Source: a virus
DNA length: 36,314 nucleotides
Virus record (IMG/VR): IMGVR_UViG_3300005468_000041
Location: 1-36,314 of that record
Reading direction: 5' to 3' (one strand)
A model generated the notes under the pieces. The model was not told where the DNA came from. It saw nothing but the letters and a program-made list of their open reading frames with translations, and searched no databases. Positions 1-36,314 of the stretch are shown here, piece after piece (position 1 is the stretch's first letter; each line of letters begins with the position of its first letter). The position numbers and the translations under genes were made by a program.

Positions 1-936
1 ATTCCTGGCGGTGTTGATGTCGTCGTGTTCCAACGAACCACGCATCGTTACCTCGCGCAGGCGGTGAAGATTCTTCGTAAGAAGGGCATCACCGTCGTCA
101 TCGATGTGGATGATGATCTTAGCACGATTCATCCAAGCAACCCCGCATGGATGGAGCTCCATCCACGTCGCTCGAAGACCATGGGTCCAGATGGTCAACC
201 GCACATGCATTCTTGGGCGAACATGGAAGCCGCGTGTCGTGAGGCTTCCTTCATCACCGCAACGACACCCGCGCTCCTCAAGAAGTACGCACCCCATGGA
301 CGTGGTGCTGTGGTGCCGAACTACCTGGCACATCACTACTATGAGCACTCGCACTTTGACTCAGACGTGATTGGCTGGCCCGCCTCATTGGGCTCTCACC
401 CGAACGACCCCGATGCGGTGGGCAACGCCATCTCTCGTCTCGTCGATGAAGGTGCACACTTTCACGTTGTGAGCATTTCACCCGGTGTGGGTAAGGCATT
501 CGGACTGTCCAGTGAGGATGACCTCACGCAACTTCGCACGCCGATCGCACTGAATAACTGGCCACGCGTGTTGGCTGATCAGCTTGGCATCGGCATCGCT
601 CCACTCGCTGACACCAAGTTCAATGCAAGCAAGTCGTGGCTTAAGCCACTTGAGATGTCGGCCGTTGGCGTGCCTTGGGTCGCATCCCCTCGTGAGGACT
701 ACAGCCGTTTGCACAAGCTCGGTGCTGGCTGGCTCGCGGAGAAACCGAGCGACTGGTACAGGAAGCTACGCGCCTTGCGAGGGAGTGCTGAGCTTCGAGC
801 TGACTTGGCCGGTAAGGGTCGGGAAGTTGCCGAGACGTTGAAGCTGGAAGACAACGCGTGGCGGTGGTGGGAATCATGGCGCACAGCTATTACGAGCGAC
901 ATGAGCTACGACTACCGTCCGATCGCCATTCTCTAG
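1..936 (+). CDS. GT-B type glycosyltransferase, 5' partial
   Basis: The frame is open from base 1, so the start lies upstream; 311 residues are visible. The first residues read IPGGVDVVVFQR, followed by a KGITVVIDVDDDL segment. This hydrophobic strand ending in an acidic DVDDDL is typical of the phage glycosyltransferases related to GT4 (GT-B fold). The C-terminal half has the usual nucleotide-sugar-binding shape: GIGIAPL, then KSWLKPLEMSAVGVPWVASP, like the E-containing motif of GT4 enzymes. In actinophages, genes of this family lie near structural genes and probably glycosylate virion proteins. That role is inference; this protein is distinct from the candidate DNA glycosyltransferase at 12147-10843. 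It is the only rightward gene in the left part of the window and probably closes a late operon. It ends just before a strong terminator. Confidence 0.8.
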   Translation: MPGGVDVVVFQRTTHRYLAQAVKILRKKGITVVIDVDDDLSTIHPSNPAWMELHPRRSKTMGPDGQPHMHSWANMEAACREASFITATTPALLKKYAPHGRGAVVPNYLAHHYYEHSHFDSDVIGWPASLGSHPNDPDAVGNAISRLVDEGAHFHVVSISPGVGKAFGLSSEDDLTQLRTPIALNNWPRVLADQLGIGIAPLADTKFNASKSWLKPLEMSAVGVPWVASPREDYSRLHKLGAGWLAEKPSDWYRKLRALRGSAELRADLAGKGREVAETLKLEDNAWRWWESWRTAITSDMSYDYRPIAIL

Positions 937-968
937 CCCTAGATGGGTCTGAGACTCTCGTCAGACAG

Positions 969-1017
969 AACAGACTGCCTGCGAGCCGAGAACTACGGCT
1001 ACGCAGGCAGCTCTGTT
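969..1017. terminator. Long bidirectional terminator hairpin between convergent genes
   Basis: The arms are AACAGA+CTGCCTGCG+AGCCG (969-988) and CGGCT+CGCAGGCAG+TCTGTT (996-1017). They pair almost completely, with single bulges at 1001 and 1011 and a 7-nt loop. Short T-rich flanks lie on both sides. It sits between the stops of the rightward glycosyltransferase (936) and the leftward HNH gene (1019), where a two-way terminator is expected. Confidence 0.85.
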
Positions 1018-1018
1018 T

Positions 1019-1486
1019 CTAGGGTGTTCTGGGGACATCACAACCGTGTCGATGCATCCACTGACGAGTTGTCTCAACACCGCAAACCGGACACGGAATA
1101 CGCGGCATCTTGTATCCCGATCTCCGTGACTTAGGCGAGGGTTTTTCCATTTCAACTCGCTTATGCCAAAATGGCAAGGGATCGTGTTGATTTTTGATGG
1201 CTATCTTAAGCATGTACTCTCTCGCCGCTGCGATATCGACGAAGATGAGGTTGCTCTTATAGCTATTGCACAAATGACAAGAGGCCACCCAATTGGCATC
1301 GTCATTGCTTTCGCAATAAGTGAACGGGATAAAGTGATCCCATTGCAACTCAAGCCATTGCCAATCATTGTTTCTGCGAACGACCAAATCTCCGAAGAGA
1401 TGTCCACAGTAGAGACAACGATTATCTTGCTCTTCGAGCACGGCGGCTTGGACGGCACCTGATGGGCGGCCTCTTGACACTACCAC
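1019..1486 (-). CDS. HNH endonuclease
   Basis: This 155-residue protein has a compact HNH nuclease core: CLYCG (first zinc pair), then LQWDHFIPF (the H of the HNH motif) and ASCHLCNSYKSN (second CxxC and Asn). A further CPVCG ... HRHGC zinc knuckle lies at the C-terminus. The chosen start is GTG at 1486, with AGGGGA 7 nt upstream, right after the stop of the DUF2786 gene (TAA at 1492-1490). Free-standing HNH proteins in phages are homing endonucleases, packaging cofactors or restriction-like enzymes. With no terminase next to it, a selfish or homing role is likeliest (inference). It is the last gene of the leftward block and ends at the 969-1017 terminator. Confidence 0.85.
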   Translation of the reverse strand: MVVSRGRPSGAVQAAVLEEQDNRCLYCGHLFGDLVVRRNNDWQWLELQWDHFIPFTYCESNDDANWVASCHLCNSYKSNLIFVDIAAAREYMLKIAIKNQHDPLPFWHKRVEMEKPSPKSRRSGYKMPRIPCPVCGVETTRQWMHRHGCDVPRTP

Positions 1487-1489
1487 GTA

Positions 1490-2242
1490 TTATCCCCTGA
1501 TCGCCTTGGTCTGCTTCAAACCGCGCTCGCCGGTGTTCGCCTTCTTGCCAGCAGCGTAGCCTGCCTGGCTCGCTTCCCAGCCGCCACCGGACATCTTGAC
1601 CGACTTGCCCGGGGTGAGATTGAACTGCACGTTCGCCCAGTCATCCACGAGCTGACGACGATCGCGCAGAACGAGCTCGGTGCCGGGCTCGCTGGACTGC
1701 GTGTCAGCGATGATCACCCGACGAGACTCGGCGATGCGGGTCGCGGCGCCTCGTCCGAATCCCATGATGAAGGTGCGACGTGCCTTGAACTTCTGCATCG
1801 CGGTGTGACCGGTGGCATCGTACGTCTTCCACCACGTGGAGAGCGCCGACATCAGCTGGAGCTGAAGTGAGGTGACGAGCACCTTCATCTGCTCGACGTC
1901 GCTCTCGTAACCCACGATCCAGAGAATCGCCTCATCCTTGGTCGACGCGTCGATCGTCTTCGTTGTCTTAAACGCGTCAGCGATGTCGGCCATCGCGATG
2001 AAGACGGCCTTGCGGTACACGCCGGTGTAGACGATCTCGACCTTCATCATTCGCTCGTCCGACGCGTGGCTCTTGCCCGCGCGCTTCGCGTTAATCACGG
2101 CCTGCTCGATGCCGTACTTGAGCATCAGCTTCTCGGCGTGCTCGGTGAGTGCTTCAGCCTCGGCCGGAGTGGTCTTCTCGGCCTTCGCGAGCAGCTTCGC
2201 GATGCGGTCCTCGATCTTGGAGGTGTCCGGCTCAGTCATCAT
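1490..2242 (-). CDS. DUF2786-domain protein
   Basis: A 250-residue protein. Residues ~10-50 (IEDRIAKLLAKAEKTTPAEAEALTE... LMLKYGIE) match the DUF2786 signature, a short helical domain common in actinobacteria and their phages. The remainder (YRKAVFIAMADIADAFKT, later SLQLQLMSALSTWW) resembles the companion C-terminal domain of these proteins. The molecular function is unknown; I see no nuclease or helicase motif. Two in-frame ATGs occur (2242 and 2239). AGGAGA lies only 2 nt before the first, so 2239 has the better spacing and may be the true start. The gene is followed directly by the HNH gene, so the two are probably co-transcribed. Confidence 0.8.
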   Translation of the reverse strand: MMTEPDTSKIEDRIAKLLAKAEKTTPAEAEALTEHAEKLMLKYGIEQAVINAKRAGKSHASDERMMKVEIVYTGVYRKAVFIAMADIADAFKTTKTIDASTKDEAILWIVGYESDVEQMKVLVTSLQLQLMSALSTWWKTYDATGHTAMQKFKARRTFIMGFGRGAATRIAESRRVIIADTQSSEPGTELVLRDRRQLVDDWANVQFNLTPGKSVKMSGGGWEASQAGYAAGKKANTGERGLKQTKAIRG

Positions 2243-2248
2243 GCTCTC

Positions 2249-2494
2249 CTAGGTTCCTTTTGGTGCAACGGGACTGACTTTATCACGGTGGTACTTCACA
2301 TGTAAATAGGCAGCACGCATGCATCTGTCCCAGGCATGAACTGCGAAGTACTCGCTTGCCCATAGTGGATAGTAACGAGACGTGCGAGCCGGTCGACGAA
2401 ACGCACGACCCTGACGATTCGTCCACGCGCGATCACACACTGGACAATACCACTCCCAGAGGTTCTTGCTTCGCTTTCGTACGCGAATCTTCAC
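2249..2494 (-). CDS. Small CxxC zinc-finger-like phage protein
   Basis: An 81-residue basic protein starting KIRVRKRSKNLWEWYCPVCD, with a CPVC pair near residue 17 and aromatic and His-rich segments (YYPLWASEYFAVHAWDRCMRAAYLH). Short proteins of this shape (Arg/Lys-rich start, WxWxCPxC, then an AxxAxxxH helix) recur in actinophages; their function is unknown to me. The start is GTG at 2494. Its ribosome site, GAGGGG, is part of the acceptor stem of the tRNA-like element immediately upstream (2496-2573), so the leader and the structured RNA overlap. The gene stops 6 bases before the DUF2786 start, consistent with an operon. Confidence 0.7.
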   Translation of the reverse strand: MKIRVRKRSKNLWEWYCPVCDRAWTNRQGRAFRRPARTSRYYPLWASEYFAVHAWDRCMRAAYLHVKYHRDKVSPVAPKGT

Positions 2495-2495
2495 G

Positions 2496-2573
2496 TACCC
2501 CTCGCAAGATTCGAACTTGCCATCTCGACGAGATCTTGACCGAAGGTCATCGAAAAGTCACCAAGAGAGGGGC
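2496..2573 (-). ncRNA. tRNA-like element without a canonical anticodon arm
   Basis: Read on the minus strand, a 7-bp acceptor stem (GCCCCTC with GAGGGGT) closes on a perfect T-arm (GCAAG-TTCGAAT-CTTGC). Between them, where D and anticodon arms belong, are two tight hairpins with 3-nt loops: TGACC-TTC-GGTCA and ATCTC-GTC-GAGAT. No 5-bp stem with a 7-nt loop and U33 can be drawn. At about 78 nt it has tRNA size. It may be a decayed tRNA or a tRNA mimic. The 3' edge overlaps the leader of the next gene. Confidence 0.5.
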
Positions 2574-2599
2574 TCACTGCGCTTTCGCGCAGCTCCTTG

Positions 2600-3100
2600 C
2601 TACGCGCCGCCGAGAAGCGGGACGTTGACCGCGGTCATCGGCTTTTCGCTGACGATGTAGTCGAACGTCGTCTCGATCATGTTGCCGTCGGCGAGGAAGA
2701 AGAAAATCCCCGGATCCCCGTCACCGTAGGAACCGTCGTCCTGCGCTCCATCCACCACCGCCTGGGAGCACTGGTAGTTCCCGGAGGTGCCGCCGCAGTC
2801 CCAGATGATGTCCTGTGTAGGCGTACGCTGCGACCCGCTGGAAGAGATCTTGCCCTTGGCCACGTAGTAGCCCATAGGCTGACCGAAGTTGTACAGGTAG
2901 ATGTACCGAACGGCGCTGCCGTTCTCCTCGCGCTTGCGCTTCTCCTCGAGGTTTTTCTTCTCGAGCGTGTCGCCCTGTGCCTTTTGGGCCTGTTGCTGGC
3001 TGCGGGCGATTGATTCTTCCGTCTGGCCAGTGCATGCCGTGAGGCCTAGTACGCCGACGATCGAGAATAGTGCTGCGAACTTCTTCCAGTTCTTGAGCAT
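2600..3100 (-). CDS. Lipoprotein
   Basis: From ATG 3100 (AGGA 6 nt upstream; the GTG at 3106 has no spacing from the ribosome site) the product has 166 residues. A lysine-containing n-region and hydrophobic core (FAALFSIVGVLG) lead to a lipobox, LTAC, predicting an acylated Cys near residue 23 and export to the outer face of the membrane. A Gln/Lys/Glu-rich, probably helical stretch follows (QQQAQKAQ ... EEKRKREE), then a folded domain beginning YIYLYNFGQPMGYYVAKGKI with two Cys residues. The start codon lies 1 nt beyond the stop of the upstream membrane protein. Phage lipoproteins of this kind often act in superinfection exclusion; that is inference. Confidence 0.8.
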   Translation of the reverse strand: MLKNWKKFAALFSIVGVLGLTACTGQTEESIARSQQQAQKAQGDTLEKKNLEEKRKREENGSAVRYIYLYNFGQPMGYYVAKGKISSSGSQRTPTQDIIWDCGGTSGNYQCSQAVVDGAQDDGSYGDGDPGIFFFLADGNMIETTFDYIVSEKPMTAVNVPLLGGA

Positions 3101-3102
3101 GA

Positions 3103-3579
3103 TCACTCCTTGCAGTCGGTTTCAGACTTGGTGGTGTCGATGACATCGGGCAGATCGGCGTCCTTGAAGTCCTTCTGCGAGAACTTGCGAGCCGCAGCGT
3201 TGTACGCACCCACCGCGTCGTTACAGATCATCTTCTGTCCGGTCAGCTCGGTCTTGAGCTTGACGCTGTCGGGCTGACCCTTAAGCGCTTCCGCCGTGAG
3301 AGTCAGGTTCTTGTCGGCCGTGAGGACCGCGTTCCACATGCCCTCGAAGCCCTCTTGTGCTCGGATACGATTGCGAGCATCGTTCTTGATGACCTCGGCG
3401 TCACCTCGACCCTTGATGTCGCTGGTGCCGACACCGAAGCCCCAGTGCGCGATGCCGATGCTGCCGAAGACGACGATCACCACGATGGTAAGAACACCGA
3501 GCCAACCGATGCCCTTGGCGGTCTGCCTGACCGGCTTGTATTCGAAGTCCTCTTCGCGATCGTCCCAACTCTTGGACAC
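3103..3579 (-). CDS. Single-pass membrane protein
   Basis: 158 residues. An acidic and aromatic N-terminus (SWDDREEDFEYKP) precedes one strong transmembrane segment, about residues 25-50 (GWLGVLTIVVIVVFGSIGIAHWGFG). A soluble helical domain follows, with NRIRAQEGFEGMWNAV, GQKMICNDAVGAYN and KDFKDADLPDVI, a pattern I associate with a conserved actinophage membrane protein of unknown function. The GTG start at 3579 has GAGGAG 5 nt upstream. It is coupled to the lipoprotein gene downstream, so both may form one envelope-associated module. Confidence 0.75.
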   Translation of the reverse strand: MSKSWDDREEDFEYKPVRQTAKGIGWLGVLTIVVIVVFGSIGIAHWGFGVGTSDIKGRGDAEVIKNDARNRIRAQEGFEGMWNAVLTADKNLTLTAEALKGQPDSVKLKTELTGQKMICNDAVGAYNAAARKFSQKDFKDADLPDVIDTTKSETDCKE

Positions 3580-3589
3580 TTATTCTCCT

Positions 3590-3934
3590 CTAGAAAATGT
3601 CCCACGAGATTCCGCACGCGAGACAGATTTCGCTGTTATTCTCGACGATGATATCCGTCGCCGAACAGCCTGGGCACTTCTTGCGTGCTTTCTTCTTACC
3701 GACGAGTTCTCGCTGGTAAGCACTCATCCCGCCCCACACACCAAAGTCGATGCCTTGGTCCAGTGCGTACATCAAACACTCAGCTCGCACGTGGCAAAAA
3801 TTACACAACTGGCGTGCTTGTGGCGGTGGGTAGGGTGGTTCATCATCGGCATCTCCCGGTGTGATGAACACGTCAAGTGGTGCGTCAATGCACGCGCGGT
3901 TGGGATCACTCAAAAAGTCACTTGACGCGTTCAT
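3590..3934 (-). CDS. whiB-like: WhiB-family Fe-S transcriptional regulator with C-terminal zinc ribbon
   Basis: 114 residues from ATG 3934 (GGAG 5 nt upstream; GTG 3937 is too close). The four WhiB cluster cysteines are present: C15, then C44, C47 and C53 in QLCNFCHVRAECLMYAL. The turn GVWGGMS follows at 65-71, so the [4Fe-4S] ligand set and the sigma-factor-contacting turn look intact. After the basic KKKARKK stretch that in WhiB proteins binds DNA there is an added module, CPGC ... CLACG (C87, C90, C104, C107), a four-cysteine zinc ribbon unusual for the family. Phage WhiB proteins modulate host sigma-A transcription and can mimic host WhiB regulators. It follows a wHTH gene in the same direction, so this is a regulatory cluster. 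Confidence 0.9.
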   Translation of the reverse strand: MNASSDFLSDPNRACIDAPLDVFITPGDADDEPPYPPPQARQLCNFCHVRAECLMYALDQGIDFGVWGGMSAYQRELVGKKKARKKCPGCSATDIIVENNSEICLACGISWDIF

Positions 3935-3976
3935 CACAACTCCGGTTGTGCTCGTCTCCGGCCGGTGATGCGTGCG

Positions 3977-4375
3977 TTAGAGCTCGGTGAGCTCTGCTCG
4001 GTACACCGTGCCGGCGTCCGAACGCAGGAGCACAGTCCCGTCGACCAACTCGCCGACGAACTCGTAGACCGTCGGTCCGGCCGCCCTGGCCTTCGCTCGT
4101 GCTTCACGAGCACCAGTGGTGACGGTTGCCGTTGAAGTCTCAGTGTCACGCGCCGAGGAGGCCTTAGGACGCGTGCTGTACGACCACGAGTTGGCCGGAA
4201 CCACGATGGTGAAGTAATCGCTCGTCGGCTCGATGGTCGAAAACCTTCGCATCACATTGCGAACTTGGCCCTGCGTGAGGTCGAGTGCGTTGGCCAGTTC
4301 GGTCGCGCTGACCGGCACATCCGGGTGAGTCTTCATGTACTCGAAGACCTTGTCACCGATGCGTGCTGCACCCAT
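3977..4375 (-). CDS. Winged helix-turn-helix DNA-binding protein
   Basis: 132 residues. The N-terminal ~65 residues form a wHTH: KVFEYMKTHPDVPVSATELANALDLTQGQVRNVMRRF, where VSATELANAL and TQGQVRNVMRRF are the two recognition-type helices. A wing with alternating hydrophobics follows (DYFTIVVPANSWSY). A Thr/Ala-rich linker (SSARDTETSTATVTTGAREARAKAR) leads to a small beta-rich C-terminal domain (VYEFVGELVDGTVLLRSDAGTVYRAEL). ATG at 4375 has AAGGAG upstream. It lies just downstream of the tRNA cluster and just upstream of whiB. A related architecture occurs at 6471-6863. Likely a phage transcription regulator; targets are unknown. Confidence 0.8.
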   Translation of the reverse strand: MGAARIGDKVFEYMKTHPDVPVSATELANALDLTQGQVRNVMRRFSTIEPTSDYFTIVVPANSWSYSTRPKASSARDTETSTATVTTGAREARAKARAAGPTVYEFVGELVDGTVLLRSDAGTVYRAELTEL

Positions 4376-4416
4376 GTGGCTCTCCTTAATTCCGTGATGT
4401 GTGGTGGAGTACTACG

Positions 4417-4476
4417 TGCCCCGGCGGGGATTCGAACCCTCTTTAGTCCGTTAGTCCGGTACTAAGTTTCCGAGGC
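4417..4476 (-). ncRNA. Short (60 nt) tRNA-like element lacking a D-arm
   Basis: On the minus strand a 7-bp acceptor (GCCTCGG with CCGGGGC, one G-U) and discriminator A surround a T-loop TTCGAAT with only three good stem pairs. There is no D-arm. The remaining hairpin is TTAG-TACCGGA-CTAA, a 4-bp stem with a 7-nt loop that has A where U33 is required. The internal repeat TAGTCCG occurs twice. It looks like a tRNA that lost its D-arm, or a minimal mimic; decoding function is unlikely. Confidence 0.4.
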
Positions 4477-4580
4477 CTAGATGGTACGGGTTTTGTTAGC
4501 GTGGCCTTTGCATGATTGTCCCATACCCAGCCGAGGTCGGCCCCGAAGGTCGATAACGAAGGCCAGCCCCGGTTTTATCG

Positions 4581-4652
4581 TAGTCCCAACGGGGATCGAA
4601 CCCGTGTTTCCGGAGTGAAAATCCGGCGTCTTTGCCACTGGACGATGGGACC
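4581..4652 (-). tRNA. tRNA-Glu (UUC anticodon)
   Basis: A full cloverleaf on the minus strand: acceptor GGTCCCA/TGGGACT (1:72 is G-U), a T-arm with loop TTCGATC, and anticodon arm CCGGA-TTTTCAC-TCCGG. U33 is followed by TTC, reading GAA/GAG Glu codons. The 3' CCA is not encoded. The gene contains one copy of the dispersed heptamer ACTGGAC (4637-4643). It is one of only three elements in the window that look like normal decoding tRNAs. Confidence 0.93.
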
Positions 4653-4780
4653 TTGGGTCGGCACACGCTTTGTGCGCACTCCACGCATGCGAACCCAGGT
4701 TACTTCTTGCTGCGAGACCATCAGTTTCCTCTGTCTCTTGACATACGTTCACACTGGTGATCAACTCCAGTGTTGCAGCG

Positions 4781-4852
4781 TAGCGATGGGAGGAATCGAA
4801 CCTCCGCCTGCCGAATTATGAGTTCGGTGCTCTACCCCTGAGCTACATCGCC
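4781..4852 (-). tRNA. tRNA with CAU anticodon (Met, or Ile2 if lysidinylated)
   Basis: Minus-strand cloverleaf: acceptor GGCGATG/CATCGCT, D-arm GCTC ... GAGC with GGGG in the loop, anticodon arm CCGAA-CTCATAA-TTCGG (U33, CAT, A37), and T-arm GGAGG-TTCGATT-CCTCC. The A-U/G-C pattern of the anticodon stem lacks the three G-C pairs of initiator tRNA, so elongator Met or Ile2 is more likely. Discriminator A; CCA is not encoded. Confidence 0.92.
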
Positions 4853-4956
4853 AATGCGCGTTCAAGTTATCACTGATGACCGTCAGTGGTCTCGCACACG
4901 CACCGGGAGCGGTCACTCCCTAAGTTCATTCCTCGTTTTCTGACGAGGCGAACCTG

Positions 4957-5026
4957 TGGGCCCGGGAGGACTTGAACCTCCCACCTTCCCGTTGTCGAGA
5001 TGCTCATCCCTGTGAGCTACGGGCCC
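4957..5026 (-). ncRNA. tRNA-like element with a 4-nt anticodon loop
   Basis: Apart from the anticodon loop this is a textbook tRNA: acceptor GGGCCCG/CGGGCCC (7 bp), TA at 8-9, D-arm GCTC-ACAGGGAT-GAGC, variable region AGGTG, T-arm GGAGG-TTCAAGT-CCTCC, discriminator A. The anticodon arm is TCTCG-ACAA-CGGGA, a 5-bp stem closed by only 4 nt. The total length is 70 nt, three short at exactly this place. It cannot present a normal anticodon. The scaffold is so well kept that selection for a non-decoding role is worth considering. Confidence 0.7.
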
Positions 5027-5036
5027 TTGGTTGGCC

Positions 5037-5075
5037 CGCTGGACTCTGGGTCTTTCCCCTCACCAGAGTCCAGCG
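5037..5075 (-). terminator. 13-bp perfect hairpin downstream of the DUF932 gene
   Basis: CGCTGGACTCTGG (5037-5049) and CCAGAGTCCAGCG (5063-5075) are perfect inverted repeats with a 13-nt loop. It begins about 20 nt after the leftward DUF932 stop at 5094 and precedes the tRNA-like element at 5026. There is no clear U-run, so it may instead be a processing hairpin separating mRNA from the tRNA transcript. Confidence 0.6.
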
Positions 5076-5093
5076 GAGCCGTTATTTCATCTC

Positions 5094-6086
5094 CTAGCGA
5101 GCCAGGAGAAGTTGTGCCGTGCGGTTGACGTACTTGTTGGTGTCGCCGGACAGACCGCTCGTGAAGACCGACGCGGCAGTGCGCGTGCCTTCGTTCCGCT
5201 GCCACTGGAAGTACTCGCTGACGGCGTTCATCGCGCCCCAGCCGGTACCACCGAAGCCGACGACCGGGCTCTCGGCGAATGCCGACTGGATCGCCTTGAT
5301 CTGGTCGTCACGACGAGGCTTGTCCGGGAGAACCCGCTTGAGCACGGTGTCGAAGTCGTCGGCCGAGACGGAGACCGAACCGAGCTGCTTCGCCATCCCG
5401 GCGAACACCTTGGCGTACTCGGTCGAGTTCTTGAGCGTGTCCTGCGCGGCGGCGAGCTTCTTCGCCGTGTCGCCGACGTGCTTGATGGACCAGCGCTGCT
5501 TCGCATTCTTGCTGAACGAGCGAAGTCCAAGCTGGTTCATGCACAGGCCACGAAGCGGCATGAGGCTGACTTCCACGGCCTTGCTGAGGTCGTGTGACGT
5601 GCGCAGCACGAGGTACAGATCGTGCGGGTCGGCGATACCGTTGATCTCGACGTCCATGTGCTTGAGACCGTCGAGCTGCACGACCATGAAGCCCTGCTTG
5701 CCACCGCCGAACGAACCCGCCGAAACGAAGTCCGGGCTGATGCTGTCCATGAACTCGAACGCTTCACGGTACTGCACCACCTTGTATCCGGTGGAGACGA
5801 CCGAGAAGAAGTCGTCGGTGTCGTGTCGAACGACGGCCTTCCGGTTCGGCACCGTCTTGGTCGTCTTGCCCGAGCGGTAACTGATCGAGCGGAGCTCGAC
5901 ATCGAAGTCGATCCCGCCCATGCGAGCAGCCTCAGCCGCGGTCACCTTGGGGGTGTCGATCACGGTGCCGACCTTCATCCACGGGAGCTGTCGGGCGCTG
6001 AAGGAGACATCGCCGGTCTTGTTGGCGTACTCGACATCGGTGGCGGTGGGCGCGATCTCGGTGGTCGTCTCGAGCGTGGCGGTCAT
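5094..6086 (-). CDS. DUF932 / phage-plasmid-like protein
   Basis: 330 residues matching the DUF932 family of phages and plasmids: the N-terminal third has SRQLPWMKVGTVIDTPKVTAAEAA; the centre has HDTDDFFSVVSTGYKVVQYREAFEFMDSI and GSFGGGKQGFMVVQL; later come DPHDLYLVLRTSHDLSKAVEVSLMPLRGLCMNQL, a TS-H-D core characteristic of the family, and AVSEYFQWQRNEGTRTAASVF. The family's biochemical role is not settled; some members are linked to anti-restriction or accessory plasmid functions. ATG at 6086 has AGGAAAGG upstream, and a sigma-70-like promoter lies 44-72 nt upstream. It is likely strongly expressed as a single gene. Confidence 0.85.
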   Translation of the reverse strand: MTATLETTTEIAPTATDVEYANKTGDVSFSARQLPWMKVGTVIDTPKVTAAEAARMGGIDFDVELRSISYRSGKTTKTVPNRKAVVRHDTDDFFSVVSTGYKVVQYREAFEFMDSISPDFVSAGSFGGGKQGFMVVQLDGLKHMDVEINGIADPHDLYLVLRTSHDLSKAVEVSLMPLRGLCMNQLGLRSFSKNAKQRWSIKHVGDTAKKLAAAQDTLKNSTEYAKVFAGMAKQLGSVSVSADDFDTVLKRVLPDKPRRDDQIKAIQSAFAESPVVGFGGTGWGAMNAVSEYFQWQRNEGTRTAASVFTSGLSGDTNKYVNRTAQLLLAR

Positions 6087-6129
6087 TATCGTCTACCTTT
6101 CCTGGGTTCCTGTTGTCGTGCTTAAGACC

Positions 6130-6158
6130 ACAGTATCACATCCACGTGATGATGTAAA
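6130..6158 (-). promoter_or_regulatory. Sigma-70-like promoter for the DUF932 gene
   Basis: On the minus strand TTTACA (6158-6153) and TACTGT (6135-6130) are separated by exactly 17 nt, upstream of the ATG at 6086. The match to TTGACA/TATAAT is moderate. Small hairpins (GGGGT/ACCCC at 6181-6193, TTGGTC/GACCAA at 6200-6219) lie just upstream and may end transcription coming from the tRNA-like element. Confidence 0.55.
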
Positions 6159-6258
6159 CTAGGTCTTTGAAGACGGTAAAGGGGTACGACCCCAACGAGT
6201 TGGTCATAGGCCCGACCAAGGCCTCTCGCGCATCACATGCGTACCGACATGAAGTCAG

Positions 6259-6324
6259 TGAGCGGACCGGGGATTGAACCCGGTGGGGTACGATTACCCC
6301 GTAATCCATCGAAGCTTCCCGCTC
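6259..6324 (-). ncRNA. tRNA-like element (66 nt) with a clamped anticodon hairpin
   Basis: Acceptor GAGCGGG/TCCGCTC (one G-U) and a perfect T-arm CCGGG-TTCAATC-CCCGG with discriminator A. Between them lie a region without a pairable D-stem and one hairpin, GGGGTA-ATCG-TACCCC, six pairs closed by four bases, with only one base of variable region. No 7-nt anticodon loop is possible without breaking the stem. It lies alone in the gap between the wHTH gene and DUF932 and repeats the theme of the element at 4957-5026. Confidence 0.55.
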
Positions 6325-6415
6325 TTGGGTCGTGCAATTTTGTTTTCGTTTTTCGGTGCTAAGACAAATCTAACAGGTCTTGCTTGTGGTGTAAACAGGC
6401 AATCTTAAGATCTTT

Positions 6416-6466
6416 GGGGGAGACCCCCACGCGCGCACGCCTGTGGACGTGGAACGTGCGCGCGTG
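6416..6466 (-). terminator. Tandem hairpins downstream of the wHTH gene
   Basis: CACGCGCGCACG (6428-6439) pairs with CGTGCGCGCGTG (6455-6466), a perfect 12-bp arm with a 15-nt loop, starting 5 nt after the stop at 6471. On the minus strand it is followed at once by GGGGG-TCT-CCCCC (6428-6416) and an AAAG stretch. Very stable; a likely factor-independent or pausing terminator. Confidence 0.7.
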
Positions 6467-6470
6467 AGGA

Positions 6471-6863
6471 TCAGCTCTCTGCGGACGCCTCTTCAGCGGC
6501 CGGCTCGGCGGTGACCTTCGGCTCGGGCTCGGGAAGCACGGTGCCCGGGAGTGCCCAGGTCTTGCCGTTCAGCTTCACGACAGCTTCCGCGTTACGCAGA
6601 CGCCACAGCGAGAGGTACACCAGGTTGCCCTTGATGCCCAGCTTGGTTGCCAGCTCATCACGAGTGGCCGGGCCCTCGCCGAGTGCGGCCAGCACGGAGT
6701 TGTCGCGCTCTACGGCAGCCGGATCACGCGGGCGACCCTTCGTGGTGGCCTCGGCCTCGGTGCTCTCGTCCGTCTCGGTGGCCTCAACCTCCGGGGCTTC
6801 CGGTGCTTCGGGCGCGTCAGTGAAGTCCGTCACGGTCTCTTCGGTCAGTTCGTCAGTGCTCAT
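6471..6863 (-). CDS. Winged HTH protein with acidic/Pro-rich tails
   Basis: 130 residues. Residues 1-42 are acidic, Thr/Pro/Glu-rich and probably disordered (APEAPEAPEVEATETDEST). A basic GRPRDPAAVERDNSVLAAL leads into a wHTH, PATRDELATKLGIKGNLVYLSLWRL, with a wing VVKLNGKTWAL. The C-terminus is again low-complexity (Pro/Glu/Ala). This layout is common among small actinophage DNA-binding proteins. ATG at 6863 has AAGGATAAAG upstream. It follows the methyltransferase by only 48 nt, so it may be read from the hypermodification operon, and ends at a strong hairpin. Confidence 0.75.
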   Translation of the reverse strand: MSTDELTEETVTDFTDAPEAPEAPEVEATETDESTEAEATTKGRPRDPAAVERDNSVLAALGEGPATRDELATKLGIKGNLVYLSLWRLRNAEAVVKLNGKTWALPGTVLPEPEPKVTAEPAAEEASAES

Positions 6864-6911
6864 CTTTATCCTTCGTTCGGCGGCTGTGGTTCAGCCTTGC
6901 TTGTGACCTAC

Positions 6912-8147
6912 CTAGACAGTAACAGGTTGGCGTACAAGTTGTACACTAGCGGGGCGATGAGATTCTTTCTTGATCAACCATTCACGGTCGCCAACGAGCT
7001 CGCCACCATCTGGACCTCGTTCACCGTCCAGTGCAGCCTTGGCTTGCTCGCCGATCCATCGACCACATTGGGTTGAAATCCCCTTGCCCCAGGTCGCCTT
7101 CAGTGTTGCATTGTGACGAAGTGGATAGATGTTCCAGTCATCCGGGAAACCCATGATGCGTGCAACTTCACGGTGAGAGATGAAGCGGTTTTGCGTGGGG
7201 TGGAGTACGAGGTCCAGTGCACCACCCGTGATAACGCGTGCTGATCGTGAGTTGTCCCACCTCGTCACCGAGATGAATCCCATGTGGAAATCCTTGCGAA
7301 GAAGCTTCTCCTTCATGTAGTCCCACGATGGAGGGAGCTTGTTGTACTTGTTATAGAAGTACTGAGCGAACCTGCCGACGTGCCAACTCTGTGGCCAGAC
7401 CTCACCGTGTTGCAACCCCAGGTGTAGCAGGTCGAGAGTCCGTCGATGCGCGACGCCTGTCCGCGTTGTATGCCCGTCTACGCTGCTGGTTCTCTCGCGA
7501 GGCTTCTCTGACCACCAGGAGGCAGGTTGCCGATAGGGCTGCGGAAGCCAGGTCTGAGGGAGGTTCTCGATGTCACCAATGATATCGGGCAAAAGTGGCA
7601 CTCTGATGCTCGATGGGTACTCAACACTGAACGGAAGCTGTGATGCCACCCAGAAGTAACGCTTACGAACTGCCGCACCGCCAAGTTCGAGTGCATCGTG
7701 CATCACGTGATAAAGCCCGTACTTGAGTCCGCTCTTTTCCTCAAGATTCGCACGAAGCTCTTGCATGAGGACACGACCCTTGGAGTACGCCGGACGCACA
7801 GACTCCATAATGACGATTTGCGGCTTCATACGTGCTGCGTAGTCGGAGAGTGCCCACATACACTCGCTGACCTTGGCATCAACACCACGATGCTTCTTGT
7901 CCGTCATTACAGACCAAGCAGAGCAAGGCGGGTTAGAAGTCAGCACTTCAGCATCTTTCACGATCCACGTTTTTGGGTCACCGACTTGCGAGGTCCAGTG
8001 TTGCCCGAGCACACCACGATTCGCTAGGCAGTTCGGCATACCGAAACCGCCCTTTTGCTCCACTTTGTGCACAAGTTCGAAGCCCGCCTCGACCATGCCG
8101 ACGTCAAAGCCGCCCGCGAAGGTTTGTGACGCGACGAACTTATACAC
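6912..8147 (-). CDS. DNA (cytosine-5-)-methyltransferase family protein
   Basis: 411 residues with the C5-MTase order: motif I QTFAGGFDVGMVEAGFE (SAM binding, residues 8-24); motif IV TSNPPCSAWS with catalytic C75; motif VI as IVIMESVRP (residues 111-119), where ESV replaces the usual ENV; motif VIII as RKRYFWVA; the target-recognition region ~180-330; motifs IX-X as REVARIMGFPDDW and GKGISTQCGRWIG (variant of GNSV). The GTG start at 8147 has AGGAG upstream, overlapping the stop of the MazG-like gene. As the last enzyme of a sugar-activation operon in a phage that may carry modified cytosine, it might methylate residual cytosines, protect early DNA, or act on a modified base. Sequence specificity cannot be read from here. 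No partner restriction enzyme is visible. Confidence 0.88.
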   Translation of the reverse strand: MYKFVASQTFAGGFDVGMVEAGFELVHKVEQKGGFGMPNCLANRGVLGQHWTSQVGDPKTWIVKDAEVLTSNPPCSAWSVMTDKKHRGVDAKVSECMWALSDYAARMKPQIVIMESVRPAYSKGRVLMQELRANLEEKSGLKYGLYHVMHDALELGGAAVRKRYFWVASQLPFSVEYPSSIRVPLLPDIIGDIENLPQTWLPQPYRQPASWWSEKPRERTSSVDGHTTRTGVAHRRTLDLLHLGLQHGEVWPQSWHVGRFAQYFYNKYNKLPPSWDYMKEKLLRKDFHMGFISVTRWDNSRSARVITGGALDLVLHPTQNRFISHREVARIMGFPDDWNIYPLRHNATLKATWGKGISTQCGRWIGEQAKAALDGERGPDGGELVGDREWLIKKESHRPASVQLVRQPVTV

Positions 8148-8155
8148 GCTTACTC

Positions 8156-8752
8156 CTAAATATTCCTGCGTGACTGACCGCAGTAGACTTGGCGACTTAC
8201 GTTATTAGGATCTGTCGCGGCGTAGCAATCAACCGTGTCTGCATAATCACGTGCACATCCAGGACACGTCACTTCAGTGTTGACGATGAACATATCTGTC
8301 TCGCCGCAAAATGCAGGCGTGCCACTTACACGAGGCTCGGCAGGCGTGCAGATGAGAACATCCTCGTAAGCACGCTTACAGCCAGGACACTTCGTTGACA
8401 CGCCGTCGTACGTGCCACTGGACATGCGATCCCGGTTCACCTGCTGCTTGGCCTGGTAGGCAGCCTGCCACTCTTCGTCGGTGATGCCGATGGCGGTGAG
8501 AATGTTGGCCAAAAAGTGGCCAACGTCAACTGCTTCCTTCAGCGCGAGTTCACGATTGACCCAACCGCGTGGTTGCGCCCAGGTCTTCCATCCAAATTCA
8601 CTGAGGAGTTCGCCAGCCTCAAGCACGAGTGCCGAGTGATTCCACGTCACATAATCAGCGAGTGCATCACCCTCAGGAAGCGGAAGTTTAAAGCCAAACG
8701 ACTTTTCCTGGAGTTCCTTCGTCGAAGCGAGCCACTCCCAATTGTCACTCAC
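8156..8752 (-). CDS. MazG/dimeric-dUTPase-like NTP pyrophosphohydrolase with two zinc knuckles (candidate dCTPase)
   Basis: From GTG 8752 (GAGGAGA upstream, overlapping the SIS gene stop in GTGAGTGA) the protein has 198 residues. The N-terminal ~110 residues are all-alpha with the pattern NHSALVLEAGELLSEFGWKTW (ExxELL, metal-binding acidic helix) and ALKEAVDVGHFLANIL (EAxDxxHF), the arrangement of dimeric dUTPases and the MazG/dCTPase superfamily. Two CPGC knuckles follow (TKCPGCKRAYEDV, VTCPGCARDYADT), each with further Cys. In T4 the functional equivalent gp56 hydrolyses dCTP and dUTP so that only modified cytosine is incorporated. The location among sugar and cytosine-modification genes makes dCTP removal the favoured role (inference). 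A plain dUTPase or house-cleaning MazG remains possible. Confidence 0.7.
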   Translation of the reverse strand: MSDNWEWLASTKELQEKSFGFKLPLPEGDALADYVTWNHSALVLEAGELLSEFGWKTWAQPRGWVNRELALKEAVDVGHFLANILTAIGITDEEWQAAYQAKQQVNRDRMSSGTYDGVSTKCPGCKRAYEDVLICTPAEPRVSGTPAFCGETDMFIVNTEVTCPGCARDYADTVDCYAATDPNNVSRQVYCGQSRRNI

Positions 8753-9338
8753 TTGCGATCTTCTCCTCGTACTTCTCGTGAAGCGTTCCACCTGGGTGAT
8801 AAGACCCAAGTTGTTCAGTGGTGAGTGCATCAGCGACATTACAGACGAGCGTGTTGAGGATCGCCAACTGGACCGCCACCGATACTGTAGGAATGGTTCC
8901 GTGCTTTGAACCATCCTCATCGATTTTGTACGTTAGTGCGATATTACACCGCTCAGCCAACTCACTTTGATGGTTACCCGTTACCGCTGCAGTGATGATG
9001 CTTCCATTACTGCTGTGCAATTCAGCAATGTGTTGTGCGTCAAGCACCTCCTCAGTCTGTCCAGAGTGGCTGATGAAGATAATGACGTTGCGATCAATCC
9101 GCGAGATCGTCCCGAGGCCACCGTGTAGAAAATCAGTGGTGTGGATTGCGGAAGCGTGGTAACCCACCGATTGCAAGAGTGACGCGCCTAGCTGCGCTAC
9201 TCCAAACGACTTACCAACACCAGTAAGTGTCACAACACCGGTGAGTTCGATGCGTTCACGAAGTTGCTTGACAACTTTATCATCGATATTGTACTCGAGC
9301 TGCCTAAGCGCATAAATCGTCTTGCTGATGACGTCCAC
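8745..9338 (-). CDS. kdsD-like: SIS-domain sugar-phosphate isomerase, KdsD/KpsF-like (candidate D-arabinose-5-phosphate isomerase)
   Basis: 197 residues forming one SIS domain: TGVGKS (39-44), LHGGLG (71-76, as LHGDLG in KdsD), SHSGQTEE (90-97, the phosphosugar-binding Ser/Thr loop) and C-terminal HPGG (181-184, the signature of KdsD/GutQ/KpsF). It lacks the CBS domains of E. coli KdsD, like known short Ara5P isomerases. The expected reaction is D-ribulose-5-P to D-arabinose-5-P. The GTG start at 9338 overlaps the stop of the nucleotidyltransferase gene (TAGTG) with AGGAG 10 nt upstream, so the two are translationally linked. There is no LPS/KDO context here, which points to the isomerase feeding a pentose into the adjacent nucleotidyltransferase and glycosyltransferase. 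A GmhA-like heptose role is the alternative; HPGG argues for KdsD. Confidence 0.8.
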   Translation of the reverse strand: MDVISKTIYALRQLEYNIDDKVVKQLRERIELTGVVTLTGVGKSFGVAQLGASLLQSVGYHASAIHTTDFLHGGLGTISRIDRNVIIFISHSGQTEEVLDAQHIAELHSSNGSIITAAVTGNHQSELAERCNIALTYKIDEDGSKHGTIPTVSVAVQLAILNTLVCNVADALTTEQLGSYHPGGTLHEKYEEKIASE

Positions 9339-10846
9339 TAGCCCACAATCTCCTTAATCAGTTGAACACCGCGTGAAATCATGACTTCACGTTCACGCGG
9401 ACTGTGGAGTGGTGCACCCGCGAGAAGAAGGCAACCTTCAGCGACTTGAAGCTGTTCAAGCGAAAAGTATCCCTCAAGAAACTCATCCATAGCTTTGATT
9501 TCATCAGCACGATCAGGCATCAGCACATTGTCATTATAGAACAAATTGTGTGTGATCGCTGAGAATCCGGCATGGTACGAGTACCGCAACTTCGCGATCT
9601 CATAGATCAGCGGCATGAACGGTGTGCCGCGTGGATCTACAAGCTTGCACGTACCTGTGTTGATGGAGTAAAGGATGTTGTTGAAGTTCAAATCACCGTG
9701 CGCACGCACCATTGATGCTGAGGTAAACACCTCACTTGCGCGCTCAAGCAAATCAAAATGACGCGTCGCGAGCGCGTGATCAAGAGTGGTGAGTCGCTCA
9801 AGTGCTTTACCTGCGAACCATGATGCCACCCGAACTGCACTTGCAACTTCGTTATAAGACTTGATTGACCACCATAGATCATGATCAAGACGGTCGGTCA
9901 CAGACTGGAGAATCTGGACCCACGTATCGGGCCTCCCAGGCCAGTAGAGCCACAGTTCTGAGAGCGTAGGTAGATCGACGTACTCCATCGCATACCCACC
10001 GTCGAGTACACTACCGAAGTACCTCGGAATGAGGTTTGCCGACCTGTCTCCCATGGCCGATTGCTCAATCAGCCAATTTCGCTGTGCTGCGAACTGCTCT
10101 CCAGTGCCTCTCTTCGTAATAATACCTGCATCATCTAGTGAAAGCGTGTGCTCAGACCGCGCGATGAATCGGGTTCGACGTGCAATTGCGAGAGCGTGCA
10201 CATCGCCAATGTCGAGCCACGTTGGAAACGCAATGGTTCTCGCAGTAGGGAAGCACGAGAGAAGTGGTCCCATGCCCACTTCATGCTCGTCGTTCAAGTT
10301 GGCGCGTGTCATTACCGTGCTGGCTTCACTGAGTAGCTCGATGGTGTCGGCAAAGTGGTATGCGCCAATGGTAACTGAATCCGCTACACGCACCTGCTTA
10401 TCGACATACGTGCCATCATCTTCGCGCACACAAAATGAACGACTACCAACTGGTGTAAGTGCTTCACCGATCCACGTTCCCGAGTGTCGATCAAGCTTTT
10501 CCTCGATGAATGTGTCACTCATCAGAACGTACGTGTCGTGCTTGTGACGCTCTGGGCCCAATGCGTGCAGGCCTACGAGGATTGCATCCACCGGACCACG
10601 TGAAACGTTTTGCGGTACGACCTTGATGTCGTAATGCCCAGCGCGCTCGAGTGCAGTCTGGACCTGGATGTGCGTGGCCGGATTTGCCACGACGATGATG
10701 CGCACGCAATTAGCGGCACGCATCAACTCGATTTGGTGAAAGAGGTGAGGACGTTGGCCGATGGAAACGAGTGCTTTGCTGATCTGTGTTGAGAGCGGTC
10801 CGAGACGTGATGCCTTACCGCCGGCGAGAATGATTCCGTTGCTCAC
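9338..10846 (-). CDS. Fused sugar nucleotidyltransferase and APH-type kinase
   Basis: 502 residues with two domains. Residues 1-~235 are a nucleotidyltransferase: GIILAGGKASRLGPLSTQISKAL (the GGxxxRLxPLT...K pyrophosphorylase signature), VLMSDT (metal-binding Asp), FPTWLDIGD near the domain end. Residues ~260-502 resemble aminoglycoside/choline kinases: AHGDLNFNNIL (catalytic loop, H383-D385) and LVDPRG (Mg-binding D404). This combination could phosphorylate C1 of a sugar phosphate and transfer a nucleotide to give an NDP-sugar, as the separate HddA/HddC enzymes do for heptose. With the Ara5P-isomerase-like neighbour, an NDP-arabinose is the natural guess. The GTG start at 10846 overlaps the glycosyltransferase stop (GTGA). 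Substrate and nucleotide are inferred. Confidence 0.78.
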   Translation of the reverse strand: MSNGIILAGGKASRLGPLSTQISKALVSIGQRPHLFHQIELMRAANCVRIIVVANPATHIQVQTALERAGHYDIKVVPQNVSRGPVDAILVGLHALGPERHKHDTYVLMSDTFIEEKLDRHSGTWIGEALTPVGSRSFCVREDDGTYVDKQVRVADSVTIGAYHFADTIELLSEASTVMTRANLNDEHEVGMGPLLSCFPTARTIAFPTWLDIGDVHALAIARRTRFIARSEHTLSLDDAGIITKRGTGEQFAAQRNWLIEQSAMGDRSANLIPRYFGSVLDGGYAMEYVDLPTLSELWLYWPGRPDTWVQILQSVTDRLDHDLWWSIKSYNEVASAVRVASWFAGKALERLTTLDHALATRHFDLLERASEVFTSASMVRAHGDLNFNNILYSINTGTCKLVDPRGTPFMPLIYEIAKLRYSYHAGFSAITHNLFYNDNVLMPDRADEIKAMDEFLEGYFSLEQLQVAEGCLLLAGAPLHSPREREVMISRGVQLIKEIVG

Positions 10847-12147
10847 AGATCGAGTCGCCTCTCAATGGTAGTGACACAACGCTGACGTTCGAGTTCACGC
10901 TTGAAGTGTTCGTACTGGACCCTCGCCAGCCACTCGTACGTGGAACGCGATGTCTTGACTGCCTGGACCTTACGTGCGAGATCAGCAGGATCTTTGATGC
11001 GAAGCCACTTGTGCAAGTTGACCATGTCATCTGAGTAACGATCACCGTTGGGGAACAGAATATGATCCTGCGTGTCATAGAGTGGGTGAAAGAAACAGAT
11101 GATGCCCGTGGCAAATGATTCCCATGGCTTTGCTGTCGCCCATCCTGATCCAGAGGATGGGGTGGTGAAGGTGCACTTTGTCGTCTGCATCAAGTTGAAG
11201 ATTTGGTTGTATGGGATTGGGTTGATTTCGGTGTTGAGCTTTGCTAGCGAGTCTTTCGACCAGGTGCCATGAACCCAAGAAGGTCCGAGTGGTCGAACGT
11301 AGTGTTCCATGGCATGGAGTCGAGTGAGTTCGGGTCGCATACCATAGTTGCGTGCCTCGTTGATGAGGATTCCGAAATCGTGATCTCGATCTTCCCACCC
11401 GGCTGGAGCTTCCTCACCAAATCCTCGAGGAATCCCGACGAGTTCGAGTCCGGATCCCACGTAAGTATCAGTCGTTCGCCACCGCTCTCCCATACCTTCG
11501 GCTCGTGCGTTAAACGTATCGAAACCGTGTTCTTGGGGAGTCCTAGTGTCGCCATAACGCTCATTCCACTCGTCACGGGTCCAGTCGAACTGGCACAACA
11601 CGGGATGACGCCGAGGCCACGCAAGATCACGAGACTTCAAGTAGTTGCGAGCATCAGGAAGAAGCCATACTTCCTCACGCTTTAGAGGATCAACATCACG
11701 CCACCGGTTGATTCCACGTGCAATGAACGACACGTACTCAACGAATGAGATTTGTGGGCTCGTGACGACGTTGCGGTTGTCCACCCTGGGAATGGGCGAG
11801 TTGCTTGTGCCGTGCTGTCCAAGCCAGAACACCATGCCATCGAGTGAATCGAACGTTGGGCCGGTGACACGGTCTAGCCGATCGATGCGATCTTGCAGTG
11901 ATGCCTTTGCGTGAGAGCGTGCTTCGGCTCGCCACTCTTGCCACGGATTCGTGATGTTAGGCATGTGTGGCGCCCAACCGGAGTTCTTTCCGACGACGAC
12001 GAATTCGACGTCAGGATTGCGAGTGGCTAGTTGCTCAAGTAGATACGGCGGCTCATTATCTCCACCGGATTCACCCCACTTTTTCGGGTTAATCTCAATG
12101 ACTCGTCCTAGCTTCCCATACCCAACACGCTTACGAAACGTAGGCAT
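10843..12147 (-). CDS. GT-B glycosyltransferase, candidate DNA (arabinosyl/pentosyl) transferase
   Basis: 434 residues from ATG 12147 (AAAGGAC 7 nt upstream; an in-frame TTG at 12177 lies before that ribosome site and is rejected). The start MPTFRKRVGYGKLGRVIEINPKKWG looks like a GT-B N-terminal beta-alpha unit. The middle has PDVEFVVVGKNSGW and GMVFWLGQHG. The C-terminal donor site reads TPSSGSGWATAKPWESFATGIICFFHP followed by a DPADLARKV helix, similar to GT4-type nucleotide-sugar-binding regions. It heads the operon GT - nucleotidyltransferase/kinase - SIS isomerase - MazG-like - C5 methyltransferase, with overlaps at each of the first junctions. Clustering with sugar activation and the dCMP-hydroxymethylase-like enzyme suggests it glycosylates hydroxymethylated (or hydroxylated) cytosine in DNA. 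It could alternatively glycosylate virion protein or host surface. Confidence 0.72.
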   Translation of the reverse strand: MPTFRKRVGYGKLGRVIEINPKKWGESGGDNEPPYLLEQLATRNPDVEFVVVGKNSGWAPHMPNITNPWQEWRAEARSHAKASLQDRIDRLDRVTGPTFDSLDGMVFWLGQHGTSNSPIPRVDNRNVVTSPQISFVEYVSFIARGINRWRDVDPLKREEVWLLPDARNYLKSRDLAWPRRHPVLCQFDWTRDEWNERYGDTRTPQEHGFDTFNARAEGMGERWRTTDTYVGSGLELVGIPRGFGEEAPAGWEDRDHDFGILINEARNYGMRPELTRLHAMEHYVRPLGPSWVHGTWSKDSLAKLNTEINPIPYNQIFNLMQTTKCTFTTPSSGSGWATAKPWESFATGIICFFHPLYDTQDHILFPNGDRYSDDMVNLHKWLRIKDPADLARKVQAVKTSRSTYEWLARVQYEHFKRELERQRCVTTIERRLDL

Positions 12148-12198
12148 ACAGTTCGTCCTTTCCGAATGATCTGTCAATTCCTCAACGCGCAGCGGGGC

Positions 12199-12225
12199 CT
12201 GACGTCTTGTGGCTACTCACGTCAG
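12199..12225 (-). terminator. Hairpin in the gap before the glycosyltransferase operon
   Basis: CTGACGT (12199-12205) and ACGTCAG (12219-12225) form a 7-bp arm with a 13-nt loop, in the 160-nt space (12148-12307) between the ssDNA-binding gene and the glycosyltransferase. There is no T-run, so it is a weak terminator or RNA-stability element. I could not identify a convincing promoter in the same gap. Confidence 0.4.
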
Positions 12226-12307
12226 CTTACGTTCCACCAAGTAGAGCGCACTCTTGCTATGCGATGCATGAGGCATTATCGGCGTGGAAACCCCTACGCA
12301 GATCGTA

Positions 12308-12988
12308 CTAGATGGGCATCTCCGGCGGAGGCGGCGAGCTATCCGCAGGTGCGGAGACCTCCTCAGCAGACGGTGCCGGCTCGACCGGGGCAACTATCGG
12401 CGTAGCAGCCGGAGGTGCCACCGGGGCAGGCTGAGCCACCGGAGCGGGCGGCTGAGCCGGAGTCGGCGGCGCGACAGGCGCAGGAGGTGCAACCGGAGCC
12501 GGAGGTGCAACCGGACCAGACGAGACAGGAGGTGCGATAACGGGACCGGCGCTTGGCATCCCCGCGACGGGCGCACCGGTGTAGGGCTTCACGCCCTTGA
12601 CCTCATTGCGCATTTCACCGCCCCACTCCTTTTGGCCCAAAGTGAGACGAGCACGACGGCCAGTGAGAGCACCAGCGACAGGCTCGAGACTTCCAGCCGG
12701 ACCAAGCTGTGCGAAGAACTCATCGGTGAGACCGAAGCACTTCATCTGACGGAAGAAGATCGAGACAGCAATCGCATTGTCCAAGGAGAGCACGAAGTTG
12801 TTGATGATCGGACGGTTCATATGCGGGCCGGAGATGACCTTCATCTTCGCCTTGAGCATCGGCTTGCCGTTGCCCGACGTCACAGCATCACAGGCGGTGA
12901 CTTCGATGTCGTAGTCACCGTTGGGAAGAGGTTCGAAGCTGACTGTCTTCGCATCAGCAAGAGCCTTGCTGAAGTCAATCGTGGTCAT
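12308..12988 (-). CDS. ssb-like: DUF669-like ssDNA-binding protein with long Pro/Ala tail
   Basis: 226 residues. The N-terminal ~130 residues (FEPLPNGDYDIEVTACDAVTSGNGKPMLKAKMKVISGPHMNRPIINNF) fit the OB-like DUF669 family of phage ssDNA-binding proteins: LPxGxYxVxV, a GKPML strand, and a GRxxxxxF-like strand. From ~140 the protein is almost pure Pro/Ala/Val (PAPVAPPAP repeats) ending in an acidic tip, SAEEVSAPADSSPPPPEMPI, as SSB tails do to recruit partners. It overlaps the RecA/Sak4-like gene by ATGA and has GGAG upstream. In actinophages this gene normally follows the Sak4-like ATPase, supporting a recombination and replication role. Confidence 0.72.
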   Translation of the reverse strand: MTTIDFSKALADAKTVSFEPLPNGDYDIEVTACDAVTSGNGKPMLKAKMKVISGPHMNRPIINNFVLSLDNAIAVSIFFRQMKCFGLTDEFFAQLGPAGSLEPVAGALTGRRARLTLGQKEWGGEMRNEVKGVKPYTGAPVAGMPSAGPVIAPPVSSGPVAPPAPVAPPAPVAPPTPAQPPAPVAQPAPVAPPAATPIVAPVEPAPSAEEVSAPADSSPPPPEMPI

Positions 12989-13833
12989 ACGATGAGCTCC
13001 TTAGTTGCGACGGGTGCCACTGTATCAACCGCTGGCTGCACGTCAAATACGATGTTCATCCAGTTCGTGATGTCATTTCCAACCCAGTGTCCATCAGTTT
13101 TGACGATGGTCTGAAAGTTGCCCAGTCTCCCCTGGACCCGCTCACCGCACGAGTACTGTGGGTGAGGACCGATCCAGAGACGGCGAACCTCTTTAGTGGG
13201 TTGCCCGTTTGCGTCGAGTTCCCAGTCTGGGTACAAATAGCCGCACACATCGACCCAGTATGGAAGAGACACGGAAATCTGACCCTGCATATATGGCTCC
13301 CACTTACCAGAGCCATTTGCTTGTCTTGTCTCAGCGATGAACATCACGCATCGTGTGTTCAAAGCAGGCACAAGCGCGAGATCACGAAAGCCGCGAATGA
13401 CTGTGTCCATCTGCATAAGCAGTGCACCCCAGTCCTGCATCTTCATCTGCTCACTACCGACCAACTGAGTCTTGCAGCGACGCTGAATCTCGGTGATGGA
13501 GTCGATCACCACCGACACGAAAGGCGTGATGTACTGGGTGAGCCAGTTATACACAAGCTGCACCGTGCCCCAGTCACGCACATTGACGATGCATGCTTCC
13601 CATGTGCCATCGTACACGGGTGGCCCACCGGTGGAAGGATCCCAGAAAACCTTCTTCACCGGAATGAAACGCCAGCTGCCCTCAGCGTCAAGAACAAGCA
13701 CGGGCTTCGGCGCAGTAGAAGACAGGGTCGACTTACCCATCTTTGAAGGGCCGTGAATCAACAGTGATATGCGCTGATCGGTACTGTACGACATGGGAGG
13801 ATCAATAGCGATGGGAATGCTTGTCTCAGTCAT
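12985..13833 (-). CDS. RecA-like AAA ATPase (Sak4-type single-strand annealing protein)
   Basis: 282 residues. Walker A GPSKMGKS (28-35) in LLIHGPSKMGKST, Walker B VSVVIDSITE with D111, and a VMFIAETRQ strand downstream fit the Sak4/AAA_24 group of phage RecA-like ATPases. These cooperate with a phage SSB in annealing-type recombination and repair. At 282 residues it is near the usual size. It is coupled by a 4-nt ATGA overlap both to the preceding HNH gene and to the following SSB-like gene. Upstream genes (Cas4-like nuclease, SNF2 helicase, RuvC-like nuclease, polymerase) make a complete replication-recombination set. Confidence 0.82.
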   Translation of the reverse strand: MTETSIPIAIDPPMSYSTDQRISLLIHGPSKMGKSTLSSTAPKPVLVLDAEGSWRFIPVKKVFWDPSTGGPPVYDGTWEACIVNVRDWGTVQLVYNWLTQYITPFVSVVIDSITEIQRRCKTQLVGSEQMKMQDWGALLMQMDTVIRGFRDLALVPALNTRCVMFIAETRQANGSGKWEPYMQGQISVSLPYWVDVCGYLYPDWELDANGQPTKEVRRLWIGPHPQYSCGERVQGRLGNFQTIVKTDGHWVGNDITNWMNIVFDVQPAVDTVAPVATKELIV

Positions 13834-14342
13834 ACACGCCTCTTACGCCGGTTATTTGCCTGCTGCTTTGCCGTGGCCCATCGTATGTTTCCAGGAAAAT
13901 ATCCATTTTCGTTTTCAATGCGATCAATGGTGTAGCCTTTACCAGGATGTGCACCAATTGATGACATAAGATATTCATAAAATGACACGAATGATACTTG
14001 CCATTCTTCGCACATTCCACGCTTGGTGTAATCAGGATTGTGCTTAAAACGCTTTCTCATCTGCAACCAGGTACGAAATTCTAGCGTCATTGCGCGTTTA
14101 CCATCAACAAAAGCCGTGTGTCCGTGAATTCGATGCTTGTTATGACGTGTTTCTCGGTTCAAGCAACCGCATGAACGCGATGCGCCAATGCGTAGTTTTT
14201 GCTGTTGCACACTAACTTGCGCGCCACATTCACATTGACACAACCAACGAACTTTTTTCGCACGGTCTGGTGGATCTTCTGCGCGTGCGATAACAGTAAG
14301 ACGTGTAAATACTTGTCCTATGAGATTCTCAGCAGTTCTCAC
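13830..14342 (-). CDS. HNH homing endonuclease, probable inserted element
   Basis: 170 residues. The N-terminus (ENLIGQVFTRLTVIARAEDP, then WLCQCECGAQVSV and SRSCGCLNRE) is the zinc-binding module typical of phage homing endonucleases. The C-terminus has HPGKGYTIDRIENENGYFPGNIRWATAKQQANNR, the HNH variant with DRI-N ... NIRW...Q..NNR. The GTG start at 14342 overlaps the Cas4-like gene's stop (GTGA), and its own TGA overlaps the next ATG, so it sits neatly between two recombination genes. Its base composition is visibly more AT-rich than its neighbours, suggesting recent arrival. Likely activity: a site-specific DNA break that drives its own spread to phages lacking it. Confidence 0.85.
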   Translation of the reverse strand: MRTAENLIGQVFTRLTVIARAEDPPDRAKKVRWLCQCECGAQVSVQQQKLRIGASRSCGCLNRETRHNKHRIHGHTAFVDGKRAMTLEFRTWLQMRKRFKHNPDYTKRGMCEEWQVSFVSFYEYLMSSIGAHPGKGYTIDRIENENGYFPGNIRWATAKQQANNRRKRRV

Positions 14343-15730
14343 TGAGTGTCCCGGCCCTTCTTGTCGTAACGGTCACGCGGGTTGTTCTGCTTGTAGAGCG
14401 CATCAAGCATATCATCTGCTCCACTGGATCCATCATCGAGCATATTGCAGATGGCCGAGAAATCACACGACCAAGAACAATCGCCATTGGGCGTCGGGTA
14501 CACAATATCGAGATGGTGTTGCCCGCGGTCCAGTGCGTCGATTGTTTCAAGCACCTCACGGGTTATTGCGATCAAGCGACGTCGATAAGACTCGAGTTCG
14601 TACGGGTTGTGCCTCACTTCAATGCGATCGTAGAACGGTGGCTTGGCCTTGGCACTTCGCTTTACACGACGAAGCATGTTGTAAAGAGCACCATCACAAT
14701 GCTCTTCACCTTCTTTTGACGCCAGCATTTCCAAGATGTGATAGTGGAGCATCTGTTCGTTTTGCGGAAGCGTGAGAATGGGGGCGGTCAGAGATCCCAC
14801 AGTCTTATGGTCAATGAAGACCCTAATTCCATCGGTGACACGATATGCCCGGGTATCAAGAAGACCGATCAGTTGCACCTCACGTTCATCACTTGCATCA
14901 CGCATTGGAACGGTGATGTCCGCAACGAGTGGAGTTTCTGACGCGATGATGCGAAGATCTGAGTCAGCACCAGTTTCTTCAAGCCACTGGACGTATCCCT
15001 CCACCATTGCACGCTCGAGGTTGCAACTCGCTGAAAACTCGGTGGCGAACTCAGCAAGACGTTCATCGGTGGCATCGCGCTCTGCGGCGAGGTTCCTGAT
15101 GGACGTCCAGTCTTCGACGATCACACGTTCAAGTGCATCACGTGGATCGACTCGCTGCTCACCTTCGGGAACATACCACGCTGCCAATGCACGGTGAATG
15201 CGTGTGCCAGTAGAGCGCACTCCGGTGTAAGATTCGGTCTTCAGCGTGAGTTCGCGGTACCAGCCAAGCCACCACTTACGCTTACACCGCTTGTATGTCT
15301 GGAGTTCGGAGTTCGAGATTCGGTAGACACCGTCCTGGGCTTCTGGATACGGGTCAATAAGGGGCAGAGCGTAGTGGTAGAGCTGCGCGCCTTCCTCAGC
15401 CGGCAACACCTGTGCCAGGGTATCTTCGGTGTCATCGGGGAGGTCTAGGGAGGACAGCATGATTGGGCCCGAAGGGGGTGGTGGCAACTTTGGCACCGTC
15501 GTCTTAAGTGGTGCTTTTGCGGCAGGGCCGTTCGCTACGATGTCATTGAGCGCACGCGCAACTCGATCACGATCGCCTGGCTTCCACGAGTCTTTCGTCT
15601 CGATGTTGTAGAGATGCGCTGTACTTTTTCCTGTCAGTCCAGCAAGAGTGCTGAACTTCGCACGTGACACCTTGTGTTGAGTACGCACCTGAAGAACGAG
15701 TGCACCAGTGAGTTCATCCGCTGCATACAA
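14339..15730 (-). CDS. Cas4/RecB-like Fe-S nuclease with N-terminal HTH
   Basis: 463 residues. Residues ~1-65 form a helix-turn-helix-like region (VSRAKFSTLAGLTGKSTAHLYNIE, DRDRVARALNDIV). After a Pro-rich linker comes a PD-(D/E)XK nuclease: GTRIHRAL (H179), LIGLLDTRAYRV (D292), FIDHKT (D307/K309) and QMLHYH (Q326). Cysteines at 149 (YKRCKRKW) and 418, 422, 428 (CSWSCDFSAIC) match the Cas4/AddB 4Fe-4S arrangement. The likely role is a DNA exonuclease for recombination and end processing. The HTH fusion is unusual and may target the nuclease. The first in-frame Met is far inside, so TTG at 15730 with GGAG upstream is taken as start. It follows the helicase gene by 12 nt. Confidence 0.8.
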   Translation of the reverse strand: MYAADELTGALVLQVRTQHKVSRAKFSTLAGLTGKSTAHLYNIETKDSWKPGDRDRVARALNDIVANGPAAKAPLKTTVPKLPPPPSGPIMLSSLDLPDDTEDTLAQVLPAEEGAQLYHYALPLIDPYPEAQDGVYRISNSELQTYKRCKRKWWLGWYRELTLKTESYTGVRSTGTRIHRALAAWYVPEGEQRVDPRDALERVIVEDWTSIRNLAAERDATDERLAEFATEFSASCNLERAMVEGYVQWLEETGADSDLRIIASETPLVADITVPMRDASDEREVQLIGLLDTRAYRVTDGIRVFIDHKTVGSLTAPILTLPQNEQMLHYHILEMLASKEGEEHCDGALYNMLRRVKRSAKAKPPFYDRIEVRHNPYELESYRRRLIAITREVLETIDALDRGQHHLDIVYPTPNGDCSWSCDFSAICNMLDDGSSGADDMLDALYKQNNPRDRYDKKGRDTQ

Positions 15731-15742
15731 GGGTGGTGTCTC

Positions 15743-17671
15743 CTACTCGTCGACGCCGACGTACGGAATGGACGCCAACGGGGTGTTCAAGACAAGCGCT
15801 TCTTGCGCATCGATGACAGATGTGTCGGCGTGCGGGTTCGCTGCAAGTAGAGCCGCGCGATCACGAGTGATTTCATCAAGTCGGTTGAACTTCTCGTGAA
15901 GCTTTGTAATCTGGTCTTCCTCGAGCGTGTCCTTCATCACAATGTCGATGATCGTAATCGAGTCGTGAATTTCGGAGCCAATGCGGTGGTTGCGGCTTTC
16001 CTTCTGGACCTCCGCCACGAGAGACCACGAGCGCTGCAAGTTGATGAGTGTGTCAGCAGCAGTCATATCAAGACCGACACCACCCGCGGCATTCGTGAAG
16101 AGAAGCACCTTGACCTGTTTCTTACGAAGTGCGTCCAGTGAACGCTCACGTTCAAGTGGTGACACATCACCAGTGATCAACGCATACCGCACACCGAGCT
16201 TATCAAGACGCTTAGTTGCGAGGTTGATCAGTTGCTTGAACTCAGCAGCGACGATGACAGGCGGTCCATCGTATGATGGTGAGAGGATGCCCTTCTCCTC
16301 AAGCACTTCTTCGAATGCATCGAGTTTGGGAGACGGTTCCGCGAGCATGACATCCCACTGTGTGATGTCATCAGGGTCGTGCTTCACCATCTTCACAGAC
16401 GATGATGCGACCTGCATCAAGCGAAGTGATGCCTCAAGATGAGATGGTGCGATGAAGAGATCACCATCAGGTGTTCGGGTGATGAGGCGACTCTTGAGCT
16501 CACCGTACATTTTCGACTGTGATGCGGCCATGTCGACATACCGCGTTTGTCGCACCTTAGGCGGAAGTTGCGGGAGAACGATAGCCTTAATCATTCGTCG
16601 AAAACGAGGATCTAGGAGCTTGAAGAGTTCTTCACGTGTGTCGGGGTTGATGCCAATGATGTCAAGTTTTCCGAACGCGTTCCACGCAGCTAGGCAGTAA
16701 CGTTCCACGAATTGGGACTTAGTTGGAAAATCTTCTGGTGCCACCGCGTGCATGATGGACCATAGGTCACCCGGATGGTTTGCGACAGGTGTCCCAGTAA
16801 GAGCCCATCGGTACTCAACACCTGGCTGGTGCATAACATGCCAAATGGCACGTGTTTGCAAAGACTTCGGTTCTTTCACACGATGTGCTTCATCAAGTGT
16901 GACGGTGACAAAATTGAAGTCGTTGAGTTCCTTCTTGTGTACTTCACACCGTGCTGTCGTGAGACCAGCATCACCAAATTTTGGATCGCATGTACGACAC
17001 TTCTTCAACTTCACTGAACCGAACGGTGCAAGACGCGTGAACGAACGCACCGACTCGATGTTCATGAGCACGATGCAATGCGGGTTTTGCTTGGCTTCCT
17101 TGAGGATCGCGCGCTTCTTCGCCGCGGTGCCCTCAACATTGTACACGTGTGCGGTGGGCATCCATTTGCTGACTTCGCGTACCCAGTGTCGCTTTACCGA
17201 GTTAGGACAAATGATAAGCGCAGGCAGTGCATTTTTACGTTCGTGTTCATGCGCTAGATTAAGAGCTAGCGTTTGAAGACTTTTGCCTGTACCCATATCA
17301 TCGCCAAGCAGTCCGGAGCCCGCTCGTCGCATGAACTCGACGCCAGCCCTTTGATAAGGATAGAGGTGCTCATCGAGGCCTGGGATCGCTGGCCACTCAA
17401 GCAAGTTACGAACCTCGAGTGCCGGATCAATGCGCTTTCTGCGGATGTCCCAGGCCCAGTCGATGAGTGCTGGGGTGAGCGTGAATGTCTCTTTGAACAC
17501 ACCACGAAGTGTCACAAGAGAAGCCCAGGTGGGTGGAACGCACCAGATTTTCTTGATAGGGAGCCACCGGCAACCGGAGACTTTCTTGATCAATTCTTTT
17601 TCATTCCACTCAGTGGTGACGGTAATTACTTGCTTACCTTTTTCGTCAACACCAATGTCACCAAGCGGCAC
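15743..17671 (-). CDS. SNF2/SWI2-type DEAH helicase
   Basis: 642 residues. Motif I GDDMGTGKS (123-131), motif Ia ALIICPNSVKRHW, motif II LDEAH (259-263), motif III ALTGTPVAN, motif V GGVGLDMTAADT and motif VI QKESRNHRIGSE follow the SNF2 order (HARP/SMARCAL1-like phage group). An N-terminal ~70-residue domain precedes the helicase. A probable zinc knuckle is inserted between motifs Ia and II (C225xxC228 ... C242xxH245). It should be an ATP-dependent dsDNA translocase that remodels forks or displaces proteins. The GTG start at 17671 has AGGAG 7 nt upstream. It lies within the polymerase, RuvC and nuclease operon. Confidence 0.9.
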   Translation of the reverse strand: MPLGDIGVDEKGKQVITVTTEWNEKELIKKVSGCRWLPIKKIWCVPPTWASLVTLRGVFKETFTLTPALIDWAWDIRRKRIDPALEVRNLLEWPAIPGLDEHLYPYQRAGVEFMRRAGSGLLGDDMGTGKSLQTLALNLAHEHERKNALPALIICPNSVKRHWVREVSKWMPTAHVYNVEGTAAKKRAILKEAKQNPHCIVLMNIESVRSFTRLAPFGSVKLKKCRTCDPKFGDAGLTTARCEVHKKELNDFNFVTVTLDEAHRVKEPKSLQTRAIWHVMHQPGVEYRWALTGTPVANHPGDLWSIMHAVAPEDFPTKSQFVERYCLAAWNAFGKLDIIGINPDTREELFKLLDPRFRRMIKAIVLPQLPPKVRQTRYVDMAASQSKMYGELKSRLITRTPDGDLFIAPSHLEASLRLMQVASSSVKMVKHDPDDITQWDVMLAEPSPKLDAFEEVLEEKGILSPSYDGPPVIVAAEFKQLINLATKRLDKLGVRYALITGDVSPLERERSLDALRKKQVKVLLFTNAAGGVGLDMTAADTLINLQRSWSLVAEVQKESRNHRIGSEIHDSITIIDIVMKDTLEEDQITKLHEKFNRLDEITRDRAALLAANPHADTSVIDAQEALVLNTPLASIPYVGVDE

Positions 17672-17681
17672 TCACGTTCTC

Positions 17682-17867
17682 CTAGCTTGCGACGCGAAGT
17701 GCGTGACGTCCTGTGGGCTCTTCACGAAGACTCACAGCCCACTCGATGTCGGCTCCGGTGTGAATTCGATTGAAATACGTGTTGAGTGACTTCTTGTCGA
17801 TGGCATGCGCAAGGAATGCTGCGATCAAGCTAACTATCCAGGCGGTGATCATTTCCGAGAGAGACAT
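17682..17867 (-). CDS. Small membrane protein
   Basis: 61 residues from ATG 17867 (GGAAAGGAC upstream). The segment MITAWIVSLIAAFLAHAI near the N-terminus is a clear transmembrane helix, followed by DKKSLNTYFNRIHTGADIEWAVSLREE and a basic end. It fills the space between the RuvC-like and SNF2 helicase genes, its TAG lying in the helicase's ribosome site. No family is recognised. Tiny one-helix proteins recur in this genome (20239-20352, 34357-34476, 35679-35866). Confidence 0.65.
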   Translation of the reverse strand: MSLSEMITAWIVSLIAAFLAHAIDKKSLNTYFNRIHTGADIEWAVSLREEPTGRHALRVAS

Positions 17868-17926
17868 GTCATAGTCCTTTCCGATATTCCGTGTTAAGGA
17901 GAATCTATCAAGCAATTACACGACGG

Positions 17927-18430
17927 TCAGACACCCGAATTAGCAAGCATTGCGTCAAAAATGGACGCTTTGAAGCGAGCGAGAGCAAGTGTCGCATGAC
18001 GTCCTGCATCATTTACGTCGTTTGCGTCGGGTAGATTGACTTCATTTGGCGTGGTGTAGAAGTCCAGTCGTTTGAGCATTTCATTTGTCGCAAGCTTCTT
18101 TGCATCAGCAGGCGGCTGCATAACGAGACGAGCATTAAACCGCTCAGCGAAAATCTTGACGCTTCCAATCGCTTGGAGAGCGGTTGGCTGTTGCGTACGC
18201 TTTCCGGTCTCTGGCGTCACCGTATACCGCTCGCAAGCGATCAGAATGCTCTCTGGACTCTCGTCAGACGCACGAAGGGTGCTCTCCAGCCAGTTTACTG
18301 CCGTCGAAACGTCAGTCTGGAGGAAGTGTATGCGTTCTGCGTACGTGTTGTGGAGTTTAAGCGCAAGAATGCCCATGCTTGTACCCGGATCGACACCAAT
18401 GATGAGGCCGAGAGGTTTGATGATTGTCAT
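17927..18430 (-). CDS. ruvC-like: RuvC-like Holliday junction resolvase
   Basis: 167 residues from ATG 18430; a TTG further upstream lies inside the polymerase gene. The RNase H-fold motifs are IIGVDPGTSMGI (catalytic D14), SILIACERY (E67) and the C-terminal DANDVNDAGRHATLALARF (D141, H145). It should cut branched DNA during replication and packaging. In actinophages this family is nearly always beside the PolA-type polymerase, as here: its start follows the polymerase stop by 2 nt. A small membrane-protein gene follows. Confidence 0.85.
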   Translation of the reverse strand: MTIIKPLGLIIGVDPGTSMGILALKLHNTYAERIHFLQTDVSTAVNWLESTLRASDESPESILIACERYTVTPETGKRTQQPTALQAIGSVKIFAERFNARLVMQPPADAKKLATNEMLKRLDFYTTPNEVNLPDANDVNDAGRHATLALARFKASIFDAMLANSGV

Positions 18431-18432
18431 TG

Positions 18433-20229
18433 CTATTCTACCTCTCCCCAACGTTGCCCGACACCAATTGATGAAGTGATGGGAACTGTAAGTAGCTGAT
18501 CGTCATTCATGACGAGTTCAATGGTGCGCATGACGTCATCGAAATCATCATTAGGAATGTCAAAGTCGATCTCGTCGTGCACTGGAATTGTCATGTACGG
18601 TCCAAGTCCGGCGGCATCAGCTTCCACGATCTTCATCTTAAGAATCTCGCCTGCTGTTCCCTGGATTTCATAGTTAACCAGGGTGTACAGCTTACCTGCA
18701 TCAGCGGTGTGCTTACGTCCAGTGAGTGGCGAACGTACATATGCTTCACCGGTCAAGTTGAGATTGGCACGACCTTCACTCTCAACTTCCTTAATCCATT
18801 CGGGGACTCGACTATACATTTTGTCAAAGTCCCGCATGAATTGTCCGGCTTCATCTTCAGGCACACCTGCGGTCTTAGCAAATTTCGGGATGCCTGCGCC
18901 ATAGATCTTCGCATAGCCACCGTTCTTAAGCAGCTGCCTACGAGGATCTGCCTTTGTGAAACTCGGCTCGTGAAAAAGTTGCACACCCATGTTAACGAAG
19001 AAGTCACCGGGCGTCATAAACGCAGCAATCATCCCCGGGTCTTGGGACATATGCGCCATGACCCGCATTTCGATCTGCCCAAAGTCGGCCTTGGCCCACC
19101 GGTGATCAATTGATGCAGTGAAGCAGTTGCGAATTTTTCGCCCGAACTTAGTCCTGATTGGGACATTTTGTAGATTAGGGTCACTCATCGACATGCGACC
19201 CGTGCGAACACCAGAGCCACCACCAGGCTCGAATGGGTTCTTATCGGTGCCACCCACGGTGTTGATCGATGGATGGATCTTGCCATCCCACTCCGACATC
19301 GTAAGATAGTTTGCCAGGTAGGTCGACACCATCTTCTGCGCACGCCGGCGGTTGAGAACAGTTGCTGCTAGCGGGTGGTCAATGCTCTCGAGAACCTCCT
19401 TGTCTAGTGAGTATTGACCACCACCGGTCATCTTGGTGAACTCGACTCCGAATGACTGAAGCTTTTCGATGACCTTTGCATTGGCACCCGGTGAGATGCC
19501 GTGAACGTCATGACACCACTTCTCGGCCGACTTCACATATGCATCGAGTTCATCCATCAACTTTTGCGTGTACTCACGATCGACAACGACGCCTTTGTTC
19601 TCCATGCGTCGAGCGACCCATGACACCGCAAGTTCAAGTTCGTATGACTTAGGTGCCTCAGCCATCACCCGTGGATAGAGCTCGTCCTTGAGCTGCATGG
19701 TGAGGATGGTGTCAAGCCCACCATACATCCAATAGGCTTCAAGATCGATCGGCACGGTGGCCCAGTTCCAGCCACCTGCCTTCATCGCATCGTCCAGTTG
19801 ATGCTGGAAGTTGCCTGCGCGCCTATCGACCAGACGACGAGTAAGAGTCTTGAGTGCTGTGGAGCCGGTTGATTCGAGCACGTGCGACATAAGTCGAGTG
19901 TCATGACATCTGGACTCAGGCAACGACACGCCGAGAGTTCCTCGGATCATGTCCGCGTCGTACGTTAGATTGTGCGCGACGAATGTGCCTTGGAATCGTT
20001 TGAGCATATCCGCGCCGAATGCACCCCACCCGGGAAAGTCGATGGGAATGCAGTACGCGGTTTGGCGATCGCCAAATTGGAGGAGCCGAACCTTATCAAT
20101 AAGTGTGCGCAAACCTGTGCCTTCGGTATCGACGGCAATCTCATCGCACGTCGACATCCAGCGTTGACACTCCCACGCGGTCTCGATGTTATCGATCAGA
20201 TGAATGCCCTTGACTTCATCAAGACTCAA
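18433..20229 (-). CDS. polA-like: DNA polymerase I-family replicative polymerase with 3'-5' exonuclease
   Basis: 598 residues, the short phage form without a 5'-nuclease. Exonuclease: IAVDTEGTG (D34, E36), AHNLTYDAD (D91), YWMYGGLDT (D173). Polymerase: motif A KADFGQIEMR (D382), motif B RRQLLKNGGYAKIYG (R431, K435, Y439), motif C IPVHDEIDFD (H551-D552-E553). The residue equivalent to Phe762 of E. coli Pol I is Tyr, as in T7 polymerase. The start is TTG 20229 with AGGAG 6 nt upstream. If the cytosine-modification proposal is right, this enzyme must accept 5-substituted dCTP. It opens the replication operon after a tiny membrane gene. Confidence 0.95.
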   Translation of the reverse strand: MSLDEVKGIHLIDNIETAWECQRWMSTCDEIAVDTEGTGLRTLIDKVRLLQFGDRQTAYCIPIDFPGWGAFGADMLKRFQGTFVAHNLTYDADMIRGTLGVSLPESRCHDTRLMSHVLESTGSTALKTLTRRLVDRRAGNFQHQLDDAMKAGGWNWATVPIDLEAYWMYGGLDTILTMQLKDELYPRVMAEAPKSYELELAVSWVARRMENKGVVVDREYTQKLMDELDAYVKSAEKWCHDVHGISPGANAKVIEKLQSFGVEFTKMTGGGQYSLDKEVLESIDHPLAATVLNRRRAQKMVSTYLANYLTMSEWDGKIHPSINTVGGTDKNPFEPGGGSGVRTGRMSMSDPNLQNVPIRTKFGRKIRNCFTASIDHRWAKADFGQIEMRVMAHMSQDPGMIAAFMTPGDFFVNMGVQLFHEPSFTKADPRRQLLKNGGYAKIYGAGIPKFAKTAGVPEDEAGQFMRDFDKMYSRVPEWIKEVESEGRANLNLTGEAYVRSPLTGRKHTADAGKLYTLVNYEIQGTAGEILKMKIVEADAAGLGPYMTIPVHDEIDFDIPNDDFDDVMRTIELVMNDDQLLTVPITSSIGVGQRWGEVE

Positions 20230-20238
20230 CGCTCGCTC

Positions 20239-20352
20239 CTACTTCATCCAGTCAAGAAATCCACGCGCTTGACGCTGCATAGCACGGCGGCCATGCCTAC
20301 GCCCAAGACCATAGAAAAACGCAATTGCCACGAGAACGATTATGATTTCCAC
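20239..20352 (-). CDS. 37-residue membrane protein
   Basis: An open frame from GTG 20352 (AGGA 6 nt upstream) to TAG 20239. An N-terminal hydrophobic helix (MEIIIVLVAIAFFYGLG) is followed by a basic tail (RRHGRRAMQRQARGF). It fills exactly the gap between the deaminase and polymerase genes. Its stop is within the polymerase's ribosome site, which supports translation. Function unknown. Confidence 0.6.
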   Translation of the reverse strand: MEIIIVLVAIAFFYGLGRRHGRRAMQRQARGFLDWMK

Positions 20353-20373
20353 TTAAGTTCCTATGTTCCTAAC

Positions 20374-21066
20374 CTAGAGAAGTTCGGCGTGCACCTGCAC
20401 CCCGAGCTGATGAAGTAGACGAGTACCACTGTCGTCACGGTACTGTGCTGCTGCGACAACGCGAGTGATTCCCGCGTTCACGATCAATTTAGCGCAATCC
20501 AGACAGGGTGCCATTGTCGTGTACAACGTAGCACCGTCGGTTGACACGCCATTCTTCGCGGCGAATGCGATAGCATTGGCCTCGGCGTGTACGCTGAATC
20601 GGCAAGGTTGCCTTGAGTTGCAGTCAGCCCAATGGTGCTTGGGATCAGGGTTCGTCGGAAGCTTTGTGCAGTCGCATGCGTGATTGCAGTGTGGAAGTCC
20701 GGTCGCGGTGCCGTTGTATCCACTGGACACTGGTCTCGTCTCAATGACGATGACAGCACCGACCTGCGCGCGTGAGCAGGTGGCACGATCGGCCATCAGC
20801 TTCGCCATTTGCATGAGCGTCTGGTCCATCGAGGGACGGGTCTTTTTCACAGGCAACTTGGAATGTTCACGAAGTGCTGCGATGGCAGCTGTGCGGGTTG
20901 TGCAGAAGAATGGAGACTTGTATCCTTGCACCGAACTCCATGCGTAGTGCTTTTCTTTTGCACCACTTGGCAATATCACGTTGACTTGCCACACGAAACC
21001 GATTGGCTTCGTCTGCGCATCATCTTCATAGATGCGTTGTTCGTTGATGTTATCTTCGTCACTCAC
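20374..21066 (-). CDS. dcd-like: dCMP deaminase family protein
   Basis: 230 residues. The zinc-dependent deaminase core is HAEANAI (H160, E162) and APCLDCAK (C188, C191), with a second Cys/His-rich region before it (HCNHACDC, C127-C133) like the structural zinc site of phage dCMP deaminases. An ~80-residue N-terminal extension precedes the catalytic domain. The reaction would be dCMP to dUMP, feeding ThyX (34606). The GTG start at 21066 overlaps the TGA of the thymidylate-synthase-family gene. Sharing an operon with the dCMP-hydroxymethylase-like enzyme suggests the two partition one dCMP pool; T4 has a comparable pair. Confidence 0.85.
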   Translation of the reverse strand: MSDEDNINEQRIYEDDAQTKPIGFVWQVNVILPSGAKEKHYAWSSVQGYKSPFFCTTRTAAIAALREHSKLPVKKTRPSMDQTLMQMAKLMADRATCSRAQVGAVIVIETRPVSSGYNGTATGLPHCNHACDCTKLPTNPDPKHHWADCNSRQPCRFSVHAEANAIAFAAKNGVSTDGATLYTTMAPCLDCAKLIVNAGITRVVAAAQYRDDSGTRLLHQLGVQVHAELL

Positions 21067-21932
21067 GCTGACACCACGTTTTCATTGGGAAGAAGTGTTT
21101 CGATCAGGTCGAGCTGTTTGGTGTACCATGGGTTGGCTTCATCTTCCTCCTGCGTGGTGTTGCCTTCAAGGAGATATGCTGCGACGTCCAGTGATGATGT
21201 CGCACGATCTGCTGAGCACACACCAAGTGGCAGATCGATGAATACGAAATCAGTTGGTGCATGAAGCTTGCTCGCTGCTTCGATGTCACGCTCGTAGATG
21301 TGCAGACTCGTCGTGTGATGCACGTATCTGCCTACTGGCATGTGCAGTTCGTATGCAATGGTGTGTTGAAGTTGCGTGAACATAAAGAAGTCATACGGTA
21401 CACCCAACCACACGTCTTGGCTGCGCATATGCGTGTGCATTTCGAGAGCTGGAAAGCCGTGACCACTTTCACGGATGAGGAACTGAAAGAACACGGTGCA
21501 CGGCTTGTCACCGATGTGCCGTAGGTCAGCCTTGGTCCAGATGACTGCGATGGCTTGCCTACTGGACGGATCCTCCTTGAGGAGTTCGATGCAATCCGCA
21601 AGTTGCTGCACCACGCGAGGTCCGTAAGCGCCGTAGTCGGGATCCGTAGCATCTACCAGGACGTTTTCGAACGTCGGAGCGGCTACCCTGACCAAATCAG
21701 AGCGTGGAGTTCCAGAGATGAGCTGGAGCGCTTCAAGTGCCGCAAGCTTCAAGTTCACACCGCGGCCAACACCGACTGGAAGCAGTGGCTCAAGGGTGTT
21801 GGGAACAATCAACGTCACTGCAGTGAGTTCGCGCGTGGGAATTCCACGTGCTGAAACGCTCTCGCCCTTATTGATGATGTGGTTGACCAACTTGACGTAG
21901 TCGCCACGTAGGTCGTTCAGCTTCAGTTCCAT
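21063..21932 (-). CDS. Thymidylate-synthase-family enzyme, predicted dCMP hydroxymethylase (or related C5 modifier)
   Basis: 289 residues with the ThyA fold signature: SRQAIAVIW (R125), KPCTVFFQF (catalytic C145), MRSQDVWLGVPYDFFMF (R170, D173, D181), LHIYERD (H211, Y213). The position equivalent to Asn177 of E. coli thymidylate synthase, which selects dUMP, is Asp (D181 in GVPYD). In T4 dCMP hydroxymethylase the same position is Asp, and it recognises cytosine. The substrate is therefore probably dCMP, giving 5-hydroxymethyl-dCMP with methylene-tetrahydrofolate. A separate ThyX covers dTMP, freeing this gene for the new role. Its start follows the kinase gene directly, and its stop overlaps the deaminase start. 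Products other than hydroxymethyl (hydroxyl, methyl) are possible. Confidence 0.82.
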   Translation of the reverse strand: MELKLNDLRGDYVKLVNHIINKGESVSARGIPTRELTAVTLIVPNTLEPLLPVGVGRGVNLKLAALEALQLISGTPRSDLVRVAAPTFENVLVDATDPDYGAYGPRVVQQLADCIELLKEDPSSRQAIAVIWTKADLRHIGDKPCTVFFQFLIRESGHGFPALEMHTHMRSQDVWLGVPYDFFMFTQLQHTIAYELHMPVGRYVHHTTSLHIYERDIEAASKLHAPTDFVFIDLPLGVCSADRATSSLDVAAYLLEGNTTQEEDEANPWYTKQLDLIETLLPNENVVSA

Positions 21933-22897
21933 CAGAGCCTTTCAACACGATCATAAAAATCTGTCCGACCGCGACCGAGAATATCGTTCACGTATGTCGA
22001 ACCTGTGCTGTGCTTGAAGCGACGAATGAATTGGGGGTGTGACACCGGCCAGTCAGCCCAGTGCGCAGCTTTGAATGCTTTGCGCCCAAGAGCAACCGAC
22101 GTAGGCCTGTCGAGCATATGACGTAGAAGATCGATGTCATCCACATCGCATGCGTTAACAATACCCATCGAGCGAAGCTCACGGATGTCAGCGTGTCGCG
22201 CGAGTGCATTAGTGAGGAAATGTCCAGAGGTGGACTGATACGGCATGAACGCAGGCCGAGGATCAGATGCAGAAGCATCAGGATCGACATGATGTCGCAC
22301 GTCACCGATAAGAAGCATGCGCGGTGATGGTGGACCGATATACGTCGTGAATGGATTTAGCTTCACGGCCGCTGTCGACTCAATGCCTGCACGGTGAATG
22401 ATTGCTTGGATCGTGTCATCAATCACGTGCCGACCATCCACGTTGACGATAGGCAAGAGACTTGTCATCGCAACGATCTCGTACAATTCATTGAGTTGAT
22501 GTCCCTTGCCTGCTTCGATGAGATCATCACCACGACGAGAGATGCACTGATCAAGTACACGATCGTTAGCTGACACGTGCACGATGATGGCACCACGTGA
22601 ACGCAAGAACATCTCGATGTGAAGACGAACACCGTCATCCATAAGCGTTGGACGGTTCAACACTGTGGGGTAAACACTTTCACCCCAATGCCAACGATCA
22701 CAGATGATGTGGTGACCTCGTTGCGGACGATAGTCCAGCAGGGGTGTTTCATACTCGTCGAGTGGATGTACTTCCGGTGGACCCTTATGGAGAAGAGTCA
22801 CGGTGTTATCGGGAAATCGCTTCTCGAGTTCACACGCTAGTTTGCTCGCAAGAGTTGATTTTCCGCTGCAATCCGGCCCTTCCAATATGATAAGCAT
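21932..22897 (-). CDS. Deoxynucleoside monophosphate kinase fused to a uracil-DNA-glycosylase-like domain
   Basis: 321 residues. Residues 1-~180 are a thymidylate-kinase-type P-loop domain: MLIILEGPDCSGKSTLA (Walker A), IICDRWHWGESVY (the DRW/DR-Y motif) and SRRGDDLIEAGK (lid-like). Residues ~190-321 form a second domain: MLLIGDVR, a TSGHFLTNAL segment, SMGIVNACD, VALGRKA and VSHPQFIRRF, which resembles the uracil-DNA glycosylase superfamily order (N-terminal strand loop, central NAC, C-terminal HPxxxRR). A kinase for modified dCMP would be needed to make the triphosphate, and the second domain may recognise a base. Both roles are inference. ATG at 22897 has AAGGAAAG upstream. Confidence 0.72.
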   Translation of the reverse strand: MLIILEGPDCSGKSTLASKLACELEKRFPDNTVTLLHKGPPEVHPLDEYETPLLDYRPQRGHHIICDRWHWGESVYPTVLNRPTLMDDGVRLHIEMFLRSRGAIIVHVSANDRVLDQCISRRGDDLIEAGKGHQLNELYEIVAMTSLLPIVNVDGRHVIDDTIQAIIHRAGIESTAAVKLNPFTTYIGPPSPRMLLIGDVRHHVDPDASASDPRPAFMPYQSTSGHFLTNALARHADIRELRSMGIVNACDVDDIDLLRHMLDRPTSVALGRKAFKAAHWADWPVSHPQFIRRFKHSTGSTYVNDILGRGRTDFYDRVERL

Positions 22898-22915
22898 CTT
22901 ACTTTCCTTTGATCG

Positions 22916-23146
22916 TTACCCGGTGACGTACTTTGCGTCGCGTGCAATGATGAGCCTATTATCATCGGCACCGTCTGAACTAGTGATGGCTTCAATGACT
23001 CCCTCGACATCGGTACCGAGTTCGTACTCGATGGCTTCTTCCACCGACATATCTGGGTATGCGTTGAGTGGAATGTCGGCTGTGTACACCAACTCGTATT
23101 TTACCCGGATGAAGCCAGGCTTAGGCGCATCAGAGGGTTGAGGCAT
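22916..23146 (-). CDS. Small acidic protein of unknown function
   Basis: 76 residues from ATG 23146 with AGGGGAG upstream. It contains FIRVKYELVYTADIPLNAYPDMSVEEAIEYELGTDVEGVIEAI, a beta-alpha pattern with an amphipathic acidic helix, then a short Asp-rich loop and a strand (NRLIIARDAKYV). No family is recognised. It overlaps the 3' end of the DUF3310 gene by 17 nt and precedes the kinase, so it is probably in the nucleotide-metabolism operon. Confidence 0.6.
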   Translation of the reverse strand: MPQPSDAPKPGFIRVKYELVYTADIPLNAYPDMSVEEAIEYELGTDVEGVIEAITSSDGADDNRLIIARDAKYVTG

Positions 23147-23450
23147 CTTCTCCCCTTGCTTGCGTAATCATGAATTCGATGTAGTGGATAGCCTTGTTGA
23201 GATCCTCGATACCGCCCTTATCGCGGTACCGAGTGACGAGCTTGATCACGTTACCTTGGCAGAAGTCCAGTGAGTTCGCCAGGATGTACTCGATTGGCTG
23301 AATCGCCAAGCCCCGGTAGTGGTTACCCCCGACCTGTCGTTCGAGGGGTAGAGGAGGTTCTGGGGCTGGTTCTCGGATCACTGGCGGCAGGTTGACTACA
23401 CTAACCGCAGGCTCACGAGGTCGAGAGGGTTCGCTGATCATAACTCCCAT
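23130..23450 (-). CDS. DUF3310 protein
   Basis: 106 residues. A Pro-rich N-terminal third is followed by VGGNHYRGLAIQPIEYILANSLDFCQGNVIKLVTRYRDKGGIEDLNKAIHYIEFMI, an almost complete DUF3310 motif (GGxHY, IQPIEYI, GNVIKxVxRxKxKxGxEDLxKAxHYL). The family is widespread in phages, often beside nucleotide metabolism genes as here; its biochemical role is not established. ATG at 23450 has AGGAGAGCGC upstream. It is the first protein gene after the tRNA cluster, 77 nt from tRNA-Arg. Confidence 0.9.
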   Translation of the reverse strand: MGVMISEPSRPREPAVSVVNLPPVIREPAPEPPLPLERQVGGNHYRGLAIQPIEYILANSLDFCQGNVIKLVTRYRDKGGIEDLNKAIHYIEFMITQARGEDASTL

Positions 23451-23527
23451 GCGCTCTCCTATTTAAATCCCGGGTGGGAATTAAAAGAGGGGACCGAGCC
23501 TACCCTGGCCCGGCCCCCATAGAAGTG

Positions 23528-23599
23528 TTGTCACGACCGGATTCGAACCGGTTCATACAGATTAGAAGTCTGTTGCTCTACCAAGTGAGCTACGTGTCG
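23528..23599 (-). tRNA. tRNA-Arg (UCU anticodon)
   Basis: Minus-strand cloverleaf with D-arm GCTC-ACTTGGTA-GAGC, anticodon arm ACAGA-CTTCTAA-TCTGT (U33, TCT, A37) and T-arm ACCGG-TTCGAAT-CCGGT. The acceptor stem is weak: CGACACG against CGTGACA pairs at only five of seven positions (1:72 and 3:70 mismatched). The anticodon reads AGA, a codon rare in high-GC actinobacteria and useful for a lower-GC phage. The acceptor mismatches leave doubt about charging. Confidence 0.75.
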
Positions 23600-23694
23600 G
23601 TTGTTGCCTGTGATTACGAACCCGGCGACGTTTAAGGATGCAACTCAGGTTTAATTCGCTCACGTGTTACCGCTAACACCAGGCAGCCACGCAG

Positions 23695-23794
23695 AGGCTG
23701 CCCCGGGATTTGAACCCGGGTCTTGAGCTGATTAGGTCGCACCCGATTGATCCGGGATCGCACAAGCTTAAGCTGAGGTTGTGGTACGGCAGGA
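23695..23794 (-). ncRNA. tRNA-like element, irregular, about 100 nt
   Basis: A perfect T-arm (CCGGG-TTCAAAT-CCCGG) is followed by GGCAGCC; the facing 5' strand TCCTGCC pairs at five of seven positions. Inside are CACAA ... TTGTG (around a palindromic AGCTTAAGCT) and CCCG-GATCAAT-CGGG, a 4-bp stem whose 7-nt loop has A at position 33. A 24-nt stretch (23721-23744) is repeated with changes at 23799-23823. Boundaries are uncertain; it could be a damaged long-variable-arm tRNA. Confidence 0.35.
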
Positions 23795-23858
23795 TGACTC
23801 TTGAAGCTGATAAGGTCGTGCCCAGCGCCTCTGCCAGTTTGGGCTACTCCGACTTGAG

Positions 23859-23941
23859 TGCCGGAGGCAGGGTTCGAACCTGCACTATGTCCTGGGTTTT
23901 TGCACTTCATGAGATTGAGGTTGGTACCGCGCTACACGGAC
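23859..23941 (-). ncRNA. tRNA-like T-arm element, poorly formed
   Basis: A perfect T-arm (GCAGG-TTCGAAC-CCTGC) with discriminator A and 3' strand CTCCGGC. The only nearby 5' strand (GTCCGTG) leaves two mismatches and would overlap the acceptor of the next element (23932-24019), so both cannot fold at once. No 5-bp/7-nt anticodon arm is visible. Probably a tRNA remnant. Confidence 0.3.
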
Positions 23942-24019
23942 GGGATTTGAACCCGCAACCTTCCTGGCTTCACCACCACAGTCAGCCAGGATGCTCTGAA
24001 CCGAGTGAGCTCCCGTGTA
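23932..24019 (-). ncRNA. tRNA-like element with an expanded anticodon arm
   Basis: Acceptor TACACGG/CCGTGTA (7 bp), D-arm GCTC-ACTCGGTTCA-GAGC and T-arm GCGGG-TTCAAAT-CCCGT are all intact. The anticodon arm is an 8-bp stem, TCCTGGCT/AGCCAGGA, with a 14-nt loop, 13 nt longer than normal. Either an intron-like insertion sits in the anticodon loop or this is a non-decoding tRNA mimic. Discriminator is G. Confidence 0.6.
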
Positions 24020-24112
24020 AACCTTACAGCCCGAACATTCCCCTTGACAAACACCAACCGGAATCCGAAGGTTTCCGAGCAGTTGGCCGACTAGGAAACT
24101 CTATCAAACCCG

Positions 24113-24850
24113 CTATTCTTCGAGCAGAAAGCCGAAGAGAGCGTCGCCGACGAATACGTTCTCGACGGTGACGAGGTTGGCTTCCTCACGTGCGATCTTC
24201 ACCGCGTCGATGAGCTCGTTCACGCGGTTCACCAGCTTGTGCTGCTGAAGCGCCGTGAGTGCGCCAGAGAGGTGAGTCGTGGCCCACGTGCCGACGATCT
24301 GATCACGCACACGGTCGCGAGTCTGTGCCGGGTGACGCTCGTTGGGCGGCACCACGACGACCGTTTCCTCGATCTTCTCCGAGCGGGTCGTTTCGACCGG
24401 CCGAGTGCGGCTGATGCCAGTGATCTCGTCGGTCGTCCACTCCTTGGCCGTGTCGAGCACGGGGCACGCGGTGATGAACGTACGAACATCGATGAGCTGC
24501 TTCTCCAGGAAGAGGAGGTTGCTGCTCGAGACATCGTTCAGGATGACACGACCACGCACGACCACATTGCCCTTGGCAACCTGATTGCCCGCGTCACGCG
24601 TTGCGGTCAGGTCCCACAGCTGACCGAGGTCAGTTGCGATGGCGCTGATCAGCGACGAGGCCACCAGCTGGACCTGAAGTGCCTCAGACGGAAGCTTCTG
24701 GCCCTCTTCCGCCTTGGGAGTGTACTCACGCGCGATACCCGCGAAGAGTGGCGCCTTCTGCACGTTCTTGTATGCTTCGTTCACGACCGTGCTGACTCGC
24801 GCCTTGAGCGTGCGCTGAAGCATGACGACCGAAATGAGACGACGAGACAT
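24113..24850 (-). CDS. Conserved phage protein of unknown function
   Basis: 245 residues, well-behaved coding sequence (ATG 24850, AGGAAG upstream). Mostly helical with VSTVVNEAYKNVQK, QVQLVASSLISAIATDLGQLWDLTATRD, a central VVVRGRVILNDVSSSNLLFLEKQL and a C-terminal LVNRVNELIDAVKIAREEANLVTVENVFVGDALFGFLLEE. I recognise it as a conserved actinophage type but know no function. The C-terminal EANLVTVENVFVG resembles the end of proteins acting as small adaptors. The regular helices suggest a cytoplasmic oligomer. It precedes the tRNA cluster. Confidence 0.75.
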   Translation of the reverse strand: MSRRLISVVMLQRTLKARVSTVVNEAYKNVQKAPLFAGIAREYTPKAEEGQKLPSEALQVQLVASSLISAIATDLGQLWDLTATRDAGNQVAKGNVVVRGRVILNDVSSSNLLFLEKQLIDVRTFITACPVLDTAKEWTTDEITGISRTRPVETTRSEKIEETVVVVPPNERHPAQTRDRVRDQIVGTWATTHLSGALTALQQHKLVNRVNELIDAVKIAREEANLVTVENVFVGDALFGFLLEE

Positions 24851-24894
24851 GACTTCCTATCCTGTGATCACTTTGAGGTTGATGTTGCGTGGTG

Positions 24895-25884
24895 TTAAGA
24901 GGAATGCTTGCGCTGGACACGCAGCCAAACGAACGAACCAAGTCCAAGTGCGATCAGAAATCCTGCGATTCCCAGGTACGTACCAATTCCTGATGTTCCC
25001 GTGTTCGCAAGTCCAGAGGTAGAGCCAACCGGAACTACCGCGGGTGCTGTAGTTGACGTTGTAGCCGACGTAGAACTCTCGACAGACGTCGTAGACGTAG
25101 TACTGGTGGTTGTTACCGGGGTAGTTGTTGCGGCGGTAGTAGAGGAGGTTGTAGAGGTGGTCGTTGTCGTGGTGGTGGCCGGTGAAGTCGACGTGGTCGT
25201 TTCAGTTGGAGTGCACAGGCTGAAGTTCCAGACACTGTCATTGAACGTCAACGTCTTGAGAACGCCGCGTGCTTCGGTGCCAACACCCAATGTGCCGAGT
25301 GAAAAGCCGACTGCGACAACTTTAGCATCCGGGTCGAACCCGGCGAAATCAGCGAGCGTCCCGTCCACGTTCGTGTTCGTCGGTACGGTGATGTTCTCTG
25401 GACCATCGACCCATCGTGATGGCTTTGATGCCCACCAGATATCGCCATACGCACTGGGTTCACCGACGAGAATGCCATCGTAGCCATCATCGGGATCGGA
25501 AGGCGTGCGGTCAACGACGAGCTGGTAGCCCGGCTTTGCTGAGCCGACCGACTGCACGAAGTCCAGTGAGGCGATATCAACATCAGCGAGCAGAGTTGGC
25601 GTGACGGCCACATAGCCGGCAACCTTCCCGCCTGCTGGGGAGACTGTCGTCGGATCTTGTTGCGCACGCGGTCCTGTGATGTCAAGTATGAGACCGTCAG
25701 GCACGAAGTCCTGGACTCGCACCGGGGAGTGCGCACGTGATTCGGTGAACTTCCACGTACCGTCGATCTTACACACGCCACTCGGCACCGAGTCAGTGAC
25801 TTGTGCTTCGGCGGTTGGTGAGCACAGGATCACCGGCACGAGCGATATGATGCCAATGATGCCGGCTGCGATGAGCTTACGCAT
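24895..25884 (-). CDS. Secreted cell-wall-anchored surface protein with LAxTG sortase motif
   Basis: 329 residues. N-terminal signal peptide MRKLIAAGIIGIISLVPVIL with a likely AEA cleavage site near 28. A globular beta-rich domain (about 32-220) begins GVCKIDGTWKFTESRAH and contains two Cys. A ~70-residue Thr/Ser stalk (runs of TTT/TST, 222-280) leads to LANTG (292-296), a hydrophobic helix (YLGIAGFLIALGLGSFVWL) and a basic tail RVQRKHSS. LAxTG is the recognition motif of class E sortases of high-GC Gram-positive bacteria, so the host would attach this protein to its own wall. A phage-made wall protein could block adsorption of competitors (superinfection exclusion) or change host adhesion. 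ATG 25884 has a distant AAGGG. Confidence 0.85.
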   Translation of the reverse strand: MRKLIAAGIIGIISLVPVILCSPTAEAQVTDSVPSGVCKIDGTWKFTESRAHSPVRVQDFVPDGLILDITGPRAQQDPTTVSPAGGKVAGYVAVTPTLLADVDIASLDFVQSVGSAKPGYQLVVDRTPSDPDDGYDGILVGEPSAYGDIWWASKPSRWVDGPENITVPTNTNVDGTLADFAGFDPDAKVVAVGFSLGTLGVGTEARGVLKTLTFNDSVWNFSLCTPTETTTSTSPATTTTTTTSTTSSTTAATTTPVTTTSTTSTTSVESSTSATTSTTAPAVVPVGSTSGLANTGTSGIGTYLGIAGFLIALGLGSFVWLRVQRKHSS

Positions 25885-25900
25885 GCTTGATGTTGCCCTT

Positions 25901-26218
25901 CTAGTCGGGGAACTTCATGGCAGCTATGGTGTCCTGCCATTCACGCTCGAGTGTTTTCCAGTTTGCCTGGATCGTGACGATGGGAGTTGTGAGGTGATTG
26001 TGCTGGAGCTCGAATCCGTACTTCACAGCATCAGTCAAGTACGCGATCTCAAGCACAGTCAGCGCACCGTCATAACCTACGCCCGTTGCCTGCGCTGCGA
26101 CGCAACCCCAAGGATTCAACATGCGAATTCGAGCCGGGTCGATTCGGGAGAGCCAAACATCACGGCCAAGCTTCTCGTCGAGCAGATCGAGTCCGTTCTG
26201 AATCTCTACCTCGTACAC
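25901..26218 (-). CDS. Small conserved phage protein
   Basis: 105 residues from GTG 26218 with AGGAG upstream. It contains GLDLLDEKLGRDVWLSRIDPARIRMLNPWGCVAAQATG and ILEIAYLTDAVKYGFELQHNH, then TIQANWKTLEREWQDTIAAMK. The DPxxIxMxxPxxCVxxQ... pattern is shared with small proteins of unknown function in many actinophages. No membrane segment. It lies between a two-helix membrane protein and the wall-anchored protein. Confidence 0.7.
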   Translation of the reverse strand: MYEVEIQNGLDLLDEKLGRDVWLSRIDPARIRMLNPWGCVAAQATGVGYDGALTVLEIAYLTDAVKYGFELQHNHLTTPIVTIQANWKTLEREWQDTIAAMKFPD

Positions 26219-26256
26219 TGTATCTCTCCTCAGTTCCGCGGGTCTCGGGTTGAGAA

Positions 26257-26451
26257 TTAATTGGGCGATGTCACCAAGTTTACCAAGATGATACCGCCCA
26301 GTGAGATGAGAAACACGGCGAGTGGAATGATCACCGACTTTGTGCTCTTGAGTTGTGTCAGCGCTGCCACTGAGAGAAGAGCCGACGCGAGTGCGAAGAG
26401 AGTTAGGATGATAAAGATCACCCAGAGTGATGTCTGGTTGAGTGCGGACAC
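26257..26451 (-). CDS. Two-helix membrane protein
   Basis: 64 residues from GTG 26451 (AAGG 9 nt upstream; GTG 26460 has no spacing from it and overlaps the RtcB gene). Two transmembrane helices, LWVIFIILTLFALASALLSVAAL and VIIPLAVFLISLGGIILVNLV, joined by TQLKSTKS. It resembles holin-like or small accessory membrane proteins, but without a nearby endolysin I do not call it a holin. It follows the RtcB stop by 1 nt. Confidence 0.65.
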   Translation of the reverse strand: MSALNQTSLWVIFIILTLFALASALLSVAALTQLKSTKSVIIPLAVFLISLGGIILVNLVTSPN

Positions 26452-26452
26452 G

Positions 26453-27631
26453 TTAGTCACCCTTCACATTGAGAATCTGGTGAAGCGTGTGCTTGATGGT
26501 GACAAGATCAATCGAGTCGGCCATCACGACGTCGATGTCCTTGTACGCACCGGGGATTTCATCGACGAACGCTGCACTGTCGCGGTACTCGATGCCCTTC
26601 ATTGCTTCACGCAGGTCGTCATGCGTGAACATCTTTCGCGCAGTGGAACGCGAGAAGTTGCGCCCAGCGCCATGAGGTGAAGAGTCAAGGGACATGTAGT
26701 TACCCTTGCCCTGGACCACATACGATGCTGTCCCCATGGAACCAGGGATGAGACCCATCTTTCCCGCGGTGGCATCGATGGCGCCCTTGCGCGACAGCCA
26801 CACCTGCTTGCCGAAATGCTTCGCGGATGTGGTGTAGTTATGATGGCAGTTGATGGTCTCTTGCACCTCGATTGATTCGCCTGACCACTCCTCGACGCAC
26901 AGCATGAGACGATCCATCATTTCTTCGCGATTGAACCACGCAAACTCCTGGGCCCATCGCATTTCACGGATGTACGCCCAGAACTCCTTATCACCTTCGA
27001 CGAGGTATGCAAGATCCGGGTTGGGTAGGTTGATCCAACGCTTCTCACACTGCTGTGCCGCAATCTTGATGTGTCGCTGCGCGATCTTGTTGCCAACACC
27101 ACGTGAGCCCGAGTGGAGAAAGAGCCACACGCGATCCATTTCGTCGATGGTGATCTCGATGAAGTGATTGCCACCACCGAGTGTGCCGAGCTGAAGCTTC
27201 CAATTCGATGCATATGCGTCTGGATCGAACTCAGCTGACTCGAGAGCCTTCATCTCGAGGATGTCCGTGCGTAGCTTGGCGGTGTTGGTGAGTTGCGTGT
27301 TGTACTTACCGGCTGAGGTCGGGATGGTCGCTTCGATCAGTTCGCGAAGCGCCGTAAGAGACTTCTCGGATTCCGTGAAGTCATGTTTGGTGAATTGTGT
27401 ACGCACTGCGATCATGCCGCAGCCGATATCCACGCCGACCGCCGCGGGCATGATGGCACCGAGAGTTGGGATAACACTGCCGACGGTGCTTCCACGCCCA
27501 AGATGCGCATCAGGCATGAGAGCGACGTGTGGAAAGATGAACGGCATCGTTGAAGTCTGCTCGGCCTGCTTGCGTGTCTGGTCTTCGAGAATGGACGCGA
27601 AGTTGACGAGCTTATCGTTGATCTGTTCCAC
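26453..27631 (-). CDS. rtcB: RtcB-type RNA ligase
   Basis: 392 residues covering the whole RtcB family: MPDAHLGRGSTVGSVIPT, AVGVDIGCGM (metal-binding C71), GTLGGGNHFIEI, HSGSRGVGN, NCHHNY, LIPGSMGT-SYVV and SPHGAGRNFSR (the His that takes GMP). The enzyme joins RNA 3'-phosphate or 2',3'-cyclic-phosphate ends to 5'-OH ends using GTP and Mn2+. These are exactly the ends left by anticodon nucleases and many toxin RNases. In a phage with its own tRNAs it probably repairs tRNAs cut by host defence (inference). GTG 27631 has AGGAG 9 nt upstream. No archease partner is visible. Confidence 0.95.
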   Translation of the reverse strand: MEQINDKLVNFASILEDQTRKQAEQTSTMPFIFPHVALMPDAHLGRGSTVGSVIPTLGAIMPAAVGVDIGCGMIAVRTQFTKHDFTESEKSLTALRELIEATIPTSAGKYNTQLTNTAKLRTDILEMKALESAEFDPDAYASNWKLQLGTLGGGNHFIEITIDEMDRVWLFLHSGSRGVGNKIAQRHIKIAAQQCEKRWINLPNPDLAYLVEGDKEFWAYIREMRWAQEFAWFNREEMMDRLMLCVEEWSGESIEVQETINCHHNYTTSAKHFGKQVWLSRKGAIDATAGKMGLIPGSMGTASYVVQGKGNYMSLDSSPHGAGRNFSRSTARKMFTHDDLREAMKGIEYRDSAAFVDEIPGAYKDIDVVMADSIDLVTIKHTLHQILNVKGD

Positions 27632-27664
27632 TGGTGTGCTCTCCTAGATTCGTTTAACAACTTG

Positions 27665-28144
27665 CTATTGAGTATAACTGCGTGTTTTCTTACAGTCGCA
27701 CACTGCGCAACCAGCGCGGTAGAGACCATCTGAAGTGTAGTCATGCACGATCATGACATGACCACAATCACAACGAACAGTGGGTTTGCTTTCATTAGGC
27801 ATTACGAGGCCATGCGCACCAAAAAGTCGGTACATCGCGTCAGTGGTAAATCGTTGACGCAGGCGAGCGAAGTCAATCGGCTTTGGTATCGCAGTGACCA
27901 TTTCATACGCTTTCGCGTACGCGGCCTCCCACGTACGAAACGCAGAAATATCGGTGCCACCGCGCTCATCCGAAAGGATCCACGGATAAAGCATATACAT
28001 GAGCCACTCACTAGATGTCCAATAACCGTCATCACGTCGAAGTTTTCTGATGTGAAGACGCTTGGGGATCGTGTGAACGCCACCTAGTTTCTTAAGGTCT
28101 TCATATGAAACATCATACTCACCCGGTGGAAGCTTCTCGTTCAT
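27665..28144 (-). CDS. Protein with C-terminal zinc-binding region
   Basis: 159 residues from ATG 28144, overlapping the previous stop by ATGA. The N-terminal part is LPPGEYDVSYEDLKKLGGVHTIPKRLHIRKLRRDDGYW, then an aromatic helical middle (SSEWLMYMLYPWIL, FRTWEAAYAKAYEMV). The C-terminal 35 residues hold CDCGHVMIVHD and CAVCDCKK, six Cys with His, likely one or two zinc sites. Function unknown; translationally coupled to the gene upstream. Confidence 0.65.
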   Translation of the reverse strand: MNEKLPPGEYDVSYEDLKKLGGVHTIPKRLHIRKLRRDDGYWTSSEWLMYMLYPWILSDERGGTDISAFRTWEAAYAKAYEMVTAIPKPIDFARLRQRFTTDAMYRLFGAHGLVMPNESKPTVRCDCGHVMIVHDYTSDGLYRAGCAVCDCKKTRSYTQ

Positions 28145-28653
28145 GCCGTCGCTCGCTGAGTGTAGGCACGCTCGAGGTCGGTGTCGAACCCAGCGGCTTG
28201 TGCAAGTGCACGTGCCGCCGGGCGTGTGAGGAAGGGAGGTTGTGCGTCGCCAGACGGCCCGGTCTTACGGATGGTGAATGCCTCGATGACTTCATGAGGT
28301 GAGCGAACGGCTTCGTAGCGATAGTGCACCACTTCTCCAGGCACGATCGAGACGCCCGAGTGGTGGAGTAGATAGTTGGATCCCGCGAGCTCGCCATCCT
28401 CCTCAGCGGACGCCACGAGGCGGAAAATGCGGGTCTCGAACCACCGGCACGCGTTGCAGTGGTGCTTGGGCTGCGCAAACTCGGCATCATCCAAATGGTT
28501 GTGGTGTCGAGTCCGTGCAGACGAACCGATGCCGATGAACCGAGCATTGATCACGATCGGTTCACTACGACTTACCGGCAGGGTCCAGGTGGTGCGGTGG
28601 CCGACGCTGCGGACGTGGGGAAGCTTCATATGATCGTTGAGCACGCTTGACAT
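28141..28653 (-). CDS. Conserved phage protein with beta-rich core and CxxC
   Basis: 170 residues from ATG 28653 (GAGAGGA upstream). The N-terminal half has MKLPHVRSVGHRTTWTLPVSRSEPIVINARFIGIGSSARTRHHNH; HHCNACRWFETRIFRLV supplies a CxxC in a strand; SGVSIVPGEVVHYRYEAVRSPHEVIEAFTIRK continues a beta sandwich-like pattern. The end is an alpha region with AARALAQAAGFDTDLERAY. No known family recognised with certainty. It is preceded by two back-to-back hairpins (28708-28798) that may control its expression. Confidence 0.6.
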   Translation of the reverse strand: MSSVLNDHMKLPHVRSVGHRTTWTLPVSRSEPIVINARFIGIGSSARTRHHNHLDDAEFAQPKHHCNACRWFETRIFRLVASAEEDGELAGSNYLLHHSGVSIVPGEVVHYRYEAVRSPHEVIEAFTIRKTGPSGDAQPPFLTRPAARALAQAAGFDTDLERAYTQRATA

Positions 28654-28707
28654 CGTGTCGTCCTCTCCTAGTTTCCTATGGGTGGTGCAGTACAGCATAA
28701 GCTGGTT

Positions 28708-28798
28708 GCTGGCCGGGCGTTGTGATCTTGGAATCACGTACCCGGCCAGCGTGACCGACCCTGGGGGAGCACGGTCGGGGGGTCGTGCGGGGTCGGTC
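28708..28798. other. Twin back-to-back hairpins between genes
   Basis: Hairpin A: GCTGGCCGGG (28708-28717) with CCCGGCCAGC (28741-28750), containing a nested GTGAT/ATCAC. Hairpin B: GACCGACCC (28753-28761) with GGGTCGGTC (28790-28798), containing nested GCACG/CGTGC. They are only 2 nt apart and fill most of the gap between the lipoprotein and the next leftward gene. Possible terminator pair, mRNA-processing site or structured regulatory RNA. Confidence 0.6.
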
Positions 28799-28842
28799 GA
28801 TGGCAACTCTAACAAGCGGGTGTCTAGCGGTGAGATGATGTG

Positions 28843-29196
28843 TTACTTGCAGAAATACTTGTCTGCCGTTTCGTACATGACACGCGCTTGGATTTCGGTG
28901 TAACTGTTGATGAGACCCGAGATGATGCTGTCACGTGAGATGCCCGCTTCACGCTGCTGACACGTCAACTTACCGATTGCGATGACTGAACTTTCTTCAA
29001 GATCAGTGTCCGCGTCAGCGCCGAGAACTGGTTGAACGTCGGACAAGTACGCTCGTTCTTTCGCGGTATAAGAACGATTGGTGTCTGTCTTCGTAGGCGT
29101 GCATGCGGTGAGGGATAGGATGACACCTACGCCTGCGAGAAGAATGACGATGAGTGCTGCAATCTGGATCATCTGATGACGGTAGTTTTTGTCCAT
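28843..29196 (-). CDS. DUF732-like lipoprotein
   Basis: 117 residues. A hydrophobic signal (IQIAALIVILLAGVGVILSLTAC) ends in the lipobox LTAC, predicting a lipidated Cys. The mature part (RAYLSDVQPVLGADADTDLEESSVIAIGKLTCQQREAGISRDSIISGLINSYTEI ... ADKYFC) has the two conserved Cys and the four-helix layout of DUF732 proteins, otherwise known from mycobacteria and relatives and their phages. It is the first leftward gene from the divergent control region. A surface role such as superinfection exclusion is plausible. ATG 29196; the best ribosome site (AGGAAAG) is rather distant. Confidence 0.75.
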   Translation of the reverse strand: MDKNYRHQMIQIAALIVILLAGVGVILSLTACTPTKTDTNRSYTAKERAYLSDVQPVLGADADTDLEESSVIAIGKLTCQQREAGISRDSIISGLINSYTEIQARVMYETADKYFCK

Positions 29197-29305
29197 AATA
29201 AGGGGCTGCTTTCCTAGGTCCTAAGTGTACTCTCTGATCAAGACAGCGGGCAGCGAGGTTGTAGATTTGAGGTCTACTCTTCGATGAAACTGCCCGATGC
29301 GAGCA

Positions 29306-29373
29306 GTGCCAAGAGCACGCTCGATGCACAAGTCCAGTGGGATTGGACGAAACAAAGAACACGCTCTTGGCAC
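29306..29373. promoter_or_regulatory. 11-bp inverted repeat in the divergent control region
   Basis: GTGCCAAGAGC (29306-29316) and GCTCTTGGCAC (29363-29373) are perfect inverted repeats 46 nt apart. They lie in the 264-nt gap (29197-29460) between the leftward lipoprotein gene and the rightward primase gene. One copy of GTCCAGT (29332) lies between the arms. The layout suits a two-site operator with looping, or a hairpin in either transcript. I found no confident -35/-10 pair; weak candidates exist on both strands. Confidence 0.5.
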
Positions 29374-29460
29374 CGTTGTGCTCAGGCTCGACACCCCTCC
29401 GAAAGGTGAGATACCCGTGGCAGATAGTATCACGCGCCGACTTCACGGTGAGGGTCAGGG

Positions 29461-31824
29461 ATGACGGGGCCGTATGGGGAGGCCGCGGAGCTTTACCGCA
29501 ATGCTGGTTGGCAGGGTGTGCTGCCTATTGTGGGTAAACGAATGGCACCGACTGGGTACACCGGGTATAACGGTGCATGGCCTACTGATGCCGTCATTGA
29601 TGACTGGGTGAATGTCCGGGGCGATGAGAACATCGGTCTGCGCATGCCTGATGACATCATCGGTATCGATGTCGACGCGTATGACGGACGTAAGGGCCTC
29701 GAGACCATCGAGTGGTGGGAATCACAGCTGGATTGTGTACTGCCGCTTTCACCCAGGTCCAGTGCGAGAACCGATGGCTCGGGCATCAGGTTCTTCCGGG
29801 TTCCGCCTGGCTTGAACTGGAAGTCGGATCTTGGCACCGGCTCAAACGTCGAGATCATCCGCTTCGGGCACCGGTTCGCCATGGTGTGGCCGTCTGTGCA
29901 TCCTGACATCAATGAGACGTACAAGTGGCTCGCGCCGGATAGCACGGTCTTGGATGACATCCCGATGGCGGGGGAATTCCCTGCGCTGCCTGACGAATGG
30001 GTCGCGGGACTACAAGCAGGTAGTGGTCCTCGAACGTCTGGTAGTGGTGAAGATCATAGTGGTGATGACGCACCTATCACTGCACGAGATGGTTCAGTCA
30101 TCAATGTTGAAGCAATGTATACGCATGGCTTGCCTGATGGTGAACAGAATAAGATGCTTTTCGACTACATGTGTTCCATGCGAGCAAGGAACTTTCGACA
30201 TGTTGAGATGATCAATGCTGGTATGGTCTTGCTTCAGCGTATGGAAAATCGTATTGGCGATAAGCCATGGGGTGTCGAAGACATCACAGATATGGTTAGT
30301 CGTGTTAGGCGTAGTTACCCCGCGGGATTGTCATCAGGAATGATGCAGGGTTTGGGTCCGGGGGCTCTCGCGTACGCACAACGACTCGCCGGTGGACAGG
30401 CTGTCACCGAGGTTAGTGAACTTCCACCACGTGAAGCTCTTGCAACCGACATGGGTAACTCCATGCGGATGGTGCAGTTGCTCGGAGATCGTATTCGCTA
30501 CTCAGCTAATGAAGATCAGTGGTATGTCTGGGACGATCGACGTTGGTGTCCTGATGAAACAAACCGCGTGATGGATCTCACTAAGACCGTTATCGACTCA
30601 ATTCGTGCCGACGCCATTGTCGCTGAAGGAGATGAACGCACTCGCTGGCTTAACTGGGCAAGAGACTCGGAAAGCATTGCACGTCGTAAAGCAATGATCG
30701 CTGGTGCCGAGTCTGAGCCTGAGCTTGTCATTACCACAAATGATCTCGACACCGACTCAAATATTCTCGTCGTGCGAAACGGTACCTTGGACTTGCGCAC
30801 AGGGCAATTGCGAGAGTCGAGAAGGGAAGAGCTGTGTAGTCATTTGGCTGAAGTAGACTTTGATGCTGATGCTTCGTATGAACGTTGGCTTGGGCACGTA
30901 AGCTTCTTGTGCAATGATGATCCCGTTCTTATGGCATACATTCAACGTGCGGCTGGCTACACACTTACGGGCAACGTCGGCGCAAGGTCGTTCTTCTTCA
31001 TGGAAGGCACTGGGTCAAATGGCAAAAACGCGTTCATTGAACCGTTGATGATGGTGATGGGTTCGTACGCGAAGACTGCTACCACTGCACTGTTGACTGG
31101 TGGTGATGAGCAGCATCCCACCATCCTGGCGGATCTGCAAGGATCAAGATTGGTGTTCATCGATGAGACACGGCAGGGTAAGGCGCTGAACGTCGAGCGA
31201 CTGAAAGCTTTGACAGGAAGCAAGCGCGTCAAGGCACGGAAAATGCAAAAGGACTTCTTTGAGTTCGACGCGCAGTTTAAGCTGTGGATCGCTGGGAATG
31301 GGCAACCTACCATCAGGGATCCCAGTGATGGTGTCTGGAATCGAATGCATCGCATTGTCTGTCATGGCAAGGTCGCACCCGGTAAAGTTATCGATCGCTT
31401 TGGCGACCTACTTTACGCAGAAGAGGCGTCGGGCATTCTTCGTTGGGCACTTGAGGGACTGCGGGGTTGGCGTGAACTTGGCGGGCTAGGGATTCCGGAC
31501 AGCATCAAGGAAGATGTGCAGTCTTATCGTGATGATGAAGACTACGTTGGGCAGTTCATCGAGGATGTCTTGGTTAAGACAGGAAATACCGGAGATTTCA
31601 TCTTCAACACTGACTTGTACTTTGCCTATGAACAGTGGGCTACTGCTCATGGCTTGCGCGGTATCGATAAGTTGAATTCTGCGCTCTTGGGTAAAGCATT
31701 GGGATCACATGGCATTGGGCGGCCTAAGCAGGGTAAGATGCGGAATGGCAAGCGCGAACGTGGCTATTGCGGTGTTGCGTTTAGTGATGGTAAGGCTGAC
31801 TGGGTCAATAGCTTTAAGCAGTAG
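29461..31824 (+). CDS. Prim-Pol primase fused to SF3/D5-like helicase
   Basis: 787 residues. The N-terminal AEP primase-polymerase domain (1-~165) shows GLRMPDDIIGIDVDAYDG with the metal-binding D70xD72, then SGIRFFRVPPG and NVEIIRFGHRFAMVWPSVHP. A linker leads to a D5-N-like region (WLGHVSFLCNDDPVLMAYIQRAAGYTLTG) and an SF3 helicase with Walker A GTGSNGKN (about 516-523), Walker B LVFIDETRQG (about 564-573) and the DPSDGVWNRMHRI arginine-finger region. It should unwind the origin and prime synthesis for the PolA-type polymerase. It is the first rightward gene (ATG 29461, GAGGG upstream), and the putative iteron origin lies directly after it. Confidence 0.92.
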   Translation: MTGPYGEAAELYRNAGWQGVLPIVGKRMAPTGYTGYNGAWPTDAVIDDWVNVRGDENIGLRMPDDIIGIDVDAYDGRKGLETIEWWESQLDCVLPLSPRSSARTDGSGIRFFRVPPGLNWKSDLGTGSNVEIIRFGHRFAMVWPSVHPDINETYKWLAPDSTVLDDIPMAGEFPALPDEWVAGLQAGSGPRTSGSGEDHSGDDAPITARDGSVINVEAMYTHGLPDGEQNKMLFDYMCSMRARNFRHVEMINAGMVLLQRMENRIGDKPWGVEDITDMVSRVRRSYPAGLSSGMMQGLGPGALAYAQRLAGGQAVTEVSELPPREALATDMGNSMRMVQLLGDRIRYSANEDQWYVWDDRRWCPDETNRVMDLTKTVIDSIRADAIVAEGDERTRWLNWARDSESIARRKAMIAGAESEPELVITTNDLDTDSNILVVRNGTLDLRTGQLRESRREELCSHLAEVDFDADASYERWLGHVSFLCNDDPVLMAYIQRAAGYTLTGNVGARSFFFMEGTGSNGKNAFIEPLMMVMGSYAKTATTALLTGGDEQHPTILADLQGSRLVFIDETRQGKALNVERLKALTGSKRVKARKMQKDFFEFDAQFKLWIAGNGQPTIRDPSDGVWNRMHRIVCHGKVAPGKVIDRFGDLLYAEEASGILRWALEGLRGWRELGGLGIPDSIKEDVQSYRDDEDYVGQFIEDVLVKTGNTGDFIFNTDLYFAYEQWATAHGLRGIDKLNSALLGKALGSHGIGRPKQGKMRNGKRERGYCGVAFSDGKADWVNSFKQ

Positions 31825-31847
31825 TTATAGATCTTGAGACTAACTTG

Positions 31848-32231
31848 TGAACAGTGAACAGCAGTTGGAAAAAATTGCTGTTCAGTGAACAGGAAGACTA
31901 ATGTTTGTGAACAGTAAGCGTCGACTTGTGAACAGCAGGATCGACGCTTACTGTTCACAATGATAAGAGATCTTATGAGGTTCTGAAGTCGATGAATGGG
32001 GTATTTTTTAGTCTTGTGAACAGAGTGAACAGAAAGAACAGTAAAATCTCCAATTGTCAGTATACGCCCCTCTGAGTCACTAAGACTAACATGGTTAATA
32101 CAAACGGACTACGCGACCGTCCGTATTGGCAACTACCGGAGAGTTGCTGTTCACCTGTTCATAGGAGGACATATTTAATAAAAACCCGCGCCTGTGAACA
32201 GCAATTTTGTTGATCTCCGGAGAGCTGTTCA
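31848..32231. repeat. Iteron array: candidate replication origin
   Basis: This 459-nt non-coding gap (31825-32283) holds 13 exact TGAACAG/CTGTTCA heptamers: forward at 31848, 31855, 31886, 31908, 31929, 32017, 32026, 32195; reverse at 31878, 31951, 32147, 32155, 32225; plus AGAACAG at 32035. Many extend to CTTGTGAACAG. A perfect 20-bp inverted repeat, TTGTGAACAGTAAGCGTCGA (31905-31924) and its complement (31941-31960), has a 16-nt loop carrying another iteron. Also present are the direct repeat CCGGAGAG before two copies, an ACGGAC/GTCCGT hairpin near 32105-32124 and AT-rich stretches. Being next to the primase-helicase, it is best read as an origin; a repressor-binding cluster is the alternative. 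Confidence 0.75.
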
Positions 32232-32283
32232 GGGCTGTTTTTGAGCAAATGTCAAGTAACGATCGTAGGATAAGGTTAAAGAC

Positions 32284-32634
32284 ATGAATGAAACCGAGTG
32301 GGATAAGAAGCGTAAGTGGTTTCCCGTATCAGCGGTGCCGATGCCTAACACTATGGCATGGCGAAAATTTAGCGAGAATGGTCCATGGGTTAAACTCGCT
32401 GAATGCCCAGTTGCTCTTGTTACTTATCATCTATGCGAGGTGATGGAAGTAAAATCAAATGCAATAGAGTACGCACGTTGTAATGACTTTGTGTATGATA
32501 TGTTTGTAACTCCTTCGCTTTGGGTGAATGACTCAGGTAACTTCTGGTCACCTCAAATTAAGAATACATTTGATCCATACCGCGCTACTGATGCACTCAT
32601 TGCATTTATGCCACATGGCGTCAATCTTGGGTAA
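32284..32634 (+). CDS. Unrecognised protein, lower GC
   Basis: 116 residues from ATG 32284 (AAGG upstream). Rich in aromatic residues (KKRKWFPVSAVPMPNTMAWRKFSENGPWVKL; VTYHLCEVMEVKSNAIEYARCNDFVYDMFVTPSLWV), with no transmembrane helix. Its DNA is visibly more AT-rich than the flanking genes, matching the origin region before it and suggesting acquisition or relaxed codon use. It overlaps the next gene's likely start by 20 nt. Its position right after the iterons makes an origin-binding protein conceivable, but no DNA-binding motif is visible. Confidence 0.55.
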   Translation: MNETEWDKKRKWFPVSAVPMPNTMAWRKFSENGPWVKLAECPVALVTYHLCEVMEVKSNAIEYARCNDFVYDMFVTPSLWVNDSGNFWSPQIKNTFDPYRATDALIAFMPHGVNLG

Positions 32635-33304
32635 GCGAGCCGATCGTAAGATGGCGAGAGCAGCGGTCATGCGTTGCCGAAAGTTGAAGCGCGGCGGAGT
32701 CGGTGAGTGTAGGATGCCGGCCGGTGATGGAACGAAGCATCGCGGATACGGGCCGTGTCGCATTCACGGTAAGGCAGTCGAGCATAGGGCGTGGGAGATG
32801 GCGATGGATGTAGCACGGGAACTGCACATCTCACCGTGGGAAGCATTGCTCAAGAGCGTAAGGCTGAGCGCCGGACGCGTGGCATGGGTCGATGAGCAGC
32901 TTCGTGAGGCAACACGAAGGAATGATGGTGAGGAGAGTGCAAGTGAAGTCAGGATCTGGCTGAAGGAAAGTCGAGACGAGAGGACGCACCTGGCTAAGGT
33001 CTCGAAAGCAGCCATCGACGCGGGTGTCGCGGAAAGACTCGTACGAAATGTCGAGTTGGAGGGGCAGTTGGTGGCGGAGGTCATCGGGCGAGTGCTTGAC
33101 AAGCTTTCACTGGACCCCGCGATGAGGGTGCTGGCTTTCGAGGAGGCGCATCGGCAGCTGCTAGTACTAGAGGCCCCGTCTGGTACCCCAGTAGAGGTGC
33201 AGGGCACATGGAGTCCGCCGGGGGTTGTCGACCCTGGGGTTGATAGCGGGGGCGGTCCGGGGAGGTCTGAGGAGGATGACCATGGAGATGGAACGCGATC
33301 GTAG
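32615..33304 (+). CDS. terS-like: Putative small terminase subunit
   Basis: 229 residues if ATG 32615 is used; ATG 32651 is an alternative and neither has a strong ribosome site. Basic N-terminus with RCRKLKRGGVGECRMPAGDG and GYGPCRIHG, a CxxxxxxC ... CxxH zinc-like module. A helical core follows: ISPWEALLKSVRLSAGRVAWVDEQL, SRDERTHLAKVSKAAIDAGVAERLVRNVELEGQLVAEVIGRVLDKLSLDP. The ERxHLAKVxKxAIDAGVAERxVxxxExQG segment is what I know from small terminase subunits of actinophages. The C-terminus is low-complexity and acidic. TerS binds pac/cos DNA and starts packaging; no large subunit is in the window. Confidence 0.55.
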   Translation: MASILGKRADRKMARAAVMRCRKLKRGGVGECRMPAGDGTKHRGYGPCRIHGKAVEHRAWEMAMDVARELHISPWEALLKSVRLSAGRVAWVDEQLREATRRNDGEESASEVRIWLKESRDERTHLAKVSKAAIDAGVAERLVRNVELEGQLVAEVIGRVLDKLSLDPAMRVLAFEEAHRQLLVLEAPSGTPVEVQGTWSPPGVVDPGVDSGGGPGRSEEDDHGDGTRS

Positions 33305-33737
33305 AATTGTCATGCAGCGGCTCGCTGACTCACTGGACATTCCGGTGGAGTTGCTTGACATGGACGCACCGGGTGTTGGAGCCACATACGAGATGCCGAT
33401 GGGATACGGCGTAGGCATCGTCACGGCATTGGGTATACTCATTGAGGAGTGCCGGGCGACACAACGCATTCGTGAAGACGCGCCGCTAGTCGTCTCGCTG
33501 GGAAGAGACGTAATTCGGATCCTAGAGCAGCGAGGAAGACTGCTAGGTGGAGACGCTGGTGCGAAGAGATACGTGATGGTGGGAGATGAGAAGGTTGAGG
33601 TGCAAGAGGACGGTTGGATAACATCCGGAAGAAACATCATCACGGGATTCATTGATGGGGTAGGTGGAGGTGCGAAGGTGCAGGCACCACCCACTGGACC
33701 CAGGCCGAAGCCATTTAAGAAGAGAGGCAAGCGATGA
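33282..33737 (+). CDS. Conserved phage protein of unknown function
   Basis: 151 residues from ATG 33282 (AGGAGG 6 nt upstream), overlapping the TerS-like gene by 23 nt. It has RIVMQRLADSLDIPVELLDMDAPGVG, a GYGVGIVTALGILIEECRATQRI helix pair, RDVIRILEQRGRLLGG, then GDEKVEVQEDGWITSGRNIITGFIDG and a basic Pro-rich tail ending KPFKKRGKR. No certain family. The tail suggests nucleic-acid contact. Coupled to the next gene by ATGA. Confidence 0.6.
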   Translation: MEMERDRRIVMQRLADSLDIPVELLDMDAPGVGATYEMPMGYGVGIVTALGILIEECRATQRIREDAPLVVSLGRDVIRILEQRGRLLGGDAGAKRYVMVGDEKVEVQEDGWITSGRNIITGFIDGVGGGAKVQAPPTGPRPKPFKKRGKR

Positions 33738-34042
33738 CAAAAGAAGATGACGCCGTTGCCGAGCTAGGCGATGACATGAAGCATGCGATGGCTGACGTCA
33801 TCAGATCGGTGCAGATGTGTGAAGGGTTGCACCCGTCTGCGACGTTGAAGCACATAGGACCACTCGAGCTGTACATCTGTGATGATCCTCAGTGCGCGCA
33901 CATCATCGCAAAGTGCACGCACCAGGTTGAGATTCCCGAGAATGAGGACACCGTTCCACGTAAGTTTGTAAAGAGTATCTGCGAGTGGAACAAAGATGGC
34001 ACCGTATTGACGTGCACGTTCTGTGGTAAGGATGGCACGTGA
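33734..34042 (+). CDS. Small Cys/His-rich zinc-finger-like protein
   Basis: 102 residues. An N-terminal acidic helix (DDAVAELGDDMKHAMADVIRSV) precedes metal-binding-type pairs: YICDDPQCAHIIAKCTH and LTCTFCGKDG at the C-terminus. Probably one or two structural zincs. ATG 33734 overlaps the upstream stop and its own TGA overlaps the next start, so it is part of a tightly packed operon. Function unknown. Confidence 0.65.
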   Translation: MTKEDDAVAELGDDMKHAMADVIRSVQMCEGLHPSATLKHIGPLELYICDDPQCAHIIAKCTHQVEIPENEDTVPRKFVKSICEWNKDGTVLTCTFCGKDGT

Positions 34043-34260
34043 TGGAAGGTAAGCTAGGCGAGTCATCATGGCGTGTACTCGATCGTGTCTTGGCCGAGTA
34101 TGGTCGTCGCATTGATGAACTTCATGACGCGCGTGAAGCTCAGGCTCGTGATAACGTGGTTCGTGACAAGCGCACTGAGAAGCTCGTCGAGCGACTGGAC
34201 CGTGCCTACACCAAGATCCACGCGTTGGAAAAGAAGACGAGAGGGCTGGGTGAGACGTGA
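34042..34260 (+). CDS. Small coiled-coil protein
   Basis: 72 residues, almost entirely charged helix: WRVLDRVLAEYGRRIDELHDAREAQARDNVVRDKRTEKLVERLDRAYTKIHALEKKTRG, with heptad-like Leu/Val spacing. ATG 34042 is preferred (AAGG upstream); GTG 34039 is possible. It contains one GTCCAGT-class heptamer (34194). A scaffold or regulator-like role cannot be assigned. Confidence 0.6.
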   Translation: MEGKLGESSWRVLDRVLAEYGRRIDELHDAREAQARDNVVRDKRTEKLVERLDRAYTKIHALEKKTRGLGET

Positions 34261-34370
34261 GAGTGTGCGATTGTGACGCGAGTTGGTGCCTCGGTGATGA
34301 CTGCCCTCATGAGGTTTGCTGGACCGATCGCTTGCCCTGCCCGAAAGGCGTAGACGATGTGGCACGATGA
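34257..34370 (+). CDS. 37-residue Cys-rich micro-protein
   Basis: The frame from GTG 34257 overlaps the previous stop (GTGA) and ends TGA 34370. The product has six Cys in 37 residues (CDCDASWCLGDDCPH, CWTDRLPCP) plus His, suggesting metal binding. It overlaps the next small gene. Short, so only moderately certain, but the overlap pattern matches its neighbours. Confidence 0.5.
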   Translation: MRVCDCDASWCLGDDCPHEVCWTDRLPCPKGVDDVAR

Positions 34371-34476
34371 AAAGATTTGCGTGAGTGAAAAGAGATTCAT
34401 CGCTGGATCATGGCTTGTCGTAGGCATGGGGTTGGGGATGGCGCTGTTGAGCGTCATTAGGAGGATGCGTGCCTAG
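34357..34476 (+). CDS. 39-residue single-helix membrane protein
   Basis: The frame from ATG 34357 to TAG 34476: a short charged start (MWHDEKICVSEKRF), one hydrophobic helix (IAGSWLVVGMGLGMALLSVI) and a basic end RRMRA, the positive-inside arrangement. Overlaps the genes on either side. Function unknown. Confidence 0.5.
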   Translation: MWHDEKICVSEKRFIAGSWLVVGMGLGMALLSVIRRMRA

Positions 34477-34609
34477 GGAATTGCACTGGTCAATCGGTGA
34501 TCACGATGAGCAAGATGAAGTGAAGACGCCGTGTGCCTGGTGCCAAGAGCCTGACGGCGATGACTGTCGTTGCTACGCTGAGCAAGATGAAGAGGAGTAC
34601 GCACGGTGA
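34469..34609 (+). CDS. 46-residue acidic CxxC protein
   Basis: GTG 34469 has AGGAGG 5 nt upstream, a convincing ribosome site. The product has PCAWCQEPDGDDCRCYAE, four Cys in two CxxC/CxC pairs (probable zinc), within a strongly acidic chain (DHDEQDE, EQDEEEYAR). Its TGA overlaps the ThyX start codon. Confidence 0.6.
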   Translation: MPRELHWSIGDHDEQDEVKTPCAWCQEPDGDDCRCYAEQDEEEYAR

Positions 34610-35292
34610 AGGTTGACCTGCTCGCGTTCACGGCTATCACGCCTACTGCACTTGAGGTCTTGGAGTACCAGCGAGGAACAGCAGCGGCCGATCACCTTGC
34701 GGAACTCGGTGGCCGCGAATGCTACCAGTCTTTTCACCGGCCTAATCCGAAGACGTCGGACAACGAGGATTACCTCAAGCACATTCTCGAGATTGATCAC
34801 ACGTCAATCATGGAACACTCGAGCGCGACGTTCCGCATCACCTTCGTGAGTAGGAATTTGCTTGTTGAGCTGACCCGTCACAGGCATCTCTCGTTCTCGG
34901 TCCAGTCACAGCGTTACGTCGACGAGTCGCATGGTCAGATGATCATTCCACCGGACATCATGGGAGATACGGCACTCTCTGGACTTGTGGAGAAGATTGA
35001 TCACTTCCATCAGGACGCGAAGATTCTTTACGATGAGATCGTTGATACGATGATGAAAGAGGGCTACAAGCGCAAGCAGGCAAGGCAAGCGGCCAGGGCC
35101 GTGCTCCCAGGTGGGCACGAGACGCGCATCATCGTCACGGGAAACATTCGCGCGTGGCGACACGTAATTCACATGCGCTTTAGCGAGCACGCTGATGTGG
35201 AGATTCGCGAGATGGCCAAGCAAATTCTTGGACACTTGCGCATCATCGCACCGAACCAGGTGCAGGATATCAGCGACGATCCTCGTCAGTGA
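34606..35292 (+). CDS. thyX: Flavin-dependent thymidylate synthase ThyX
   Basis: 228 residues. The ThyX signature RHRxxSxxxxSxR is present as RHRHLSFSVQSQR (~91-103); flanking conserved pieces are IDHTSIMEHSSATFRI and the C-terminal HMRFSEHADVEIREMA. It makes dTMP from dUMP with methylene-tetrahydrofolate, FAD and NADPH. It complements the dCMP deaminase at 20374-21066, which supplies dUMP, while the ThyA-family protein seems retargeted to dCMP. GTG 34606 overlaps the upstream stop (GTGA). It contains one dispersed heptamer (34900). Confidence 0.95.
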   Translation: MKVDLLAFTAITPTALEVLEYQRGTAAADHLAELGGRECYQSFHRPNPKTSDNEDYLKHILEIDHTSIMEHSSATFRITFVSRNLLVELTRHRHLSFSVQSQRYVDESHGQMIIPPDIMGDTALSGLVEKIDHFHQDAKILYDEIVDTMMKEGYKRKQARQAARAVLPGGHETRIIVTGNIRAWRHVIHMRFSEHADVEIREMAKQILGHLRIIAPNQVQDISDDPRQ

Positions 35293-35314
35293 AAAGACCT
35301 GATAGGATCAGGCA

Positions 35315-35503
35315 ATGGACATGGAAGATAAGATCGATCAGCTGACGGAGCGAGTGGAGCAGCTTGCCGCCCGACTGGAGAACATCGAGTTTACGTTGGG
35401 CATCAGGCCAACGTCTTTGCAACCGCTTAGTTCGTGCGCACTCGACGAAATTAGGGGTCGGCTGACTGCACTTGAAATGGCAACGGGCACCAACGGGTAT
35501 TGA
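35315..35503 (+). CDS. Short coiled-coil protein
   Basis: 62 residues from ATG 35315 (AGGATCAGG upstream): DKIDQLTERVEQLAARLENIEFTLGI is a clear heptad coiled coil, followed by a second helix DEIRGRLTALEMA. Likely a small oligomer; no function assignable. The stop overlaps the next candidate start (TGATG). Confidence 0.6.
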   Translation: MDMEDKIDQLTERVEQLAARLENIEFTLGIRPTSLQPLSSCALDEIRGRLTALEMATGTNGY

Positions 35504-35658
35504 TGAAGGGAAATAGGGTTGCCAAAGTGAAGCGACTTCGTCAGTTCTTCTGCTTGATGATCACTGCACATAGTATGTCAGAGATGATCACTCATCCATT
35601 CGATTTTCCTGCTGGCTTTCGATGCTCACGCTGTGGAGCAGAGCTGTGGCTGTATTAA
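35503..35658 (+). CDS. Small basic protein with CxxC
   Basis: 51 residues if ATG 35503 is used (overlapping the previous TGA); GTG 35527 with AGGG upstream is an alternative. A basic start, then FRCSRCGAELWLY at the C-terminus, half of a zinc ribbon (CxxCG). Function unknown. Confidence 0.45.
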   Translation: MKGNRVAKVKRLRQFFCLMITAHSMSEMITHPFDFPAGFRCSRCGAELWLY

Positions 35659-35678
35659 ACACGATAGGAGGTAAGTGC

Positions 35679-35774
35679 ATGCACTGGACCGCTGCATTGA
35701 TCATTGGCATCGTCGTAGGTGTACTCGCCACGTTGCTGATCATTCGGCACTATCTTAAGGACATGTGGCGATGA
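35679..35774 (+). CDS. 31-residue single-helix membrane protein
   Basis: ATG 35679 with AGGAGG upstream. Nearly all hydrophobic: MHWTAALIIGIVVGVLATLLII, then RHYLKDMWR. The TGA overlaps the next ATG. Contains a dispersed heptamer at 35683. A strong ribosome site makes it credible despite its length. Confidence 0.6.
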   Translation: MHWTAALIIGIVVGVLATLLIIRHYLKDMWR

Positions 35775-35866
35775 ATACACTCGAGATCATTGGCACTGCA
35801 GTGCTGCTGTCGGGCTGCTTGTTCGTAATCATCATCGCTCTCGTGCTATGGAGTCAGCGACGATGA
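35771..35866 (+). CDS. 31-residue single-helix membrane protein, second of a pair
   Basis: ATG 35771 overlaps the preceding TGA. Sequence MNTLEIIGTAVLLSGCLFVII, then IALVLWSQRR: one transmembrane helix with a basic C-terminal end, like the previous gene. The tandem may act as a hetero-oligomeric membrane pair. Confidence 0.55.
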   Translation: MNTLEIIGTAVLLSGCLFVIIIALVLWSQRR

Positions 35867-36039
35867 AGCCCATTACGTTTGACGTGCAGTATTGGCCCGG
35901 GGTGAAGGGCAAGAACCCAAGCCGGATCACTCTCGATGACGGCCGCACTATGATGACCGATCTTCGCAAGCTACTTCGCGATCCCGCGGTGCGTGGAGTG
36001 CAGGTCACTGTAGAGAAGACTCATAGCGGGGAGTTCTGA
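35863..36039 (+). CDS. Small protein of unknown function
   Basis: 58 residues from ATG 35863 (ATGA overlap). It reads MKPITFDVQYWPGVKGKNPS, then RITLDDGRTMMTDLRKLLRDPAVRGVQVTVEKTHSGEF, an alternating strand/helix/strand pattern. No family recognised. Both ends overlap neighbours, so it belongs to the same compact operon. Confidence 0.55.
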   Translation: MKPITFDVQYWPGVKGKNPSRITLDDGRTMMTDLRKLLRDPAVRGVQVTVEKTHSGEF

Positions 36040-36197
36040 TGGTCATCTTCGGGCTTGAGTTCTTCAAGCGATTGAGATTTAGGCTGACTGTTGGGTACTG
36101 GTGTAGACATTACACGTGGACACCCTGGGAGCGTGTCAATGACTATGGTCTTCGCATGCAGCAGTGCGAGAGCTGTGGGATCAGGCGAACGCGGTGA
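36039..36197 (+). CDS. Small basic protein with CxxC
   Basis: 52 residues from ATG 36039 (TGATG overlap). Basic, aromatic N-terminus (FFKRLRFRLTVGYWCRHYTWTPWERV), then QQCESCGIRRTR. Possible zinc ligands are the Cys-x-His pair and the CxxC. Function unknown. Confidence 0.5.
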   Translation: MVIFGLEFFKRLRFRLTVGYWCRHYTWTPWERVNDYGLRMQQCESCGIRRTR

Positions 36198-36314
36198 GCA
36201 ACAGAGTTGTCCTACGACATCAGTGTCCCGATTGCGGGGCAAAGATCGCTGTGCCCGCGGATGTCGTGCTCGGTGATGACATGAGCCTCTCGATCATCCC
36301 CATCGAGGATGAGC
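36194..36314 (+). CDS. Zinc-ribbon-like protein, 3' partial
   Basis: GTG 36194 overlaps the previous stop (GTGA). The visible 40 residues start MSNRVVLRHQCPDCGAKIAV, a CxxCG zinc knuckle, and run past the end of the window. Length and function unknown. Confidence 0.45.
   Translation, partial: MSNRVVLRHQCPDCGAKIAVPADVVLGDDMSLSIIPIEDE

Follow-up and report, generated by a model that had tools for sequence, protein, structure and literature searches.

The gene at 21063-21932 of a 36,314-nucleotide viral stretch (IMG/VR record IMGVR_UViG_3300005468_000041, called the window here) probably encodes a folate-dependent dCMP hydroxymethylase that feeds DNA glycosylation by a sugar cassette downstream, and we put the probability of this whole explanation at about 75%. 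The enzyme itself is of a known kind; what is new is a hydroxymethylase together with an exchangeable, arabinose-type sugar slot. The enzyme gene and the nucleotide and replication genes first needed here are:

21063..21932, minus strand: predicted dCMP hydroxymethylase of the thymidylate synthase (TS) superfamily (D181 selects the base, D142 activates water, C145 is the nucleophile)
21932..22897, minus strand: P-loop nucleotide kinase, thymidylate-kinase-like, candidate hmdCMP kinase (phrog_761)
20374..21066, minus strand: dCMP deaminase (PF00383, phrog_174)
18433..20229, minus strand: family A DNA polymerase (PolA), a 598-aa ORF
34606..35292, plus strand: ThyX, flavin-dependent thymidylate synthase (PF02511, E=4e-48)

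The enzyme is read from the minus strand as 289 amino acids with an ATG start, and its ends agree exactly with those in the initial annotation, which gave no strand; the plus strand across 21063-21932 has stops throughout. The product matches PF00303 (Thymidylat_synt) at E=4e-26 and passes the curated cut-off. The GVPYD motif on which the initial annotation was built is residues 177-181 of this ORF, and the catalytic residues that it listed (C145, R170, D173, H211 and Y213) are all present in the alignment with E. coli ThyA and others. Further residues are E67, Y103, R125 and S171, equivalent to E. coli E58, Y94, R126 and S167, and G177. MAFFT alignments place D181 on E. coli N177 and T4 gp42 D179, as had been proposed, and a phmmer alignment agrees, matching it to Asp229, the residue introduced in the L. 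casei N229D mutant (entry 1njc). D181 is no chance change: it is kept in 56 of the 57 aligned sequences, all viral relatives included, and the exception is E. coli ThyA itself. From this sequence evidence the protein is almost certainly a cytosine-specific TS-fold protein.

The initial annotation took Asp at this position as the hallmark of dCMP hydroxymethylases. The choice of cytosine over uracil holds up, while hydroxymethylation does not follow from this Asp, which is common to three natural product classes: Asp181 alone indicates only cytosine specificity because it is also found in dCMP-methylase-type relatives and in the flavin-dependent dCMP 5-hydroxylase of RB69. The residue deciding hydroxymethylation is Asp142, equivalent to T4 Asp145 and absent from the initial annotation. 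In T4 dCMP hydroxymethylase Asp145 lies three residues before the catalytic Cys and activates the water that forms the hydroxymethyl group, thymidylate synthases have Leu there, and the D145N mutant is dead (PMC6400193). The active-site stretch of our enzyme reads D142-K-P-C145, with an acidic residue three before the nucleophile; this residue is Asp in T4, SPO1 gp29 and MilA, and Leu in ThyA. The residues at positions 181 and 142, taken as a pair, follow the known products: N/L in E. coli ThyA (dTMP), N/D in SPO1 gp29 (hmdUMP) and D/D in T4 gp42 (hmdCMP). The studied enzyme has D/D, and its product is very probably hydroxymethylated, as judged from these residues.

The enzyme works like T4 gp42 but falls outside the T4 subfamily. 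A Ser or Thr at the place of T4 Ser94, beside Asp145, is among the residues put forward as a hydroxymethylase signature, and the T4 S94A mutant retains ~25% activity (PMC6400193). Where T4 has Ser94-x-Tyr96 our enzyme reads G101-A-Y103; Gly or Ala stands at position 101 in 50 of the 57 aligned sequences, and SPO1 gp29 has Ala. Because of this Gly101 we file the enzyme in the pyrimidine hydroxymethylase branch, with which it shares the TS fold, the catalytic Cys, Glu, Tyr, Arg and His/Tyr set and the acidic residue three before Cys. T4 gp42 is only about 20% identical; further differences are a longer C-terminus, an unrelated polymerase and another branch of the tree.

The AlphaFold model of the enzyme has a pLDDT of 93.8 (33-sequence input). 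Among the 50 VIA matches listed, the best solved one is MilA, the CMP 5-hydroxymethylase of Streptomyces (Z 27.2, 269 aligned, 3.0 A), which has the base-selecting Asp (Asp186) as well as the Asp three before Cys; T4 gp42 is not among these 50. MilA belongs to secondary metabolism rather than to a phage, and it changed the deoxy-type residues to Lys133 and Ala176, so preferring CMP (PMC5175136). In place of this MilA/BcmA pair our enzyme has R125 and S171, the dCMP type.

Copies of the enzyme are found in other contigs, 97% identical in two and identical in a third. Relatives are encoded in 569 candidate IMG/VR stretches, and every distinct one that was aligned has the D/D pair; judged by sequence, the D/D enzyme looks common in IMG/VR. 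As a separate observation, a protein of Pseudoxanthomonas phage PW916 called a deoxyuridylate hydroxymethyltransferase (L122:3280-4098) has the D/D pair as well, in MRSSDVWLGVPYD and KDVPC, and is for that reason predicted to act on dCMP rather than dUMP.

The kinase gene overlaps the start of the enzyme gene by 1 nt and the deaminase gene overlaps its stop by 4 nt. After the deaminase come genes for PolA, RuvC, a helicase, a PD-(D/E)XK exonuclease, a Sak4/RecA-like protein and an SSB-like protein. The C-terminal ~140 aa of the kinase (21932-22360, minus strand) match no Pfam or PHROG family, and by eye their motifs recall the uracil-DNA-glycosylase fold. The MetaGPA 5-carbamoyloxymethylcytosine system resembles the window in having a TS homologue with Asp177 and a dCMP deaminase in cytosine-modified phage contigs (PMC8670742). 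That system has a carbamoyltransferase and none was recognised in the window; the 598-aa ORF at 18433-20229, where one was expected, is PolA.

The initial annotation had also reasoned that a separate ThyX makes an ordinary ThyA redundant. ThyX is indeed in the window, but the argument is soft: ThyX was detected in only 2 of 14 relatives of the same type, which are fragments. Its presence is compatible with the hydroxymethylase reading and is not strong evidence for it. A WhiB transcription factor (PF02467, 3590-3937, minus strand) indicates an actinobacterial host. The phage also carries an RtcB RNA ligase (PF01139, E=2e-115, 26453-27631, minus strand) and tRNA genes, one of which, found by ARAGORN at 4956-5026 on the minus strand, has an unusual two-base anticodon (ca).

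The sugar cassette lies 9 kb from the enzyme gene, past the SSB-like gene, in a slot with the following genes and borders:

12308..12988, minus strand: SSB-like protein (DUF669), upstream border of the slot
10843..12177, minus strand: GT-B glycosyltransferase-like protein (GT, 444 aa), from a model of moderate confidence
9338..10846, minus strand: sugar nucleotidyltransferase fused to an APH-like kinase (NTase-kinase; HGDLNFNN ... DPRG)
8745..9338, minus strand: SIS-domain protein of the arabinose-5-phosphate isomerase family (phrog_5670, E=8e-22; TIGR00393)
8156..8920, minus strand: all-alpha dNTP pyrophosphatase, dUTPase_2 family, candidate dCTPase
6912..8147, minus strand: C5-cytosine DNA methyltransferase family protein (PF00145), downstream border of the slot

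The GT, NTase-kinase and isomerase genes mutually overlap by 1-4 nt. The pyrophosphatase ORF shares 176 nt with the isomerase gene, so its true start is probably further in. The GT scores 23.8 bits in Pfam, below the cut-off of 25, and its model is of moderate quality (pLDDT 63.8, 5 sequences). The first VIA match of this model is T4 BGT (1j39, Z 17.9, 307 aligned, 4.0 A), which gives it a GT-B fold; other high matches are BshA (17.5), T4 AGT (15.9) and the HY126 phage glycosyltransferase (15.2). The model supports a GT-B sugar transferase, and its fold and gene context suggest that it acts on DNA. With LC53 and TG1 as RB69-type comparators, the NTase-kinase is homologous to the LC53/TG1 and RB69-type proteins (about 21% identity) and co-linear with those of LC53 and TG1 over about 500 aa, with 26 invariant columns. 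The isomerase falls in the GutQ/KdsD family and is 24-25% identical to those of LC53 and TG1. Both the SIS isomerase and the NTase-kinase fusion of the RB69-type arabinose donor pathway are thus present. A HAD phosphatase is present in the RB69-type cassettes and in those of Enterococcus phage 9183 and Pseudoalteromonas phage XG4; none was found by tblastn, with few and diverged queries, in the window or in the related fragments G002, G003 and G009. Near the contig edge there is a second glycosyltransferase-like ORF (25-936, plus strand) with a weak Glyco_trans_1_2 match.

The C5-methyltransferase has the motifs NPPC, ESV and RKR, and a counterpart with 35-91% identity comes after the slot in almost every relative. 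Carboxymethyl transfer of the CmoX type was considered for it, but it has NPPC where the CmoX-like enzyme has SPPC (PMC12783734). It sits oddly with DNA wholly substituted by 5-hydroxymethylcytosine (hmC), which should not be its substrate; perhaps the substitution is partial, or perhaps the methyltransferase does other chemistry.

Examination of about 20 viral contigs shows the order kinase-TS-deaminase-PolA-...-SSB conserved. Actinomycetia phage DSL-LC01 and Gordonia phage Phendrix belong to these, their enzymes being annotated merely as thymidylate synthases. DSL-LC01 and Phendrix/GodonK share the order with RecA before SSB, and the D181/D142 pair was read in DSL-LC01 and Phendrix. In the loci examined, the slot between SSB and the dCTPase and methyltransferase genes always holds a GT, and its other content varies. 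Four genomes (the window, G002, G003 and G009) have GT, NTase-kinase and isomerase. In G005 the GT stands with a sugar epimerase and an RGP-family protein, which exceeds the Pfam cut-off for this UDP-arabinopyranose-mutase family. In G007 it stands with a UDP-sugar dehydrogenase, an epimerase and a protein homologous to the RGP one of G005 (34% over 292 aa). Two chemically different routes, possibly to an arabinose donor, therefore accompany the same GT group. The DSL-LC01 slot has another GT and a UDP-galactopyranose mutase, and a second GT clade, accompanied by other NTase sets, occurs in G004, G006, G008 and G010. The G007 slot also contains a protein with the 5-hmdU DNA kinase helical domain (PF18723, L116:7599-8561), hinting at a further step on the hydroxymethyl base.

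The identities to the window show that the slot is exchanged as a module. G004 is close in the core (TS 67%, PolA 76%, methyltransferase 68%) and distant in the GT (33%), and G003 is the reverse (TS 43%, PolA 37%, methyltransferase 35%, GT 57%). The GTs of the isomerase cassettes form one clade (100%) and the TS proteins beside them are scattered over three clades, from which it follows that the GT moves with its sugar genes and apart from the base-modifying core. The deeper nodes of the GT tree are weak (42-62%), and only its 100% isomerase-cassette clade and its 97% cupin/HAD clade were used.

The best surviving alternative accepts the dCMP hydroxymethylase and has the cassette decorate the capsid, the tail or the host wall, leaving the phage DNA with plain hmC. 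SIS/NTase/GT sets do occur in phages within glycan clusters that have no TS gene close by, for example in Synechococcus phage S-SRM01, and Phendrix, with a hydroxymethylase core and no sugar cassette detected, fits this picture. We nevertheless consider it unlikely, given that the cassette lies between the replication genes and the dCTPase and methyltransferase genes in every relative examined and that the GT most resembles DNA glucosyltransferases. In XG4 and Enterococcus 9183, moreover, the same NTase-kinase and GT types adjoin hydroxymethylase genes: XG4 has HAD, NTase-kinase and GT directly behind a T4-type hydroxymethylase, and 9183, a relative of Enterococcus phage VFW, has this trio at the place where a D181/D142 homologue adjoins the b-gt gene in VFW. 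PvuRts1I cuts VFW DNA, which resists both MspI and bisulfite conversion, and the authors concluded that it contains glycosylated hmC (PMC4999554). VFW is an independent experimental anchor for a D/D enzyme beside a sugar slot. The VFW/VPE25 and 9183 phages differ from the window in identity (about 30%), in their low-GC Gram-positive host and in their polymerase, and no SIS isomerase was seen in the Enterococcus phage stretch read. A hydroxymethylated base that is glycosylated in the DNA itself is thus, in our judgement, likely.

It is very unlikely that the enzyme is instead an FAD-dependent dCMP 5-hydroxylase of the RB69/AfhB type, leading to arabinosyl-5-hydroxycytosine. RB69 DNA was first said to carry arabinosyl-hmC (PMC6024577), and the base was later corrected to arabinosyl-5-hydroxycytosine, made via a TS-superfamily 5-hydroxy-dCMP synthase (PMC13390438). 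AfhB of phage HY126, almost the same protein as RB69 ORF048c, has the structures 9iqc and 9iqu, titled as a riboflavin-dependent monooxygenase with dCMP and FAD, and as a dCMP hydroxylase. AfhB has the same fold and base-selecting Asp as our enzyme, and the T4-like RB69/LC53/HY126 phages pair it with the same isomerase and NTase-kinase partners and a GT-B transferase. The residues differ: in RB69, LC53, TG1 and PspYZU05, D142 is replaced by E, D173 by N and G177 by V, and the W175/F185/Q189 pattern is lacking, whereas our enzyme keeps the folate-type D142, D173 and G177. Its structure is also nearer to MilA than to AfhB (Z 23.0, 217 aligned), with ThyA at about 21, and the tree puts the RB69 clade (100%) apart from the 31-sequence clade that holds the window, VFW and SPO1 gp29 (90%). 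With D142 present and D173 and G177 kept, unlike in the RB69 type, hydroxymethylation of dCMP is well supported.

Slimmer still is the chance that the enzyme is a dCMP methylase making 5-methyl-dCMP. Asp at this position alone makes L. casei TS a dCMP methylase (N229D; Liu & Santi 1992, as cited in PMC8670742). Natural examples may be the "thymidylate synthases" of Salmonella phage SE13 and Microbacterium phage Didgeridoo, which have Asp181 with Leu or Ile at 142 (L123:3471-4355, L124:2980-3891); this pairing makes them predicted dCMP methylases, with possible 5-methylcytosine genomes. Against a methylase, D142 of our enzyme is polar, and acidic as in T4, and S209 and the non-Pro residue at 101 also follow hydroxymethylases. 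Tetrahydrofolate (THF) is oxidised in methylation and not in hydroxymethylation. A DHFR gene adjoins the Didgeridoo enzyme gene, and none was found in the window with the one query protein used; this hint is as expected of hydroxymethylation, which does not oxidise THF.

An ordinary or degenerate thymidylate synthase, as all databases and most phage annotations would have it, is hardly credible for an enzyme that lacks Asn177 in all alignments, falls short of the NCBIfam thymidylate synthase equivalogs (71 bits against a cut-off of 327, and 67.6 against 108), shares the window with ThyX and has a D/D pair conserved in all close relatives, which excludes decay. The dCMP hydroxymethylase proposed in the initial annotation is still the best reading, on account of D181, D142 and the surrounding nucleotide and sugar genes, which lie beyond the region it covered.

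From the ORF, fold, residues, synteny and module exchange, all established computationally, we infer the catalysis, the incorporation, DNA as the acceptor and the sugar. Asp181 would select cytosine and Cys145 would add to C6 of dCMP; methylene-THF would deliver one carbon, and a water activated by Asp142 would trap the exocyclic methylene to yield 5-hydroxymethyl-dCMP. The residues for these steps are in the alignment, and the chemistry is modelled on T4 gp42 and MilA. The adjoining kinase probably raises 5-hydroxymethyl-dCMP towards the triphosphate, the phage PolA would incorporate it, the dCTPase-like enzyme and dCMP deaminase would drain unmodified dCTP and dCMP, and ThyX would supply dTMP. 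The SIS isomerase would convert ribulose-5-phosphate to arabinose-5-phosphate, the NTase-kinase fusion would turn this into an NDP-pentose, and the BGT-like GT-B enzyme would glycosylate the modified base in DNA. In T4, gp42 likewise belongs to a cytosine-modifying gene context with dCTPase-like, dCMP deaminase and kinase genes; the T4 toolkit for replacing dCTP by hmdCTP and decorating it is the window's gene set, here with an arabinose-type donor pathway.

The base is predicted to be a 5-(pentosyl-oxymethyl)cytosine in which the pentosyl group is most likely arabinosyl and may be in furanosyl form; that the sugar is arabinose is a reading we favour by a little. Nothing specific to actinophages came out of the literature searches on hmC or sugar modification, and arabinosyl-5-hydroxymethylcytosine, though proposed, is shown in no phage in the literature searched. 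The broader proposal, at about even odds, is an actinobacterial phage group with 5-hydroxymethylcytosine DNA and an exchangeable GT/NDP-sugar cassette at a fixed locus, which here would make arabinosyl-5-hydroxymethylcytosine.

The residues give a rule by which hundreds of phage "thymidylate synthases" could be re-annotated: N or D at position 177 means U or C, and L or D three before Cys means methyl or hydroxymethyl. If the proposal is true, the arabinosyl-hmC first proposed for RB69 becomes directly testable in another lineage. The proposed DNA disguise is like that of phage T4, apparently with a different, exchangeable sugar. HmC-based hypermodification would then be a modular trait in phages of Actinobacteria, in which the base chemistry is constant and the sugar is exchanged as serotypes are, and this would explain the co-diversification of host modification-dependent restriction and phage DNA chemistry.

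What the first reader, a model, noticed from the sequence alone, without database searches (positions are those of the whole stretch)
24895..25884. Phage gene for a sortase-E-anchored wall protein
Signal peptide, folded domain, long Thr/Ser stalk, LANTG, membrane helix and basic tail form a complete wall-anchoring design. It is expressed from the early/middle-type block rather than among virion genes, so it probably decorates the infected cell, for example to mask receptors against other phages.
Basis: partly seen in the sequence, partly recalled or inferred. Interest (0 to 1): 0.7.

Follow-up and report, generated by a model that had tools for sequence, protein, structure and literature searches.

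The report
Phage-encoded sortase-anchored cell-wall surface protein
A virus of actinobacteria carries a gene for a protein built to be exported and, by prediction, bolted onto its host's cell wall by the host's own enzyme; relatives with the same anchor occur in many Microbacterium phages but had only been labelled 'membrane' or 'hypothetical' protein (in a few cases 'glycosyltransferase').

Summary
The ORF at 24895-25884 (minus strand, 329 aa) has a signal peptide, a folded domain, a 63-residue Thr/Ser stalk, LANTG, a membrane helix and a basic tail. A 95% identical ortholog on another contig shows purifying selection (dN/dS about 0.09; domain 0.025). The domain recurs in Microbacterium phages (Megan, Nicole72, Gina, Teamocil), three other viral contigs and rare actinobacterial secreted proteins. 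Every viral lineage read in full keeps a sorting signal (LANTG, LAQTG, LAATG or LPVTG; in one it lies behind an in-frame TAG). About 90 Microbacterium phage records match these proteins; nine read in full, several with unrelated ectodomains, all end in LA[QA]TG. The domain is a beta-sandwich resembling carbohydrate-binding modules, at borderline significance. The gene lies among replication and metabolism genes; the record holds no sortase, but 126 of 149 genomes of one actinobacterial order carry class E sortase. Best reading: host class E sortase displays a lectin-like protein on infected cells. Receptor masking or superinfection exclusion is the most likely purpose but is inference. Prophage precedents exist (SasX on phiSPbeta-like prophages), so this is a new variant, not a new kind.

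The parts
24895..25884 (-). predicted wall-anchored surface protein, 329 aa
   Evidence: ORF; purifying selection against L005 ortholog; homologs in phages and bacteria
25804..25884 (-). signal peptide, residues 1-27
   Evidence: hydropathy and A-x-A at 25-27; not tested with SignalP
25210..25803 (-). folded ectodomain, residues 28-225, beta-sandwich
   Evidence: AlphaFold2 pTM 0.69 for the window copy, pLDDT 92.8 and pTM 0.89 for bacterial homolog L012; CBM-like matches, Z up to 8.1
25021..25209 (-). Thr/Ser-rich stalk, residues 226-288
   Evidence: 70% T/S, 22 codon types
24997..25011 (-). LANTG sorting motif, residues 292-296
   Evidence: same place in homologs
24922..24987 (-). hydrophobic helix, residues 300-321
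   Evidence: mean KD above 1.6
24898..24921 (-). basic tail RVQRKHSS, residues 322-329
25896..25902 (-). Shine-Dalgarno-like AGAAGGG, conserved in L005
24113..24850 (-). downstream neighbour, DUF7873 protein
   Evidence: Pfam E 2.6e-76
25901..26218 (-). upstream neighbour, 105 aa, unknown
   Evidence: kept in L005
26257..26460 (-). 67-aa protein with two predicted membrane helices; weak holin-like match (PHROG E 0.016)
   Evidence: kept in L005
26453..27631 (-). RtcB RNA ligase, same strand
   Evidence: Pfam E 2.1e-115

Best explanation
The phage makes a secreted protein that the host's class E sortase cuts at LAN-T|G and links to the cell wall, so that infected cells display a beta-sandwich, probably sugar-binding head on a Thr/Ser stalk. 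The stalk may be O-mannosylated by the host. The head most likely binds wall glycan or surface polysaccharide and hinders adsorption of further phages. Shown by sequence: the anatomy, selection, conservation of the sorting signal across viral lineages, the non-virion neighbourhood, and no sortase in this (possibly partial) record. Inferred: cleavage by the host sortase (about 85%), sugar binding by the head (about 50%), and superinfection exclusion or receptor masking as the purpose (about 35-40%).
For: Complete sorting signal unique in the window. Anchor kept while ectodomain and stalk diverge: LANTG window and L005, LAQTG Megan, Nicole72 and Gina, LAATG L006, LPVTG L041. Domain homologs in secreted actinobacterial proteins, two of which also end in LAETG. 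Class E sortase above cut-off in 126 of 149 genomes of one actinobacterial order; no sortase in the record. LAxTG is the class E signal (PMC5148588). Fold nearest to CBM families 11, 30 and 16. Neighbours are replication and metabolism genes. Two further predicted lipoproteins in the same record suggest a wider envelope programme. Phage surface lipoproteins that exclude superinfection are known (Ltp, PMC3952083).
Against: CBM similarity is borderline (Foldseek best E 3.7e-3, no match at 1e-3; VIA Z at most 8.1) and a shared fold shows no function. Host unnamed, so its sortase was not checked. The NCBIfam LPXTG_anchor model does not match the window protein. No expression or adsorption data exist. 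The best studied prophage precedent, SasX, is described for colonisation, immune evasion and virulence, not for exclusion.
Confidence: 0.42

Rival explanations
1. Surface adhesin: the anchored head makes infected or lysogenic cells stick to each other or to surfaces, as in lysogenic conversion, and thereby spreads the phage.
For: SasX precedent: prophage-borne LPXTG surface protein with colonisation roles (PMC5088179). One domain homolog, L039, sits near an integrase. Lectin-like fold.
Against: No integrase found in this window or annotated in the stretches of Megan and Gina that were read, so display would be brief there.
Confidence: 0.22
2. Debris decoy blocker: the protein caps receptor glycans so that progeny do not re-adsorb to walls of lysed cells.
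For: Same anatomy; carbohydrate-binding-like head on a wall anchor. In Megan and L041 the gene lies close to endolysin genes.
Against: Nothing here separates it from exclusion of incoming phages; in the window no endolysin was found nearby.
Confidence: 0.15
3. Wall modifier: the head binds or alters wall polymers to tune lysis timing or wall integrity during infection.
For: Fold also resembles GH12 and GH11 enzymes; a small membrane protein with a weak holin-like match lies two genes upstream.
Against: Fold matches are weak; no Pfam enzyme family matches; catalytic residues were not examined.
Confidence: 0.12
4. Virion component: the protein decorates the phage particle.
For: CBM-like jelly rolls are common on phage tails (own knowledge); VIA matches include viral turret and tail-spike domains.
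Against: Signal peptide and sorting signal point to export and wall linkage. In Megan and Gina the gene is outside the head-tail block.
Confidence: 0.04

Closest known systems
Microbacterium phage proteins Megan gp43, Nicole72 gp44, Gina gp86 (unnamed family)
   Same: signal peptide, homologous domain (profile E 2.9e-49), LAQTG, helix, basic tail
   Different: 31-35% overall identity; no Thr/Ser-only stalk; extra domain in Megan and Nicole72
Sortase-anchored secreted proteins of actinobacteria with the same domain (loci L027/L050, L049)
   Same: domain plus LAETG sorting signal
   Different: in bacterial genomes; short linker or many extra domains; most other bacterial homologs lack an anchor
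SasX/SesI of phiSPbeta-like staphylococcal prophages
   Same: phage-carried gene for a protein with signal peptide and LPXTG anchor (PMC5088179)
   Different: LPXTG rather than LAxTG; temperate phage; sequence relation not tested
Superinfection-exclusion lipoproteins of the Ltp type
   Same: phage-encoded protein displayed outside the host membrane (PMC3952083)
   Different: lipid-tethered, blocks DNA injection, expressed from the lysogeny module
Carbohydrate-binding modules CBM11, CBM30, CBM16
   Same: predicted beta-sandwich arrangement (Z 6-8)
   Different: no significant sequence match; ligand unknown

Membership tests
Sortase-anchored wall protein | N-terminal signal peptide | tested here: met
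   hydropathy and A-x-A site; SignalP not available
Sortase-anchored wall protein | C-terminal LPXTG-like motif, hydrophobic helix and basic tail in order | tested here: met
Sortase-anchored wall protein | covalent linkage to the wall by a sortase | not testable with these tools
   needs experiment
Sortase-anchored wall protein | match to NCBIfam LPXTG_anchor model | tested here: inconclusive
   no match for the window protein; Nicole72 homolog below cut-off at 13.8 bits
Class E sortase substrate | LAxTG motif | tested here: met
   LANTG; class E specificity PMC5148588
Class E sortase substrate | class E sortase in the host | tested here: inconclusive
   host unnamed; 126 of 149 genomes of one actinobacterial order have it
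Superinfection-exclusion protein | blocks adsorption or DNA entry of other phages | not testable with these tools
   needs adsorption assay
Carbohydrate-binding module | significant similarity to a CBM family | tested here: inconclusive
   no Pfam CBM match among 9 domain members; structural Z up to 8.1 to CBM11
Virion structural protein | gene inside the head-tail block | tested here: not met
   neighbours are replication and metabolism genes; outside the head-tail block in Megan and Gina

The most novel reading that the evidence does not exclude
Actinobacteriophages, including ones with no annotated integrase, carry a widespread, unrecognised class of surface coats: exported proteins that hijack host class E sortase, with exchangeable ectodomains on a conserved LAxTG anchor, used to re-dress infected cells against competing phages.
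Probability: 0.33. Interest if true: 0.72.

Novelty: new variant of a known kind. Interest (0 to 1): 0.5.

Why it matters
If the anchor works as predicted, many cultured Microbacterium phages offer a directly testable system in which a phage uses a host sortase to change the wall surface of the infected cell. That would add a wall-linked class to the known membrane-tethered exclusion proteins, and would give a function to proteins now annotated only as membrane or hypothetical proteins.

Tried and rejected
Pfam, PHROGs and NCBIfam gave no family above threshold for the window protein. PDB sequence searches gave nothing significant. First genome-contig scan with the single protein found no relative; the alignment query found four. 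The antisense ORF 24908-25483 is a mirror of the gene and was rejected: homologs and dN/dS support the minus-strand frame. Artefact by DNA repeat slippage in the stalk rejected by codon variety. Lipoprotein reading rejected (no lipobox residue before Cys21). A tree of 21 domains could not resolve whether phages acquired the domain once or several times. Searches for papers on LAxTG or sortase-anchored proteins of Microbacterium phages found none in the open-access library searched. The DUF7873 neighbour is not next to a wall protein in the two phages looked at.

Full report
Observation. The ORF at 24895-25884 on the minus strand encodes 329 residues. It starts with a hydrophobic segment ending in AEA|Q, and ends with LANTG (292-296), a hydrophobic helix (300-321) and RVQRKHSS. 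Between them lie a domain of about 200 residues and a 63-residue stalk that is 70% Thr/Ser and uses 22 codons. Among 165 ORFs of the window it alone has a sorting signal, and shuffled ORFs give none. The window is a 36,314-base IMG/VR virus record classed as linear, hence perhaps a fragment.

The gene is real. A second contig, L005, keeps the same gene order and a 95% identical protein. Over the whole gene dN is 0.024 and dS 0.27; over the domain dN is 0.007. The sorting signal and the ribosome-binding-like site are kept.

Surroundings. The gene lies on the minus strand after RtcB, a 67-aa two-helix protein and a 105-aa protein, and before a DUF7873 protein. The rest of the record encodes DNA polymerase, primase, helicase, exonuclease, thymidylate synthase, dCMP deaminase, methyltransferase, WhiB-like protein, nucleotide kinases and sugar enzymes; none of the proteins scanned had a head or tail protein as its best match. 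Polymerase and primase hits point to phages of actinobacteria.

Relatives. tblastn found Microbacterium phages Megan, Nicole72, Gina and Teamocil; profile comparison with Megan gp43 gives E 2.9e-49. Alignment queries added viral contigs L006, L039 and L041 and bacterial loci in Cellulomonas, Geodermatophilus, Klenkia and Nocardioides; 11 of 297 genomes of one order had the domain. Of the viral lineages, window and L005 end in LANTG, Megan, Nicole72 and Gina in LAQTG, L006 in LAATG, L041 in LPVTG. In L039 the LPVTG signal lies in frame behind a TAG. Among bacterial homologs most lack an anchor; L027 and L049 end in LAETG. A tree could not settle the number of transfers between bacteria and phages.

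A wider class. The Nicole72 protein matches 44 phage records and the Gina C-terminus 55, all Microbacterium, about 90 different records with RefSeq duplicates included. I read nine in full (Megan, Nicole72, Gina, Jayden, Quhwah, Krampus, Leaf, Mercedes, Magritte): all have a signal-like N-terminus and LA[QA]TG, helix and basic tail, but several carry ectodomains without evident similarity to the window domain. Gina gp86 lies in the slot just before the sigma-factor, ParB-like and glycosyltransferase genes, as Quhwah gp85 does, with a different head; this suggests head exchange on a kept anchor. Their annotations read membrane protein, hypothetical protein, or glycosyltransferase (Quhwah, Paschalis).

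Fold. The window domain alone is predicted with moderate confidence (pTM 0.69); bacterial homolog L012 with high confidence (pLDDT 92.8). Both are beta-sandwiches. Best solved matches are CBM11 (Z 8.1, 3.7 A over 138 residues) and other CBMs, with viral turret and tail-spike domains at similar Z; Foldseek finds nothing at E 0.001. This suggests, but does not show, sugar binding.

Anchoring. LAxTG is the signal of class E sortases of soil and freshwater actinobacteria (PMC5148588). The record has no sortase, and 126 of 149 genomes of one actinobacterial order have a class E sortase above cut-off. The host itself is unnamed.

Function. Display on the infected cell follows from the anatomy if the host sortase acts. 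Receptor masking is my leading purpose, at 35-40%, by analogy with surface lipoproteins that exclude superinfection (PMC3952083) and because two more predicted lipoproteins sit in the record. Adhesion as for SasX (PMC5088179), debris capping and wall modification remain open. No integrase was annotated in the parts of Megan (1-50000) and Gina (3405-53066) that I read; that is consistent with, but does not prove, a lytic life. Actinobacterial O-mannosylation could modify the stalk (abstracts), which is inference.

Verdict. The anatomy is confirmed, anchoring is likely, the purpose is open. Phage-borne sortase substrates are known from staphylococcal prophages, so I call this a new variant of a known kind. 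The unremarked breadth across Microbacterium phages is the part of most interest; the literature check covered only the open-access library.

Noticed in passing
window 2600-3106 minus: Predicted lipoprotein (FSIVGVLGLTAC lipobox) of unknown function.
   Followed up: partly
window 28843-29196 minus: Predicted lipoprotein (lipobox LTAC) with a weak DUF732 match (E 1.7e-4, just under the cut-off).
   Followed up: partly
window 8745-12177 minus: Sugar block: isomerase-like, nucleotidyl transferase and glycosyltransferase-like genes; target of the sugar unknown.
   Followed up: no
window 4956-5026 minus: tRNA-like gene for which ARAGORN reports a two-base anticodon.
   Followed up: no
L039 6541-6543: In-frame TAG between the domain and an otherwise complete LPVTG sorting signal in a contig with an integrase.
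   Followed up: partly
window 26151-27401 against L005: RtcB region is more diverged from L005 (about 76-90% per 250 bases, RtcB dS 0.90) than the wall-protein region (about 90-94%), suggesting mosaic exchange.
   Followed up: partly
L042 1804-3129 (Quhwah gp85): Annotated as glycosyltransferase but reads as a signal peptide plus LAQTG-anchored protein; probably misannotated.
   Followed up: partly

Follow-up and report, generated by a model that had tools for sequence, protein, structure and literature searches.

The repeat array at 31848–32231 of the stretch of DNA analysed here, a 36-kb IMG/VR fragment (the window), is very probably a phage replication origin of the P4/PICI type, whose iterons would be bound by the winged helix of the adjacent primase-helicase; this reading draws on sequence comparison, structure prediction and analogy with characterized replicons. 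It builds on the repeats themselves, a layout conserved among relatives, the confinement of the iterons to one cluster in each genome, the fold predicted for the domain, and the way in which this domain and the iterons vary together. The source is a tailed phage, probably of an actinobacterial host, and no close DNA relative of the window was found among cultured phages. P4 alpha, SaPI/PICI Rep and Cch2, from which binding, melting, loading and priming are extrapolated (PMC4234260, PMC7581432, PMC6092414), serve as the model: the C-terminal winged helix of the primase-helicase would bind the GTGAACAG iterons (palindromic set A, triplet B and inverted set C), the bound initiator would bring helicase rings to the array, the AT-rich gap that separates sets A and B would open, and the helicase and Prim-Pol domains of the same protein would then unwind and prime.

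Exact TGAACAG occurs 13 times in the 384 nt of the array (9 copies on the plus and 4 on the minus strand, both strands being scanned), for an expectation of 0.065 (Poisson P ~6e-26 for at least 13), and 16 times in the whole window, for which dinucleotide shuffles give a mean of 6.2 and a maximum of 12. The copies outside the array (9452, 30141 and 31629) are at chance level. The longer iteron unit in the window is approximately GTGAACAG(C/T)A, and a 14th iteron with one mismatch (AGAACAG) lies at 32035–32041. A sequence-only reading had described 13 mixed-orientation copies, a perfect 20-bp inverted repeat around an iteron, and AT-rich stretches, directly downstream of a Prim-Pol/SF3 helicase gene, and this description holds: the count was reproduced on both strands, the 16-nt loop of the inverted repeat contains the iteron at 31929, the AT-rich gap stands out from the window, and the gene upstream carries the domains in question (see the table). 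Iteron sets A and B flank the AT-rich gap, a layout like that of PICI origins.

Features of the proposed origin and its flanks, with positions in the window
Feature	Position	Strand	Basis or remark
TGAACAG, plus-strand copies	31848, 31855, 31886, 31908, 31929, 32017, 32026, 32195	+	exact match
TGAACAG, minus-strand copies	31878, 31951, 32147, 32155, 32225	-	exact match
Iteron set A: 7 TGAACAG, mixed orientation	31848..31960		5/7 in register with L003
Perfect 20-bp inverted repeat, arms with inverted iterons	31905..31960		arms 31905-31924 / 31941-31960
AT-rich gap, candidate unwinding element	31961..32011		65% AT vs 45% in the window
Iteron set B: head-to-tail triplet, 9-bp steps, third copy AGAACAG	32017..32041	+	also in L003, L026
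Spacer with non-iteron block (32081-32129)	32043..32146		near-identical in L003 outside hairpin loop
Iteron set C: inverted pair 32147/32155, then 32195 (+) and 32225 (-)	32147..32231		3/4 in register with L003
Initiator: Prim-Pol / SF3 (D5-type) primase-helicase, 787 aa	29461..31824	+	Pfam, TIGR01613, AlphaFold
C-terminal winged-helix domain (residues 693-787), putative iteron reader	31537..31821	+	model, fold match
Wing of the C-terminal domain	~31723-31785	+	part of the winged-helix domain
116-aa ORF, outside the conserved unit	32284..32634	+	no phage match
Conserved downstream gene, PHROG 3678, syntenic flank of the proposed origin	32528..33304	+	identity in relatives

The non-iteron block of the spacer reads TAAGACTAACATG...ACGGACTACGCG...ACCGTCCGT and is near-identical in L003, the closest relative, save for an 11-nt insertion in the loop; it is poorly kept in farther relatives, and ACAAACGGACTACGCG used as a query matched only the L003 genome and unrelated sequence. 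An Rfam scan of the array region gave no match. A search of viral contigs for tandem TGTGAACAGTGAACAG gave a single pair in each of 6 contigs, none of which has a D5 primase, and these were discarded as chance.

The four close relatives, whose primase-helicases are 72% (L003), 62% (L027), 52% (L026) and 49% (L028) identical to that of the window, all harbor an array of similar layout directly 3' of this gene, each with its own iteron (GTTACAGCA/GTAACAGCA in L003, GGTACAGTA in L027, GGTTACACTA in L026 and TACCGGAAC in L028), so that iterons, judged by sequence, turn over fast among relatives. The intergenic region of L003, which comes from a 93-kb contig with repeated ends, aligns with that of the window over its full length while the repeats differ, and 10 of the 13 window iterons match an L003 iteron in column and strand (mean of 1.8 under random placement, P 1e-4), a test in which the aligner itself favours such columns. 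Set A holds a perfect iteron palindrome in the window and the four relatives (20, 15, 14, 14 and 12 bp), built in each relative of its own iterons; the AT-rich gap is 62–67% AT in the relatives, although their loci are 30–45% AT; iteron runs with approximately 9-bp steps are present in all five, with a triplet in L003 and L026 and comparable runs in L027 and L028; and set C is found in all five, thin in L026 with one clear copy.

Iterons are also concentrated at one place in the genome: there is one cluster and no second in the window, and the same is true of the complete L003 genome, where 15 of 16 iterons of the 93 kb lie in this one spot. Among complete genomes (84–93 kb in the relatives), the main cluster contains 15/16 iterons in G001, 10/12 in G010, 7/11 in G009 and 7/8 in G011. 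The GC-skew analysis proposed earlier as a check for an origin is suggestive: minima lie 2.7–5.1 kb from the array in three of the four complete relatives and G010 does not fit, and these minima coincide with a switch of gene strand, which is a confounder.

The gene upstream of the array encodes a primase-helicase with an N-terminal Prim-Pol domain (PF09250, E 1e-15), D5_N (PF08706, 88.1 bits for a cut-off of 22.4), DUF5906 (PF19263) and a weak Pox_D5-like match (PF03288), and it scores 226.8 bits (cut-off 108.7) with TIGR01613, 'phage/plasmid primase, P4 family'. Its Walker A motif (31003–31030) is GTGSNGKN, in which N replaces the usual S/T; the four closest relatives share this motif, as do 31 of 150 D5-type loci, the others having GKS, GKT or GKG. 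Residues 326–787 were modelled with AlphaFold (pLDDT 92.8), and a model predicted for residues 638–787 shows a winged helix (pLDDT ~90–95 in the domain). Among solved structures, the RFX1 DNA-binding domain matches it best (Z 10.2, 2.1 A over 75 residues), ahead of RFX5 and of C962R from African swine fever virus (ASFV), whose tail scores Z 8.2. A sequence profile of the winged helix, independent of the model, also retrieves the C962R tail (E 3e-7) and RFX5 (E 0.008). We take the D5-type winged-helix fold to be present in P4 alpha, C962R and human RFX1 alike. The alignment of the winged helix with the P4 alpha C-terminus is weak (hhalign probability 16%), and the P4 origin-binding domain is absent among the fold matches listed for the model; the C962R tail has been reported as similar to both the P4 alpha origin-binding domain and RFX1 (PMC10516667).

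This domain has diverged more than the helicase: in the four closest relatives it is 61, 47, 32 and 23% identical to that of the window, vs 90, 83, 68 and 65% for the helicase. The modelled winged helix is likely the iteron reader, as suggested by two natural exchanges in which the C-terminal end and the iterons changed together. The resemblance of the iteron sequences to RFX sites is only a lead: the exact RFX half-site RGYAAC occurs in 3 of 30 motif consensuses (P 0.004), an idea that arose after the fold match.

The first exchange concerns L123 and L188, two loci that keep the order of the window (primase, array, PHROG 3678) and whose primase-helicases are 97% identical over 446 aa, differing at 2 of the first 410 positions and at 12 of the last 36. 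L123 harbors 6 copies of ACCGGTAAC and none of ACCGGAAAC, L188 none of the former and 5 of the latter, and approximately 7 iteron copies change the same base in register. DNA identity between the two is 94–100% up to the wing codons, 42–67% over the wing and array, and ~98% in the next gene; the differences include synonymous ones, which probably reflects the exchange of a segment by recombination. A second divergent stretch, amid loci that are mostly 94–100% identical, is found at 7000–7830 of L123; as these accessory regions at 7.0–7.8 kb also differ, a second exchanged gene acting as the reader is conceivable.

The second exchange was observed in another phage group, near Phage Wrath, in which two wing types (GKTKG or KRERG) occur with AATAAC or AGTAAC iterons. 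Between the types, the helicase core is 84% and the DNA-binding domain 49% identical, and identity drops from ~90% to 43–62% over the C-terminal domain and origin and then recovers, vs ~84–98% throughout for pairs of the same type. Across 22 members of this group, origin identity still tracks that of the domain once core identity is accounted for (partial Mantel 0.52, P 4e-4), while the type-B loci L158–L160 show no excess of AGTAAC over AATAAC. It is somewhat better than an even bet that in D5-type phages the wing and the iteron array next to it make up a specificity cassette that can be exchanged, with helicase and downstream gene kept constant and an RFX1-like wing reading the iteron. That initiator domain and iterons can diverge together is known in principle from iteron replicons; for these phages, the literature searched gives no description of the two cassette exchanges. 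The earlier proposal of an iteron origin beside the primase-helicase gains from them, as it does from the conserved position and layout, the AT-rich gap and the C-terminal winged helix.

These exchanges also bear on the products of the neighbouring genes. The PHROG 3678 gene invariably lies next downstream in the close relatives (58–80% identity in the four, 40% in the L040 genome), and small-terminase genes often adjoin their sites, so its product might read the repeats as a site for packaging (pac) or for another function. This is very improbable: in L123 and L188 the PHROG 3678 protein is near-identical beyond its first ~20 residues though every iteron changed, which speaks against that protein as the reader, the large terminase lies ~33 kb away in G001 and is non-adjacent in G009, G010 and G011, and PHROG 3678 relatives are annotated only as hypothetical. 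The gene at 32284–32634 is the first past the array, and the sequence-only reading had named its protein for a gel shift. That this protein is an iteron-binding initiator or regulator is scarcely credible and was rejected: it has no phage homologue and no convincing match in four complete relatives or in L026, and the relatives, none of which encodes it, still keep the array.

Another explanation is that the repeats are operators at which a phage repressor or activator controls an operon starting near 32284, given a plausible start just past the last iteron and a pre-ATG stretch (CGATCGTANGATAAGGTTNAAGACATGA) conserved in L003. However, the unit is asymmetric and spread over 384 nt in both orientations, a scan of the array region found no sigma-70 promoter above chance, the iterons form a single cluster per genome instead of scattered stoperators, and they swap with the primase-helicase wing while the neighbouring DNA stays constant, all of which makes operators quite improbable.

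Binding by the primase-helicase at a replication origin is in line with several known systems, among them phage P4, which shares the repeat core. The sequence-only reading held the consensus to be undescribed, yet the annotated type 1 repeats of P4 contain TGAACAG (TGTTCACC; the opposite strand, taken one base further, reads GGTGAACAG), and the 9 copies of TGAACAG in P4 all lie in ori and crr, the latter directly 3' of the gene for the alpha initiator. P4 alpha resembles the window in its SF3/D5-type initiator helicase, its C-terminal DNA-binding domain and its 3' repeat array, the repeats being likewise of mixed orientation with a GTGAACAG core; the helicase halves are 22% identical, and the common iteron core could reflect either shared descent or convergence. 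The two differ in the primase, which is of the TOPRIM type in P4 alpha (PMC4234260) and a Prim-Pol in the window, and in the number of repeat clusters, two and separate in P4 (ori and crr) but one in the window, as in the complete L003 genome, so the window does not carry a P4 replicon strictly speaking. According to the P4 annotation, crr, which has the same position relative to alpha, is required in cis and distinct from ori, and the array could by comparison be an incompatibility, copy-control or partition locus with initiation nearby. With no second iteron cluster in the window or the complete L003 genome to serve as a separate ori, this is improbable, though less so than operators or a packaging site.

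The SaPI/PICI Rep (Pri-Rep) proteins provide a second parallel for an origin at the array: the origins of PICIs consist of two iteron sets around an AT-rich region, and the iterons lie immediately 3' of the initiator, as in the window (PMC6092414). Both SaPI Rep and Cch2 use a C-terminal domain, which determines specificity in SaPI/PICI Rep, to bind the iterons located 3' of their own gene (PMC7581432), and the same would hold for the window; AEP and SF3 domains are also joined in SaPI5 PriRep1 (PMC10516667). The window differs from these satellites in belonging to a large phage, in its other iterons, and in its extra palindrome and conserved spacer. SCCmec Cch2 likewise has direct repeats just 3' of its own gene, bound by the isolated C-terminal domain (PMC7581432), but its primase is a separate CCPol-MP complex and three AAGTG iterons lie at its putative origin. 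Finally, pRN1 ORF904 and phage BIP-1 share with the window an AEP primase, an SF3 helicase, a C-terminal winged helix and a downstream palindrome. For such AEP-SF3-winged-helix proteins, a stem-loop without iterons has been proposed as the recognition feature (PMC4234260), a proposal that the array does not fit, though its iteron palindrome is conserved: here, the palindrome is itself made of iterons and lies inside an iteron array. The proposed origin, with its initiator, belongs to a broad kind, namely an SF3 initiator helicase with a 3' iteron origin.

To what extent does this arrangement extend to D5-type loci at large? Within 600 nt past the stop, short repeats form a significant array in 41 of 127 D5-type loci (mutually non-independent) and in 13 of 226 control stretches (P 9e-11), and approximately two thirds of the more distant D5 loci have no significant array downstream. 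In a deep comparison of 26 motifs, iteron similarity tracks the initiator (r 0.56) and the winged-helix domain adds nothing over the helicase (partial Mantel not significant), the domain-specific effect on iterons being confined to shallow comparisons. A scan of genome contigs returned only two distant relatives. Very regular convergent iteron triplets with 8–10-bp steps lie 3' of the primase stops of L186, L091, L137, L076, L175 and L080, with unrelated consensuses such as CTATCGTCCCTAT and CCCTTCG.

Elsewhere in the window, two thymidylate-synthase genes of different families (PF00303 and ThyX), a P-loop kinase-like gene adjoining the first of them, a glycosyltransferase-like gene, a nucleotidyltransferase and a C5-methylase (21063–22897, 34606–35292, 9338–12177 and 6912–8147) form a gene set that suggests hypermodified pyrimidines in the phage DNA. 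A tRNA-like gene called with a 2-nt anticodon (4956–5026) lies beside tRNA-Glu and tRNA-Met genes, and an RtcB-type tRNA-splicing ligase is encoded at 26453–27631.

Taken together, these data provide a probable origin for a group of large phages that lack close relatives in culture. As the repeats and the initiator tail change together in relatives, natural variants allow protein-DNA recognition to be deduced. The recognition code of D5-type winged helices becomes directly testable through orthologous origins that differ in their iterons and through near-isogenic phage pairs that differ almost only in the last ~37 initiator residues and one base per iteron. If the wing and array are indeed exchanged as a cassette, homologous recombination would swap wing and origin as one unit and origin incompatibility classes would arise quickly within a phage lineage, so that phages could change their replication specificity in one recombination step.
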